The notes under the pieces: generated by a model
What the model saw: only the letters and a program-made list of their open reading frames with translations
What the model was told of the DNA's origin: nothing
Databases searched by the model: none
Part shown: positions 1 to 57,110 of the stretch, piece after piece
Layout: the number at the start of each line of letters is the position of its first letter
How positions within the stretch are numbered: position 1 is the stretch's first letter
Program-made: the position numbers and the translations under genes
Assembly (NCBI GenBank): GCA_019347895.1
Contig: JAHWKM010000006.1
Coordinates: 1 to 57,110 of the forward strand
Reading direction: 5' to 3'
DNA: 57,110 nucleotides
From: Candidatus Parcubacteria bacterium
Lineage (GTDB): Bacteria; Patescibacteriota; Saccharimonadia; Saccharimonadales; 2-12-FULL-41-12

Positions 1-1
1 A

Positions 2-1504
2 GAAAATCCTCAGATAAATAATACAAATCCGTCGCCCAGCCCTGATACTGAGATGGCTGCACCCCGCACATTTCAGTCAAATTCACCGCCGACCGTAGTA
101 GGCAACTTTGAGCCGAATATACCTCCGCCGCCTAAAAGTAATAAGAAGAAAAAATTATTTATATCAGCCGGTCTTGCTGTAGCTGTAGTCGGCCTGACTG
201 CCGGTTTTGTTTTTGGATATTATATTCCTAACCAGCCGGACAATGTTTATAGAACCGGCGTTAACCGCTCTGGTGACACTATACATAAAATGGTACTTGA
301 GTCGACTGAAACAGAAAAGTTAGAACAGATTAAAAAATCCGAATTTGAAGGCTCGCTTGAAATTACAAGCGGCCAAGGCAACATTAACGGATCTTTTAAT
401 ATCAAGTCAGATCCGACTAAATCAGATACCAGATTGGATGTGAGCTTTAAAGAAAAGACCGGTCCTGAACAAAAGTACGCTCTAAAACTGCTAACTGAGC
501 TGCAAGACGGCAAGAGATTTCCCGATGTTTACTTCCAGTTATCAGGCATAAAAGCTTTGGAACTGGAGGCGTTTGCTCCAGGCATATCCGACTACGATGG
601 CAAATGGATAGCTGTCGAAGCTGAATATTTAGAAACATTAGGCAGTGGTTTCTTGCCGCCTAAAGAGAAAAAGAATAAAGAAAACGTATCTGCTGAAGAT
701 GTCGCGGAACTTATTAGAACTGTTTCGGAGGTCAATAATGAATACTTGTTTAGTACCGACGCCGATAAAGCAGTACTCGAAAACCGGGAGTATCTAGGCA
801 AAGAAAAAACTGCTGAAGGAATCGACGCTTTCCGCTACAAGGTAGGAATAAATCGCGAAAATGCGGTTATTTACTGCAAAGTTATAAGCGACAGAGTACT
901 ATCTACGAGAGCCGCTAAAAAATTTATGGATGCTGACGATAAAGCCATAGAAGAACAGAAAAAGTCAGCCAACGAAGATTGCGACGACTCAGGGAAAGAT
1001 ATTAAAGAAAATGAAACATTCGATATGTGGGTAAATACTAAATACAAGATCATACACAAATTTAGGATTTATGACGAGCAGGATAAAAAAGATAAATATA
1101 CTGACATTGGGCAAATCTACACTGGCGGCGACGAACTACAGTTTTTTGTCTTGTACCATGAAGATAAGGATAATTTAAACATCAAATTTACCCTTGATGT
1201 TGATCTTAAGACAGTCAATTCTAAAGCCGAATTGACGGCTAGCCAAGAGGGCAGCAGCGGATTTAAAGGCAGGGGGAGCATTAATACTAAGCCATACGCC
1301 GGCGAGATAAACACTGAAAAACCTGCCGGCGCCATCCCTATTTCAGAGATTTTGCGTAAGTTTGGTTATGATCCGACCTCTCAAAGTGGAATTAGACGAA
1401 CATATTCGCCCCAGGAACAGGAAGTTTTAAAAAAGTGTTCTCAGTTTTACGAAGATAGAGCTAACAACGATGGTCAAGGGCAGATTCCACCCGAATGCCA
1501 ATAA
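2..1504 (+). CDS. Hypothetical membrane-anchored protein, proline-rich N-terminus plus one TM segment; 5' end probably outside the window
   Basis: ORF 53..1504; the frame stays open upstream of the ATG to the window edge (ENPQINNTNPSPSPDTEM...); TM segment LFISAGLAVAVVGLTAGFVFGYYI. Confidence 0.7.
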   Translation, partial: ENPQINNTNPSPSPDTEMAAPRTFQSNSPPTVVGNFEPNIPPPPKSNKKKKLFISAGLAVAVVGLTAGFVFGYYIPNQPDNVYRTGVNRSGDTIHKMVLESTETEKLEQIKKSEFEGSLEITSGQGNINGSFNIKSDPTKSDTRLDVSFKEKTGPEQKYALKLLTELQDGKRFPDVYFQLSGIKALELEAFAPGISDYDGKWIAVEAEYLETLGSGFLPPKEKKNKENVSAEDVAELIRTVSEVNNEYLFSTDADKAVLENREYLGKEKTAEGIDAFRYKVGINRENAVIYCKVISDRVLSTRAAKKFMDADDKAIEEQKKSANEDCDDSGKDIKENETFDMWVNTKYKIIHKFRIYDEQDKKDKYTDIGQIYTGGDELQFFVLYHEDKDNLNIKFTLDVDLKTVNSKAELTASQEGSSGFKGRGSINTKPYAGEINTEKPAGAIPISEILRKFGYDPTSQSGIRRTYSPQEQEVLKKCSQFYEDRANNDGQGQIPPECQ

Positions 1505-1571
1505 AAACAGTTAGAGTTAACAATTAAATACTTTAATTATTTTTGATTGTGGGGTACATTTATGTTTAGTT

Positions 1572-2492
1572 ATGGATTATTTTGTTAGTAATTTCGCGGA
1601 TTTGTTTCCTGAACAAAACTTTGAGCAGGATTTAGTTGTTTTCAAGTTGTTTTTCGCGGTTATCGCGGCATTGCTAGCCGCTTACGGAATTAACCGGGTG
1701 ATAAATCGGCTGCTTCCTAAAATAGCCCAAAGGATGGCCCCCGTAGATAAAAAGATGCGTCTCAAAGAGCGCATAATAATGCGCCGGCGCACCGAAACTT
1801 TGCTGCTGGTTGCCGCCGCCATCGGCCGGGCTTTAGTAGTAGCAGCGGCTCTCTATATAGCTTTCCGGCTGCTCAACCCGACTAATGCGCCGGTAGCTTT
1901 AATTGGTGCCAGTACGGTATTTTTTATTATCGGTTTGGCCACTATCGGTCCTTTGCTGCGCGATCTTACCAGCGGGGTAATAATGATTGCCGAAAAGTGG
2001 TATAACGTCGGAGACTACGTGGTGGTGGATCCGTTTTGGGAGCTCGGCGGCGTGGTAGAAAAGGTTAATTTGCGCTCCACCAAACTCAGAGCCCTCAGCG
2101 GCGAGGTGATATGGATTCATAACCAGCACATTCAAGCAGTGCGGGTGATAGAGCACGGACTGCGAACTATGTCGGTCGACACATTCGTAAGCGATCTGGA
2201 AAAAGGCCGCAAACTTATTAATGATGTCTTGCCAACGATGCCTACCGGTCCGACTATGATAACCAAACCTATGAAAATAATAGAAGAAGACCAGCTTGGT
2301 GAGATATGGCGTATAACGGCGGAAGGTCAGACATCCCCCGGCCGCGAATGGCTGATAGAAGATTTCGTGGTCAAGGCTATAGAAAAATCCGATAGCAAGC
2401 TTGAAGAATCGGTTATTATCCACGGTCCAATTGTCCGCTACACAGACATGGCTGCCGAGGCCAGGTTCCTAACCTCCATGTCAAATACGTAG
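1572..2492 (+). CDS. MscS-family mechanosensitive ion channel
   Basis: N-terminal TM helices followed by GPLLRDLTSGVIMIAEKWYNVGDYV and VNLRSTKLRALSGEVIWIHN, typical of the MscS domain. Confidence 0.8.
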   Translation: MDYFVSNFADLFPEQNFEQDLVVFKLFFAVIAALLAAYGINRVINRLLPKIAQRMAPVDKKMRLKERIIMRRRTETLLLVAAAIGRALVVAAALYIAFRLLNPTNAPVALIGASTVFFIIGLATIGPLLRDLTSGVIMIAEKWYNVGDYVVVDPFWELGGVVEKVNLRSTKLRALSGEVIWIHNQHIQAVRVIEHGLRTMSVDTFVSDLEKGRKLINDVLPTMPTGPTMITKPMKIIEEDQLGEIWRITAEGQTSPGREWLIEDFVVKAIEKSDSKLEESVIIHGPIVRYTDMAAEARFLTSMSNT

Positions 2493-2564
2493 AGTTATTG
2501 TGAGAGGTCTCACCTTTCACACTTTCTCAGAGGTAGTCTCTATACCCAATATAGCAAGCGAATT

Positions 2565-3182
2565 CTAATAGATATATTGGAATGTACTCGCGGGGACGGT
2601 TCGGTGGCTCACTACTCCAAAACCCCGGTAGTTCATTTCACTGACAAAGATTGTTCCGTCGCCGTTCACTTTTTCTACGTAAACTACATGCATGCCTTGC
2701 TGGCCTATAGCGCCAGGTTTGGGAACTGAGCCGGTTGGCAGGCCCAGAGCTTGGGCGCGTGAATACCACGTATTGGCGTTGCCGAGGCTATTTGGAAGGT
2801 CGGGCCTTTTGGACTTGGCATACCATGTACAATAACCGCGGTAATAAGTGTTGCCCGCAGAACTAGCGCTAAAATAATTGCCGGATGATACGGCGGATGA
2901 GCTTGATTGTGCCACGGCAATGTCCATCTCGGATTTAAAGGGCGGCAGAATAGACTGCCGGTGATTAGAATTAGTTTTATTGGTTTCAACTTCCGTATAG
3001 CTGTTATTATTTCTTCCAACCGTTCTTTGGCTAATGGTATTGTTTGAGGAGGCAGAACCTTGAAATAATAAAATCGTCATTAAGAAAACTAGAGAAACAC
3101 AAAGAACCACCCATTTAATTAACAGTGGTTTAAGATTCACTAAAGCTTGATGCATATTCTCCTCTAAAAGTTTCCGTACCAA
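2565..3182 (-). CDS. CHAP-domain secreted amidase/peptidase
   Basis: N-terminal TM/signal; YRGYCTWYAKSKRPDLPNSLGNANTWYSRAQALG...GAIGQQGMHVVYVEKVNGDGTIFVSEMNY with CHAP Cys/His motifs. Confidence 0.8.
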   Translation of the reverse strand: MVRKLLEENMHQALVNLKPLLIKWVVLCVSLVFLMTILLFQGSASSNNTISQRTVGRNNNSYTEVETNKTNSNHRQSILPPFKSEMDIAVAQSSSSAVSSGNYFSASSAGNTYYRGYCTWYAKSKRPDLPNSLGNANTWYSRAQALGLPTGSVPKPGAIGQQGMHVVYVEKVNGDGTIFVSEMNYRGFGVVSHRTVPASTFQYIY

Positions 3183-3276
3183 CTATAAAGTAAATTTGCA
3201 ATAAAAAAAGTTCTAGTGTTTAAAATGTTAGTCGCATTATTATATTCTTGCGGCTAGCCGGTGTTATTATTATTTT

Positions 3277-3867
3277 ATGATTAAGCAAATCAATGACTAT
3301 ATTGCCCGTCAAACCTCGTGGCAACAAATCATATTAAAAGAGCTTAGACGCTTAATTCATGAAACGGACCCGGCGGTTGAAGAGAAAATTAAATGGGGTA
3401 CGCCGGCTTTTGATGACCATGGCCCGGTGGCCTGGATGTTTTGCGCAAAAAACTGGGTTCACCTTTCTTTCCCGCAAGGCGCCCTGCTGGATAGCAGCCA
3501 TGGTTTATTCGAAGAAGATAGCAGTAGCAGCAAAATTAACCGTACTATTAAAATTAGAAAAAATGAGAAAATAAATGGACTGCTTATAAAAAAACTAGTC
3601 GAGCAAGCAGTCTCCAACAATAAATCAGGCAAAAAAATCAAGTTTACTCCGGCAGCTAAAAAAGAAATCGTATTGCCGGATGACATGGCGGCTGAGCTTA
3701 AAGCCCATGGCCTGGAAAAAGATTTCTGGAGCCGGGCTTACTATCAGCAAAAAGGCTATATAGGGTGGATAGAATCTGCCAAACTTGATGCGACTCGAGT
3801 AAGGCGCCTGAGGAAAATGCTAGAAGAACTGCAAGAGGGCAGCTACATGCCTCCTAAAAAGCGTTAA
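3277..3867 (+). CDS. DUF1801/YdeI-like protein
   Basis: DPAVEEKIKWGTPAFDDHGPVAWMFCAKNWVHLSFPQGALL and YdeI-like C-terminus. Confidence 0.75.
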   Translation: MIKQINDYIARQTSWQQIILKELRRLIHETDPAVEEKIKWGTPAFDDHGPVAWMFCAKNWVHLSFPQGALLDSSHGLFEEDSSSSKINRTIKIRKNEKINGLLIKKLVEQAVSNNKSGKKIKFTPAAKKEIVLPDDMAAELKAHGLEKDFWSRAYYQQKGYIGWIESAKLDATRVRRLRKMLEELQEGSYMPPKKR

Positions 3868-3891
3868 GGGTTTTCATAGAAGGCTCTAGGT

Positions 3892-5052
3892 TTATTGGTT
3901 TAGGCTGCGGATGGCGTTTTGAATTTGGCTGAAGTCTTGAATCCCGGCAGCCGGTACGAGGGCCGCTTGGCCGGTCGGAGTCCTGAATCCTCTGAGTAGA
4001 TTTACGCTTTTTAAATCTCCGAGGCTAACGGGTTGAAGTTTTTCTTCCGGTATGGCTGCCATTAAGCGGTAAAAAGGCAATACCTCGGATATGTCTAAAT
4101 CCGTTTGCAGGTTCTCGGCCGCTGCATCGAAAATTTGTCCGTTGGTTCGGGGGTCTAGCACCAATGTCCAGTTAAGCTGCTTTTTTATAGCGGCGAAAAC
4201 TGCTTGCTGGTTTTGTGTACGGTTAAAATCAGACTGGGGAAAGCCATATGAACCGGAAGTCGAACCCCGGGCTCGCGTAAGACGCAGGGCAGTTTGTCCA
4301 TCAATCTGGTGCTTGCCGTTAGGTAATTTTAAGGGTCCGCCTTCATGGGGCTGGAAATTCGGATCGTATATACCGCGCTTATCCGAACTCTCAATCGATA
4401 CTTCAATACCGTCCAAGGCGTCCACGGTATCTCGGACAGCCGAGTAATTTATCAAGAAGTAATATTGAGTTTCTATATTCAAATTGTCTGACAATACTTT
4501 TTGCAGGAGGCCGATTCCGCCATTGGGATAGCCGCTGGCGCTAAAATCGGCCCGTTCGCCAGCTTGATAAGCTTCGTTTATTTTGGCGTTGCCGTAACCC
4601 GGAATATTGACATAAAGATCTCTCGGGATACTCAGCATGTAGCCGGTCTTGCTGTCTTTGTCGAGGCTCAAAATCATTATGGAGTCAGTCAATAACGCAC
4701 CGCCATGCCCCGGATTATCAGCCGAGTAGCCGACCAAAAGAATATTTACTCTTTTATCTTGGTCGTCCAGCGGTTTGCCGGCAAAAACGCCCAACGGGTT
4801 GCTGGTGCCAAATATTTTAGAGCTAGCCGACGCGAAATTCCGATAGTCCCATATTCCAATAGTTAAAAGAGGTATTAAAATAACTGAAAATATCAAAAGC
4901 ACCAGCTTCTTTTTTGTGAGCCGCCGGTTTTTTTGGGAAATATCAGGGCTGGCATGAGGGATAGCCAGGCCTTGGCTGCTTGCGGAAACTCCGCTAGCCA
5001 GTGTCCTATGCAACCCGTATTTCCTAGGTTGTTCTTTGCGCTTATTTAACAT
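3892..5052 (-). CDS. LytR-CpsA-Psr (LCP) family protein
   Basis: VNILLVGYSADNPGHGGALLTDSIMILSLDKDSKTGYMLSIPRDLYVNIPGYGNAKINEAY; LTRARGSTSGSYGFPQSDFNRTQNQQ. Confidence 0.88.
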   Translation of the reverse strand: MLNKRKEQPRKYGLHRTLASGVSASSQGLAIPHASPDISQKNRRLTKKKLVLLIFSVILIPLLTIGIWDYRNFASASSKIFGTSNPLGVFAGKPLDDQDKRVNILLVGYSADNPGHGGALLTDSIMILSLDKDSKTGYMLSIPRDLYVNIPGYGNAKINEAYQAGERADFSASGYPNGGIGLLQKVLSDNLNIETQYYFLINYSAVRDTVDALDGIEVSIESSDKRGIYDPNFQPHEGGPLKLPNGKHQIDGQTALRLTRARGSTSGSYGFPQSDFNRTQNQQAVFAAIKKQLNWTLVLDPRTNGQIFDAAAENLQTDLDISEVLPFYRLMAAIPEEKLQPVSLGDLKSVNLLRGFRTPTGQAALVPAAGIQDFSQIQNAIRSLNQ

Positions 5053-5185
5053 TTATACCCTTATAATTCTACCAGGATATTGAAGATCTGTTTATAAGTT
5101 TTTGTAAAAATTGTTATTTGTAAAAAGCGTTAGCAGTAATACATTCTATTAAAAAGACATTTACGTCCACTCGTAGCCGTACTAG

Positions 5186-5461
5186 TTACTCACCAAGCGA
5201 GTTATCTATTTCGGTGGTATCGAGCTTTTTATCTATATCTGTATTGTTCAAATAATTTTCAGCTTTTTGCAGGTCTTTCGATTCATTTATTTGTGGTGCT
5301 TGATTTTCCGGCTGGGCCTGCCCGTTTGAATTGTTGGATGAACTGGAATTACCGTCATTTTGCTTTTGGTAGAAAGTCCAAATAACAAACCCTAAAACAC
5401 CCAATACCACTAGAGAAAGTAGTATTTCGACAATACCGAAGCCTTTTTGATTTTTATTCAT
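5186..5461 (-). CDS. Type IV pilin/pseudopilin-like small protein
   Basis: Prepilin motif NQKG^FGIVEILLSLVVLGVLGFVIW with Glu at +5. Confidence 0.7.
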   Translation of the reverse strand: MNKNQKGFGIVEILLSLVVLGVLGFVIWTFYQKQNDGNSSSSNNSNGQAQPENQAPQINESKDLQKAENYLNNTDIDKKLDTTEIDNSLGE

Positions 5462-6086
5462 CGCTGCTGCCTCCTGTTTCTTCCTGCTGCGAGTTATCTT
5501 CAGAATTTATGGATTCACTGTTGCTCGAGGTCTCTGCTGAGGCTGAGCGCATTTCTCTAATTAAGTGTACTAATTCTGTGCGGTAAGCCTTAAGCGATTC
5601 CCTAGCTTCTTTAATTATCTCCCTGTAACCGTCCAGCTGCCGCCCGACACTTTTGTTGTCGCAATCGATTTCAAATTCAAATGATTCTATGGCCTCCAAG
5701 CTGACCTCGGCCTTCACTTTAGCCGCAGCGACATTTGCGTTCAGTTCATCGTAGTTGCTAACAGTTAGCTGGCCTTTTTCATAAAAACCTTGTACCCGCT
5801 CGTAAACTTTATCTATAGAAGACTTTACTGAGTTAGCTCCATTGCTCAAACGCGGCATTATTTTTTGCAATTGCTGCTGGCGGCGTTCACACACGTCTTG
5901 TTTGATGGTGGCTTTGCGCTCCTCGACTTCTGTCTTTATTTTCTCAATGCGCTCGTTGGCTTTTGCTCGCGCTTGTTCGCGTTTTGGCGGTACCCCTCCT
6001 GCGGTTCCGTTATTTTGCGCTGAAACAGGCGCAATTATAACAAGCGTAAATGCCAAGGCTATCAATAAGCTTGCAATTTTTTTCAT
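5454..6086 (-). CDS. Secreted charged, predicted helical hypothetical protein
   Basis: Signal peptide MKKIASLLIALAFTLVIIAPVSAQ; long charged helix-forming region; overlaps the following pilin-like gene by 8 nt. Confidence 0.65.
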   Translation of the reverse strand: MKKIASLLIALAFTLVIIAPVSAQNNGTAGGVPPKREQARAKANERIEKIKTEVEERKATIKQDVCERRQQQLQKIMPRLSNGANSVKSSIDKVYERVQGFYEKGQLTVSNYDELNANVAAAKVKAEVSLEAIESFEFEIDCDNKSVGRQLDGYREIIKEARESLKAYRTELVHLIREMRSASAETSSNSESINSEDNSQQEETGGSSDE

Positions 6087-6304
6087 TTTATATATCCATA
6101 TTTATTTTACTTGATAATATGCTTATGCTAAATGATTGAATCAAATCAGTCAACCCTTGAAGAATAGAGCTAGCCACGATGTGTACGTTAATTCACAGAT
6201 CAGCAGCTTCTAACCCTGTAAACTTTCTTTAAGTTCTTCCAAGAGCAATTGAGATTATTGGTTATTTACAGGCAAATTTAAATCAAAATTTTAAGGATAG
6301 AAAG

Positions 6305-7882
6305 TTGAAAGCAAAACCTCAGCCTTTTAGTAATAGTTACCAGAACCCAATACTGCTTTCGCTGCTGATACTTCTATCCGTAATTGTTGCCGTATTTTAT
6401 ATAGCTCTACTCCTAAATCCCCGATTCCGCGGCGACTGGCTGCCTTTTTTAATAGTAATACTCGCGGAAATATATATAATTTCCCAGGCTTTGACGGCTT
6501 CTTGGACAGTGCTATCAGGTAATCATGATCCGCACGACAAAGCTTACTATAAGACCCAGCAGCGTCTTTTTTCTCAGTCCGCCCACCAGCTTATTGAGCC
6601 TCATGAAATTAAGCCCGGGTTTGAGCCGCTGGTTCATTTATACCTAAACGGCCGGCGGGTCAGCGTTGATGTTTTTATTACTGTCTACGGGGAAGATATA
6701 GAAAAAATCAGGCGGACTGCCATAGCGGCGCGAGACATGCTGGGAATGCACGCTACCTATATTTTAGACGACGGCGGGTCGCCTGAAGTAGCCGGACTGG
6801 CCAGCGAGACGGGAGTTAACTATATTGCCCGCCAAGAAAAAACAGGAGCTAAGGCAGGCAACATAAACAATGCACTATCGCAAACCGATGGCGACTTCGT
6901 GGTTATATTTGATGCCGACCATGTACCGGAGGCAAACTTCCTCTATGAAACTCTGCCGTTTTTTCAGGACTCAAAAGTGGCCTTTGTCCAAACACCTCAG
7001 TTTTATACCAATAAAATAAACCACATCTCACGCGGCGCTTCATTCGCGCAGGATTTATTCTATCGCTATATATGCCCTGGAAAGAACAAGTTTAATTCGG
7101 CCTTTTGCGTCGGTACCAACGTGATTTTTCGCCGTTCGGCGCTTTATGATATTGGCGGGCTGTTCCAGCAGTCCAAATCCGAAGATATATGGACATCGCT
7201 GCGATTGCATGAACGCGGATGGATATCCGTGTTTGAACCGAAAGTTTTAGCCAAAGGCGAGGCCCCCGATACTATCAAGGCTTACATAAAGCAGCAGCAG
7301 CGCTGGGCTACGGGCGGTATGGAAATATTTTTTTTCAGGAACCCGCTTTTTATAAAAAAATTGAGCCTTAACCAAAAGTTACAATATCTATGGACGACGG
7401 CTTTTTATTTTCATGGATTGGCTACGGCTTTGCTTTTCTTTTTGCCGGCTCTTTATATAGTGTTCGGCCTGTCGCCGATTAATGACAATCTTCAGACATT
7501 CCAATGGGCTTTAATCTACGGCGGTTTTTACGGCCTGCAAGTTATTATTGCCTCCTATAGTATGCGCGGCTTCAGGCTGGAAACATTTATTTTATCTACC
7601 GCCGCCTTTCCGGTTTATTTGCGCGCTCTTAAAAATGTTATAAAAGGCGTGGACGTGCAATGGAATGTCACAGGCAGGGCCAGTCGCGACAGCCCCTTAA
7701 ATTATATTGTTCCGCAAATTATATTATTTATATTTCTATTAATCATCGATGCCGTCGCGCTTATTAATTTTTATGACGACATATCTATATCAGTAGCTTT
7801 GATGTGGAACCTTATAAACACTTACGTATTTGGTTATTTTATATACATAGCGTTCAGAGAATATAGAAGAAAACCGATATAA
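6305..7882 (+). CDS. Processive family-2 glycosyltransferase (cellulose/curdlan synthase-like)
   Basis: TTG start; TM helices; ILDDGG, VVIFDADHVPE, SEDIWTSLRLHERGW and QQQRW (Q/RxxRW) motifs. Confidence 0.85.
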   Translation: MKAKPQPFSNSYQNPILLSLLILLSVIVAVFYIALLLNPRFRGDWLPFLIVILAEIYIISQALTASWTVLSGNHDPHDKAYYKTQQRLFSQSAHQLIEPHEIKPGFEPLVHLYLNGRRVSVDVFITVYGEDIEKIRRTAIAARDMLGMHATYILDDGGSPEVAGLASETGVNYIARQEKTGAKAGNINNALSQTDGDFVVIFDADHVPEANFLYETLPFFQDSKVAFVQTPQFYTNKINHISRGASFAQDLFYRYICPGKNKFNSAFCVGTNVIFRRSALYDIGGLFQQSKSEDIWTSLRLHERGWISVFEPKVLAKGEAPDTIKAYIKQQQRWATGGMEIFFFRNPLFIKKLSLNQKLQYLWTTAFYFHGLATALLFFLPALYIVFGLSPINDNLQTFQWALIYGGFYGLQVIIASYSMRGFRLETFILSTAAFPVYLRALKNVIKGVDVQWNVTGRASRDSPLNYIVPQIILFIFLLIIDAVALINFYDDISISVALMWNLINTYVFGYFIYIAFREYRRKPI

Positions 7883-7895
7883 AGGAGGCAGACCA

Positions 7896-8597
7896 ATGAA
7901 TAAAGCGGCAGTTAAATCGTTAATCAAAGGTCTGATCATATTAGCTTTGATTTCCGCTACCACCTTTATTTTTCTAGATGCCAGAAGCGGGGTGAAGGTT
8001 TCGCAAAACAGCAAAATAAGCGCCGAAGAGTATGTTGTCGGCAGCGATTACTCGGGCTTAATAACAAAACAACTTGTTAAAAAAGGAGATTTTATAGAAA
8101 AAGACCGGGAACTTTTATATATTAAATCAAGCAAATTGCTGGAAGATATTAATGCTAAGCGGGTTAATAAAAAGGATTTACTGTATCCGATTTCGGGCGA
8201 CCAGCAAATTATTATCAAAGCCAGCCAATCGGGCAAGGTCAGCGAAATCAACTACGCTGAAGGCTCATTTGTGCCGGCTAATAATGACATAATGAAGATC
8301 ACCGCCGCCCAAGACCCGTTTGTCATCGCCGAATACCAACTCAGCAAAAATGATTTCGAGCTTTTAAATGAGCAAACGAAAATGCAGGTCGAACTACCCA
8401 ACGGCTCAGTAGTTACCAGCCCCATTGACACTATTTCGATCCAACAAGCTTCAGACTTACAAATAAATTCGAAATTTAACGTAACCATAAAGAGCGACAT
8501 TGAACCGGACAACAACCTGCTGATTGGCTCGCCGGTAACGACCCGTTTATTTCTAAACCAAGATACCCAGCTTCAGAAAATGGTTAATTTTTTTTAG
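7896..8597 (+). CDS. HlyD/membrane-fusion-like protein with biotinyl-lipoyl-type segment
   Basis: Single N-terminal TM; DYSGLITKQLVKKGDFIEKDRELLYIKSSK and IIIKASQSGKVSEINYAEGSFVPANNDIMKI; SD aggagg before the ATG. Confidence 0.65.
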   Translation: MNKAAVKSLIKGLIILALISATTFIFLDARSGVKVSQNSKISAEEYVVGSDYSGLITKQLVKKGDFIEKDRELLYIKSSKLLEDINAKRVNKKDLLYPISGDQQIIIKASQSGKVSEINYAEGSFVPANNDIMKITAAQDPFVIAEYQLSKNDFELLNEQTKMQVELPNGSVVTSPIDTISIQQASDLQINSKFNVTIKSDIEPDNNLLIGSPVTTRLFLNQDTQLQKMVNFF

Positions 8598-8624
8598 ATC
8601 GCTTAAATAGGAGGCCCCCAGCGG

Positions 8625-10658
8625 ATGTTCAGAAAAAAAGACAGGACTACCAGTAGCTTAAAAGGCATGATAACCATAAGTATTCTGCTAGCGGCTTTCG
8701 TGCTGTTCGCGGTTGCCAGAAATACCGGCTTGGATGAATCAAACGCTACGGATAACAAATATTTGCAAAATTTATTGAAACGCTCGCTGGTAACGGCAAA
8801 CCTGCAGATCGCGGACGGCGTTATGCCCGCGACCAACCAGTGGTTTAGCTCTTTGATATTTTCCCGGGCGCCTCAGGCCCAGCCTGTCTATGCCTGGCCC
8901 CTAGCTTTGAAGCCCACTATATCCGGATTTCAGATTTCCCAGCCGCAGATTAATTCCAGCGCGGATACCATAGCAGCTCCCTTTAAGCCGCAGATCGAAG
9001 TCACTATGCGGGAGAAAGCAGAGCATAAGGTAGTGGAATATGACGATTTATCGGTGCGGTTTGAGCAAAAGGAAGCTGACGGCAAAAAACTATCGGCTCG
9101 CCTAACGCGCGGTTCGCCTTTTTTATTTATGTCGCTCGTGCGCGGCCAAACGCTTAGCCTAAAAAGCTTAGGCGGGCCAATAACCCAGCGGGGGGAGAAT
9201 TCTTATATTATTTCTGATGGAACTGTCCAATACGGTTTGCTGGCTCAAGACGCCGTAGAAATTGTGCGCGCCGGCTTAGAGATTAAAGCCAAAACCACCG
9301 GCCAACCAGGCGATTTGGCCTTATTTGCCATCCCCGGTAAAACTAGCAGTGAAGCATATTTTAAAGCAGCAGAAAGCCCGCTTGTTAAAACTGAAGTTAA
9401 AACTGATATACGGGGCGGGGAAATAACCACGAAGTATGATTTGCAAACCGAAGACGGCCAGCCAACTCTATACGGTACGCTGCCTTTTGCCAGCCGGCAA
9501 AGCTCTAGCCAATACGGCTCGTTTAACACACTTGAAGGTAAGCAGACCGTAAAAAGCGGAAATAGCTTTTTATTTAAAACAAAACTGCTAACGCCGAATT
9601 TAGAACTTGATGTATCTAACTTGTCTGCTAGGCAAAAAGAAAATATAAAAGAGTCGCTTGCCAAAGAGGCCGACCAATTAAAATTTAGCAAAAACGATAC
9701 ATATTTTGGCGGCAAGGAACTATATCGGGCGGCGCATCTGTTAAAGCTAGCTAAACAATTAGGCGAGGAGACTGCAGCTTCAACTATTCAAGGCAAATTA
9801 AAAACACAACTGGAAATGTGGTTGGATCCGAAAGGTTATAAAGACCGCTCCGTCAAGTATTTTTACTATGACAATGCTCTGAAGGGAATAGTTGGCATGG
9901 AGCACTCTTTTGGTTCAAACGAGTTCAATGACCATCATTTTCATTACGGATATTTTTTGGACGCGGCGGCTATATTGAGCGAGTATGACAGGGAATTTTT
10001 AAACGGTTATCGGGATTTTGTGGAGCTCATAATTAAAGATATCGCCAACAATAACAGGGAAGATAACGACTTTCCCTACCAGCGGGTGTCTGACCAATAC
10101 AGCGGTCACAGCTGGGCTTCGGGTTTTGGCAAGTTTGATGCCGGTCAAAACCAGGAATCTTCCTCGGAGGCTGTACATGCCTGGGAAGCGTTATACAGGT
10201 GGGGCAAAGTAACAGATAACCAAGAGGTGCAAAACCTAGCACTGGGTCTATATGGCCGTGAAGCCCAAGCAGCCCGGCGGCAATGGCTGAGCGTGGACAA
10301 AGAACAGCCGGGGTTTGAAAAGTATAATCATGCCATAGTTCCGTTAGTCTGGAGCGGCAAGCTGGATTACGCGACATTTTTTGATAACTCTCCGGAGGCC
10401 AAACTGGCAATCCAGCTCATACCGCTCGGCCCGGGCAGTAATTATTTGCAGTCCGAAAAGATAGTCAGCTCAAATCTTAAAGCCTTATACAAAGAAATCG
10501 GCAATAACCAGCCGGCCAAATTTAAGGATTATTTGGTAATGTATGAGTCCCTAATTGATAAAAAATCTGCCACCGGGAAGTTAAATAGCATTAAACCGGA
10601 AGACATAGATGGAGCCATTTCATTAAGCTATCTCCGGGCCTTTGTGTATTCGCAATGA
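8625..10658 (+). CDS. Glycoside hydrolase family 81-like endo-beta-1,3-glucanase
   Basis: NQWFSSL, SFGSNEFNDHHFHYGYFLDAAAIL, GHSWASGFGKFDAGQNQESSSEAVHAWEALYRWG - GH81 signature stretches. Confidence 0.85.
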   Translation: MFRKKDRTTSSLKGMITISILLAAFVLFAVARNTGLDESNATDNKYLQNLLKRSLVTANLQIADGVMPATNQWFSSLIFSRAPQAQPVYAWPLALKPTISGFQISQPQINSSADTIAAPFKPQIEVTMREKAEHKVVEYDDLSVRFEQKEADGKKLSARLTRGSPFLFMSLVRGQTLSLKSLGGPITQRGENSYIISDGTVQYGLLAQDAVEIVRAGLEIKAKTTGQPGDLALFAIPGKTSSEAYFKAAESPLVKTEVKTDIRGGEITTKYDLQTEDGQPTLYGTLPFASRQSSSQYGSFNTLEGKQTVKSGNSFLFKTKLLTPNLELDVSNLSARQKENIKESLAKEADQLKFSKNDTYFGGKELYRAAHLLKLAKQLGEETAASTIQGKLKTQLEMWLDPKGYKDRSVKYFYYDNALKGIVGMEHSFGSNEFNDHHFHYGYFLDAAAILSEYDREFLNGYRDFVELIIKDIANNNREDNDFPYQRVSDQYSGHSWASGFGKFDAGQNQESSSEAVHAWEALYRWGKVTDNQEVQNLALGLYGREAQAARRQWLSVDKEQPGFEKYNHAIVPLVWSGKLDYATFFDNSPEAKLAIQLIPLGPGSNYLQSEKIVSSNLKALYKEIGNNQPAKFKDYLVMYESLIDKKSATGKLNSIKPEDIDGAISLSYLRAFVYSQ

Positions 10659-10662
10659 CTGA

Positions 10663-11262
10663 TTAGGCAGATTCTTCGGTATTAGCTGCGTCGTCATTTT
10701 GACCTGTAGCGTTGGGTTTCTTTTCTTCGGTGGTATCTTCTTCAGCATCTTCGTCTTCGGTTTCGTCTTCGGTGGTATTGCCCGGATTTCTACGATTCTC
10801 TTCTATGTCTTCCTTTTCTTCTACCTTTTCCTCTTTTTCTTCCGTATTATCATTATCCGGCTTTTGCGGTTTTGGTTCATCTTCCTCGTCTTCTTGCTCG
10901 GGCACAACCACGGGTGGCGGCGGTGTCAGTTTTTTCTGATCGAGGAGATTCCAGCCCGTATCATAAATTAAATGAATGCCTGTGTAATCGTTTAAAACGT
11001 CGTCATCATCTACTCTAAGTTGGTATACTTGTCTGTCAGAAAGTGAAATCTGCTTGACTTCTGTCACCGCGTGGCCTTGGTATTTCATTTGCGCATAAAT
11101 CAGAACATCGTAGGGCACAGGCACATTGTCAATAACCGTAGAGAGAAATGATGGCGCCGGTTTCGTGTCTTCTCCAGACGGAGCAGCAGAAACAGTGCCG
11201 CCTAGGCCGAGCATTGATATGGTAAATGCCAAAGCTATTCGCAACTTCATGTCTGCCTCCAT
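10663..11262 (-). CDS. Secreted protein with PepSY-like N-terminal domain and Glu/Asp-rich low-complexity tail
   Basis: Signal peptide; MKYQGHAVTEVKQISLSDRQVYQLRVDDDD; highly acidic C-terminal half. Confidence 0.55.
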   Translation of the reverse strand: MEADMKLRIALAFTISMLGLGGTVSAAPSGEDTKPAPSFLSTVIDNVPVPYDVLIYAQMKYQGHAVTEVKQISLSDRQVYQLRVDDDDVLNDYTGIHLIYDTGWNLLDQKKLTPPPPVVVPEQEDEEDEPKPQKPDNDNTEEKEEKVEEKEDIEENRRNPGNTTEDETEDEDAEEDTTEEKKPNATGQNDDAANTEESA

Positions 11263-11392
11263 CCGATCAGCGGTTATAAACTGATACTAAGAAAGCAGTA
11301 TAGTATTAGCTTAGTTTTGTTTCTATAATATATTTTACTCTTGCCGTAAAGAATCAAAATCATTAACTATTTTTATTTGCAATATCATTAGA

Positions 11393-11510
11393 CTGAACCA
11401 CCCGCACTTTTTGCAACGTAAGGGTTGCAAACGGAGAATGGACGAAATTGGCGCTTGAGCCAATTTCTCCTTCGCAGTGCCTGGAGTGGAGAAAAGTGTG
11501 GGTGGTTCAG
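11393..11510. mobile_element. 118-bp MITE-like non-autonomous element with 19-bp TIRs and 9-bp TSD
   Basis: Ends CTGAACCACCCGCACTTTT / AAAAGTGTGGGTGGTTCAG (1 mismatch in 19); identical 9-bp flanks ATCATTAGA at 11384-11392 and 11511-11519; internal hairpins TTGCAAC/GTTGCAA and GAAATTGGC/GCCAATTTC. Confidence 0.85.
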
Positions 11511-11542
11511 ATCATTAGATTTAGATACTAAAAAAGAGCTGC

Positions 11543-12850
11543 CTACATGCCCCACGGATAGGTTTCCGGCAAATCATCATCCGCTCTTTCGCTGTGCAGC
11601 GGATGAAGTGCGCTGGTTTTATCCAGATATATAAAAGCATCATAGCGCTCCGGTAAGACAGTCGGCACGTAGTTGCCAAGGCGTTCGCGGCCAGGATGAT
11701 AAACCACACCGATAGCTCGGTGGTCTCTCGGCTCATTAAGATTCTCCTGGCCTCGTAATGACTCCGAAAGTATCAGTTTGTCGTGCGGTTGGGCCAAGTG
11801 CATCTGTCCCTCCCAGCTTTCCGGGCGGGCTGGCGGAATAGACATCACCTGGGCCTGTCCGTCCCAAGCAGTGCTGGCAATCACCGAGCCTTCCCAGGAA
11901 CCGAAGCCGACCAGATAAACATCTTCTTCGCCGTGGGCTTCTCGGGCTAATTGGCCGATATTGATCATGCCGTGATCTATCATGTCCGTGTAGCGGGCAT
12001 CGCCGACATGGGTGTTATGAGCCCAAACGATAGCCTTGGCATTGTGGCCATAGCGCTTCATCAGGTGGGTTAGCGTAGTTTGCATATGGTGGTCGCGGAT
12101 ATTCCAAGAAGCGGTGTCGCCGCGGATCATGGTGCGGTAGTAGTGCTCGGCGTTAGCTACCACCAAAGCGTTTTGCTTGGCATTAAAGGCCGCTTCAAAA
12201 TCGCTCTCGTAGTGCGGCAGCTGCTTTTGCATCAGCTGCAATATCAGCAGCACATCCGTCTCGCAGGATTGCGGCACGAAGGCCGTGTGCCGGGCGTAGC
12301 TATGTCCGTTGCCGCTAAACGGTTCAAAGCAGCTGTAGGCCTGGCGGGCCTGCTCGGCTGCCGCCGGATCAGTCTGTTCCAGATACTCGACTACGGCGTG
12401 AATCGAATCCCACAAGCTGTAAACGTCGAGGCCATAGAAGCCGGCGCGTTTATCAATGCTTAAATCAGAGTTATGACGGCGCAGCCATTCGATCAGCGGG
12501 ATTAGTTCACGGTTGGCCCACATCCAGGTTGGCCAACGCTTGTAGGCATTTAGGACTTGGCGGGCACTTTTTTCGGTGCCTGTGTAATGCTTTATGTAAC
12601 GGTTGACCCGGTAACAATCCGGCCAATCGCCCTCCACAGCGATAAAGGAAAAGCCTTTCTCCCGGATTAGCCGCCGGCTAAGGCGTGCCCGCCAGGCGTA
12701 ATACTCGCTGGTGCCGTGCGTGGCTTCGCCTAGCAAAACAAATCGGGCACTGCCGATACTGTCTATGAGAGCGTCCATATCTTCCGGCTTGCCCCAAGGC
12801 CGGGCGCAGGCCTCTATAGCCCGAACAGGGTCGGCGGCCAGCTTAACCAT
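11543..12850 (-). CDS. Erythromycin esterase-like family protein
   Basis: FVLLGEATHGTSEYYAWRARLSRRLIREKGFSFIAVEGDWPDCYRVNRYI; IVWAHNTHVGDARYTDM. Confidence 0.9.
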   Translation of the reverse strand: MVKLAADPVRAIEACARPWGKPEDMDALIDSIGSARFVLLGEATHGTSEYYAWRARLSRRLIREKGFSFIAVEGDWPDCYRVNRYIKHYTGTEKSARQVLNAYKRWPTWMWANRELIPLIEWLRRHNSDLSIDKRAGFYGLDVYSLWDSIHAVVEYLEQTDPAAAEQARQAYSCFEPFSGNGHSYARHTAFVPQSCETDVLLILQLMQKQLPHYESDFEAAFNAKQNALVVANAEHYYRTMIRGDTASWNIRDHHMQTTLTHLMKRYGHNAKAIVWAHNTHVGDARYTDMIDHGMINIGQLAREAHGEEDVYLVGFGSWEGSVIASTAWDGQAQVMSIPPARPESWEGQMHLAQPHDKLILSESLRGQENLNEPRDHRAIGVVYHPGRERLGNYVPTVLPERYDAFIYLDKTSALHPLHSERADDDLPETYPWGM

Positions 12851-13520
12851 GGCTCACTGCCGTCTTTCTTTTCGCGTTCCTCAGACTGTCTAGCAGTATA
12901 ATGACTTCCTCGTCCTCGACTTGGTCAAATTCATGATAATAGCTGCCTACTGCCCCCAGATAATACTCGGCTACTTCCAGGGCGACAAGTTCATTTACCT
13001 GTTGGCTGAGCCGTTCGGCTATATCCTTAGGTACTACAGGAATGGCCAGCAAAATTCTAGCCGGCTGTTTGGCTTTCACGTCTTCTATTGCCGCCATCAT
13101 CGTCAGTCCGGTGGCAATGCCGTCATCAACTATTATGGCTAACTTTTCTTCGGCGACTGTCGAGGGACGCCCCCTCATATAGAGTTGCCGGCGGCGTTTA
13201 GCTTCCTTTTGCTCCGCTTCGGCAGCTCCCCTCAACCAGTCTGGGTCGAGCCGGTCAACCTCATCGGGATTGCAGATGAGATGGCCCTCTTCGGTGATAG
13301 CACAGACGGCATATTCGGGGTAGCTTGGATGCCCGATTTTACGCGGGATCACCAGGTCCAGCGGCGCATCCAGATATTTTGCGATCTCTAGACCTAGCAC
13401 TACGCCGCCGCGGGGCAGGGCATAGATCACCGCGTCATGACTCTTATATTTATCCATTTTCTTAGCCAAAAGTTGTCCGGCCTCACTTCTGTTTTGATAT
13501 CGCATAATCATGCCTCCCAT
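12843..13520 (-). CDS. Phosphoribosyltransferase family protein
   Basis: ALPRGGVVLGLEIAKYLDAPLDLVIPRKIGHP...AIIVDDGIATGLTMMAAIEDVK; overlaps the esterase-like gene by 8 bp. Confidence 0.88.
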   Translation of the reverse strand: MGGMIMRYQNRSEAGQLLAKKMDKYKSHDAVIYALPRGGVVLGLEIAKYLDAPLDLVIPRKIGHPSYPEYAVCAITEEGHLICNPDEVDRLDPDWLRGAAEAEQKEAKRRRQLYMRGRPSTVAEEKLAIIVDDGIATGLTMMAAIEDVKAKQPARILLAIPVVPKDIAERLSQQVNELVALEVAEYYLGAVGSYYHEFDQVEDEEVIILLDSLRNAKRKTAVSHG

Positions 13521-13582
13521 TACACTTTTATGCTAAATGCAATCAATATCCCACGCTATGACAAAACTCACAAACATAAAAT

Positions 13583-13613
13583 GCGGCAGCTAACGGTTAC
13601 GTTTAGCTGCTGC
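13583..13613. other. Stable hairpin in a divergent intergenic region
   Basis: GCGGCAGCTAA cggttacgt TTAGCTGCTGC, 11-bp stem with one G-U; no T-tract. Confidence 0.5.
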
Positions 13614-13740
13614 TTGCAAAATTAAAAAAACTCAGGTAGCGGAAAGCTTTGAGAAGTGCGGGGTGTAGCAAAGGGTTTGTTTAATTTCTAACAGTAAGTT
13701 GCTTGTTTGCCGTATACACTATTTTATTAAGGAGGAAATT

Positions 13741-14043
13741 ATGGCAGACGACAATACGAATGACAACACGAGCGATGACCTAAACAATGACGACCAGTTT
13801 CTGGTAAATAATCCCGATGACACAAACCCCATGGATGACATCAAAAAAGATGAACAGCTGCCGGAGGATCACGCTACGCCTTTCTCGCCGCCCAGCGGTG
13901 TCCAAGACCGGATAGACGATACGCATCAAGTCACTGATGACATAAATGCTGAACATGAACACTACGATGCCGGCATAGAAGCGGAGTCAGGCGTCGATCT
14001 TCCCGGGGAAGCCGCTGATGAAGCCCAAGATCCACCGGTGTAA
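13741..14043 (+). CDS. Small Asp/Glu-rich hypothetical protein
   Basis: SD aaggagg before ATG at 13741 (longer ORF listed from 13699); MADDNTNDNTSDDLNNDDQ. Confidence 0.6.
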   Translation: MADDNTNDNTSDDLNNDDQFLVNNPDDTNPMDDIKKDEQLPEDHATPFSPPSGVQDRIDDTHQVTDDINAEHEHYDAGIEAESGVDLPGEAADEAQDPPV

Positions 14044-14185
14044 CGAGATTGGAAGATCGGATGAATTTTTGTAAAAGTAACAACATATTATATTTTCTGA
14101 TTGCATGTTAGCGAGCAGCCAGATATAGTCACAAGTATATTTTATGTAGGGCCAACCTACAGCAGTTTATTTGTAGGAGAAGAGT

Positions 14186-15223
14186 ATGTCACAAAATGAG
14201 AGCTTGCTTAAAAGGCTGCAAGAAGGTTCGGTGCTGTGCGCCGAGGGTTATATTTTTGAACTGGAAAGGCGCGGCTATGTCAAAGCGGGCGCCTTTGTGC
14301 CGGAAGTCTTGCTGGAGCATCCGGAAGTTGTACGCCAGCTGCATCACGAGTTCGTCCGGGCCGGCAGCGATGTAACTTTGGCGCTGACTTATTACGCGCA
14401 CCGCGAAAAACTCAAAGCTATAGGGCGCGAAAATGACTTGGAAGCTATGAACCGGGCAGCCCTTAAGATTGCCAGTGAAGTAGCAAAAGAGACCGGCACT
14501 TTGTTCGCCGGCGATATCTGCAATACCAGCGCTTACGACGTCAATAACAAAGCCGCCAGCGACGAAGAAGTTCGGCGCCAATACACGGAACAGCTTCAGT
14601 GGGCTGTCGATGCCGGAGTAGATTTTGTGCTGGCCGAGACCCTTGAATACGTCGGCGAAGCCTTGGTCGCTTTAGAGGTCATAAAGAAGCATAATCTGCC
14701 GGCCGTCATTAATTTCGCAAGCAATTTGGAAAAAACCAAAGATGATTATGATTTGGTTGAAGCCTGTAAGATTCTCAAAGATAACAGGGCTGACGTCGTA
14801 GGCTTCAACTGCAGCCGAGGCCCCGCTGCCATGCTGCCGCTGCTGAAAAGATTGCGGGAGGCTGTTGTCGGGCCGATTTCCGCCTTGCCGGTGGCTTACC
14901 GTACCAGTCCGGCCAATCCCTCTTTCCAGTCCCTGAAAAACTCCGACGGCCAGCCCGCTTACACGCTTGGGCTCGATGAATTCCTTTGCACCCGCAAGGA
15001 AATGGCTGATTTTGCAGCCGAAGCCCAAAAACTGGGCGTTAGCTTTATCGGAATTTGTTGCGGCGCAGGACCGCATCATGTCCGGGCTATGGCTGAAGCG
15101 TTAGGCCGCACCGTTTTGGCCAGCAAGTACTCGCCCGATATGTCCCAGCATTATCTGGTCGGATCGGCCGATTACGCTAAAAAACACGAAGAACAATTCA
15201 TAGACCATTTTGCCGGCAAATAA
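14186..15223 (+). CDS. Homocysteine/betaine-type S-methyltransferase family protein
   Basis: GFNCSRGPAAMLPLLKRLR and GICCGAGPHHVRAMAEALG (Zn-binding Cys motifs). Confidence 0.85.
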   Translation: MSQNESLLKRLQEGSVLCAEGYIFELERRGYVKAGAFVPEVLLEHPEVVRQLHHEFVRAGSDVTLALTYYAHREKLKAIGRENDLEAMNRAALKIASEVAKETGTLFAGDICNTSAYDVNNKAASDEEVRRQYTEQLQWAVDAGVDFVLAETLEYVGEALVALEVIKKHNLPAVINFASNLEKTKDDYDLVEACKILKDNRADVVGFNCSRGPAAMLPLLKRLREAVVGPISALPVAYRTSPANPSFQSLKNSDGQPAYTLGLDEFLCTRKEMADFAAEAQKLGVSFIGICCGAGPHHVRAMAEALGRTVLASKYSPDMSQHYLVGSADYAKKHEEQFIDHFAGK

Positions 15224-15224
15224 T

Positions 15225-15686
15225 ATGGATCAATTCGGATTATCGCAAAAAATCGTAATAGTTGAAGACAATGTGGCCTTGGCGGATATTTACAAAACCA
15301 GGTTGGAGCTGCTGGGTTACACCTGTTTTACTGCCTATGATGGCCGCGAAGCCCTTGCCCTGATAGAAAAGGAGCTGCCGGACTTAGTCTTACTTGATCT
15401 GATGGTTCCGAAAATCGCCGGCGACCAAATTTTGGAAACCATGCGCAAAAGCGAATGGGGCAAAAATATCAAAGTCTACATTATCTCGAACTTAAATGAA
15501 GTCGACGCCCCGGCCGGACTGCGCGAGCAGGGGATTGAAGGCTATGCTGTTAAAATGAATTTATCAAATGACCAGCTTGACCAGCTGGTCGACAGCGTCC
15601 TGAAGCCCTCCGACCAAGAAGAAGATACTTCGCTGGAGATTGACCACACCGAAGAGCTCCCGCCGACCCCTCAGCAAAAGCCATAG
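15225..15686 (+). CDS. Response regulator receiver-domain protein (no output domain)
   Basis: KIVIVEDNVALADIYKTRLELLGY...PDLVLLDLMVPKIAGDQIL; ATG at 15225 (track ORF starts at 15210). Confidence 0.85.
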   Translation: MDQFGLSQKIVIVEDNVALADIYKTRLELLGYTCFTAYDGREALALIEKELPDLVLLDLMVPKIAGDQILETMRKSEWGKNIKVYIISNLNEVDAPAGLREQGIEGYAVKMNLSNDQLDQLVDSVLKPSDQEEDTSLEIDHTEELPPTPQQKP

Positions 15687-15703
15687 TCAATCTGGCAATA
15701 CTG

Positions 15704-16153
15704 CTATTTTTCAGCTAGTTCTTTGAGCTTTGCGAGAGCTTTGGGCCAGGTTCGCTCGAACATTTCTACATACTCGTCATCGCTGTCCATATCTATTAAA
15801 ACTTCAGTCCGGCCATTGGCTTCCCGCAACGTGTAGTTTTCATGGGCACCAGTCCAGCCTTTGGCTGCTTCGGCTGAGGCGTCTTCCACTCCGTCGCTTA
15901 TAACCCCTAAATGCTCTATTGAAATGAATTCAAAGGGTTTATTCTCGACAATTCGGCTGGTCATACCGCTTAGCTTGCCGTCTTTTTCAGGGGCCAAAAA
16001 CATTATCTTGCTGCCTTTGTCCCAGTTGCCATCAAAATAAGAACCGGGTGCGAAAACGCTTGTCCACTCACGGTAAGTCTGATCCCCCAGCATGGTACGC
16101 CAGACCTTTTCTTTAGGGGCGTCAATTTGCACGGAATAATGTAGTTTTTGCAT
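15704..16153 (-). CDS. SRPBCC/AHSA1-like domain protein
   Basis: MQKLHYSVQIDAPKEKVWRTMLGDQTYREWTSVFAPGSYFDGNWDKGSKIMFL. Confidence 0.8.
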   Translation of the reverse strand: MQKLHYSVQIDAPKEKVWRTMLGDQTYREWTSVFAPGSYFDGNWDKGSKIMFLAPEKDGKLSGMTSRIVENKPFEFISIEHLGVISDGVEDASAEAAKGWTGAHENYTLREANGRTEVLIDMDSDDEYVEMFERTWPKALAKLKELAEK

Positions 16154-16313
16154 AATCTAAAGTTATCACTTAAAAATATTGATGCGCTAATTTAATGCGC
16201 AAAACATAGTCTCTGCAGTTAGAAAATTAACAAATGCTACGCTGATGATAGACATCGCAATGAGTATCGTGCGTCCCGCGGATGAGGTCGACATTCTCCG
16301 GCGGGGTTAAGGC

Positions 16314-16679
16314 TTAACTCTGCAGGCAGGCTTGGATTGCTGAGGTTTCTTCCGGTTTCGGCTGCTCGCCTTGCTGCAATTCCTCGAAGCGTTTTTCGCC
16401 CAGTTTTTCACTGACACAATCCAGCTGCTCTTGGGTTGGCTGCGGTTGTTGTTGCGGCGGTTGCTGAGTTTGTTCCGCCGGCTGCGGCGTATCGGCTAAG
16501 TTTAGATTTTCGACCCAAGTACCGCTGCGAAATATTGCCACGGAAAGAAGAATGATCACCATAATTCCAACCACCGACCATACGATGTAGCTGATATTGC
16601 GGAGCCGCCGTGTCAGCAGACTATCGCCAGAATTTACATTTGCATTTGTTTTGCCGCTTGATTTAAATTTATTTACCAT
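16314..16679 (-). CDS. Hypothetical single-TM protein with Pro/Gln-rich linker
   Basis: ISYIVWSVVGIMVIILLSVAIF TM; QPAEQTQQPPQQQPQPTQEQ. Confidence 0.55.
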   Translation of the reverse strand: MVNKFKSSGKTNANVNSGDSLLTRRLRNISYIVWSVVGIMVIILLSVAIFRSGTWVENLNLADTPQPAEQTQQPPQQQPQPTQEQLDCVSEKLGEKRFEELQQGEQPKPEETSAIQACLQS

Positions 16680-16715
16680 AGCCTACAGCGTACCACATCC
16701 AGCTGTGCTTATTAT

Positions 16716-17147
16716 TCAAAACCATGAACTTGGAACTTCCCGCATAAAAATTTCAACTGTTTTCGGCCCGACGCCCTTGAGTTCTTGAAGGCGGGCCTCA
16801 AAATCCTTTTTGTTTTCGGAAGCCTTATAAATATCCGTTATCTTACCGCTATAATCTTCTTCCAGCTTTTTGCATATGTCTTGCAGGTACGAAGCCGTGG
16901 ATTCATCGTAGCGCACGTAGCCGCCTTCGCCCAGCAAATCTACCAACTTCTGCCAGCTGCAGCTGCATATTTTGGCCGGCGTGTCGCGGCCATGTTTTAT
17001 AAATACCTCCCAGGTTTTTCGGGCAATATCTTGCTGTATTCGCTTACCGAACAAAAAGCACGCTAAAAACCATTTGAATAATTGTTTTTCTTCGCCGGAC
17101 GGCGGATCTAAGCCTAGCTCTGAGGCATTTATATGGTGTTGAGCCAT
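16716..17147 (-). CDS. Helix-hairpin-helix (endonuclease III/HhH-GPD-like) protein
   Basis: LQELKGVGPKTVEIFMRE HhH motif. Confidence 0.6.
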   Translation of the reverse strand: MAQHHINASELGLDPPSGEEKQLFKWFLACFLFGKRIQQDIARKTWEVFIKHGRDTPAKICSCSWQKLVDLLGEGGYVRYDESTASYLQDICKKLEEDYSGKITDIYKASENKKDFEARLQELKGVGPKTVEIFMREVPSSWF

Positions 17148-17150
17148 GAC

Positions 17151-17654
17151 TTATTCGTGCTGGGCGGCTTGGGCCTTCTTTATATTCTCTTGTCGAGCTC
17201 GTTTTTGGGACGGCGTAGGCTTGTCTTTTTCCGGAACATTGGGGCGGTCTTTGGCCGCAAATACGTCGCCTTTTTCATGCTTTGGCTGGCTGCCGAGTTT
17301 AGCAAACAGATCCTTGGCGTCTTTATGGTCTGGAACTAATTTACCGTTGGACGGGTGCGCATAATCCTTGCTCACCAGCCAGGCCTGGGTATCCCATGAA
17401 CCGCTAGAGCGTTTACCAGCCAGCCGCTGCAAGCCGCCCGGGTCGCCAACGTCTTGATTGCGAAAGGTAACAAACTGTTCCTTAGGCCGGACCACGACGC
17501 GGTAATACTCGCCTTCGCCCTGAGTACCCGGCTTAGCTCGCTTGCGGCCTTCTGGTTGGGCCAATGAATGCTGCCGTTTGGACATACTCTGCCACTTAGC
17601 CTGGGCCTTTTTTATATTGCGGCGGGCTGCTTCGCGCTGTTTAGTGGTTGCCAT
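17151..17654 (-). CDS. Basic hypothetical protein with duplicated terminal NIKKAQA motif
   Basis: N-term QREAARRNIKKAQAKWQ, C-term QKRARQENIKKAQAAQHE. Confidence 0.6.
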   Translation of the reverse strand: MATTKQREAARRNIKKAQAKWQSMSKRQHSLAQPEGRKRAKPGTQGEGEYYRVVVRPKEQFVTFRNQDVGDPGGLQRLAGKRSSGSWDTQAWLVSKDYAHPSNGKLVPDHKDAKDLFAKLGSQPKHEKGDVFAAKDRPNVPEKDKPTPSQKRARQENIKKAQAAQHE

Positions 17655-17843
17655 AAGTAACTCCTTACTCCTAATTCCTAAAGGTTATTTTCTTGAAGAT
17701 AATATGGGCTTTTTTCTTACGCCTTGCAGTAATAAAGCTAACATTAAACTGAGCCACACTACGTCCCAAACCCAAACATCCTAATTCACGTGGCCGGCCG
17801 GCAATGTTTTGTCGGTCTTGCAAAACTAAGTTGATTTCTGCCA

Positions 17844-18644
17844 TCAGTTGGCTGTTGTTTTACGCTTGAATATGTAGACGGCTGCCAAGTAGGAAACTAT
17901 TAGGATCGCCAGCGACCAGGCTAGTGCCAACCAGCCATGGCTGCCCATTGGCGTACCGACGGTTAGGGAGCGAATTGCTTCTATGACATGGGTTACGGGT
18001 TGATTTTCAGCAAAGGCCCTAAGTGCCGAAGGCATACTGGCGGTCGGTACAAAAGCACTGCTAATAAATGTGACAGGGAACACAAAAACAAATGTCATCC
18101 ATTGGACGCCCTCGACCGTTTTAGAAAGCAGCCCCATGATCGCCGATAACCAAGATATCGCGAATGTGAATACCATGAGAATTCCTAGCACCAACAACCA
18201 CTCGAACGCGTTGGCTTCCGGCCTGAATCCGACAAGCAGCCCCACTAAAACCATGATGACGGCTGAGATTGTATTGCGGACCAAATCTGTAACGGTATGG
18301 CCGACCAGCACCGCGGAGCTAACCATGGGCAGGCTCTTGAAGCGGTCAACTATGCCTCTGCGAATGTCAGTAGTAACCCCGATAGCCGTGTATGTCGCGC
18401 CGAAGGCCGCGGTTTGTACTAAAATACCGGCGAATAGAAAATCTACGTAAGATACGCCGGGTGTTTCTATAGCTCCACCAAAAACGTAACGGAACAGCAT
18501 TAGAAACATGATCGGCATAAAGACAGTCGAAAGCGCTTGGTCCATATTCCTGACGATGTACACCATGCTGCGCTTAGTGAGCACGGCAAAATCGCTCAAT
18601 GCCCAATAAATCTTACTTCTTGGCTCTGGTTTTACGCGCTTCAT
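17844..18644 (-). CDS. ABC-2 type transporter permease (DrrB-like)
   Basis: Six-TM ABC-2 permease; overlaps the ATPase gene by 4 nt. Confidence 0.85.
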   Translation of the reverse strand: MKRVKPEPRSKIYWALSDFAVLTKRSMVYIVRNMDQALSTVFMPIMFLMLFRYVFGGAIETPGVSYVDFLFAGILVQTAAFGATYTAIGVTTDIRRGIVDRFKSLPMVSSAVLVGHTVTDLVRNTISAVIMVLVGLLVGFRPEANAFEWLLVLGILMVFTFAISWLSAIMGLLSKTVEGVQWMTFVFVFPVTFISSAFVPTASMPSALRAFAENQPVTHVIEAIRSLTVGTPMGSHGWLALAWSLAILIVSYLAAVYIFKRKTTAN

Positions 18645-19630
18645 AGCTGTGCCTCTTTTTTGTCGCTGCTTTCGTCGTGCGAATCTTTATGAGTAGCTTT
18701 GCGCCCGGTTAGTTTCATGAATACGTCATCCAGCGTCGGTTTGCTAAGGGACATGCCGGTAACTCGAACTTTTTCATTTTCAAATTTTTCTAACAACTGC
18801 CTGACTCTAGCCACACCCTTATCATTGCTCACCGACAAGCCTTTTAGTTTCTTGTCGACTTCCAGGGTTTTCCCGTCTATTATTTTTTCAGCTTTTTTGA
18901 GGTCGCTATCCCTTTCGAAAGTGAATTGTACGCGTTCTCTGCCGGCTTTACTCTTTAGTTCGTCTGCTGTGCCGCCCGCTATGACTTTTCCTTCGTCAAT
19001 GACGACTATATACTCTGCCAGCCTATCAGCTTCTTCCAGATGTTGGGTTGTTAACAATATGGTTGTTCCTTGCGTAACAAGATTCTGGATGATATCCCAC
19101 ATTGCCAAACGACTCCGCGGGTCAAGTCCGGTAGTTGGCTCGTCTAGAAAAATAATCGGCGGAGTAGCTATCAAGCTGGCGGCCAGATCGAGGCGTCTGC
19201 GCATCCCCCCAGAGTAAGTCTTGGCATACCGGTCGGCGGCACCTACGATATCAAACTGCTCCAGCAACTCTTCACTGCGCCGCAAGGTGTCTTCCTTGCT
19301 GAGATGATAAAGCCGTCCCATCATCCGCAGGTTTTCCCTGCCGGTCAAATATTCGTCCACGGCAGCGTATTGGCCGGTTAGCCCTATGATCGAGCGTACG
19401 CTGTGAGCATCTTTGACCACGTCATATCCCTCGATACTCACAGCGCCTTTATCCGGGCGAAGCAAAGTAGAAAGGATGCGTACCATAGTTGTCTTACCGG
19501 CACCGTTTGGACCGAGCAGAGCCACGATAGTACCTCTGTGTATTTTTAGGTCAAGGCCTTTCAGCACCTCCAGTTTTCCAAAGGATTTGTGGATGTTTGT
19601 TGCCTGAATCGCGTACTTACTTTTAGCCAT
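18641..19630 (-). CDS. ABC transporter ATP-binding protein (DrrA-like)
   Basis: Walker A LGPNGAGKTT, signature YSGGMRRRLDLAASLI, Walker B PPIIFLDEPTTGLD. Confidence 0.92.
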   Translation of the reverse strand: MAKSKYAIQATNIHKSFGKLEVLKGLDLKIHRGTIVALLGPNGAGKTTMVRILSTLLRPDKGAVSIEGYDVVKDAHSVRSIIGLTGQYAAVDEYLTGRENLRMMGRLYHLSKEDTLRRSEELLEQFDIVGAADRYAKTYSGGMRRRLDLAASLIATPPIIFLDEPTTGLDPRSRLAMWDIIQNLVTQGTTILLTTQHLEEADRLAEYIVVIDEGKVIAGGTADELKSKAGRERVQFTFERDSDLKKAEKIIDGKTLEVDKKLKGLSVSNDKGVARVRQLLEKFENEKVRVTGMSLSKPTLDDVFMKLTGRKATHKDSHDESSDKKEAQL

Positions 19631-19740
19631 GATTATTATTCTAGCAATATTTTTGGAGTAACAGACGCTTATTATCTTATTTTCTGAATCACGTTAAAAA
19701 TGCCATAGACAAATCCCAGTGCGGTGAACTAAAGTGACTC

Positions 19741-20121
19741 TTGACAATTATAAGCCAGGAAGAAATAATCATTGAGATGGAAGAAGTTGATAATTACATA
19801 GCTAAGCTGGATCCCGCGCAGTCCGCAATTATTACGGAACTTCGGTCCCTTGTTGTCGCCAATTTTCCTCAACTTAAAGAAGAATTTAAATGGAACCAGC
19901 CGGTCTATACCCTCAATGGCAAAGACGTGGCGTACATAGTGGCCACAAAAGGGGGCGCTAACTTCGGGTTGACCAAAGGGGCGCAACTGAATGATCCTAA
20001 GGGTTTGCTGGAAGGCACGGGAAAAGATATGCGCCACATTAAGGTAGCCAGTCTTGACAGCATTGATCTGGAATATGTGGAGCAATTAGTGGACCAGGCA
20101 ATTGAAGTAGCCGAAAAGTAA
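19741..20121 (+). CDS. DUF1801-domain protein
   Basis: NFPQLKEEFKWNQPVYTLNGKDVAYIVATKGGANFGLTKGAQL; TTG start. Confidence 0.75.
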   Translation: MTIISQEEIIIEMEEVDNYIAKLDPAQSAIITELRSLVVANFPQLKEEFKWNQPVYTLNGKDVAYIVATKGGANFGLTKGAQLNDPKGLLEGTGKDMRHIKVASLDSIDLEYVEQLVDQAIEVAEK

Positions 20122-20137
20122 GCAGGACAAAGACCCT

Positions 20138-20171
20138 CAAAAAATCAACGATCGTCGAAAAAGTGATACAC
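20138..20171 (-). repeat. Palindromic repeat family, copy 1
   Basis: caaaaaatcAacgatcgtcgaaaaagtgatacac; 16 bp past the stop of the minus-strand gene ending at 20187. Confidence 0.75.
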
Positions 20172-20186
20172 CTTTGTAAGTATCGC

Positions 20187-20849
20187 TCAGGTTTTTGCTG
20201 GCTGCTTTTTTGGAGATCTTATTTTACGGATTTTACGGAATCGGACGTCATACAGCCTGACGTGTTTGAAAATAGCGTAGCTGGCCCAGCCAATGGCAAA
20301 GCCGCCGATGATATCGATAGGGAAGTGTATGCCAAGATTCATTCTGGACAGCCCGACTCCGATAATCCAGACCGCGACTATCCAGCGGTATTTTCTTGGC
20401 AGGTAATGGCCGATTGTTAGCGCCAAGGCCGTTGCTAAAGCCGTATGCCCAGAGGGAAAGCCCGGGCCGCGCACAACGTAATCCAGACTGACAATATCCA
20501 GCAGAAATTCTGTAGGGCGCCCCCGGCCCCAAATGTCCTTGGCGAATCCAGCTAACAAATAAGCTAGCGTGCCCGACATCAGCAACCTTATAACAATATG
20601 GTGATGCTTTTTTATCAGATAGAAAATTACCAAAAGAGCAAGCATGTGAATACTGCCTAGCTGAGTGATTGCAAAAAATACCGGACGCCAAAAATTAGGC
20701 AGGTTGTACATGAAATTAAAAACACTTATTTCCCAGCTGGCCACGTCCTTAAATCTAGATGAAGCGACAGCTATGATAAACAGGCCGATAGCTAAAGCCA
20801 GGTGGATGGTGGGGTGAATTTGGGGAAAGGTATATTTGTTTTTTTTCAT
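20187..20849 (-). CDS. PAP2 family phosphatase
   Basis: KDIWGRGRPTEF...GPGFPSGHTALATALALTIG...SRMNLGIHFPIDIIGGFAIG. Confidence 0.9.
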   Translation of the reverse strand: MKKNKYTFPQIHPTIHLALAIGLFIIAVASSRFKDVASWEISVFNFMYNLPNFWRPVFFAITQLGSIHMLALLVIFYLIKKHHHIVIRLLMSGTLAYLLAGFAKDIWGRGRPTEFLLDIVSLDYVVRGPGFPSGHTALATALALTIGHYLPRKYRWIVAVWIIGVGLSRMNLGIHFPIDIIGGFAIGWASYAIFKHVRLYDVRFRKIRKIRSPKKQPAKT

Positions 20850-21565
20850 GAGCTTAGTTGTTTCCTGGCTTTTCCCAGAGCCATGCGGTGATGGATCTCC
20901 AAAAAGTCAACAATAGCATAAACCACGATGACGGTTCCTAGCAGCTCAAGCGTTTCTTCGAATGCCACCAACATTCCTTGGTTCAAAAAAGATTCTCTCG
21001 GAACGACACTAGTCAGCATATCGACAGCTATGGCGCCGACTAAAAAAATACTGCCCGCAGCCACGAAAAGAAATAACGTTCTTCGGGGCAGCAAGCGCCA
21101 CATTTTCCAAGCAAAGACCGATGCAGCCAGCAAAATAATCGGTGCAATTAGCAGCCAGGCATTGTCGGAACTAGTGGGCGTGGCATCCTTAAAAAATAAA
21201 ACATGAAGGCTCTGCAAAACAAACTCATGCAGTCCAGCCACCTCATCGATAGAAAAAATCAGCCCCACTGCTCCAATAACCTGCCATAGCCGGCGGGGCG
21301 CTATCTTAGCTTCGAGGTAAGCCGCTAAAAGTGCTAAGACTCCAATCAAAAAGAACAATATCTGCGAAAACCAGGTAGGAACACTTGATTCGTCGTCCAA
21401 ATCGAAACGATTCGCCAGCTCGTATACTAAGCCGTTTTGCTGGTAGAAAACTAGCCAGTTAAGATACTGCAGCAGCAAGTGCATAAAAAAAATCAACACT
21501 GTCGCGGATAAAAGTATCCGCAGTAAGCGCATCGCGTATGATTTATTTATTTGTTTTTTGGGCAT
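20846..21565 (-). CDS. Multi-TM hypothetical membrane protein
   Basis: Several hydrophobic helices; 4-nt overlap with the PAP2 gene. Confidence 0.65.
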   Translation of the reverse strand: MPKKQINKSYAMRLLRILLSATVLIFFMHLLLQYLNWLVFYQQNGLVYELANRFDLDDESSVPTWFSQILFFLIGVLALLAAYLEAKIAPRRLWQVIGAVGLIFSIDEVAGLHEFVLQSLHVLFFKDATPTSSDNAWLLIAPIILLAASVFAWKMWRLLPRRTLFLFVAAGSIFLVGAIAVDMLTSVVPRESFLNQGMLVAFEETLELLGTVIVVYAIVDFLEIHHRMALGKARKQLSS

Positions 21566-21637
21566 AGTTTACATGTATCATTTAACCATAAAAAAATTTG
21601 GCGGGAAAACAAAGGTTTCAAAACTTATATCAGTGAC

Positions 21638-21673
21638 TACAAAAAATCGACGATCGTCGAAAAAGTGTTACAT
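21638..21673 (-). repeat. Palindromic repeat family, copy 2
   Basis: tacaaaaaatcgacgatcgtcgaaaaagtgttacat; perfect 14-bp palindrome TCGACGATCGTCGA. Confidence 0.75.
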
Positions 21674-21693
21674 CTACTATGCAACAATTTTCT

Positions 21694-21720
21694 GGTTTAG
21701 GAGGATAGTCCTCCTAAACC
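21694..21720 (-). terminator. Strong hairpin downstream of the phosphoribosyltransferase gene
   Basis: GGTTTAGGAGGA tag TCCTCCTAAACC, perfect 12-bp stem starting 5 bp past the gene end; weak T-tract. Confidence 0.5.
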
Positions 21721-21724
21721 ATAA

Positions 21725-22123
21725 TCAGTCCCACGGAAAAACAGGTACTTCTGTTCGCTCGGCAACATAATAATCAGGCTGTATTTTGGTATGAGGCTGC
21801 CAGTACATAGAGGCGGTTTCAACATTGGCTCCACATGATTCTAGATATTCTTTGGCTGCAATCAAGCTTGTCCCAGACTCCAAGACATCTTCTACCAATA
21901 GAATATGTTTCCCCGCCAAGTTTTCGTTTATTTCGTTCGTGACCAATCTTTCGTCACCATATTTTTTAACAGTGAGGCAGTACATATCTTTAATGCCTAA
22001 ATGTTTTGCCAAAAGCCTTGCGGGAATTAGCCCGCCACGAACTATTCCTATAATAATGTCTGGTTTTTTCGAGCACTTGGATGCCAGTAACTTTAATTCG
22101 TTATCTACTTCGTACCAGTTCAT
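21725..22123 (-). CDS. Phosphoribosyltransferase domain protein
   Basis: PDIIIGIVRGGLIPARLLAKHLG...KHILLVEDVLESGTSLIAAKEYL. Confidence 0.85.
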   Translation of the reverse strand: MNWYEVDNELKLLASKCSKKPDIIIGIVRGGLIPARLLAKHLGIKDMYCLTVKKYGDERLVTNEINENLAGKHILLVEDVLESGTSLIAAKEYLESCGANVETASMYWQPHTKIQPDYYVAERTEVPVFPWD

Positions 22124-22268
22124 ATGCTCTAATCATAGCAAAAACTCTATTTTCCCACTTAAGTCTAGCAACTACTGCAAGTACAAAAGTATGGCTGGGG
22201 ATGATGAGTTTAGAACTGAAACGGTTCATCCAGACTTTGCTAAAAGCAAAACAGACGTGGCTATTTTA

Positions 22269-22427
22269 CTAGCTTGATTCGGTTTTTGGAATTTCGCTCG
22301 TAACCCAAACGTCATCTGTTACACATTGATATACAGTGCGGTCGTATTCCTTGTTATCTTCATTTGGATTATGACTAATGTCCCAACGAACTTTTTTCAT
22401 TGCTTGTTTGCAAACCGGACATTCCAT
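22269..22427 (-). CDS. 52-aa small protein with CPVC motif (below the ORF-track cutoff)
   Basis: Own reading: MECPVCKQAMKKVRWDISHNPNEDNKEYDRTVYQCVTDDVWVTSEIPKTESS*. Confidence 0.55.
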   Translation of the reverse strand: MECPVCKQAMKKVRWDISHNPNEDNKEYDRTVYQCVTDDVWVTSEIPKTESS

Positions 22428-22478
22428 AGTTCTATAATAGCGCGGTTTTTAAGTATTGGCTGGGGATAGTGGACGAAG

Positions 22479-22848
22479 TTAGAACCGCGATGATACTAAC
22501 TTAGATAACGCCAGCATGGCTGCCATGATAGAGAACGCTACTCCATCCATTGAAGCGTCAAAACCCCTCATAAGTACAAAAGCTAGCCATGCAATGAGTA
22601 TGGCAACGATAGCGATTATAGAATGCAATTGTTTATTAGATGGTATCAACATAAAAGAGAAGAGAAACGATACGGTTGCGCCTACAACAGTAACTAGTGC
22701 TAAAATTCTTTCACTCGAACTATTGGTGCCTTCTACCATTTTAGTTTCACCCACACCTAAAAGTCCGTTTAGTAATAGTAAAGCCGAAAATAAAAACAGC
22801 AGTAACAATAATAAGACTTTTGCAGGTAAGCGTAGGGAGGGATTCATA
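22479..22848 (-). CDS. Small multi-TM hypothetical protein
   Basis: Likely start MNPSLRLPAKVLLLLLLFLFSALL; hydrophobic helices throughout. Confidence 0.5.
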
Positions 22849-22914
22849 ATACTAATATTAGCACTTTTATATTGTAAGATTATTACGCTTATGCTTGCCG
22901 AATAGGCAGTCCTC

Positions 22915-22947
22915 ACCCAGTGTCCTACCATTAGACGATCCCGAAAT
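22915..22947 (-). repeat. Orphan copy of the tRNA-Gln 5' half
   Basis: acccagtgtcctaccattagacgatcccgaaat, identical over 33 bp to 24478-24510. Confidence 0.9.
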
Positions 22948-23050
22948 GTTTTCTAATTTATTCCTGACATATTCTACCTTATGGGCAAAGGGGGACTGTC
23001 CTCCTAAGCCCCTTTTCAGATTACGTTACCGAGTAGCTCAGGTGATGCAT

Positions 23051-24256
23051 TTAGTGTGTTAAGTACTTCCGTGTAAGCGGCCAGGTTTTAAAGGAGGGTT
23101 TGTGTTTGGTAAAAATAAACTGGTTAATAGATGTACCGCTGTAGCGAAATGCGGCAGCAGAGCCTGCTAGCCAGAAGTCCTGCATTCTATAGAAGTTCTC
23201 GTCGAACATCTCGATGATTTGCGAGCGGTGTGCCCGGTGGCGTGCGCGCCATATATCGAGCGTCATAGCATAGTGCTGCCAGAGATTTTCGCGGTCAATC
23301 GAGAAAAATTTATAATCTGAAAGGAGCTTCTCAATCATATCTACCGTGGGTAGATATCCTCCCGGGAAAATATACTTGTCGATCCAAGGGCTGGTTGCTT
23401 GTTCGTTTCTCGCCGTAATGGTATGAAGGACCGAGATGCCCTCATCTTTCAGCAGCTGTCGTATCTTTTGGAAATAACTTGCGTGGTTCTGCTGGCCGAC
23501 GTGCTCGAACATACCCACGCTGACAATACGATCGAATTGCTGCTCACCAGAGAGATCTTGGTAGTTGGCCAGTTTGAAGGTTACTAAATGTCCAACGCCG
23601 GATTTTTGAGCCAGTTTGTTAGCACTGGCCAGCTGCTCATGGCTCAGGGTAATGCCAACCACTTCTACGCCGTATTGTTTAGCGGCCGCGACAGCCAAAT
23701 ATCCCCAACCGCAACCAATATCCAGTAGCTTCTGGCCTGCTTTTAATTGTAGCTTTTGGAGTACGTAGTGAATCTTTTGGTTTTGTGCGGTCTCTAGTGA
23801 ATCAGTAATTTTCTTAAAATACGCGCACGAGTAGGTCATCGTCTTATCGAGCCACAGCTTGTAGTAGTCGTTGCCGATATCATAGTGGTGGCTAATTTGC
23901 TGGCGTTGGCGCTTCCGCCGGTTGGCTTGGCGCTTAGGCAGTTTTTGAATCAAATGGGTGGCGAAAGAATCGGATTCATTATCACTCATCAGCCGGAATA
24001 AATCATCCAGCTGTTCCTCGGCTACCTGTAGATTGCCGAACATATATGACTCGCCCAAGAACATAGTCGGATTGCGCAGTCCTAAAAGCGGTAAGCGTTT
24101 AATAGTTACCTTGACAGCCTTAGACTTATCGCCATAGCTACGCTGCTGGCCGCTTGGGTAAACTATCGTGAGCCTGCCTTGACGAATATGGGAGGAGAGG
24201 AATTTGTCTACTATGCTTTCAGCTCCAACCAATTGCCTCGATTTTGTCACTCTCAT
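23051..24256 (-). CDS. cfa: Cyclopropane-fatty-acyl-phospholipid synthase family methyltransferase
   Basis: ISHHYDIGNDYYKLWLDKTMTYSCAYF; LLDIGCGWGYLAVAAAKQYGVEVVGITLSHEQ; IFPGGYLPT. Confidence 0.92.
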   Translation of the reverse strand: MRVTKSRQLVGAESIVDKFLSSHIRQGRLTIVYPSGQQRSYGDKSKAVKVTIKRLPLLGLRNPTMFLGESYMFGNLQVAEEQLDDLFRLMSDNESDSFATHLIQKLPKRQANRRKRQRQQISHHYDIGNDYYKLWLDKTMTYSCAYFKKITDSLETAQNQKIHYVLQKLQLKAGQKLLDIGCGWGYLAVAAAKQYGVEVVGITLSHEQLASANKLAQKSGVGHLVTFKLANYQDLSGEQQFDRIVSVGMFEHVGQQNHASYFQKIRQLLKDEGISVLHTITARNEQATSPWIDKYIFPGGYLPTVDMIEKLLSDYKFFSIDRENLWQHYAMTLDIWRARHRAHRSQIIEMFDENFYRMQDFWLAGSAAAFRYSGTSINQFIFTKHKPSFKTWPLTRKYLTH

Positions 24257-24434
24257 TTTATAAGTAGCCTACCATGAGTAAGAGATAGTTTCTATGGCTT
24301 ACTGGTTTGCCTGTATTTTATGTTAATGAGGAGGTACTTTTTTGTTGCCTTAAGTCTAACGCAAAACCTGCAAACGCAGCATGAATTTATAGTAACAAAC
24401 ATGAGACTGAAATCTTGTTCTGAAATTATTCTTT

Positions 24435-24508
24435 TGGCTTCGGGACTAGGACTCGAACCTAGATTGCTGGGACCAGAACCCAGTGTCCTACCATTAGACG
24501 ATCCCGAA
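24435..24508 (-). tRNA. tRNA-Gln (anticodon CUG), CCA encoded
   Basis: UUCGGGA acceptor pairs with UCCCGAA; anticodon stem-loop CUGGG-UUCUGGU-CCCAG; T-arm CUAGGUUCGAGUCCUAG; 3' GCCA. Confidence 0.93.
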
Positions 24509-24650
24509 ATATAATTACTCAATTATATCTTGTTAATGCCGCGCAGGGTAGGTTCAGGCATTTTGCGTACCATATATAGCAGTTGGATAGAGGTTTATGA
24601 ATAATTGTCAATTTGTTGCTAGAAAGTTGAGCTAACCATATGGATAAAGT

Positions 24651-24687
24651 CTACAAAAAATCGACGATCGTCGAAAAAATGATACAC
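24651..24687 (-). repeat. Palindromic repeat family, copy 3
   Basis: ctacaaaaaatcgacgatcgtcgaaaaaatgatacac; 49 bp past the stop of the GNAT gene. Confidence 0.75.
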
Positions 24688-24735
24688 TTTTTACTTCATA
24701 CGATTGGCAATTATATTTATAGACCGGTATTTGCG

Positions 24736-25257
24736 CTATTGTTCGCGCTTCATAATTAAATAGTTCAAGATATATTCTCCGTCAATATACCATTTGTTTT
24801 TATCGACTACCTTGAATCCCTGCTTCTTATAAAAATTAATCGCTCTCTTGTTTTGATCCCATACATCCAGATAAATATTTTTGGCTTTTTTCATATCCGG
24901 ATTATTTAGCGCTGTTTCCAGCAAGGCTTTTCCTATACCTTGGCCCTGATTATCCGAATCAATGTAAAGCCGCCATAGCTCGCGGTCATTTTTGGTCGAA
25001 TTTTTAAAAGAACTCCTAAGACTTCCGAATTGAACATAGCCGACAATTTGATTCTCTGAAAGGGCTAACATGATATTTTCTTTGCCCAAAATTGCATTGA
25101 AATAATCTTCGGATCTGGTTTGGGCAATTTGTTCCTCAAGCTGTGTATTGGTCAAAACCTGTCCGAATGCCTCGATGCAAGTTTCTTTGGCTAGCCGCGA
25201 AAGCTCTTTTAGGTCAGATCGTTTTGCGTCCCGGATTATAAATTTTTTGATAGCCAT
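24736..25257 (-). CDS. GNAT family N-acetyltransferase
   Basis: LYIDSDNQGQGIGKALLETALNNPDMKKAKNIYLDVWDQNKRAINFYKKQGFKVV. Confidence 0.88.
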   Translation of the reverse strand: MAIKKFIIRDAKRSDLKELSRLAKETCIEAFGQVLTNTQLEEQIAQTRSEDYFNAILGKENIMLALSENQIVGYVQFGSLRSSFKNSTKNDRELWRLYIDSDNQGQGIGKALLETALNNPDMKKAKNIYLDVWDQNKRAINFYKKQGFKVVDKNKWYIDGEYILNYLIMKREQ

Positions 25258-25286
25258 TGTTTATACAACTATATAATAATGAAAAT

Positions 25287-25556
25287 ATGATAAAACATCT
25301 GAGCATAAAAATTTACGGCAAGGTACAGGGTGTGTTTTTTCGTCAAAGTGCCTACGAGGAGGCGAGCCGGCTGGGCATAAATGGTACGGTTAAGAATATA
25401 CCTGACGGAACGGTGCTGGTAGAAGCCGAAGCGGACGAAGATAAATTAGAAGAATTTCTAGACTGGTGCAAATCAGGGCCCGAACATGCTTACGTGGAAA
25501 AAATTGAAACCACTCCAGGCGAAGTCCAAAATTACCAAGGTTTCCAGATTGCTTGA
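25287..25556 (+). CDS. Acylphosphatase
   Basis: MIKHLSIKIYGKVQGVFFRQSAYEEASRLGINGTVKNIPDGTVLVEAEA; likely start at the internal ATG 25287. Confidence 0.9.
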   Translation: MIKHLSIKIYGKVQGVFFRQSAYEEASRLGINGTVKNIPDGTVLVEAEADEDKLEEFLDWCKSGPEHAYVEKIETTPGEVQNYQGFQIA

Positions 25557-25588
25557 CTTCTTACAATTATATTGTTATAATATATGAA

Positions 25589-26299
25589 ATGAGAGGAATC
25601 GAAAGTCTAAAAAAACCTGAGAAAAATACTCGGGAGCAAGCCTTATTAGCTATATTTGCGGCTTCAGTCGTTATCAATGGAGTGCAGTTTCTGCGAAACC
25701 GAAAACTTAATAAGGAAGCGCATACAGATACCCTTACCGGACTTTCTAACAGAAGAGGTTTTGAGAAAGCGTACAAAAAAATAGAAAGAAAGATGCCAGG
25801 TAATTTTGCGCTATTAGTAGTAGATGTTGACGGCTTAAAACAAGCTAACGATGAAGATAGCTATCAGGAAGGCGACAGGCTTTTAAAAAAGGTTACTAGA
25901 GTTATGCAGAAAAATCTGCGAACAGAAGATCCAAGCCGCCCGCCTGATGTTGTTTCAGTGTCACGTACCGGCGGTGATGAATTCGCTATCCTACTACCTG
26001 GAGTCAATAATAATAAAGATCTTGAAACAGTAAGATCCCGTTTGCAAAGTGAGCTTGACGACCAAAACGCCAGCGCTTCAATAGGAGAAGTTATTCATGA
26101 AGTAGGCATGACACAAGAAGATATGTTAGAAACAGCCGATAATCTGTTGCATATTAATAAAGAAGATCGGGCTCTTGCAGTGTGTACACCAGAAGAGATT
26201 GACAGAGCAGTACATATTGGTGTAACAGCTGAAGAAGGTCCGCCTTTACGCGCAGTACCGAAGATACTTAGTGCTCTAGATCGACAAGGACAAGCATGA
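25589..26299 (+). CDS. GGDEF-domain protein (putative diguanylate cyclase), N-terminal hydrophobic segment
   Basis: HTDTLTGLSNRRGFEKAYK ... VSRTGGDEFAILLPG; start ambiguous (track ORF from 25553). Confidence 0.85.
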   Translation: MRGIESLKKPEKNTREQALLAIFAASVVINGVQFLRNRKLNKEAHTDTLTGLSNRRGFEKAYKKIERKMPGNFALLVVDVDGLKQANDEDSYQEGDRLLKKVTRVMQKNLRTEDPSRPPDVVSVSRTGGDEFAILLPGVNNNKDLETVRSRLQSELDDQNASASIGEVIHEVGMTQEDMLETADNLLHINKEDRALAVCTPEEIDRAVHIGVTAEEGPPLRAVPKILSALDRQGQA

Positions 26300-26360
26300 G
26301 ATATAAGCTTGATGTATCTTTATTTAAGGCTGTGGTACTATTAATTAGTTAACAATTTGG

Positions 26361-26528
26361 AAATATGAAGAGCGCAGCCAGGGAACTAGCCCGATGACCT
26401 GCCAGCAACCATTCGACAAGCTCATGGCTTTCAGCCTATTTGTTGAAACGGTGCTAAATCTAGACCGTAATAAAAATTGCGGAAAGATATTTATTTTTTA
26501 AATCCTTTCCGCGTTAAAGAAAGGATTT
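26361..26528 (+). promoter_or_regulatory. SAM-I (S-box-like) riboswitch with expression platform upstream of metK
   Basis: P1 AAATAT/ATATTT; AGGGAACTAGCCCGATGACCTGCCAGCAACC and GGTGCTAAATC core; antiterminator GCGGAAAG/CTTTCCGC; terminator AAATCCTTTC/GAAAGGATTT overlapping the SD. Confidence 0.88.
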
Positions 26529-26532
26529 TTTA

Positions 26533-27651
26533 ATGCCCAATCATGCCAAATTATTTACAAGCGAGTCAGTTTGCGCCGGCCATCCGGATAAAATTTGCGA
26601 CGCCATCAGCGACGCCATCGTCGATGCGCTATTAGCCCAAGATCCGCACAGCCGGGCGGGAGTAGAAGCTGTCGCCGGAGCCAATCAAATCTGTCTATTT
26701 GGCGAAATCAAAACCAAGGCCGATATTGATTTTGAGAAGATTGTTCGTGATAAAGTGGCCGAGCTAGGCTACGCCAATCCGGCCTGGGGATTCTCCGGCG
26801 AATCAAGTTTTAGCAATGACGTCCACCAGCAGTCGCCGGAAATTGCGCTCGGCGTAGACCAAGACGGCGCCGGCGACCAGGGCATGATGTTTGGCTTTGC
26901 CTGCGATGAGACTCCGGAACTTATGCCGCTGCCGATAGCACTGGCGCACGCGCTGGCAAGAAGGATCGACGAAGCCCGCGAAAAAGGCCAGTTAAAATGG
27001 CTGCGTCCGGACGGCAAGGCCCAGGTAACCGTGCGTTACGAAGGGGCAAAACCAGTAGCCATTGAAAAACTTGTGGCCGCCGTAGCCCATGATGAAACGA
27101 TGACGGCCAAAGACGTGCGCGACGAAGTAATCGTCCAGATTTTCAAAACCGTATTAGATAAATATAAATTAAGCCTGCCGGCAGATGCGGACATAGTAGT
27201 TAATGGAACCGGTCTGTGGCACATCCCCGGCCCGGAGTCGGACGCCGGCTTGACAGGGCGCAAAATTGTGGTTGATACTTACGGCGGCTACGCTAGAGTC
27301 GGCGGCGGAGCGTTTTCCGGCAAAGACCCCAGCAAGGTTGATCGTTCCGGCGCTTACGCGGCCAGGTATATTGCCAAAAACATTGTGGCTGCGGGATTAG
27401 CCAGCAAATGCGAAGTCGGCCTGGCTTATGTCATCGGCAAACCCGACCCGCTGATGCAAACCATAGAAACCTTCGGCACCGCTAAAGTATTAGAGAACGA
27501 ATTGCATGATTTTAAAAAGAAATTAATCAATACATCAGTCAAAGGCATCTGCGAAACGCTGGATTTGCGCCGTCCGATCTATAGCCAAACCAGCGCCTAC
27601 GGCCACTTCGGCAAGCCAAACTTACCTTGGGAAAAACTCCACAAGCTTTAA
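26533..27651 (+). CDS. metK: S-adenosylmethionine synthetase
   Basis: FTSESVCAGHPDKICDAISDAIVDALL; GAGDQGMMFGFACDETPELMPLPI; GGGAFSGKDPSKVDRSGAYAARYIAKNIVAAG. Confidence 0.97.
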   Translation: MPNHAKLFTSESVCAGHPDKICDAISDAIVDALLAQDPHSRAGVEAVAGANQICLFGEIKTKADIDFEKIVRDKVAELGYANPAWGFSGESSFSNDVHQQSPEIALGVDQDGAGDQGMMFGFACDETPELMPLPIALAHALARRIDEAREKGQLKWLRPDGKAQVTVRYEGAKPVAIEKLVAAVAHDETMTAKDVRDEVIVQIFKTVLDKYKLSLPADADIVVNGTGLWHIPGPESDAGLTGRKIVVDTYGGYARVGGGAFSGKDPSKVDRSGAYAARYIAKNIVAAGLASKCEVGLAYVIGKPDPLMQTIETFGTAKVLENELHDFKKKLINTSVKGICETLDLRRPIYSQTSAYGHFGKPNLPWEKLHKL

Positions 27652-27737
27652 AATATTTCAGTGTTCTGCTTCGGACTAACGCTTGCAAAATGGTTCAGAT
27701 AGATATAATTTGGACATACTTGAAGGGATTATAGTTT

Positions 27738-28097
27738 ATGGCCAAACGCGCGAGGAATAATTGGGTAAGAACATTCTTCGACAAAAAGTCTGTGGAGAAA
27801 ATTGAAAATAAGCAAGGAATGGGACTTAGGGAAGTAGCGAGGAGGCGTGCTGAAAAAGAACGAGCTACTTGTAGGGAAGCGGGCAACTGCGGTATCGAAG
27901 CTTTTTGCGGACCGGCTACAATAATGTCAGAAGAACAATGGGGTTTAAACTTATTAGGAAATGACGATTCAGAAGAACATGGAGCAGTCATTGAAGGAAT
28001 GGAGGTAGGCTATAATTGTAACCAATGTTCAAATTCATCACCTGCATTTGCCCGAGTAACTAGAGAAATTGGAAACTTGTTAATAGACGACACTTAA
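27738..28097 (+). CDS. Hypothetical Cys-containing protein
   Basis: ATG ORF of 119 aa with multiple Cys (CREAGNCGIEAFC ... CNQC). Confidence 0.5.
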   Translation: MAKRARNNWVRTFFDKKSVEKIENKQGMGLREVARRRAEKERATCREAGNCGIEAFCGPATIMSEEQWGLNLLGNDDSEEHGAVIEGMEVGYNCNQCSNSSPAFARVTREIGNLLIDDT

Positions 28098-28152
28098 AAA
28101 CATTTTGGGCTAGTTTGGTTGGCGATGAAGTACTGAGGTATAATCTTGGTTA

Positions 28153-29079
28153 ATGATCAGCATATATCATAGCACCGCGAGGGCAAGAAAAATCGCGACT
28201 TTAGATGAGGCTAAGGCCGGCGCCTGGGTCCATGCCGTTACGCCCACCGAACAAGAACTCGACCGGCTTAGCCAGCAGTTCAATCTTGACCGGGATATAT
28301 TGCGTGATGCTATCGACCCCCATGAGGCCCCCCGCGTAGAAGTCAGTGATGGTACGACGTATGTTTTCGCACGTTATTGCCGCCCGGAAGATCCGGACAT
28401 TCCGACTGAACCGATGCTGATAATTTACACCAATAACAATATTATTACCGTAATGCGCAGCGACGACAGTGTATTGGACGACCTGATAAACGGCAACATT
28501 GAGGTCCTTACTACCCAAAAAACCAAATCATTCCTATACATATTCGCCCAGATTAACCGCTCATACCGCCAGCAGCTGCAAAAAATTGCCAAACAAATTT
28601 TACGATTCCGTTCGCAAATGCGCCAAAGAGAAGCCAGCAGCTCGGATTTATTGAAATTTATTGAGCTGGAAGAAGACCTAAACGAATTCTTGTCAGCCTT
28701 GCAGCCGCAAGGAATCGTTCTAAACGCGCTGGAGAGCGGCAAATACATGCGTCTTTACGACAACGACCGCGAGCTGGTGGATGACATAATGCTAAACACC
28801 AATGAGTTGATCGAACAATGTAAATCACGTCTTCGTTCGGTGGTAAATGTCCGCCAGGCTTATGACGTGATCGCCACCAACAACCTGAATAAAATTTTCA
28901 AGCGTTTGACTACACTGGCGATATTTTTGGCTATTCCCACTGTTATCGGGGGGCTTTACGGTATGAACGTCGAGCTGCCGCTTGCCGACCACAGGTACGC
29001 TTTTTACTTTGTCTTGTTGATTATTTTCAGCAGCGTTTTTATCACGGCCAAGATTTTCAGCCGCAATAAATGGCTCTAG
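28153..29079 (+). CDS. corA: CorA family Mg2+ transporter
   Basis: C-terminal TM pair and YGMNVELPLADHRYAFYFVLL (GMN motif). Confidence 0.93.
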   Translation: MISIYHSTARARKIATLDEAKAGAWVHAVTPTEQELDRLSQQFNLDRDILRDAIDPHEAPRVEVSDGTTYVFARYCRPEDPDIPTEPMLIIYTNNNIITVMRSDDSVLDDLINGNIEVLTTQKTKSFLYIFAQINRSYRQQLQKIAKQILRFRSQMRQREASSSDLLKFIELEEDLNEFLSALQPQGIVLNALESGKYMRLYDNDRELVDDIMLNTNELIEQCKSRLRSVVNVRQAYDVIATNNLNKIFKRLTTLAIFLAIPTVIGGLYGMNVELPLADHRYAFYFVLLIIFSSVFITAKIFSRNKWL

Positions 29080-29090
29080 GCCGCGCGTAG

Positions 29091-29119
29091 TTGTGAGAAA
29101 AACACTCTTATGCTATAAT
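29091..29119 (+). promoter_or_regulatory. Sigma70-like promoter upstream of typA
   Basis: TTGTGA (29091-29096), 17-bp spacer, TATAAT (29114-29119) with extended TG. Confidence 0.7.
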
Positions 29120-29140
29120 TACAGATAAGAAAGCACTTGT

Positions 29141-29170
29141 AAGCGCTTACCTGAGCAAAGCGCTTTTTTT
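29141..29170 (+). terminator. Terminator-like hairpin in the typA leader (candidate attenuator)
   Basis: AAGCGCTT acctgagca AAGCGCTT then TTTTT, ending 6 nt before the ATG. Confidence 0.6.
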
Positions 29171-29176
29171 AATGAT

Positions 29177-31000
29177 ATGAAGACTAACCAAGACCCGACG
29201 AAAATACGCAACATTGCTGTAATTGCTCATGTTGATCATGGGAAGACCACTTTAGTTGACGGTCTGCTAAAGCAATCCAAAACATTTCGTGACAATCAGG
29301 CAGAAATGAGCCAGGACCTGATAATGGACAGCGGCGATCAGGAGAAAGAGCGCGGGATTACCATCACCGCCAAGGTCACGGCCGTCCAGCACGGAGACTA
29401 TCGCATCAACATCATTGATACTCCCGGACACGCTGATTTTAGCGGTGAAGTCGAGCGGACGCTAAATATGGCTGATGGTTGCCTGCTGATAGTTGATGCC
29501 CAGGAAGGCCCGATGCCCCAGACTAAATTTGTCCTTGGCAAGGCGCTGGCCGCCGAGCTCAAACCGATTGTTATTATCAATAAAATTGACAAGTCCGGCA
29601 CCCGGATAAGTGAAGTAATAAACGAGCTGGACGATTTGTTTTTAGAATTGGCCGTCCACGAAGACCAGTTGCACTATCCGACATACTACGCCATCGGACG
29701 AGCTGGGAAAGCCTGGGAAAGCGTACCGGATAACCCGCAGGCCGAGGCGGATTTAGAGCCGATATTTGATGCCATTACCAAACATATTCCGGCGCCCAAA
29801 GTCGAAGCCCACGGGCCGTTTCAAATGCTGGTTACGGCACTGGCCTGGGACAATTTCAAAGGCAAATACGCGGTAGGCCGCATTACGCGGGGAAGTGTTA
29901 AGGCAGGACGTCCTGTAGCGCTTTGCAAAAAAGATGGCTCAATTAAAAAAGATAAAATTGACCTGGTATTTATGAGCCACGGCGTTTCCAGGTTTGAGGT
30001 CGACCAAGGCGTGGCCGGCGACATCGTGCAGCTGACAGGTTTGGAGGACGCCCAAATTGGCGAGACGATTGCCGACGGGGACAATCCCCAGGCGCTGCCG
30101 CTACTGGAAGTAGAAGCTCCGACTTTAAGGATTTACTTAGGTCCGAACACCAGCCCGTTAAAAGGCACGGAAGGCGAGTTTAATACCAGCCGTCAAATTA
30201 GCGAACGACTAAAGAAAGAACTGGAAATCAATGTGGGCCTGCAGGTAAAGGAAGACGGAATCGGCTTTTTAGTAGCCGGCCGGGGCGAGCTGCATTTGAG
30301 CGTGCTTATCGAAACCATGCGGCGCGAAGGTTTTGAATTTGAAGTCGGCCGGCCGCAAGTTGTTACTCGGGAGAAAGACGGCAAAATCGAAGAGCCTATA
30401 GAAGAATTAATAGTGGAAGTTCCAGCCGAGCATGTGGGCACGGTCCAGCAGGAACTGGGCTCCCGCCGGGCCACTTTAAAGGAGCAGTTCGCCAGCCCTA
30501 AAGGCGTCACCAAACTTATCTATGAATTGCCGACCCGCACTTTGCTAGGCGCCAAAGGCATCCTCACCACTAACACCAAAGGCACTGTTATAATGCATAG
30601 CCTCATGGCCGGTTATAAAACGCAGGGGTCGACCTTGCAGCAATTGAGGAATGGTGTGTTGATTTCTTATGAAGCCGGCACCACCACGCCTTATGCGCTG
30701 CAAAACGTCGAAGCCAGGGGAATTTGCTTTGTAGCTGCCGGTGTCAAAGTTTACGGCGGTCAAATAATCGGTCTCAATACCCGTTCGGATGACATGGAAA
30801 TAAATGTCTGCCGGGCCAAGCAGCTGACTAATATGCGTAGTACGTCAAGCGACGGCGTGGTACAGCTAACGCCGCCAACAATTCTTAGTTTGGAACAGTG
30901 CTTGGATTTTATAGAAAACGACGAGCTGCTAGAGGTAACGCCCCAAAATTTACGCCTCCGCAAAAAGGAGCTAGATCCTAATAAGCGCAAGCGAAGGTAG
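29177..31000 (+). CDS. typA: TypA/BipA ribosome-associated GTPase
   Basis: NIAVIAHVDHGKTTLVDGLLKQS; DSGDQEKERGITITAK; IIDTPGHADFSGEVER; INKIDKSGTR. Confidence 0.97.
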   Translation: MKTNQDPTKIRNIAVIAHVDHGKTTLVDGLLKQSKTFRDNQAEMSQDLIMDSGDQEKERGITITAKVTAVQHGDYRINIIDTPGHADFSGEVERTLNMADGCLLIVDAQEGPMPQTKFVLGKALAAELKPIVIINKIDKSGTRISEVINELDDLFLELAVHEDQLHYPTYYAIGRAGKAWESVPDNPQAEADLEPIFDAITKHIPAPKVEAHGPFQMLVTALAWDNFKGKYAVGRITRGSVKAGRPVALCKKDGSIKKDKIDLVFMSHGVSRFEVDQGVAGDIVQLTGLEDAQIGETIADGDNPQALPLLEVEAPTLRIYLGPNTSPLKGTEGEFNTSRQISERLKKELEINVGLQVKEDGIGFLVAGRGELHLSVLIETMRREGFEFEVGRPQVVTREKDGKIEEPIEELIVEVPAEHVGTVQQELGSRRATLKEQFASPKGVTKLIYELPTRTLLGAKGILTTNTKGTVIMHSLMAGYKTQGSTLQQLRNGVLISYEAGTTTPYALQNVEARGICFVAAGVKVYGGQIIGLNTRSDDMEINVCRAKQLTNMRSTSSDGVVQLTPPTILSLEQCLDFIENDELLEVTPQNLRLRKKELDPNKRKRR

Positions 31001-31058
31001 CCTTGCCAAATAATTATCTCAGGGCTAAAGTTATGTATGGAAGTGTGAGGCTTCCACC

Positions 31059-31090
31059 GATCCCGGCATCGCCGCCGGGATCATTGTTTT
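31059..31090 (+). terminator. Intrinsic terminator after typA
   Basis: GATCCCGGC atcgcc GCCGGGATC attgtttt. Confidence 0.75.
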
Positions 31091-31150
31091 GTAGGCCATT
31101 GCAGAGCAATCTGATAGTATGAGATAAACATAAAATCCGAAAGGAAAAAC

Positions 31151-32596
31151 CTGGCCCGACGCGAACTTTCCCGGCACTCTAAAAACAAATGGGTTATTTT
31201 ATCCGTGTTAGCCTTAGCTCAGTTCATGGTTGTGCTGGATATTGCCATTGTGAATGTGGCGCTGCCGTCTATCGCGGCTGATTTAAAATTTGCTCCCAAT
31301 AATCTTCAATGGGTAGTCACGGCTTATACCCTTACTTACGGCGGTTTTTTACTGCTAGGCGGACGGCTGGCCGATCTTTACGGACGGCGCCGGATTTTTA
31401 TCGGGGCAGCCGCGGCCTTCGCGCTCGCCTCGCTAGCTTGCGGCTTGGCGCAATCCGAAAGCGCGCTTATTATCACCAGAGCTATCCAAGGTTTAACCGC
31501 GGCCATAATGTCTCCAGCCGCATTGTCGATAGTGATCAGTGAATTTAAAGAAGGCAAGGAACGCAACCGGGCCATGGGAGTCTGGGCGGGTGTATCAGCT
31601 GGAGGTGCTGCAGTCGGAGTTTTATTGGGCGGAGTTTTGACCCAATATCTAAATTGGCGGTGGAATTTCTTTGTAAACCTGCCTATCGGGGCCTTTATTG
31701 TTTTCGCTGCGGTCCAATTGCTGCCTCACCGCATCGGCGAAGAAACTAAAAAGATAAAGCTGGATTTACTCGGTGCCATTTTGGCAACGGGCGGTCTCAT
31801 GTCATTAGTGTACGGATTGTCCAAGGCTCCTAATGCAGGCTGGAATTCGCCGACAGTTGTAGGGTTTATCACCGCCGCAGTTTTGCTGCTGGCAGTATTT
31901 TTGGTTAACGAAAAACGCAGCGAGCACCCATTAATGCCGCTTAGCTTATTTAGGATCCGGAATGTGCTTGGCGGCAACCTGACAGCCATGGCCGTAGCCA
32001 GCACAATTTTCTCTATGTTTTTCTTTATGACCTTATATGTTCAGGGTGTCTTGGGCTATTCACCGGTTAAAACCGGGCTGAGTTTCTTGCCGGTATCTAT
32101 AATTATCGGTATTACATCCGGCTTAGTGTCAAACGTGGTTAACAAGATTGGCTACAAGCCGCCTCTCGTAGCGGGCGCTGTCCTAAATGGCGTCGGTTTA
32201 TATATGCTTAGCCATATCAAGGTAGACGGGTCATACTGGCAAGATGTATTTCCCGGCCTGGCAATCTTTGCCGTCGGCCTGGGAATGACTTTTGTGTCAA
32301 TGACTCTGGCCGCTACAACAGGTGTTCCTAAGCATATTTCCGGATTAGCCTCCGGCGTACTTAATACCAGCCAGCAGGTGGGCGGTGCACTAGGGCTGGC
32401 AATACTGTCGGCTGTTTTTGTTTCGACCTTCAATTCGGATATTGCCAACCAGGTGCAGCCAGTAGCCGCCCAAGTACATGGTTACAGCAATGGATTGTTA
32501 GTCGGGGTCGGCCTAGCGCTGTCAGCCGTCGTCGTTTCATCCTTACTCATCAAGAACAATCAAGCCGGCACCAGCGAAGCTACGAAAAACGACTAA
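31151..32596 (+). CDS. MFS drug exporter, DHA2/EmrB-like; proposed CTG start upstream of the listed GTG
   Basis: MVVLDIAIVNVALPSIAADL; GGRLADLYGRRRIF; track ORF begins 31205 (GTG); frame is open upstream to a TAG at 31115. Confidence 0.85.
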   Translation: MARRELSRHSKNKWVILSVLALAQFMVVLDIAIVNVALPSIAADLKFAPNNLQWVVTAYTLTYGGFLLLGGRLADLYGRRRIFIGAAAAFALASLACGLAQSESALIITRAIQGLTAAIMSPAALSIVISEFKEGKERNRAMGVWAGVSAGGAAVGVLLGGVLTQYLNWRWNFFVNLPIGAFIVFAAVQLLPHRIGEETKKIKLDLLGAILATGGLMSLVYGLSKAPNAGWNSPTVVGFITAAVLLLAVFLVNEKRSEHPLMPLSLFRIRNVLGGNLTAMAVASTIFSMFFFMTLYVQGVLGYSPVKTGLSFLPVSIIIGITSGLVSNVVNKIGYKPPLVAGAVLNGVGLYMLSHIKVDGSYWQDVFPGLAIFAVGLGMTFVSMTLAATTGVPKHISGLASGVLNTSQQVGGALGLAILSAVFVSTFNSDIANQVQPVAAQVHGYSNGLLVGVGLALSAVVVSSLLIKNNQAGTSEATKND

Positions 32597-33012
32597 TCAG
32601 CCAGACAATTTTTGCACCAACCGCGGATTTCCAGCTGATGGTCGGTTTGTTTGCAATTTTGTGAACTGGCTAGTTTAGCGATTTCATTTTCTAGCGCGGA
32701 GTTTTCCGGTAGGTTCATGACTTGCCCGCAACGGTGGCAGGTAAAATGGTGGTGATGGTGCTGGAACATATCGCTCAGCTCGACCTTGGAATTCCAGCCC
32801 ATTTGCAGCCGCGCGATAATCCCCAGCTTCTCAAATGCAGTGATATTGCGATAAATTGTGGACCTATCGTGTTTCGGCAGCCTTTTGACAAGGTCTTTAA
32901 TGGACAGGGCAGGGGTTTTTTGCAGCGCTATAAAAAGCCGGAGCCGGGCCTTTGTCACGTAATGTTCATTCTTACGGAGAAGTTTTTTAAACTGCTTAAT
33001 CTCAACGTCCAT
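32593..33012 (-). CDS. Fur-family metalloregulator (Zur/Fur-like)
   Basis: HDRSTIYRNITAFEKLGIIARL; FQHHHHHFTCHRCGQVMNLP; CKNC C-terminal Zn site. Confidence 0.92.
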   Translation of the reverse strand: MDVEIKQFKKLLRKNEHYVTKARLRLFIALQKTPALSIKDLVKRLPKHDRSTIYRNITAFEKLGIIARLQMGWNSKVELSDMFQHHHHHFTCHRCGQVMNLPENSALENEIAKLASSQNCKQTDHQLEIRGWCKNCLAD

Positions 33013-33083
33013 GGCTTTTACTTTTATCTATTATCACAATTTATTCATTTTTGATTATTTAAGGTAAACTACTTTTTATTCTA

Positions 33084-33103
33084 ACAATTTGCGACAAAAT
33101 TGC
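33084..33103. promoter_or_regulatory. Putative Fur-family operator box 1
   Basis: aCAATTTGCGACAAAATTGc, near-identical to box 2. Confidence 0.65.
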
Positions 33104-33163
33104 AAATCGTACGATATTACGCCAAGGTTTGATGCATTATTAAAAAAGAATTGCATTTTTCTA

Positions 33164-33183
33164 GCAATTTGCGACAAAATTGC
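33164..33183. promoter_or_regulatory. Putative Fur-family operator box 2
   Basis: GCAATTT gcgaca AAATTGC dyad. Confidence 0.65.
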
Positions 33184-33215
33184 AATTTATACGCAGCAGA
33201 GATAAATTAATACAA

Positions 33216-34022
33216 GTGGCAGATTATATAGATGTAGCATTTTGGTCCTTGGCAGGCGGAATTATTTCTTTGCTTGGCGGTGCCATATTGCTTGCTAATA
33301 AATCAACCGCTAATAAGCTGGCGCAAATTTCCGCGCCTTTTGCGGCCGGCGCGTTACTGGGCGCGGCATTTTTTGACCTTCTGCCTGAGGCCGTTGAAAT
33401 AAATGCCGAGGGTGCTGCTTTTCGCTGGGCGGTGGTTGGCATTTTGCTGTTTTTTTTGCTGGAACATTATTTGCACTGGTTTCACCATCACCATGAACAC
33501 GTCGATAAAATAAAAAGGCCAAAAGCTTCGCTTATTATAATCGGTGATACGATTCACAACGCCATTGATGGGGTGGTTATCGGCGCGGCATTTGCTATAA
33601 GTCTTCCGGTCGGTATTGTCACGACAATTGCCGTCGCTGCCCACGAGATACCACAAGAAATCGGTGATTTCGGAATCTTATTAAAGAGCGGCTTAACAAG
33701 GATGCGCGTACTTATAATCAACTTTGCCAGCGCTCTCATCACTTTAGTGGCGGCGCTTTACACTTTTCATTTAGGGTCCAATGAGGCGCTGCCGCTGGGT
33801 GCTATTTTAGCTCTTTCGGCCGGACTATTTATATATATTGCCGCCAGCGACCTTATCCCGATCATTCACGAAGAAGCTAAGGGAAGACTCGGAAAATTTT
33901 CTGCCCTACTCCTCATACTAGGTGTTTTGGTAGTCGGGGTTGCCACCGACCAAGCCCACGAAAAACTCCCTGAAGAATCCCATGACCACTCAGAAACTAG
34001 CCAACACCAAGAAGCCGGGTAG
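33216..34022 (+). CDS. ZIP family metal (zinc) transporter
   Basis: WFHHHHEHVDK; IIIGDTIHNAIDGVVIGAAFAISLPVGIVTTIAVAAHEIPQEIGDFGILL; proposed GTG start 33216, since the track start at 33180 lies inside an operator. Confidence 0.88.
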   Translation: MADYIDVAFWSLAGGIISLLGGAILLANKSTANKLAQISAPFAAGALLGAAFFDLLPEAVEINAEGAAFRWAVVGILLFFLLEHYLHWFHHHHEHVDKIKRPKASLIIIGDTIHNAIDGVVIGAAFAISLPVGIVTTIAVAAHEIPQEIGDFGILLKSGLTRMRVLIINFASALITLVAALYTFHLGSNEALPLGAILALSAGLFIYIAASDLIPIIHEEAKGRLGKFSALLLILGVLVVGVATDQAHEKLPEESHDHSETSQHQEAG

Positions 34023-34220
34023 GCCGATTGCAAACAGTCGAAAGAAGCATATAATTATAGACAGGCTCTTTATAGAGCACAGGAATATTGGAAAGTTGGT
34101 TTCAGCATCAAGTGTCCAGGAGATTTATCTCTGACGACAGTCTTACTGATTCCAAGCCCCCATCAAAGAGCAGGTTTTTTAGCGAAGCCGCTCATTTTCA
34201 AACAAAATAGGATAAAACAC

Positions 34221-35291
34221 ATGGAAATTGTGGGAATTATTATTGGCGCGGTTGTAACAGCGGTTATTATAATTATCGCAATTTATTTTTTTGGGCAGAA
34301 GTTTGTGCTGCAGCTTACAAATACTAATGAAGAAAAACGTAAAGGCAGTAAGGAAGAGATAGAGTCTGGCGTTAAAGACATGCTGGAAAACAACCAGAAA
34401 CTTCTTGCCCAAATCACTAAGGGCTTAGAAAAACAACTTGAAAGCAGCCGTAGAGATGTGGGAGATTTGACTAAACAAAATGCTGCTATACGCGAGCAAT
34501 TGGCTAATACCAACAAAATTACCGAAGGATTACAAGTTTCTACAGATAGTCTAAAAAACCTATTATCGAATAACCGCCTAAGAGGAGTTTGGGGTGAGCA
34601 AGTAGCCGAGGACTTGCTGCTGGCAGCCGGGTTTGTTGAAGGTTCAAACTTTGTTAAGCAATCGGCGACAAACGAAGGTCGGCCGGACTTCACAATTCTG
34701 CTGCCGGACGGCTCAAAACTGAATGTTGACGCTAAGTTTCCGTTCGACGACCTGATGGAATATCAAGACGCTAAGACTGAAGCCGCTAAAAAAGCCGCGC
34801 TGAGTAAATTCAGCAATTCTATGAAATTAAAAGTTAAAGGAATTACCACCAAAGATTATATTAACCCGCAGGAACAGACTCTGGATTTCGTGGTGATGTT
34901 TATCCCCAATGAAATGATCTTTAGTTTTATTTACGAAAAATTGCCGGATATTAACGAGTATTGTAATCAGCGAAAAGTGGTGCTGGCCGGACCGTTCGGC
35001 TTCACGGCAGTGCTGCGGCTGGTCATGCAGGCCCACAAGAATTTCGGCTATGAAAAGCATTTGCAGGAAATTTTCGGTCTGGTTTCTAAATTCCAGGAAG
35101 AATACGCTAAATTCGGCGACAGCATGCAGCGGCTCGGCACCCAATTATCCACCGCTCAAAAAACCTTTCTTGAAGTAGAAGGCACCCGAAACCGCCAGCT
35201 GACCAAAGTAGTAGACCAGATCAGCGGCCACTCTCAAGTCGAACTAAAAATCGATCCGCTAGCCCTGGATAAGCCAACCAAAGATGAATAA
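34221..35291 (+). CDS. rmuC: RmuC family DNA recombination protein
   Basis: LLSNNRLRGVWGEQVAEDLLLAAGFVEGSNF...GRPDFTILLPDGSKLNVDAKFPFDDLMEY. Confidence 0.92.
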   Translation: MEIVGIIIGAVVTAVIIIIAIYFFGQKFVLQLTNTNEEKRKGSKEEIESGVKDMLENNQKLLAQITKGLEKQLESSRRDVGDLTKQNAAIREQLANTNKITEGLQVSTDSLKNLLSNNRLRGVWGEQVAEDLLLAAGFVEGSNFVKQSATNEGRPDFTILLPDGSKLNVDAKFPFDDLMEYQDAKTEAAKKAALSKFSNSMKLKVKGITTKDYINPQEQTLDFVVMFIPNEMIFSFIYEKLPDINEYCNQRKVVLAGPFGFTAVLRLVMQAHKNFGYEKHLQEIFGLVSKFQEEYAKFGDSMQRLGTQLSTAQKTFLEVEGTRNRQLTKVVDQISGHSQVELKIDPLALDKPTKDE

Positions 35292-35309
35292 GTGCTATAT
35301 TAGTTAGCA

Positions 35310-35570
35310 ATGGCCAAACCAAAAAAAGAAAATCCCAAACTATCGGCGGCACGCATAGCCGAGGTATTGACCAAAGCTGAGCATATTGACCGTAAGCAGC
35401 TGCTGCTTCAAAATTTTTTACGCGGTATTTTCTTCGGCGCCGGCAGCGTTTTAGGGGCCACGGTATTGATCGCGCTTTTACTTTGGATATTGTCGCTTTT
35501 TGACTTCATTCCGTTCATAGGACCGATAATAGAGAATACCAAAGAGTCGATCCGGCAAGGAACGGAATAA
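35310..35570 (+). CDS. Small TM protein (DUF5665-like)
   Basis: LLLQNFLRGIFFGAGSVLGATVLIALLLWILSLFDFIPFIGPIIENTKESI. Confidence 0.65.
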   Translation: MAKPKKENPKLSAARIAEVLTKAEHIDRKQLLLQNFLRGIFFGAGSVLGATVLIALLLWILSLFDFIPFIGPIIENTKESIRQGTE

Positions 35571-36893
35571 TTAATTCAATAGATCTATGGTTAATGCCGC
35601 GGTCCAGCTGAATTTTTTGGCGCCGGCCGGCGTGCCCTTAAGCGGCGAGAAATATTCGCGGCTTCCATGTTTTTCTATCAGTTTTAGGGTTTTTTCGGTT
35701 AATGCTTTGGCTTCTTTGTCGAGACCATAGTCCTTCAAACCTTGGATAATCAGCCAGTTAGTGTTGATCCAGGTCGGTCCTTGCCAGTAGCCGTGCTGTT
35801 TGAACCAATTAGAATTAACCGGCACGCTGGGCACTGGATAATCGGGTCCGAAAGTGTTGTTATCCTTCAACCTTTCCGCCAGCTGCCGGGCGCGTTTTTG
35901 GCTGACAGCGCCGGAATAAAGCGGTATGAGACCGGATATGCTGCTGATTTTTATTAATCCGCCCTCACTAAAACTGCGCGAATAATATTCTTTATTTTCA
36001 TGGTCCCAAAGCGCCTCTAGCGCCGACTCAGAACGCGCCGCGGCAGATAATAAATCCTCCGGCAAGTTATAGCCGGCTTCATCAGCCATTTGCCTTAAAT
36101 GCTTATTGGCGCGGATTAATATGCAGTTATAAGTCAGATCCTCAACTAAAAATTTGTCATGCGGCAGTATGGCTTTTATCTCATAGTTTCTGCTTCTGTA
36201 AAGCCAAACGATGTCTAGGTAAAGCAAGGCATCAAGGTTGCTGATGCGCTGGTATTTATTGCGGCGTTTTATATCGCGGCGGAAGCGGTGGATGATAAAA
36301 TCCACCGGCAGATATTTATAAAGCGGCAGCCACCAAGGCTTATGGTGGTCGTGCAGTTGGCGGGTCCAGGGCGGCGTGTTGTCGAGGCCGGTTTCATAAG
36401 GATGAATTAGTGTAACCAGGCCGTCTTCATTGGGCTCGCGCTCCTCGTAAAGCCATTTATGATACTTGATAAGCGGCGGCAACATCTGCGCGTACCACCG
36501 CTTGCGTTCAATAGGAGACAGTTTATCGCCGATCTGTTTGGCGGCTTCCGCTAATACCGGCGGCTGAGTGATTCCGCTGGTAGTTAAATTTTTTGGAGAA
36601 TTCAGGTTGACATGGCTGTTCCAGAGCCAGCGGTCCGGCAGATAGCGAAGCCCGGGTTCAAAAATCATGTGCGGCAGCATGCCGTTGTTCCACTGACCTT
36701 CGACCAAACTTAACAGCTCGGTTTTGGCCCGTTCAGGGTCGTAATGGCTCAGCCCGATGGCGATAAAACAGCTGTCCCAAAGCCACTGGTGCGGGTACAT
36801 TTTGCCGGACGGTATCGTATGGTCGCCGCGCCGGTTATCGTCAAGAACTTTTCGGCAAGCTGTCAATAACCTATCGCGGTCAATCATGACCAC
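35571..36893 (-). CDS. GH63/trehalase-like (MGH1-type) glycoside hydrolase
   Basis: HQWLWDSCFIAIGLSHYDPERAKTELLSLVEGQWNNGMLPHMIF; YWQGPTWINTNWLIIQGL. Confidence 0.8.
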   Translation of the reverse strand: MVMIDRDRLLTACRKVLDDNRRGDHTIPSGKMYPHQWLWDSCFIAIGLSHYDPERAKTELLSLVEGQWNNGMLPHMIFEPGLRYLPDRWLWNSHVNLNSPKNLTTSGITQPPVLAEAAKQIGDKLSPIERKRWYAQMLPPLIKYHKWLYEEREPNEDGLVTLIHPYETGLDNTPPWTRQLHDHHKPWWLPLYKYLPVDFIIHRFRRDIKRRNKYQRISNLDALLYLDIVWLYRSRNYEIKAILPHDKFLVEDLTYNCILIRANKHLRQMADEAGYNLPEDLLSAAARSESALEALWDHENKEYYSRSFSEGGLIKISSISGLIPLYSGAVSQKRARQLAERLKDNNTFGPDYPVPSVPVNSNWFKQHGYWQGPTWINTNWLIIQGLKDYGLDKEAKALTEKTLKLIEKHGSREYFSPLKGTPAGAKKFSWTAALTIDLLN

Positions 36894-37034
36894 ATAATAA
36901 CATTAGCGAAGATACAACGTTTCAAGCTATAGTGATTCGGAACTTCATCTCTATCCAAAATAGATGCTACTTTTTTAAAAGTAAAGCCCAGGCTAAATAG
37001 ACATATTATATCATATGTGTTATAGTAAAAAATT

Positions 37035-37787
37035 ATGTTTTACATTCCGGAAAGACCTGAGTCTGTTATATGGGGTGATCCCATAGCTTCTGCAGGCCAT
37101 GATTTATATTGGAATCCAGATGATTATTTTACTGAAGAATGCCCAGGCTCAGAATATACGCCCCAAGAAGGTTTTTTAATCGCTAAATTAGCTGATTTAA
37201 AAGGTGAGAACCATGGTAATGTTACAGCTACCGGCCTGGGTTATCGTAATGAATTCATGTGTGCGGTTAGTGGAATTTTCTTACCAAAAGAAGGGGATTT
37301 TACTTATGTTAGAACCTTTAGTCAAAATGCCGTCGAACATGGTATATCTCCTGCAAGAATATCTGAATCTGACGCTCAAGGTTTAGAAAGTAATTTAATG
37401 ATTGATCTTGAAGATAAGGAAGCAGTTCATCGTCGTCTAAAACGCGTAGGTGTGTATGATTTTTTCAAGAAGGCCGACTTAGAGATAGAATTTTTGGGCG
37501 GGGTTGTTACGTATGTTCGTTCTTCTGATTCTTTGCTTCGTACAGAAATGGTCATGCACAGAAATTTCCTAAGGACCGCACGAATAATACGAGATGATAT
37601 GGACAGTGCCTTAGCAACAAGAAATATGTTTAATGCTGACAATATTACCATTGAAGCATATAAAGATCACTATCAAAGATTATTCGCGTCTATCGCCTTA
37701 TTAGGTTGTATGCCTGAAGATTTTAATGAAAAATTAATACCAGTAAATAAATTTTCGCAAAGGGCTCGTCAATTTCAAGGAAATTGA
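37035..37787 (+). CDS. Hypothetical protein
   Basis: ATG ORF of 250 aa; no recognised family. Confidence 0.5.
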   Translation: MFYIPERPESVIWGDPIASAGHDLYWNPDDYFTEECPGSEYTPQEGFLIAKLADLKGENHGNVTATGLGYRNEFMCAVSGIFLPKEGDFTYVRTFSQNAVEHGISPARISESDAQGLESNLMIDLEDKEAVHRRLKRVGVYDFFKKADLEIEFLGGVVTYVRSSDSLLRTEMVMHRNFLRTARIIRDDMDSALATRNMFNADNITIEAYKDHYQRLFASIALLGCMPEDFNEKLIPVNKFSQRARQFQGN

Positions 37788-37788
37788 A

Positions 37789-38286
37789 TTAGCGGAAATT
37801 GGTGAATTGGAGGGGGAAGTCGAAGTCCTGGCTTTTTAGCAGCTGCATCACGGCTTGGAGCTCGTCTTTTTTGGGGCTGGTCACGCGGATTTCCTCGCCT
37901 TGGATTGTGGGTTTTACCTTCGGGTACGAATCGCGGATAAGCTTGGTAATTTTTTTAGCGTTTTCCTGATTCAGGCCTTTCTTGAACGGTACATCCTTGG
38001 TGGTTTTCAGGTTGCTTACCACCAGTTCCTTGCTGACATCCAGTACTTTTTGGCTTTGGTTTCGTGAAGCTAATTTTTTGCGGACGATGTCTAAAATCGC
38101 CTCAATATGATATTCGCTATCGCCTGTGATCTTCAAGCCTGATTTATCTGAATCCAACCACTCCAACCCAGCGCTGGTACCCTTTAAATCATAGCGGTTG
38201 CCCAGCTCGCGCAATGTTTGGTCAAACACGTTATTCATCTCTGCCTTGTCGTAATCGGAAACTATGTCGAAGGAAAAATTTGCCAT
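37789..38286 (-). CDS. yajQ: YajQ family nucleotide-binding protein
   Basis: FSFDIVSDYDKAEMNNVFDQTLRELGNRYDLKGTSAGLEW; VTSPKKDELQAVMQLLKSQDFDFPLQFTNFR. Confidence 0.93.
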   Translation of the reverse strand: MANFSFDIVSDYDKAEMNNVFDQTLRELGNRYDLKGTSAGLEWLDSDKSGLKITGDSEYHIEAILDIVRKKLASRNQSQKVLDVSKELVVSNLKTTKDVPFKKGLNQENAKKITKLIRDSYPKVKPTIQGEEIRVTSPKKDELQAVMQLLKSQDFDFPLQFTNFR

Positions 38287-38330
38287 ATACCTAATCTAAC
38301 ATAAACTTCTTTGGTACAATATGGCCTGAG

Positions 38331-39359
38331 ATGCTAGATAAAAATATTGTCGATGTATTGAAGTCACGCGCTGAAAAAGGCGATCAGACGGTGCTGAGGA
38401 GCCCGGAGCTTAGGAGCTTGTTTGACGAGCTAAAGACTAAGCCGAGCGAGGATCGGAGAGCTTTTGGCCAAGAAGTTAATGCCCTCAAACAAGAGCTGGA
38501 AAAAATACTTCAAAGCTCAAGTGCTAAGAGTCAAGAGTTAAGAAAACCAATTGATGTGACGGCTCCATGGGACGTCAATTCTAAAAAACCGGAACTATTG
38601 CCGGCGACCGAAGGCTCAGTTCATCCGCTGATGAGAGATCAAAAAGAGCTGTTGGATATTTTTGCGCGCATGGGTTTTGCGGCTATAGAATCGCGGCAGA
38701 TTGATGATGACTGGCACATGTTCAGCAGTCTTAACTTTCCCGAAGGCCACCCGGCCAGAGACGATTGGGACACTTTTACTACCGAGGAAAAAGACAAGGA
38801 CGGCAAACCATTCGTGGCGCCGGCCCATACTTCTACCATGCAGAACCGTATTTTGCAGGCTAATAAGCATTTGCTGGAAGAGGGCCAGCCGATAGCTTAC
38901 GTTATACCGGGCAGAGTATTCCGTAACGAAGACGTCGACCTGACTCACGAGCACACGCTTGACCAGCTGGAAGGAGTTTATGTGGACAAGGGCGTCCACG
39001 GGGGCATGCTGATAGCAACATTGAAAACTTTTTTGCAGCAATATTATGGCAAAGAGCTGGACGTCAAAACCCAGCCATTTTACTTTCCTTTCACCGAACC
39101 AAGTTTTGAGCTAGTCATGAGCTGTCCGTTTTGCGACAAAACCGGCTGCAGCGTCTGCAAATATACCGGCTGGGTGGAAATATTGGGCTGCGGAATGATT
39201 CATCCGAACGTACTTAAAATGGCAGGGATTGACCCGCAAGTATATACCGGTTTCGCCTGGGGCGTCGGTACTATGCGCCTGACCATGATGAAATATGGCA
39301 TAGAAGACATCCGCCATTTTAATTCTGCCAACTTAAAATTTCTAAGGCAGTTTAAATGA
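38331..39359 (+). CDS. pheS: Phenylalanyl-tRNA synthetase alpha subunit
   Basis: FPEGHPARDDWDTF; HTSTMQNRIL; PGRVFRNEDVDLTHEHTLDQLEG; GCGMIHPNVL; GFAWGVGTMRLTMMKYGIEDIRHF. Confidence 0.96.
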   Translation: MLDKNIVDVLKSRAEKGDQTVLRSPELRSLFDELKTKPSEDRRAFGQEVNALKQELEKILQSSSAKSQELRKPIDVTAPWDVNSKKPELLPATEGSVHPLMRDQKELLDIFARMGFAAIESRQIDDDWHMFSSLNFPEGHPARDDWDTFTTEEKDKDGKPFVAPAHTSTMQNRILQANKHLLEEGQPIAYVIPGRVFRNEDVDLTHEHTLDQLEGVYVDKGVHGGMLIATLKTFLQQYYGKELDVKTQPFYFPFTEPSFELVMSCPFCDKTGCSVCKYTGWVEILGCGMIHPNVLKMAGIDPQVYTGFAWGVGTMRLTMMKYGIEDIRHFNSANLKFLRQFK

Positions 39360-39697
39360 AAAAAGTAGACAATATTTCGGTAAAAGAGCTACAGGAAATG
39401 GCTGAGAAAATGTATGGGAGTCTAGTCAAAGCCGACGTTGACATATCAAAAAAGATTGTGATCGTAGATATGCCGATGCACTATGACGGCGAAGCAGAGC
39501 TGCTTGAACAAGGCTCAAAACAAAAAGATATATGGGGTATAAATTTACACCCTGCCAAGTATGGCACTGACGGTTTTGTTGAATTTGAATCAATGATAAA
39601 TCTTAAGCCGGGTTATGGTAATTTTTCTCGAAGCGTAGATGATCCGGCGATTCAAGCGCAAATCCTTGCAGTAATTGACGAGGTTGTCCATGAGTAA
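39356..39697 (+). CDS. DUF5674-like small protein (gene X between pheS and pheT)
   Basis: LLEQGSKQKDIWGINLHPAKYGTDGFVEFESMINLKPGYGNFSRSVDD; ATGA overlap with pheS. Confidence 0.75.
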   Translation: MKKVDNISVKELQEMAEKMYGSLVKADVDISKKIVIVDMPMHYDGEAELLEQGSKQKDIWGINLHPAKYGTDGFVEFESMINLKPGYGNFSRSVDDPAIQAQILAVIDEVVHE

Positions 39698-40010
39698 GCA
39701 CGTATATGACAAAAAAAAATGGATGGAAATGCCGCTCTTTGACCAAATGGGCAACATAAGCGCAGAGGTGGGACGAGCCTTAAGGGCCAAACAAAAAGGC
39801 GATCAAAGAAGTCTTGAGGGAGCTTTTTACAGAGGCCTAGACTTGCTTAATGCCACGATTCAGGGACTGGTTGAGCGCAAATCGCCTCGGTTTCGCGAGG
39901 TCTTGATTGCTCGCGATCAATTTTGTGAAGCCATACTGATAAAAAAAGATGATCCAAAGCTGGACGAATATTTTACTCAATTCGCGCTTGCCGCCAGGAA
40001 AGACAAATGA
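39690..40010 (+). CDS. Small predicted alpha-helical hypothetical (gene Y between pheS and pheT)
   Basis: MSKHVYDKKKWMEMPLFDQMGNISAEVGRALRAKQ; ATG at 39690 overlaps the X stop; ATGA overlap with pheT. Confidence 0.75.
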   Translation: MSKHVYDKKKWMEMPLFDQMGNISAEVGRALRAKQKGDQRSLEGAFYRGLDLLNATIQGLVERKSPRFREVLIARDQFCEAILIKKDDPKLDEYFTQFALAARKDK

Positions 40011-42520
40011 AAATTAGCATTAATGAATTGAAAAAGTACGTTGAGGTTGATGCAGCGGTTGACGAGCTGGTTGCCAAAATCGGGGCGCAGTTGGGCGAGG
40101 TTGAGGCGGTTGTGGATCTAAGTAAAAAGTACAAAGGTATCGTCATAGCCAAAATTATAAGTTGCGAAAAGCATCCTAGCGCAGATAAATTAAACGTTTG
40201 CATGATTGATAACGGCCAGAAAGAAGTCCGGGTGGTTTGCGGCGCGTCGAATGTGCGCGAAGGCTTGCTGGTGGCCTGGCTGCCGCCGGGCGCCATTGTT
40301 CCGGCAACTTTTGACAAAGACCCTTTGATGCTTGAAACCAGGGAAATACGCGGACAACTCAGCAGCGGCATGCTGGCCAGCGCCAGCGAACTTGGCCTCA
40401 GCGCCGATCATTCTGGCATTTTGGAACTGGACCAGGGCAATCCAGGCGATGACTTCGCCAAGGTATTTGGCCTGGATGACTTCATCGTGGATATAGAAAA
40501 CAAGATGTTTACCCATAGGCCGGACTGTTTCGGGCTGCTTGGCGTGGCCCGGGAAATTGCCGGCATACAAGGACATGAATTTACGTCTCCGGACTGGTAC
40601 TTAGGGCTAAATTCCAAATTCCAAATTCCAAATTCCAAAGAACTTCCTTTGGAAGTTCGCAATGAATTGCCGGAGCTGGTACCAAGATTTATAGCCCAAG
40701 CTGTAAGCGGCGTTTCGGTCAAACCCAGTCCGCTCTGGCTTCAAATTTATTTAACAAAAATAGATATGAAGCCCATCAATAACATCGTCGACATTACCAA
40801 CTATATGATGCACCAGACCGGCCAGCCATTGCATGCTTATGACTACGATAAATTGCTAGCGATAAGCGGCAAGCAGCCCATTCGACACGCTCAGGAAAAG
40901 CAAGCGGTAAGCCTAGAAACTAGGAAAGCACGCAAAGCCGACAAACTTAAATTACTCGGCGGCAAAGAACTATCATTTGAGGATGAAGACACCATACTGA
41001 TTACTTCTAACGATGTACCGGTCGGTATTGGCGGCGTGATGGGCGGAGCGGATACCGAAGTAGACGCCAGTACCAAAAATATAGTTTTGGAATGCGCTAA
41101 CTTTGATCTTTATTCTATTCGCCGCACCAGTATGACGCACGGGCTATTTACCGACGCCGTTACCCGGTTTTCCAAAGGTCAAAGCCCGCTGCAAAATCCG
41201 GCGGTCGCCGCCAGAACCATTGAAGAAATCATAAAGCTTGCGGGCGGGAATATGGCCAGCGGCTTGCTGGACAATAATCGGCTGGATTCAGAAGTGCTTA
41301 ACCGCATGTCTGTAAATAGTCCCGTGGAAGTATCGGTTGATTTTATAAATGAGCGCTTGGGTCTGGGCCTATCGGCGGATAAAATTGTCGAAATTTTGCG
41401 GAGCGTAGAATTTGTAGTCGAAGTTACCCGCGGAGATATATTGATTGTCAAAGCTCCTTTCTGGCGCATGGATATCGAAATCGCCGAAGATGTGGTCGAA
41501 GAAGTCGGCCGGCTGTATGGCTATGACCGCCTGTCAATCGAATTGCCGAAAAGAAATATCGTTCCTGTCGGTCCGGACGATCTGCTAAATCTAAAATCAA
41601 AACTGCGGTCCCAGCTCAGCGGAATGGGCGCCAATGAGGTTTTGACTTACAGCTTCGCCAGCGGCAATTTGCTGGAAAAGGCCGGACAGGATAAGGATTT
41701 GGCCTTTAAGATTTCTAACGCACTCAGTCCGGAGCTTGAATACTACCGGCTTAGCCTATTACCTAGCCTGTTAGATAAAGTGCATCAAAATATCAAGGCC
41801 GGATTTGATCAATTTGCCATTTTCGAAATTGGCAAAGTGCACGGCAAGAGTGAAAAAGACAAGGATAACCTGCCAAAAGAACTCGAGCGGTTGGCTTTGG
41901 TTTTCGCTGATAAGAAAAACTCTGACGCCGGTGCCGCTTACTATCAAGCATTTGCCCTAATGGCTGATATAGTTTATTCCCGTTTTGGCGGCGTGCGTCT
42001 CGAGTCTTTAAGTGAGTGGAAATTAGAACATAAAATGTTTAGCCAGATGAGGGCGCCGTTTGATCCAAAACGTTCCGCGGTTGTCTATAATTTTGATAAA
42101 CCGCTGGGAATTGTAGGCGAATTCCAAGCTTCGGCTTCAAACAGTTTGAAGCTGCCTCAAAGAACTGCCGGATTCGAATTGTTTTTAAATCCCATGCTAA
42201 AATCAAATTTACCATCCTACTCAGCGCTTTCTAAATACCCCGGCATTGAGCAGGATATTTGCCTAAAAACAAGCTTTGATTTGCCGTTTGCTGACATTTT
42301 CAATGGTCTTGATGAAAGCTTACGTTCCAATGCGCCTGATGATCTGGAAATTAAAACTTCCTGCATTGATATATTCAGCAAGGACAAAACGAGCAAGCAT
42401 ACTACCTTCCGTATTAGCGCGCTGAGCTACAATCGGACTCTTACGAGCGAAATCATTAATAGATTATTAGACAAAGCGTCCGAAGATTTAAAAACCAAGC
42501 TGGATGCCGAGCGGGTATAG
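40007..42520 (+). CDS. pheT: Phenylalanyl-tRNA synthetase beta subunit
   Basis: tRNA-binding-like VIAKIISCEKHPSADKLNVCMID...VVCGASNVREG; B3/B4, B5 and FDX-ACB-like regions. Confidence 0.96.
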   Translation: MKISINELKKYVEVDAAVDELVAKIGAQLGEVEAVVDLSKKYKGIVIAKIISCEKHPSADKLNVCMIDNGQKEVRVVCGASNVREGLLVAWLPPGAIVPATFDKDPLMLETREIRGQLSSGMLASASELGLSADHSGILELDQGNPGDDFAKVFGLDDFIVDIENKMFTHRPDCFGLLGVAREIAGIQGHEFTSPDWYLGLNSKFQIPNSKELPLEVRNELPELVPRFIAQAVSGVSVKPSPLWLQIYLTKIDMKPINNIVDITNYMMHQTGQPLHAYDYDKLLAISGKQPIRHAQEKQAVSLETRKARKADKLKLLGGKELSFEDEDTILITSNDVPVGIGGVMGGADTEVDASTKNIVLECANFDLYSIRRTSMTHGLFTDAVTRFSKGQSPLQNPAVAARTIEEIIKLAGGNMASGLLDNNRLDSEVLNRMSVNSPVEVSVDFINERLGLGLSADKIVEILRSVEFVVEVTRGDILIVKAPFWRMDIEIAEDVVEEVGRLYGYDRLSIELPKRNIVPVGPDDLLNLKSKLRSQLSGMGANEVLTYSFASGNLLEKAGQDKDLAFKISNALSPELEYYRLSLLPSLLDKVHQNIKAGFDQFAIFEIGKVHGKSEKDKDNLPKELERLALVFADKKNSDAGAAYYQAFALMADIVYSRFGGVRLESLSEWKLEHKMFSQMRAPFDPKRSAVVYNFDKPLGIVGEFQASASNSLKLPQRTAGFELFLNPMLKSNLPSYSALSKYPGIEQDICLKTSFDLPFADIFNGLDESLRSNAPDDLEIKTSCIDIFSKDKTSKHTTFRISALSYNRTLTSEIINRLLDKASEDLKTKLDAERV
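40609..40636 (+). repeat. Heptanucleotide tandem repeat (AAATTCC)x4 inside pheT
   Basis: aaattcc aaattcc aaattcc aaattcc followed by aaag. Confidence 0.9.
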
Positions 42521-42553
42521 AAAATAGGTGTGTTATAATTTTTCTAAGTATTT

Positions 42554-43117
42554 ATGAGTAAAAGATCAAAAGGGCAGCAAATTTTTATTTACGTCATCGT
42601 GGCGGCATTTTTGTTTTCGTCTTTTGCCTTCAGCGGCCTGGTAATCTGGGAACTTACCAAAGGAAGCGAACAAAACAACTCCGCTGACACTGAAGATATT
42701 CAGGCGCAGCTGCAAGAACAATTAGATCAACAAAATCAGGAGGGTAAATTGGAAGGAACAGAATTAGAAAACTTTGAACCGGTACAAAGCGTAGATAAAC
42801 TGCAGAAGATCGACCTAAAAGAAGGCGACGGCGAAGTGGTAAAAGAAGGCGCAACCGTTACGGCGCATTACACGGGTGCGGTAGCATCTTCCGGAAAGAT
42901 TTTTCAAAGCTCAAAGGACACGGGTCAGCCAGCCCAATTTCCTCTCGACGGTGTGATTAAGGGCTGGCAAGAAGGCGTACCGGGCATGAAAGTCGGCGGC
43001 GTACGCAGACTTGTCATACCCGCCGAATTAGCGTACGGCGAAACTCCACCCCAAGGTTCCAACATTCCGCCCAACGCAGCACTTGTCTTCGATATCGAAC
43101 TGGTCTCGATTGATTAA
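42554..43117 (+). CDS. FKBP-type peptidyl-prolyl isomerase, membrane anchored
   Basis: VTAHYTGAVASSGKIFQSSKDTGQPAQFPLDGVIKGWQEGVPGMKVGGVRRLVIPAELAYG. Confidence 0.93.
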   Translation: MSKRSKGQQIFIYVIVAAFLFSSFAFSGLVIWELTKGSEQNNSADTEDIQAQLQEQLDQQNQEGKLEGTELENFEPVQSVDKLQKIDLKEGDGEVVKEGATVTAHYTGAVASSGKIFQSSKDTGQPAQFPLDGVIKGWQEGVPGMKVGGVRRLVIPAELAYGETPPQGSNIPPNAALVFDIELVSID

Positions 43118-43268
43118 TAAATAGCAAAAAACACAACATCTAGCGCCTTGAAAAATCCATACCCGCTATATATACTAGTAGTACTCACTAAATCAGTGGG
43201 TTGTGTGCTAGAGAGTTAACATACAGCCATACAATAAAAACAATAAAATCTAAAAAAGGGGTTAAAAA

Positions 43269-43517
43269 ATGCCAAAGAACATCACTATATTTACCAGCAA
43301 TACCTGCGGCTACTGCGTCATGGTTAAGAAGTATCTTAGCTCAAAAGGCGCCACGTACGAAGAAGTCAACATTGACGAGCATCCGGAACGCCAGAAAGAC
43401 GCTTACGCGCTGAGCGGCCAGCTGGCAGTGCCGGTGACAGTCGTTACTAAGCAAGATGACAGCCAGCAAGTGGTAGTCGGCTATAACCTAGCCCAACTAG
43501 CTCCTGCCTTAACTTAG
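43269..43517 (+). CDS. Glutaredoxin-like protein
   Basis: ITIFTSNTCGYCVMVKKYLSSKGATYEEVNID...QLAVPVTVV. Confidence 0.9.
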   Translation: MPKNITIFTSNTCGYCVMVKKYLSSKGATYEEVNIDEHPERQKDAYALSGQLAVPVTVVTKQDDSQQVVVGYNLAQLAPALT

Positions 43518-43640
43518 GCGCCCTATTTTTGCGGCAAGCTGCGGCGTCAAAGCTTCCGCGTCTCGCTCACCGTACTAAAAAAGTACGGCTCGCTTCAATG
43601 CTCAGCTTTTCCTTGCATCTTACTCGCATAAATAGCGCGC
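43518..43640. other. Structured intergenic element with long imperfect inverted repeat and nested hairpin
   Basis: GCGCCCTATTTTTGCG / CGCATAAATAGCGCGC (14/16 complementary); inner CCGTAC taaaaaa GTACGG. Confidence 0.65.
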
Positions 43641-43715
43641 TTACCCCGCCAGGATATTTGCACTAAAAGTGTAAAAAACGATAAGCTGTAGTAATAAATA
43701 TTTATAGGAGACTTG

Positions 43716-44672
43716 ATGTCAGAAAATAACCCCGTGCATGATGTGATAACTATTGGGGCGGGTCCGACGGCGCTGAGTGCGGCGATTTATACTACCCGCG
43801 AAGATCTGGACACGGTTTTGTTAGAAAAAGGCGTGATCGGCGGCTTGGCCTCCATTACAGACTGGGTGGACAATTATCCGGGCTTTCCGGATGGTGTCGC
43901 CGGGTTGGAGCTGGGCGAGCGTTTGCAAAAGCAAGCTGAGCGCTTCGGTGCCAAAATAGAGTTGGCGGAAGTGACCGGTATTCATCCAAAAAAAGGATTG
44001 GTAGAAGTCGAAACTACAGACGGAATCAAGCGCGCCAAGACCGTGCTTATTGCTACAGGAAGTGATTACAAGCGCCTGGGTATCACCGGCGAAGACGAAT
44101 ACTACGCCCGAGGCGTGCATTTTTGCGCTACCTGCGACGGAGCTTTTTATCGCGACAAAAAATTGGTAGTGGTGGGCGGCGGCAATTCGGCAGCCCAGGA
44201 AGCGGTTTTTCTTACCCGGTACGCCACACATATAGACATGCTGGTCCGCGGCCCGAAAATGCGCGCTTCGGAAGTGCTGCAAAATGAGGTAAAAAAGCAT
44301 GCCGGAAAAATAACCGTACATTATAATACCTCGACTGATGAGATTGTCGGACAAGAAGGCAAAGTGGTGTCGGTCAAAAGCACGCACAACAACAAAAGCG
44401 TCAACTTCCCAACTGACGGAGTATTTGTATTTATAGGGCTCAAGCCCAACACCGGTTTTTTGGCCGGCAGCGGCATAGAGCTTGACGAGATCGGACTGAT
44501 AAAAACCGACACCAAACTACAGACTAATTTGCCCGGCGTGTTTTGTGCCGGCGATGTACGCTCGGGAGCGACCATGCAGATTGCCAGTGCGGCCGGCGAA
44601 GGCGCCACGGCGGCACTGCTGATGCGCGAATACATTGACCACCTAGCCCGTACGCCCCAAGTCCACACCTAA
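43716..44672 (+). CDS. trxB: Thioredoxin-disulfide reductase
   Basis: GAGPTALSAAIYTTRE; GVHFCATCDGAFYRDKKLVVVGGGNSAAQEAVFL; GVFCAGDVRSG; start at 43713 or 43716. Confidence 0.93.
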   Translation: MSENNPVHDVITIGAGPTALSAAIYTTREDLDTVLLEKGVIGGLASITDWVDNYPGFPDGVAGLELGERLQKQAERFGAKIELAEVTGIHPKKGLVEVETTDGIKRAKTVLIATGSDYKRLGITGEDEYYARGVHFCATCDGAFYRDKKLVVVGGGNSAAQEAVFLTRYATHIDMLVRGPKMRASEVLQNEVKKHAGKITVHYNTSTDEIVGQEGKVVSVKSTHNNKSVNFPTDGVFVFIGLKPNTGFLAGSGIELDEIGLIKTDTKLQTNLPGVFCAGDVRSGATMQIASAAGEGATAALLMREYIDHLARTPQVHT

Positions 44673-44686
44673 GCAATTCCGAATAA

Positions 44687-45352
44687 TTAAATTTTAGAGT
44701 AATTAAGGAAGAAGTCGGTACGTATGTGGTCTGGACTAACCCCGGTTTGTTTGAGTTGTTTGTCGAGGCTTTCGACCATTGGTTCGGGGCCGGAGAGATA
44801 GATATAGTGAGAGGGGCTGGCGTGAGCCAATATTTTTTGCGAGGTAAGTTTTTGGCCGACAAGCGGTATAAAATCGTCGCCCAATTGATCAAAAATATCT
44901 CTAAAGGCAATTTCTTGCGCCACAAGGGCAGCGTATATTAATTTAATAGAGCGTTTTTCGCCGCAGTCCTGCAGATATTTGACCATACTGCGATAAGGCG
45001 TGCAGCCGATTCCGCCCGCCACAAAAAGCAGCGGGATGAACGGATCTTTAGGCAGTACGAAATCACCCATCGGTTCCGCCATGAGTACTTGGTCGCCGGG
45101 TTTTAAATTCCTAAGTGTGCGCTTAAAGCTGCTGCCTTCGCTGCTGATTTTAGTGGTGATAGAAAGCGTTTTTTCGGTGGGCGAACTGGAGAGGGTAAAC
45201 CAATGCCGTTCGCCGCGGGCATCGGGATTTTCATGCGGCAAGTAAAGTTCAATAAATTGCCCGGCAATGTGATGAATATGGGCCGGTTTGCTAAACCAGC
45301 AGGTGATTATATTTTTAGCGCTTGCTTCGCTGCGGTTAAAGACAACCTTCAT
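44687..45352 (-). CDS. Ferredoxin-NADP reductase-like FAD/NAD(P)-binding oxidoreductase
   Basis: RHWFTLSSSPTEKTLSITTKI; LLFVAGGIGCTPYRSMVKYL; YLSGPEPMVESL. Confidence 0.88.
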   Translation of the reverse strand: MKVVFNRSEASAKNIITCWFSKPAHIHHIAGQFIELYLPHENPDARGERHWFTLSSSPTEKTLSITTKISSEGSSFKRTLRNLKPGDQVLMAEPMGDFVLPKDPFIPLLFVAGGIGCTPYRSMVKYLQDCGEKRSIKLIYAALVAQEIAFRDIFDQLGDDFIPLVGQKLTSQKILAHASPSHYIYLSGPEPMVESLDKQLKQTGVSPDHIRTDFFLNYSKI

Positions 45353-46038
45353 TTTTGTATTTTGCGGCGGTGCGGTTTGATTTTATTAGGGAGATCAGTC
45401 GTAATCATTACTTGAGGGTATAGCAAATGCAAGAACCAGGCCACAATCGGCCTGTTAACCGTGTACATGGTCATTTGCAGCTTTAAGCGCTTGGCCAGAA
45501 AATAAACCAGCGGGTTGTAAAGCGAATAGAGCAGGCAGACGCCGGAAAATCTCAGAACTTTAGCGGTCTGTATGGCTTCAAACGGTTTGGTTAACTCGGA
45601 ATAAAAGGTCATGACCTCCGGGCAGGCTTTTTTTAATTCCAGGAGCTCTTGGAAGTTATTGCTAGCGACCAAAGGTTTGGGACCGCGGTGATTCTTAATA
45701 ATATCTGCTAAAGGAGCAGCCCAGCTAAATCCATAGCAATCAATAAGAAGCTGTTTACGGCCGGCTGTTTCCAAAGCTTCTTCCAGCGTGGGTATTGGCT
45801 GGCCGCTTTTGGTCTGGATCAAATTAATTTCTCTAAGCGGCAAATCCCGGATTTTTCGGGAATCACCGGCAACACGCGACAAGTTGTCATCATGAACTAA
45901 AACCAATCGGTTGTCTGAAGTAGGCTGAACATCTATTTCAATAATGTCGGCCCTATATTTTTTAGCTGTTTCAATCCCGACCAGGGTATTTTCCGGAGCC
46001 AAACCGGCTGCACCGCGGTGGGAGATTACTTTCAACAT
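45349..46038 (-). CDS. Glycerophosphodiester phosphodiesterase
   Basis: VISHRGAAGLAPENTLVGIETAKKYRADIIEIDVQPTSDNRLVLVHDD. Confidence 0.9.
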   Translation of the reverse strand: MLKVISHRGAAGLAPENTLVGIETAKKYRADIIEIDVQPTSDNRLVLVHDDNLSRVAGDSRKIRDLPLREINLIQTKSGQPIPTLEEALETAGRKQLLIDCYGFSWAAPLADIIKNHRGPKPLVASNNFQELLELKKACPEVMTFYSELTKPFEAIQTAKVLRFSGVCLLYSLYNPLVYFLAKRLKLQMTMYTVNRPIVAWFLHLLYPQVMITTDLPNKIKPHRRKIQK

Positions 46039-46042
46039 ATGG

Positions 46043-46126
46043 TATAAAGGATAAAGTAGAAAGAATAAAGATTAAAGACTAAAATTTGCCACAGTCTTTT
46101 ATCTTTTAACTTTTAGCTTTAAACTA
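46043..46126. repeat. Low-complexity degenerate inverted-repeat element
   Basis: ggataaagtagaaagaataaagattaaagact ... agtcttttatcttttaacttttagcttta. Confidence 0.6.
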
Positions 46127-46148
46127 AAGTGACTGTAAGGAGCGATTT

Positions 46149-46676
46149 ATGGCTGATTTCAACAAGGTTTTAACACCAGGCGATATAGACAATGGTTTGC
46201 TGAATACGGTAGTCGAAATTTCTGAAGGCTCGATCATGAAGATCGAATGGGACCGCCAGCGCGCCGCTTTTATGCTTGACCGGGTTGAGCCGGCAATCTT
46301 TGCCAAGCCTTGCAACTACGGATTCATTCCGCGTACTCTTGATGAGGACGGGGATGAACTTGATACGCTGATTGTCTGCAATGAGCCGTTGCCGACAGGC
46401 GTTTGGCTGGAAGCTAAAATTTTGGGCGTATTGAACTTTGAAGACGATGGAGAAATGGACCATAAAATTGTGGTCGTACCGGCCGATGACAGGAATACTG
46501 GCGATAGTATAAGTTCACTGGAAGATTTAGGCGAACGCTGGAAACAGAAAATTGAGCATCATTTCGCGCACTACAAAGACCTCAAAAAACCAGGCTCCAC
46601 AAAGGTTCTGGGCTGGGGCAATATAGAAGACGCTAAAAAAATCATCCGTGAATGCATCGAACGCTATAAAGCTTGA
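46149..46676 (+). CDS. ppa: Inorganic pyrophosphatase
   Basis: VVEISEGSIMKIEWDRQRAAFMLDRV; CNYGFIPRTLDEDGDELDTLIVCNEPLPTGVWLEAKILGVLNFEDDGEMDHKIVVVPADD. Confidence 0.95.
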   Translation: MADFNKVLTPGDIDNGLLNTVVEISEGSIMKIEWDRQRAAFMLDRVEPAIFAKPCNYGFIPRTLDEDGDELDTLIVCNEPLPTGVWLEAKILGVLNFEDDGEMDHKIVVVPADDRNTGDSISSLEDLGERWKQKIEHHFAHYKDLKKPGSTKVLGWGNIEDAKKIIRECIERYKA

Positions 46677-46800
46677 GAGTCATTACATTGCTCTTTATCG
46701 TGCCTGAACTGCGAGAACATGGACGTCTCTCATTCGGTACGGCAAGTACATAGATGAGACAGTAAAAAGCCAGCTGGACTGGATTTATTGGAAAATGTGT

Positions 46801-46829
46801 TTGACAATCACAATTAATTATGAATAATT
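46801..46829 (+). promoter_or_regulatory. Sigma70-like promoter upstream of the gene at 46857
   Basis: TTGACA, 17-bp spacer, ATAATT. Confidence 0.6.
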
Positions 46830-46856
46830 GGTGCTAAACTAAGGAGTCCAGCCGAA

Positions 46857-47684
46857 ATGCCAGATTTTGTGACAGGTGAAATTGCTCGGATAGGCATACC
46901 GATCGGTGCTGGAGCAGAAACGCAGCAACCCAGCCGAAGCGACCGAGCAGGTGTTATCGTTGCGGCACTGGTATCGCTAGCTATCTACGAAAGAAGCAAT
47001 GAACTTACTGATGTAATTAACGCTCAAGTAAACCAGTTTGAGGAAGCCGTAGAAGCAGACAAGAAAACTGGCGACACGGAGGTATTGACAGGCTACAGCA
47101 TTGATTTGGACTCAAGAGTGTTAACGCGCTACAGCTTACTTGCAAGATATCGAGCTGCCGGCCATAAAGCATACGCGTTGGGGAGTGAGCCACTAAATTC
47201 GCTGTTTACAGACATAGAGCTCAACAAGCGTCGTCCAGGCGAGCAAGTGTTTGAGCCGAAACATCCATTCCAGGGTCGTGTTGTTGGTTGGCTCCAAGGG
47301 GGTGATCATCCAACAGAAAAAGGATTGCATCTTGTGGGTAAAACCTGGTCAGATCAGCAAATGGCCGCTCAAGCTAATATAGATGCCTACGCAGAGGATA
47401 GAACTGATACTGGTTTATGTCTACCTTCTTGGGGAGATTTTATTACCGCGTACGCCGCAGAAGCCGAGGCCTATGATGGCGTGACTTTGGATGGCTCTAC
47501 CTTTTCTAGGTTGGTACAGCACGATATAAAACCGTGTGACGTTCGCGGCCACTTCGCTCACGGTGGTATGGCGGTCTCCTCGGAGGGCGGTGAGCTCGGC
47601 TCTCGCAGGTCGGACGGGCATGCCCGTCCGGCCGAGGGCGTGCGGTTCCTGATGGGGCAAATTCAGCCCAAACTTGAAGCTTAG
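46857..47684 (+). CDS. Hypothetical protein
   Basis: ATG with SD aaggag; 275 aa, no recognised family. Confidence 0.6.
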   Translation: MPDFVTGEIARIGIPIGAGAETQQPSRSDRAGVIVAALVSLAIYERSNELTDVINAQVNQFEEAVEADKKTGDTEVLTGYSIDLDSRVLTRYSLLARYRAAGHKAYALGSEPLNSLFTDIELNKRRPGEQVFEPKHPFQGRVVGWLQGGDHPTEKGLHLVGKTWSDQQMAAQANIDAYAEDRTDTGLCLPSWGDFITAYAAEAEAYDGVTLDGSTFSRLVQHDIKPCDVRGHFAHGGMAVSSEGGELGSRRSDGHARPAEGVRFLMGQIQPKLEA

Positions 47685-48050
47685 ATTTTTTTCATACTTC
47701 TTTTCTTTTGCTAAATTTAAAATTGCGGAGAGTGGAGAAGTATTGATCTCTTAACGAATACTACTTATTACCAGAATTGATCGTTACGAAACTGAACAAG
47801 CCGCTCGCGAGGGGCAATTTGAACTATTGGTTGCCTGGGCCCACAAGGCACCTGAAAAAAAATGGTATACCGCTGGGAATCTATATATTGGCTTGAAAAT
47901 CCTTATGTTTAGCCGTTATAATAGTTCAAATTAAACAAGGTAAAAATTCCGTTAAAACATTAAAAAGGAATAATATATTATAATGTTAAAAACAATTTAT
48001 AGTGCTGGCAGACAAACAAATTATCTAAAAGGAAAGTGGGTTTTAACGGT

Positions 48051-49070
48051 ATGAAAACACGTATTGCCATAAATGGATTCGGACGGATTGGCCGCAGCGC
48101 TTTTAAGATCGCGTTTGACCGTAACGACCTGGAGATAGTGGCCGTAAACGACCCGGGCGTCAGCAAGGCTTTGGCCCATCTTCTAAAACATGACAGCAAT
48201 TATGGGAAGTACGAACACAGAGTAGAGTTTGACGACGATTCATTTACGATTGACGGACAGAAAATAAAAAAATTTTCTGAGCGCGATCCGGGCCTGCTGC
48301 CTTGGGGTGAACTAAAGGTTGACGTAGTGGTTGAATGCACGGGATTTTTTACTAAAAAAGAAGATGCCGAAATACACTTAAAGGCCGGCGCGAAAAAAGT
48401 GGTGATATCTGCCCCGACTAAAAGCGAAGATCTAAGCACAATCGTGCTTGGCGTTAACGAGGAAAAGTTAAAAGAGGCTTCTGACATCGTCAGCTGTGCC
48501 AGCTGTACGACAAATTCTGTAGCTGCCGTAATGGCGATTCTCGACGAAGCTTTCGGCGTAGAAAAAGCCATGCTGACAACCGTGCACAGCTACACGGCCA
48601 GCCAGCGCCTGCAGGACGGTCCGGCTAAAGATCTGCGTGAAGCCCGCAATGCCGCCGAGAATATCGTGCCGACCACAACCGGCGCGGCTATAGCTGTCGC
48701 TAAAACCTTGCCGCAGCTGCAGGGCAAATTTGACGGTATGAGCATTCGCGTGCCAACCCCCGTGGTTTCGCTGAGTGACGTAACCGTGCTTTTTAAAAAA
48801 GACACAACCAAGGAAGAAATTAACAAGATTTTCAAAGATGCCGCCAAAGAACCTTTTTATCAGGGAATTTTAGACGTCTCAGAAGAGCCGCTGGTTAGCT
48901 GCGACTACGTGGGCAACAGCCACTCCGGCATTGTCGATTTGCTGCTTACCAACGTTGTCGACGGCAATTTAGCTAAAGTTGTGGTTTGGTATGATAATGA
49001 ATGGGGCTATAGCAACCGTTTAATTGAAATGGTGGCGGACGTAGGAAAGTTGCTTCAGGATCAGAGCTAA
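48051..49070 (+). CDS. gap: Glyceraldehyde-3-phosphate dehydrogenase
   Basis: RIAINGFGRIGRSAFKIAF; SCASCTTNSVAAVM; WYDNEWGYSNRL. Confidence 0.97.
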   Translation: MKTRIAINGFGRIGRSAFKIAFDRNDLEIVAVNDPGVSKALAHLLKHDSNYGKYEHRVEFDDDSFTIDGQKIKKFSERDPGLLPWGELKVDVVVECTGFFTKKEDAEIHLKAGAKKVVISAPTKSEDLSTIVLGVNEEKLKEASDIVSCASCTTNSVAAVMAILDEAFGVEKAMLTTVHSYTASQRLQDGPAKDLREARNAAENIVPTTTGAAIAVAKTLPQLQGKFDGMSIRVPTPVVSLSDVTVLFKKDTTKEEINKIFKDAAKEPFYQGILDVSEEPLVSCDYVGNSHSGIVDLLLTNVVDGNLAKVVVWYDNEWGYSNRLIEMVADVGKLLQDQS

Positions 49071-49163
49071 ATTTGCTTTTTAAATAAGAATCATGAATCA
49101 TTAAATAAGAATCATGGAACACAAAACTACTTTCTACCGCCAATTTTTAGGAGGTAAAACCTC

Positions 49164-49655
49164 ATGAAAATCGCATTGAGTACCGACCATGCCGGCTTCG
49201 AAAAACTAAAGCAGCTAAAAGAATTTTTGTCGGATTCGGGCCATGAATGCGTCAATTTCGGACCAACTTCATATGAGCCGAATGATGATTACCCGGATTT
49301 TATACGGCCGGCAGCCGAGGCTGTAGCCAGCGGCGAATGCCAGGTCGGCATAATCTTTGGCGGCAGCGGCCAAGGCGAAGCGATGACCGCCAACCGCGTC
49401 AAAGGTGCGCGCTGCGCGGTTTATTATGGTCCGGCCAAAGCCGTGGACGCGATAGATGTTAGCGGTCACGTAGCCGAAGATGATTTTGAAATTTTGCGTC
49501 TTAGCCGCCAGCATAATGATGCCAACATGCTGTCTCTAGCCGGCAGATTTTTAGATAATCAAGGGATTGAGCTGGCCGTATCCATCTGGCTGAACACAAA
49601 ATTTGCGGACGAAGAACGCCATGTAAGGCGGATCAAAAAAATAGACGGAGCTTGA
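49164..49655 (+). CDS. rpiB: Ribose-5-phosphate isomerase B (RpiB/LacA/LacB family)
   Basis: KIALSTDHAGFEKLKQLKEFL; VGIIFGGSGQGEAMTANRVKGARCAVYYG. Confidence 0.92.
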   Translation: MKIALSTDHAGFEKLKQLKEFLSDSGHECVNFGPTSYEPNDDYPDFIRPAAEAVASGECQVGIIFGGSGQGEAMTANRVKGARCAVYYGPAKAVDAIDVSGHVAEDDFEILRLSRQHNDANMLSLAGRFLDNQGIELAVSIWLNTKFADEERHVRRIKKIDGA

Positions 49656-49658
49656 GAG

Positions 49659-50288
49659 GTGAGCTCTATCATTTGCCCGACGGTTTTGGCTGCCGATAAA
49701 GCGGACTTTAAAAAACAGGTAGATACGGTTAGTTTCGCGCGGCGAATTCAGCTGGATTTTATGGATGGCGAGTTTGTGAAAACTAAATCAATAGATCTGA
49801 AAGACGCTTGGCTGCCCGATAATACCCAATCTGATTTGCATTTGATGTACCAGCGTCCCATGGAGTATTTGCAGATAATTTTGATCCTCAAGCCGCATAT
49901 GGTGATTATTCACGCCGAAGCCGAAGCCGATTATGTGCAAATGGCCGCCGAGCTGAATAAAAATGGCATCTTAGCCGGGCTCTGCGTCTTGCCTGAAACT
50001 ACGATAGAGGGTATCAGGCCGATACTAAGAAGCTTTGATCATTTGTTAATTTTTGGCGGTCATTTAGGACATTTTGGCGGTCAGGCCGATTTATCCCAGC
50101 TTCACAAAGCCAGCGAAGCAAAAGAAATTAATCCGAATATTGAAACAGGCTGGGACGGCGGCGCCAATGACCAAAATGCAAAAAAATTAGCCGATAGCGG
50201 TATCGACGTGATAAACGTGGGCGGCTTCATCCAAAAGTCCGAAAATCCAATGGCGGCCTACGGGTTGCTTGATGATTTAATAAACTAG
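49659..50288 (+). CDS. Ribulose-phosphate 3-epimerase-like TIM-barrel protein (divergent)
   Basis: ICPTVLAAD; IQLDFMDGEFV; VIIHAEAE; NIETGWDGGANDQNAKKLADSGIDVINVGGFI; GTG start. Confidence 0.75.
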   Translation: MSSIICPTVLAADKADFKKQVDTVSFARRIQLDFMDGEFVKTKSIDLKDAWLPDNTQSDLHLMYQRPMEYLQIILILKPHMVIIHAEAEADYVQMAAELNKNGILAGLCVLPETTIEGIRPILRSFDHLLIFGGHLGHFGGQADLSQLHKASEAKEINPNIETGWDGGANDQNAKKLADSGIDVINVGGFIQKSENPMAAYGLLDDLIN

Positions 50289-50306
50289 CATATAATCATA
50301 AGCAAG

Positions 50307-51200
50307 ATGATTTCTAAGAAGTATTCTATTGCTGAACTTGAAACTAAGGCTTACGAGATCCGGGTGGATATCATCAAAATGCTGGAGCATGCCGGCAGCG
50401 GGCATTCGGCTGGTCCGCTCGGTTTGGCAGATATATTCACGGCGCTTTATTTTGATATATTAAATCATGATCCTAAAAATCCGGATTGGAGTGAGCGGGA
50501 CCTTTTTCTTTTGAGCAATGGACACTGCGCGCCGGTGCAATATGTGGCGATGGCCCATGCCGGCTATTTTGCCCGCGAGGAGTTGAAAACTTTGCGGCAA
50601 TTCGGCTCGCGGCTGCAAGGACATCCGGAACGGACAAAATTATCGGGGCTGGAAACGACTAGCGGGCCTCTTGGCTGCGGACTGAGCCAAGCTTGCGGAA
50701 TGGCACTGGCTATGCGAATGAATTCCGTTAGAGACGATGGCTCTAACGGAATGAATAAGGACTTGCACCGCTGGGTTTATGTGGTTATGGGCGACGGCGA
50801 ACTGGACGAGGGAAACATATGGGAAGCGGCCATGCTGGCCAGCAAATACAAGCTTGGCAATGTTATTGGCATAGTTGACAGAAATAATATTCAGATCGAC
50901 GGTCCGACCGAAGAAGTTATGCCCCTGGATGATTTGGCTGAAAAATGGCAGGGATTCGGCTGGCATGTTCTGGAGATTGACGGCAATAATATGGAAGAAT
51001 TTATTGATGCCTGCTCATTAGCCCGCTCAATCGTAGAAAAACCGGTGGTTATTATTGCCAGGACAATTCCTGGCAAAGGTGTGGATTTTATGGAATACGA
51101 CTTCCGCTGGCACGGCAAACCACCCAATAAAGAGGAAGCCAAAAAAGCCCTGCACGACCTGCGCACCCTAAAAGGCAAGATCCGGGGCGAACATGAATAG
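50307..51200 (+). CDS. Transketolase, N-terminal (TPP-binding) subunit
   Basis: LEHAGSGHSAGPLGLADIFTALYFDIL; VMGDGELDEGNIWEAAMLASKYKLGNVIGIVDRNNIQIDG. Confidence 0.95.
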   Translation: MISKKYSIAELETKAYEIRVDIIKMLEHAGSGHSAGPLGLADIFTALYFDILNHDPKNPDWSERDLFLLSNGHCAPVQYVAMAHAGYFAREELKTLRQFGSRLQGHPERTKLSGLETTSGPLGCGLSQACGMALAMRMNSVRDDGSNGMNKDLHRWVYVVMGDGELDEGNIWEAAMLASKYKLGNVIGIVDRNNIQIDGPTEEVMPLDDLAEKWQGFGWHVLEIDGNNMEEFIDACSLARSIVEKPVVIIARTIPGKGVDFMEYDFRWHGKPPNKEEAKKALHDLRTLKGKIRGEHE

Positions 51201-51305
51201 TTTAGCGAATAAATACTTAAAAAATTGTGAACACTTTACTCGTCTGCGCGCGAGTGACGCCCCGGATTCGCAGGTTGTTTCAAGCCTTATTCTTGGAGCT
51301 GCTCT

Positions 51306-52280
51306 ATGAATTTGTATTTAGTGAAAGATATTTTGGATAAGGAGATTGCCCAGGAGCCTATTCGCAAAGGTTTTGGCAAAGGGCTTTTAGAAGCGGGTAA
51401 GATCGATGAAAACGTGGTAGCGGCCTGTGCGGATTTGACGGATTCTACACAGATGAGTTTGTTTGCCGAAGCATTTCCGGAGAGATTTATTGAGATTGGC
51501 GTGGCCGAGCAAAATCTTGTGACTACAGGGTCGGGGATGGCCGCCATGGGCAAAATTCCATTTGTTTCCAGCTATGCGGCTTTTAGCCCCGGCAGGAATT
51601 GGGAGCAAATCAGAACAACTATTTGCTTGAATGACCGGCCGGTTAAGATTGTCGGTTCGCATGCTGGAGTCAGTGTTGGGCCGGACGGCGCGACTCATCA
51701 AATGCTGGAAGATATTACGCTCATGAGGGTTTTGCCAAATATGGTTGTGATCGCGCCTTGCGACAGCTTGGAAGCCGCCAGAGCAACTTTGGCAATGGCG
51801 AAGGACAAAAGGCCGAATTATCTCAGGCTGGCGCGTGAAAAAACACCGATCATTACGACCGAAGACACGCCTTTTGAAATCGGCAAGGCCTATGTTTACG
51901 CTGAGGGAGACGACCTGACTTTGATATCCACTGGTACCATGACTTATCACGCTATGGTAGCCGCCGAGAAATTATATAAAGACGGAATTGACGCTGAGGT
52001 TGTGCATGTGCCGACTATTAAACCTCTAGACACGCGAACAATCATAGATTCTGTCCGCAAGTCTAAAAAAGTTATAACCATTGAAGAAGGCCAGATAGCC
52101 GGCGGTTTAGGCGGAGCGGTCGCAGAGCTATTGAGCGAAAAATACCCAGTCAAAATAAAGCGCCTAGGTATGAAAGACCGCTTCGGCGAATCCGGCAAAC
52201 CCGACGAACTGCTAGAACATTTCGGCCTGACCGCCAAACACATCCAGTTCGCGGCCCATAAAATAATGGATGAGAAGTAA
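51306..52280 (+). CDS. Transketolase, C-terminal subunit
   Basis: AACADLTDSTQMSLFAEAFPERFIEIGVAEQNLVTTGSGMAAMGKIPFVSSYAAF. Confidence 0.95.
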   Translation: MNLYLVKDILDKEIAQEPIRKGFGKGLLEAGKIDENVVAACADLTDSTQMSLFAEAFPERFIEIGVAEQNLVTTGSGMAAMGKIPFVSSYAAFSPGRNWEQIRTTICLNDRPVKIVGSHAGVSVGPDGATHQMLEDITLMRVLPNMVVIAPCDSLEAARATLAMAKDKRPNYLRLAREKTPIITTEDTPFEIGKAYVYAEGDDLTLISTGTMTYHAMVAAEKLYKDGIDAEVVHVPTIKPLDTRTIIDSVRKSKKVITIEEGQIAGGLGGAVAELLSEKYPVKIKRLGMKDRFGESGKPDELLEHFGLTAKHIQFAAHKIMDEK

Positions 52281-53192
52281 ATGGCATTAACGCTTAGGCA
52301 AATGCGAGAAAACTCAGCGGCGGCCCGGGAGCTTATGAAGCGTGCACGGGCGGAGAAGTTTGCCGTAGGGGCTTTTAATCTTGATAACCAGGAAACTTTG
52401 AAGGCGGTTGTGCGGGCCGCGCTGGCTAAGAAATCGCCGGTGTTAGTTGAGGTTAGCCAAGGCGAAGTCGAGGCCATGGGCATGGATAATATCCGTGATA
52501 TGGTTGACAACTATAAGTCTCTAGCCGGAATCGAGATGTACATTAACCTTGATCACAGCCCGAGCGTTGAAGCGGCCATTGCCGGGATTGAAGCTGGCTA
52601 TGAATTTATCCACATTGACGTTTCACAGGCGAAACATGAGGCGACTGATGAAGAAATCATCAACGAGACGCTCAGGGTCGTGGAATACGCCAAGTTGACG
52701 GGGGCGCTGGTGGAGAGCGAACCGCATTATTTTGGCGGCAGCTCCAATATGCACAAAGAAAAAATAAATTACGAGGAAATCAAAAAAACATTTAGTACTC
52801 CGGAAAACGCTAGGCAATTTGTTGAAATGACAGGAATCGACACTTTCGCGGCGGCTATTGGCAACCTGCATGGAAAATATCCTGTCCCAAAGATTTTGGA
52901 CTTGAATTTATTAAAACAAATCCGCGAAGTAATTGACTGCAACATCAGTTTGCACGGCGGCAGCGGCACGCCCGAGCATTATTTCGTGGAAGCCGCGAAA
53001 ATCGGCGTCAGCAAGGTCAATATTAACTCGGATCTGCGCATAGCTTTTCGCAATACCTTAGAGAAAGTCCTGCGGGAACACCCTGATGAATATGCCGTGA
53101 TCAAGCTAATGGGCGAAGTTATAGACGCCGTCCAAGAGGCAGTCGAAAGCAAGATCGACGCTCTTGGTTCCGCCGGGAAGACGATAATTTAA
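52281..53192 (+). CDS. Class II fructose-bisphosphate aldolase
   Basis: FAVGAFNLDNQETLKAVVRAALAKKSPVLVEVSQGE; YINLDHSPSVEAAIAGIEAGYEFIHIDVS; NISLHGGSGTPE. Confidence 0.94.
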   Translation: MALTLRQMRENSAAARELMKRARAEKFAVGAFNLDNQETLKAVVRAALAKKSPVLVEVSQGEVEAMGMDNIRDMVDNYKSLAGIEMYINLDHSPSVEAAIAGIEAGYEFIHIDVSQAKHEATDEEIINETLRVVEYAKLTGALVESEPHYFGGSSNMHKEKINYEEIKKTFSTPENARQFVEMTGIDTFAAAIGNLHGKYPVPKILDLNLLKQIREVIDCNISLHGGSGTPEHYFVEAAKIGVSKVNINSDLRIAFRNTLEKVLREHPDEYAVIKLMGEVIDAVQEAVESKIDALGSAGKTII

Positions 53193-53281
53193 GCATAAAC
53201 AGGTTGCAATCAATGGTTTATTTTGACAAAATACAAGGATAAATAAGGATAAAAAATACAGAGATTAAAGGTGGGCAAAAA

Positions 53282-54280
53282 ATGAGTCAATTTGATGTGT
53301 TATGCGTAGGAGACGTCGTAACTGACGCTTTTATAAAATTACTTGATGATAAAGCGGAGGTACAAGAATCTAATGACGGCCCGCTTTTAGCCATGCCGTT
53401 TGCCACAAAAATTCCTTTTGACCACACCGAAGTTTTGAATGCTGTCGGCAACTCGGCTAACGCGGCAGTTAACTTTGCGAAGTTAGGCCTGAACACCGCG
53501 TTAGTGGCCAATGTAGGCGGGGATTCGCCAGGGCGCGATATTATAAACACGCTTGATCAGGCCGATGTGGACACAAAATACGTCCGCATAAATACCCGCA
53601 AGAAAAGCAACTATCATTTCGTGCTGTGGTACAAGGAAGAACGTACGATTTTGATAAAGCATGAAGAATATGAATATCATTGGCCGCATATTCCCCAGAA
53701 GGAAATTCCCAAGTGGGTTTATTTCAGCTCAATCAGCGACAATGCGCTGGACTTTCATGACGATGTAGTCGAGTGGCTGGATAAAAATCCGGAGACTAAG
53801 CTGGCTTTTCAGCCCGGGACCTTTCAGATGAAGGCTGGCAAAGAGAGGCTGGGAAACGTTTATAAAAGAAGCGAGCTTGTTGCGGTTAACCGGGAAGAAG
53901 CAGCTTTTATCACCGGAGGCAAAGTGGAAGACGTTAATGATTTGTTTGATCGCCTGCACAAGCTGGGGCCGCGAATTGTACTGATAAGCGACGGCTCTCA
54001 TGGCAGCTACGCGTCTGACGGCGAAAGCCGTTTCAAAATGCCAATTTATCCCGACCCTAAGCCGCCCTATGAACGGACCGGTGCCGGCGATGCTTTCACC
54101 TCTACCTTCGTGGCTTCGATAATGCACGGCAATACTATTGACGGAGCGCTGCAATGGGCACCGATAAGTTCAATGAACGTGGTCCAGCACGTAGGGGCGC
54201 AAGCCGGTTTGTTAAACGAAAAGCAACTGGCTGAACTTTTGCAAAAGGCCCCGGAATGGTATAAACCCAAAAAACTATAA
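53282..54280 (+). CDS. PfkB family carbohydrate/nucleoside kinase
   Basis: GNSANAAVNFAKLGLNTALVANVGGDSPGRDIINTL; YERTGAGDAFTSTFVASIMHG. Confidence 0.9.
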   Translation: MSQFDVLCVGDVVTDAFIKLLDDKAEVQESNDGPLLAMPFATKIPFDHTEVLNAVGNSANAAVNFAKLGLNTALVANVGGDSPGRDIINTLDQADVDTKYVRINTRKKSNYHFVLWYKEERTILIKHEEYEYHWPHIPQKEIPKWVYFSSISDNALDFHDDVVEWLDKNPETKLAFQPGTFQMKAGKERLGNVYKRSELVAVNREEAAFITGGKVEDVNDLFDRLHKLGPRIVLISDGSHGSYASDGESRFKMPIYPDPKPPYERTGAGDAFTSTFVASIMHGNTIDGALQWAPISSMNVVQHVGAQAGLLNEKQLAELLQKAPEWYKPKKL

Positions 54281-54282
54281 GT

Positions 54283-54412
54283 ATGGAAAATTCGAAAAAC
54301 GAAGCACGAAAACTGAAACAAAAACGAAATGCTCAAACCAGAAACGTCTCGAGTTTCGAATTTCTGTTTGATTTGTTTCTAATTTCGAATTTCTTTTTTC
54401 GGTTTTCTGAGC
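54283..54412. repeat. AT-rich degenerate inverted-repeat element
   Basis: gaaaattcgaaaaacgaagcacgaaaactg ... gagtttcgaatttctgtttgatttgtttctaatttcgaatttc. Confidence 0.6.
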
Positions 54413-54424
54413 GGAGCGAATCTT

Positions 54425-55606
54425 GTGGCTAGGTTTATCTCTGATATTTTGCAGGCCCGCGAACCCTACTTCAGCCAAAAGATCGCTGAGCTGGAAAAAA
54501 TTGCCGGCAAGCCGGGCATTGATGTCCGTTTGGTCGGTGATTTGATTCAGAGACAAAGGAATATACTCTGTAAGTTGGGCTTGGATGAATCAGACACCAA
54601 TCCTGCGGAGCTATACCACGCGCTGGTAGATAAAGCCTTAAGCGACTCAAAATCTTTAGCTGGCAAAATCGGCATTGTGCCCGCGGACAGCCCGGAGTTA
54701 GCCGTCAAGAAATCTATAGAATTCGTGCGCAAAGCCACGGGCGATAACAGGCTTTGGACACTTAAATCAGCAGCTGCTAAAAAGCAGCTGAAAGAAAACC
54801 CGCCCAAGAAACTTATGCGAATTTTCTCGCTGAGATCGATTGATTCCGCCCTAAAAAGAGAACCGCTGTCTATGCTGTTTGCCTTCGCCAAAAAAACCGA
54901 GCCTAAAAAATGGCATGAAAAATATATATCCCAAGCCGCCAAACTAAACCCAACAGATTTTGATTATCACAATATCGAAATTTCGCAGGTCCATAGACTG
55001 AGACAAGCACAGCTTAAAAAAGCCGGCCCAAATTTAAACCAATGTGTTTATATAAACTACGACGTCGCCGGCATAATAATCATCACGCCGAAAAAACGTT
55101 TCGAGGGCGATGTTTTGTTTTTGGTTCATTCAATTTTAGAAAATATCAGGCTGCTAAAATCCCACAGCCTTTACTTAAAGCTTCATGGTATGGAATCCGA
55201 TTTTTCATCCCGGTTAGAGTCGATAAGAAAGCACGGATTTAGTAAAGTAGCTTCAAATTATAAAAATTTTGGCTGGAACGCGTACTCTAAATACCTTAAT
55301 AATCAAAATATACTACAAGATGAAAGTCCAGACTTCGCAATAGAAGATGACGTGAAATTACTAGAGATAAAAGATCTGCTTGACGATGAATCGTTTTGGC
55401 AGCATTACTTTTTGGTTGCGCCCGGGGAGAATTTTATGGCCTCATGCAATTTGTCTGATGTAATTTTAAATGCCGTAAACTGCTATGAGCCGGGGCAGGC
55501 CCACTACCGCTTTGGCCAGATTTCGCTGCAAGACGAATTATTTGGCCGTTACCTGCAGTTGCCCGAAGTAAGGAAATACGTACAAAAAGAGGCAAGCCGT
55601 GGATAA
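54425..55606 (+). CDS. Hypothetical protein, 393 aa
   Basis: GTG start; intact ORF overlapping the next gene by 8 nt. Confidence 0.65.
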   Translation: MARFISDILQAREPYFSQKIAELEKIAGKPGIDVRLVGDLIQRQRNILCKLGLDESDTNPAELYHALVDKALSDSKSLAGKIGIVPADSPELAVKKSIEFVRKATGDNRLWTLKSAAAKKQLKENPPKKLMRIFSLRSIDSALKREPLSMLFAFAKKTEPKKWHEKYISQAAKLNPTDFDYHNIEISQVHRLRQAQLKKAGPNLNQCVYINYDVAGIIIITPKKRFEGDVLFLVHSILENIRLLKSHSLYLKLHGMESDFSSRLESIRKHGFSKVASNYKNFGWNAYSKYLNNQNILQDESPDFAIEDDVKLLEIKDLLDDESFWQHYFLVAPGENFMASCNLSDVILNAVNCYEPGQAHYRFGQISLQDELFGRYLQLPEVRKYVQKEASRG

Positions 55607-56243
55607 AAGACACAGCAAAAAAATTCAATATTCGATTTGTGTTTCAGGCGCGGCCGCCGGCCATACGGTCGAGGCCTCGGCTGACCTTGCTTATCAGCTG
55701 GGAAAATCTATAGCCAAATCAGGACATGTACTCACCACCGGAGCTACGGTTGGCTTGCCTTATCATTCCGCAGTTGGCGCCAAGGACGCGGGCGGGACCA
55801 CCATCGGATTTTCACCGGCTAGTTCACTGCGCGAGCATTTACGCAAGTACCGTCTGCCTTATGATTGTTTTGATTTTGTAAACTTTACGGGTATGAATTA
55901 TGTGGGCCGTGATTTGTACCTAGTTCAGTCCAGCGACGCCCTTTTAACTGTTGGAGGCCGGTTCGGCAGTTTGCATGAATTTACATCGGCTATTGAAGCG
56001 GGCAAGCCTTGCGGCATTTTAGTCGGCAGCGGTGGTGCGGCCGATATTATTCCGGCTCTCATGGAAGCCCTGGAACCTCCTCGCGGTGACATCGTTATTT
56101 ATGACGAGGACCCCGAGCGTCTAGTAAAACGCATAATAGAAATCGTCGACAAACGCTACGTTGATATCCACAAAGAACTAAAAGAGCGCGATGAACATTG
56201 GTTCTTAAAACACACCCGCCCCTCGGACGACCCCGTCCATTAA
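55599..56243 (+). CDS. LOG/lysine-decarboxylase-like Rossmann family protein (TIGR00725-like)
   Basis: ICVSGAAAGHTVEASADLAYQLGKSIAKSGHVLTTGATVGLPYHSAVGAKDAGG; LLTVGGRFGSLHEFTSAIEAGKPCGIL. Confidence 0.8.
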   Translation: MDKRHSKKIQYSICVSGAAAGHTVEASADLAYQLGKSIAKSGHVLTTGATVGLPYHSAVGAKDAGGTTIGFSPASSLREHLRKYRLPYDCFDFVNFTGMNYVGRDLYLVQSSDALLTVGGRFGSLHEFTSAIEAGKPCGILVGSGGAADIIPALMEALEPPRGDIVIYDEDPERLVKRIIEIVDKRYVDIHKELKERDEHWFLKHTRPSDDPVH

Positions 56244-56261
56244 CTTGCTAGAATATACATA

Positions 56262-57110
56262 ATGAGTAAATTTATATTAAAAAGCGGGTTTAAGCCGACC
56301 GGGGATCAGCCGGCGGCGATTGCCGCGTTAACTGGCGGCTTGGATAACGATGAGAAAAATCAGACGCTGCTTGGCGTAACAGGCTCGGGCAAAACTTTTT
56401 CTATGGCTAATGTGGTGGCAAACGTGCAAAAGCCTACCTTGGTTTTATGCCATAACAAAACTCTGGCCGCTCAGCTATATTCAGAATTTAAGCAGTTTTT
56501 CCCTGACAATGCGGTGCATTATTTCGTGAGTTATTTTGATTATTACCAGCCGGAAGCCTATATGCCCAGAAGCGATACTTATATTGAAAAAGACTCGCAG
56601 ATAAACGAGGAGATAGACCGGTTGCGCCATGCTGCTACCTCGTCGCTTTTAAGCCGCCGGGACGTGCTGATAGTGGCCAGCGTCAGCTGTATTTACGGCA
56701 TAGGTTCTGTCGAGGATTACGGTGATATGGCGGTGGTTGTCAGTGTCGGCGAGATTCGCAAGCGCGACAAGCTATTAAGGCATTTGACAGACATTCAATA
56801 CCAGCGAAACGACGTAGATTTTCACCGTGCTACCTTTCGGGTTCGCGGCGATGTGGTCGATGTTTTCCCGGCTGGCGAGGAAATGGCTTACCGCGTGGAA
56901 TTTTTTGGCGATGAAATCGAGAAGATAACCCAGATCGACTCGCTGACAGGCGAAATTACCAAAAAACTGGACCAGCTGAAGGTTTATCCGGGAAGCCACT
57001 ATGTCACGCCTGAGCAAAAACTTAAGGTAGCGCTTGGCAAAATCGAAACCGAGCTGGACCAGAGGCTAGCGTACTTTAAAAGCAACGGAAAGTTATTGGA
57101 AGCCCAGCGG
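56262..57110 (+). CDS. uvrB: Excinuclease ABC subunit B, truncated by the window end
   Basis: Own reading of the open frame to the edge: [110 protein letters not shown]. Confidence 0.97.

Follow-up and report, generated by a model that had tools for sequence, protein, structure and literature searches.

A 118-bp palindromic, probably MITE-like element dispersed in a small patescibacterial genome

The described element closest in anatomy to the one reported here is MITEAba12 of Acinetobacter, which is 113 bp long, has 16-bp terminal inverted repeats (TIRs) with one mismatch around a non-coding core, and is flanked by 9-bp target duplications (PMC6382973). The two differ in sequence, since the TIR of MITEAba12 reads GGCTTTGTTGC.. 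and that of the present element CTGAACCACCC.., and in folding, since MITEAba12 is AT-rich and folds weakly (about -24 to -27 kcal/mol, compared to -61 for the element here). Moreover, MITEAba12 shares its host with its parent, ISAba12; for the present element, no parent was found. The bacterial palindromic MITEs Correia/NEMIS, ERIC, RUP and RPE are similarly small (~100-200 bp), carry TIRs and give long base-paired transcripts, but most of them have 5'-TA-3' termini (PMC2229807). The present element instead has a 9-bp duplication, and its ends bear no sequence relation to those of these families. IS4-family ends, such as those of IS10 and IS50, start with CTGA and are associated with 9-bp target duplications. 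Both features are shared by the present element, with no longer similarity to IS10 or IS50; because no IS4-type (PF01609) transposase was found in the host genome, we regard this resemblance only as a lead. In the literature, of which our coverage was incomplete, we found no paper that joins MITEs, in the transposon sense, with Patescibacteria, CPR or Saccharibacteria. This fits the statement in the initial annotation of this DNA that MITEs are little described in CPR genomes, and is not proof of absence.

Anatomy and folding of the element

The window, i.e., the whole stretch of 57,110 nucleotides analysed, is contig 24 of a 907-kb draft genome consisting of 27 contigs, a size in keeping with the CPR assignment made in the initial annotation. 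It contains a 118-bp palindromic insert bordered by identical 9-mers, with TIRs that pair at 18 of 19 positions, the sole exception being a G-T pair. The features are as follows (window coordinates; R1 is the covariance model described below):

11384..11392, no strand: left target-site duplication, 9 bp, ATCATTAGA (sequence and chance scan)
11393..11411, + strand: left 19-bp TIR CTGAACCACCCGCACTTTT, the 5' arm of the outer stem (sequence, fold and chance scan)
11393..11510, + strand: whole MITE-like element, family 1, 118 bp (R1 score 135.5 bits)
11411..11430, + strand: TTGCAAC/GTTGCAA hairpin, private to the window copy (fold; absent from other copies)
11436..11473, + strand: conserved inner hairpin GAA-GGA-GAAATTGGC ... 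GCCAATTTC-TCC-TTC (three compensatory pairs among copies)
11492..11510, + strand: right 19-bp TIR AAAAGTGTGGGTGGTTCAG, the 3' arm (sequence, fold and chance scan)
11511..11519, no strand: right target-site duplication, 9 bp, ATCATTAGA (sequence and chance scan)

This arrangement of 9-mer, TIR, TIR and 9-mer was exactly as first annotated when the sequence was re-read. The 57-kb window was then scanned for inverted 19-mers within identical 9-mers enclosing an element of 50-599 bp, and 11393-11510 was the sole case with six or fewer mismatches. Ten Markov shuffles of the window yielded one case with six mismatches and none better. Both strands of the element fold far better than shuffled sequences, with energies of -61.2 kcal/mol (z -7.2) for the + strand and -53.1 kcal/mol (z -7.8) for the - strand. 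Two inner stems had been described in the initial annotation. The GAAATTGGC/GCCAATTTC stem is indeed kept in the other copies, but the TTGCAAC/GTTGCAA stem is found only in the window copy; in its place, the other copies can pair AGG/CCT. No ORF is confined to the 118 bp, Rfam gave no gathering-level match for the window, C2 or G081 copies (see below), and scans for promoter-like sites within the element and for terminator-like sites in the region were negative.

The placement of the element between the stop of an erythromycin-esterase gene and an acidic secreted-protein gene was likewise as annotated. On the right, 23 bp separate the 9-mer from the end of the esterase gene (PF05139, E = 4e-121) at 11543; on the left, the distance from the 9-mer to the acidic protein gene, which begins at 11262, is 121 bp. 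If transcribed, the insert, now located between the esterase stop and the gene that follows, is predicted to give a stable stem. In five genomes of the same family, nothing matched the esterase gene (11543-12850), which may therefore be a recent acquisition; for the same reason, no ortholog of the window locus was available for comparison.

Copies in the host genome and among relatives

A DNA search of the host genome revealed the element at three places in addition to the window, giving four copies on four different contigs. All four are intergenic, adjoin unrelated genes and have differing unique flanks. With respect to genes, both orientations are represented, and several copies immediately follow a stop codon or precede a start codon. 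The initial annotation had named, as evidence against an insertion, a lack of other copies combined with the presence, in distant relatives, of an identical 118-bp sequence at the orthologous position; what we found were three additional intergenic copies at unrelated places.

The second full-length copy (C2:11858-11975) is 86% identical to that in the window, and is paired over the same length of terminal repeat. Only the right-hand 77 bp remain of the C20 copy, which has an eroded left end, while the C4 copy is an internally deleted derivative of 51 bp that retains CTGAACCACCC at both ends, with perfect 11-bp ends. Around the C2 copy lie ACGCTTAGG and ACGCTTATG, an 8/9 direct repeat; if the border is shifted by 2 bp on each side, AGACGCTTA is found twice, a 9/9 match. 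A target duplication was not recognisable at C4, and none was seen by eye at C20. Direct repeats are thus present in only two of the four copies (window and C2).

The C2 locus could be compared with that of G001, the one further genome that we found in the genus. The divergent genes flanking this copy, encoding NDH2 and an FAD-linked oxidase, are orthologous in G001 (72% and 81% amino acid identity, respectively), and the distance between their matched ends is 75 bp there, compared to ~319 bp in the host. The element is absent from the G001 locus, where CCTCTTATGGTAGACT, with the duplicated motif CTTATG(G/A)TAGACT, is present once; the family-2 element that neighbours the C2 copy (described below) is likewise missing from this gap. 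The intergenic DNA of G001 has diverged at this locus, which is therefore not a base-perfect empty site. The FtsK-rpsF locus of G001 was considered as an empty site for the C4 copy and rejected, as its filling is different and ~400 bp longer.

Outside the host, one certain relative was found in G081, a genome of the same order. This copy was first detected by a plain DNA search (E = 4.6e-10) and is itself one of the four sequences from which the covariance model R1 was built; R1 recovered it from 393 genomes of the order with E = 3e-25. The other 60 nearest relatives gave no match to the element in a DNA search, and in 380 genomes of the phylum R1 found nothing besides the host genome. Clear carriers of family 1 therefore number two (host and G081) among ~770 genomes sampled. 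The G081 copy sits between a dnaB-like stop and another gene, showing that the copies are dispersed rather than syntenic. It keeps the core (AAGGGTTGCAA, GGACG.AATTGG/CCAATT), while its outer arms read GCGGCTCAT.. rather than the CTGAACCACCC.. of the host, in register and still paired.

In the same search of 393 genomes, R1 also gave a weak match in G119 (L059:1501-1614), with E = 8.8e-4 on the scale of a single genome. It lies in intergenic DNA, 4 bp past the stop of tsf, and keeps the core motif GGGGTTGCAAA with a broken outer stem. This is possibly a decayed family-1 copy, and it was excluded from the count. Most low-scoring DNA matches in the order were short, and those that were read out look coding. 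Searches of viral contigs with core and end patterns gave either nothing or one coding-looking chance match with no second end nearby, and a search of a genome collection gave one chance match within an apparent ORF of a Flavobacteriaceae contig. Plasmid and phage records contained no match.

Paired arms and a second palindrome family

On a structure drawn from the four family-1 sequences, compensatory changes were observed in ten base pairs, of which seven belong to the outer stem. Shuffles gave 3.7 such pairs, and none of 500 reached ten; sliding the pairing partner abolished the signal. The compensatory changes in these four sequences, from which the structure itself was drawn, suggest that the fold is maintained as well as the ends.

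A palindrome beside the C2 copy served as the seed of a second family (family 2), with further copies in the host genome and one in G004. The model R2 identified six copies, including a diverged one in L109, in ~360 kb sampled of the host. Together with the G004 copy, these make seven:

L005:3737-3830: family-2 copy, seed
L099:6831-6932: family-2 copy
L093:2524-2626: family-2 copy
L110:7821-7917: family-2 copy
L108:10362-10461: family-2 copy
L109:6556-6654: family-2 copy, diverged
G004 L086:1492-1584: family-2 copy in G004

The core of family 2, GAGCTCTCTACRGGKTTCGCTNNGCTCNNGCCYGTGGCGTTTGCRAC, is ~82% identical among the seven copies. The arms, ~20-28 bp long, are near-perfectly paired, with a mean match of 89% to their own partners, but match only at 52% between copies (41% in a shuffled-arm control). 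No consistent target duplication was found. In the L099 copy, an epimerase-like gene has its start codon within the left arm. R1 matched three family-2 copies weakly (E = 0.014, 0.015 and 0.31), in the orientation predicted by a common GTTTGCAAC motif, a hint, not proof, that the two families may be related.

Long inverted repeats are more numerous overall than in Markov controls, approximately nine-fold in the host (22 vs 2.3) and four-fold in G001 (7 vs 1.7). Some of them fall within coding regions, probably by chance. A third kind of palindrome (L109:158-243, L092:2404-2481 and L103:3505-3587) has conserved ATCCCGTTAGAA/TTCTAACGGGAT ends and 16-18-bp arms around ~50-60 bp of unrelated interior. 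Palindromes of 165-173 bp with copy-specific arms were seen at L099:2696-2866 and, in G001, at L124:16507-16676, L129:2005-2177, L111:682-846 and L121:4221-4385. By eye, three of these have a common inner pattern, ..CTGCGAT....CTTCTCGA.AAGAAAAT, and they are possibly a further, older family. A single intergenic region (L091:10514-10589 and 10674-10877) holds two strong, unrelated inverted repeats with arms of 19-21 bp.

Mobilization and alternative explanations

Among 40 window proteins scanned with Pfam, none is a transposase, in agreement with the annotation. A six-frame search of the host genome for PF01609 (IS4/IS5-type) and PF00872 (IS256-type) transposases was also negative, while control genomes were positive. 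The search for a full insertion sequence with the ends of the element, which the initial annotation had proposed, was fruitless: no complete IS with these ends was found in the host genome, an incomplete draft, and matching pairs of such ends occur only at the known copies. We infer that a DDE transposase acts in trans, with no candidate parent found; the parent may have been lost, may lie within assembly gaps or may be too diverged to see.

The ends, the duplications, the dispersion, the deletion derivative and the element-free orthologous locus, taken together, make a non-autonomous MITE-like insertion the best reading, and in our judgement a quite probable one. The dispersed copies, the 9-bp repeat at C2 and the C2 locus that is element-free in the congener all support the original claim. 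The element is short and lacks a transposase gene, and it has TIRs, a target duplication, dispersed copies and an element-free site, as expected of a MITE. A MITE need not have ends that match an autonomous element, since for many of those described no parent is known; in the present genome, the negative searches restrict what can be said of the mobiliser. In such an insertion, a transposase of the DDE type supplied in trans would bind the 19-bp ends and move the element, making cuts staggered by 9 bp, and gap repair would leave the 9-bp duplications. The strong hairpin could be retained because it functions as folded DNA or RNA or, alternatively, because the arms of the palindrome undergo mutual correction as the DNA is replicated.

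The strong folding (z about -7 to -8), the ten compensatory pairs in outer and inner stems (reached by 0 of 500 shuffles, in only four sequences) and the several copies immediately after stop or before start codons would also suit a dispersed family of structured non-coding RNAs, either cis-acting 3' or 5' elements or sRNAs, whose fold is under selection and whose direct repeats are secondary or relics of past spread. We consider this unlikely, since there is no Rfam match, the copies lie at unrelated loci in both orientations to genes, only two clear genomes among ~770 carry them, neither a terminator-like site in the region nor a promoter-like site inside the element was found, and the 9-bp repeats at two sites and the element-free ortholog point to insertion. 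A chance palindrome or an assembly artefact is extremely improbable, even though the assembly is a draft in 27 contigs: chance is excluded by the scan, the copies lie on four contigs with different unique flanks, and the homolog in the independent genome G081 refutes an artefact.

Several observations count against the MITE-like reading. No parent IS and, for the two families searched, no transposase was found, no further pair of matching ends exists in the genome, direct repeats flank only two of the four copies, and the ten compensatory pairs suggest that structure, too, is maintained. In the G081 copy, the core is kept and the arms are changed, the reverse of what TIR recognition by a transposase predicts. 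Likewise, because the arms of family 2 differ between copies, transposition by TIR recognition alone is insufficient as an explanation. The family-2 contrast between a core 82% alike and arms that match their own partners at 89% and other copies at 52%, the arms of the G081 family-1 copy, rewritten in register, and the weak R1 matches, oriented as predicted, to three copies of family 2 would all be accommodated by a wider class of palindromes that spread via the core and whose outer arms are created anew at every site, e.g., by fold-back copying. This we hold to be rather unlikely: the family-1 copies in the host have common arms, two with 9-bp repeats like an ordinary MITE, the two families are only weakly linked, and slow divergence with compensatory or palindrome-correcting change could also yield copy-specific arms. 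The joint proposal that families 1 and 2 form one class of mobile palindromes in the order, with a conserved core, mobility independent of the terminal-repeat sequence and 20-28-bp arms re-created at each insertion or re-matched later, is doubtful. The complementary rewritten arms of G081 and family 2 may reflect selection for the fold, correction of palindromes during replication, or copying that re-makes the arms. Family 1 is a real, probably undescribed MITE-like family that is ordinary in kind, with the rewritten arms as its one unexplained feature.

A miniature transposable element in a very small genome (~0.9 Mb), for which the searches for PF01609 and PF00872 transposases were negative, provides a concrete, testable case. 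The family-1 element has also led to a set of dispersed hairpins whose arms differ in sequence and stay complementary. If it is true that the arms are re-made upon each insertion, this would constitute a mode of propagation outside the standard models for MITEs.
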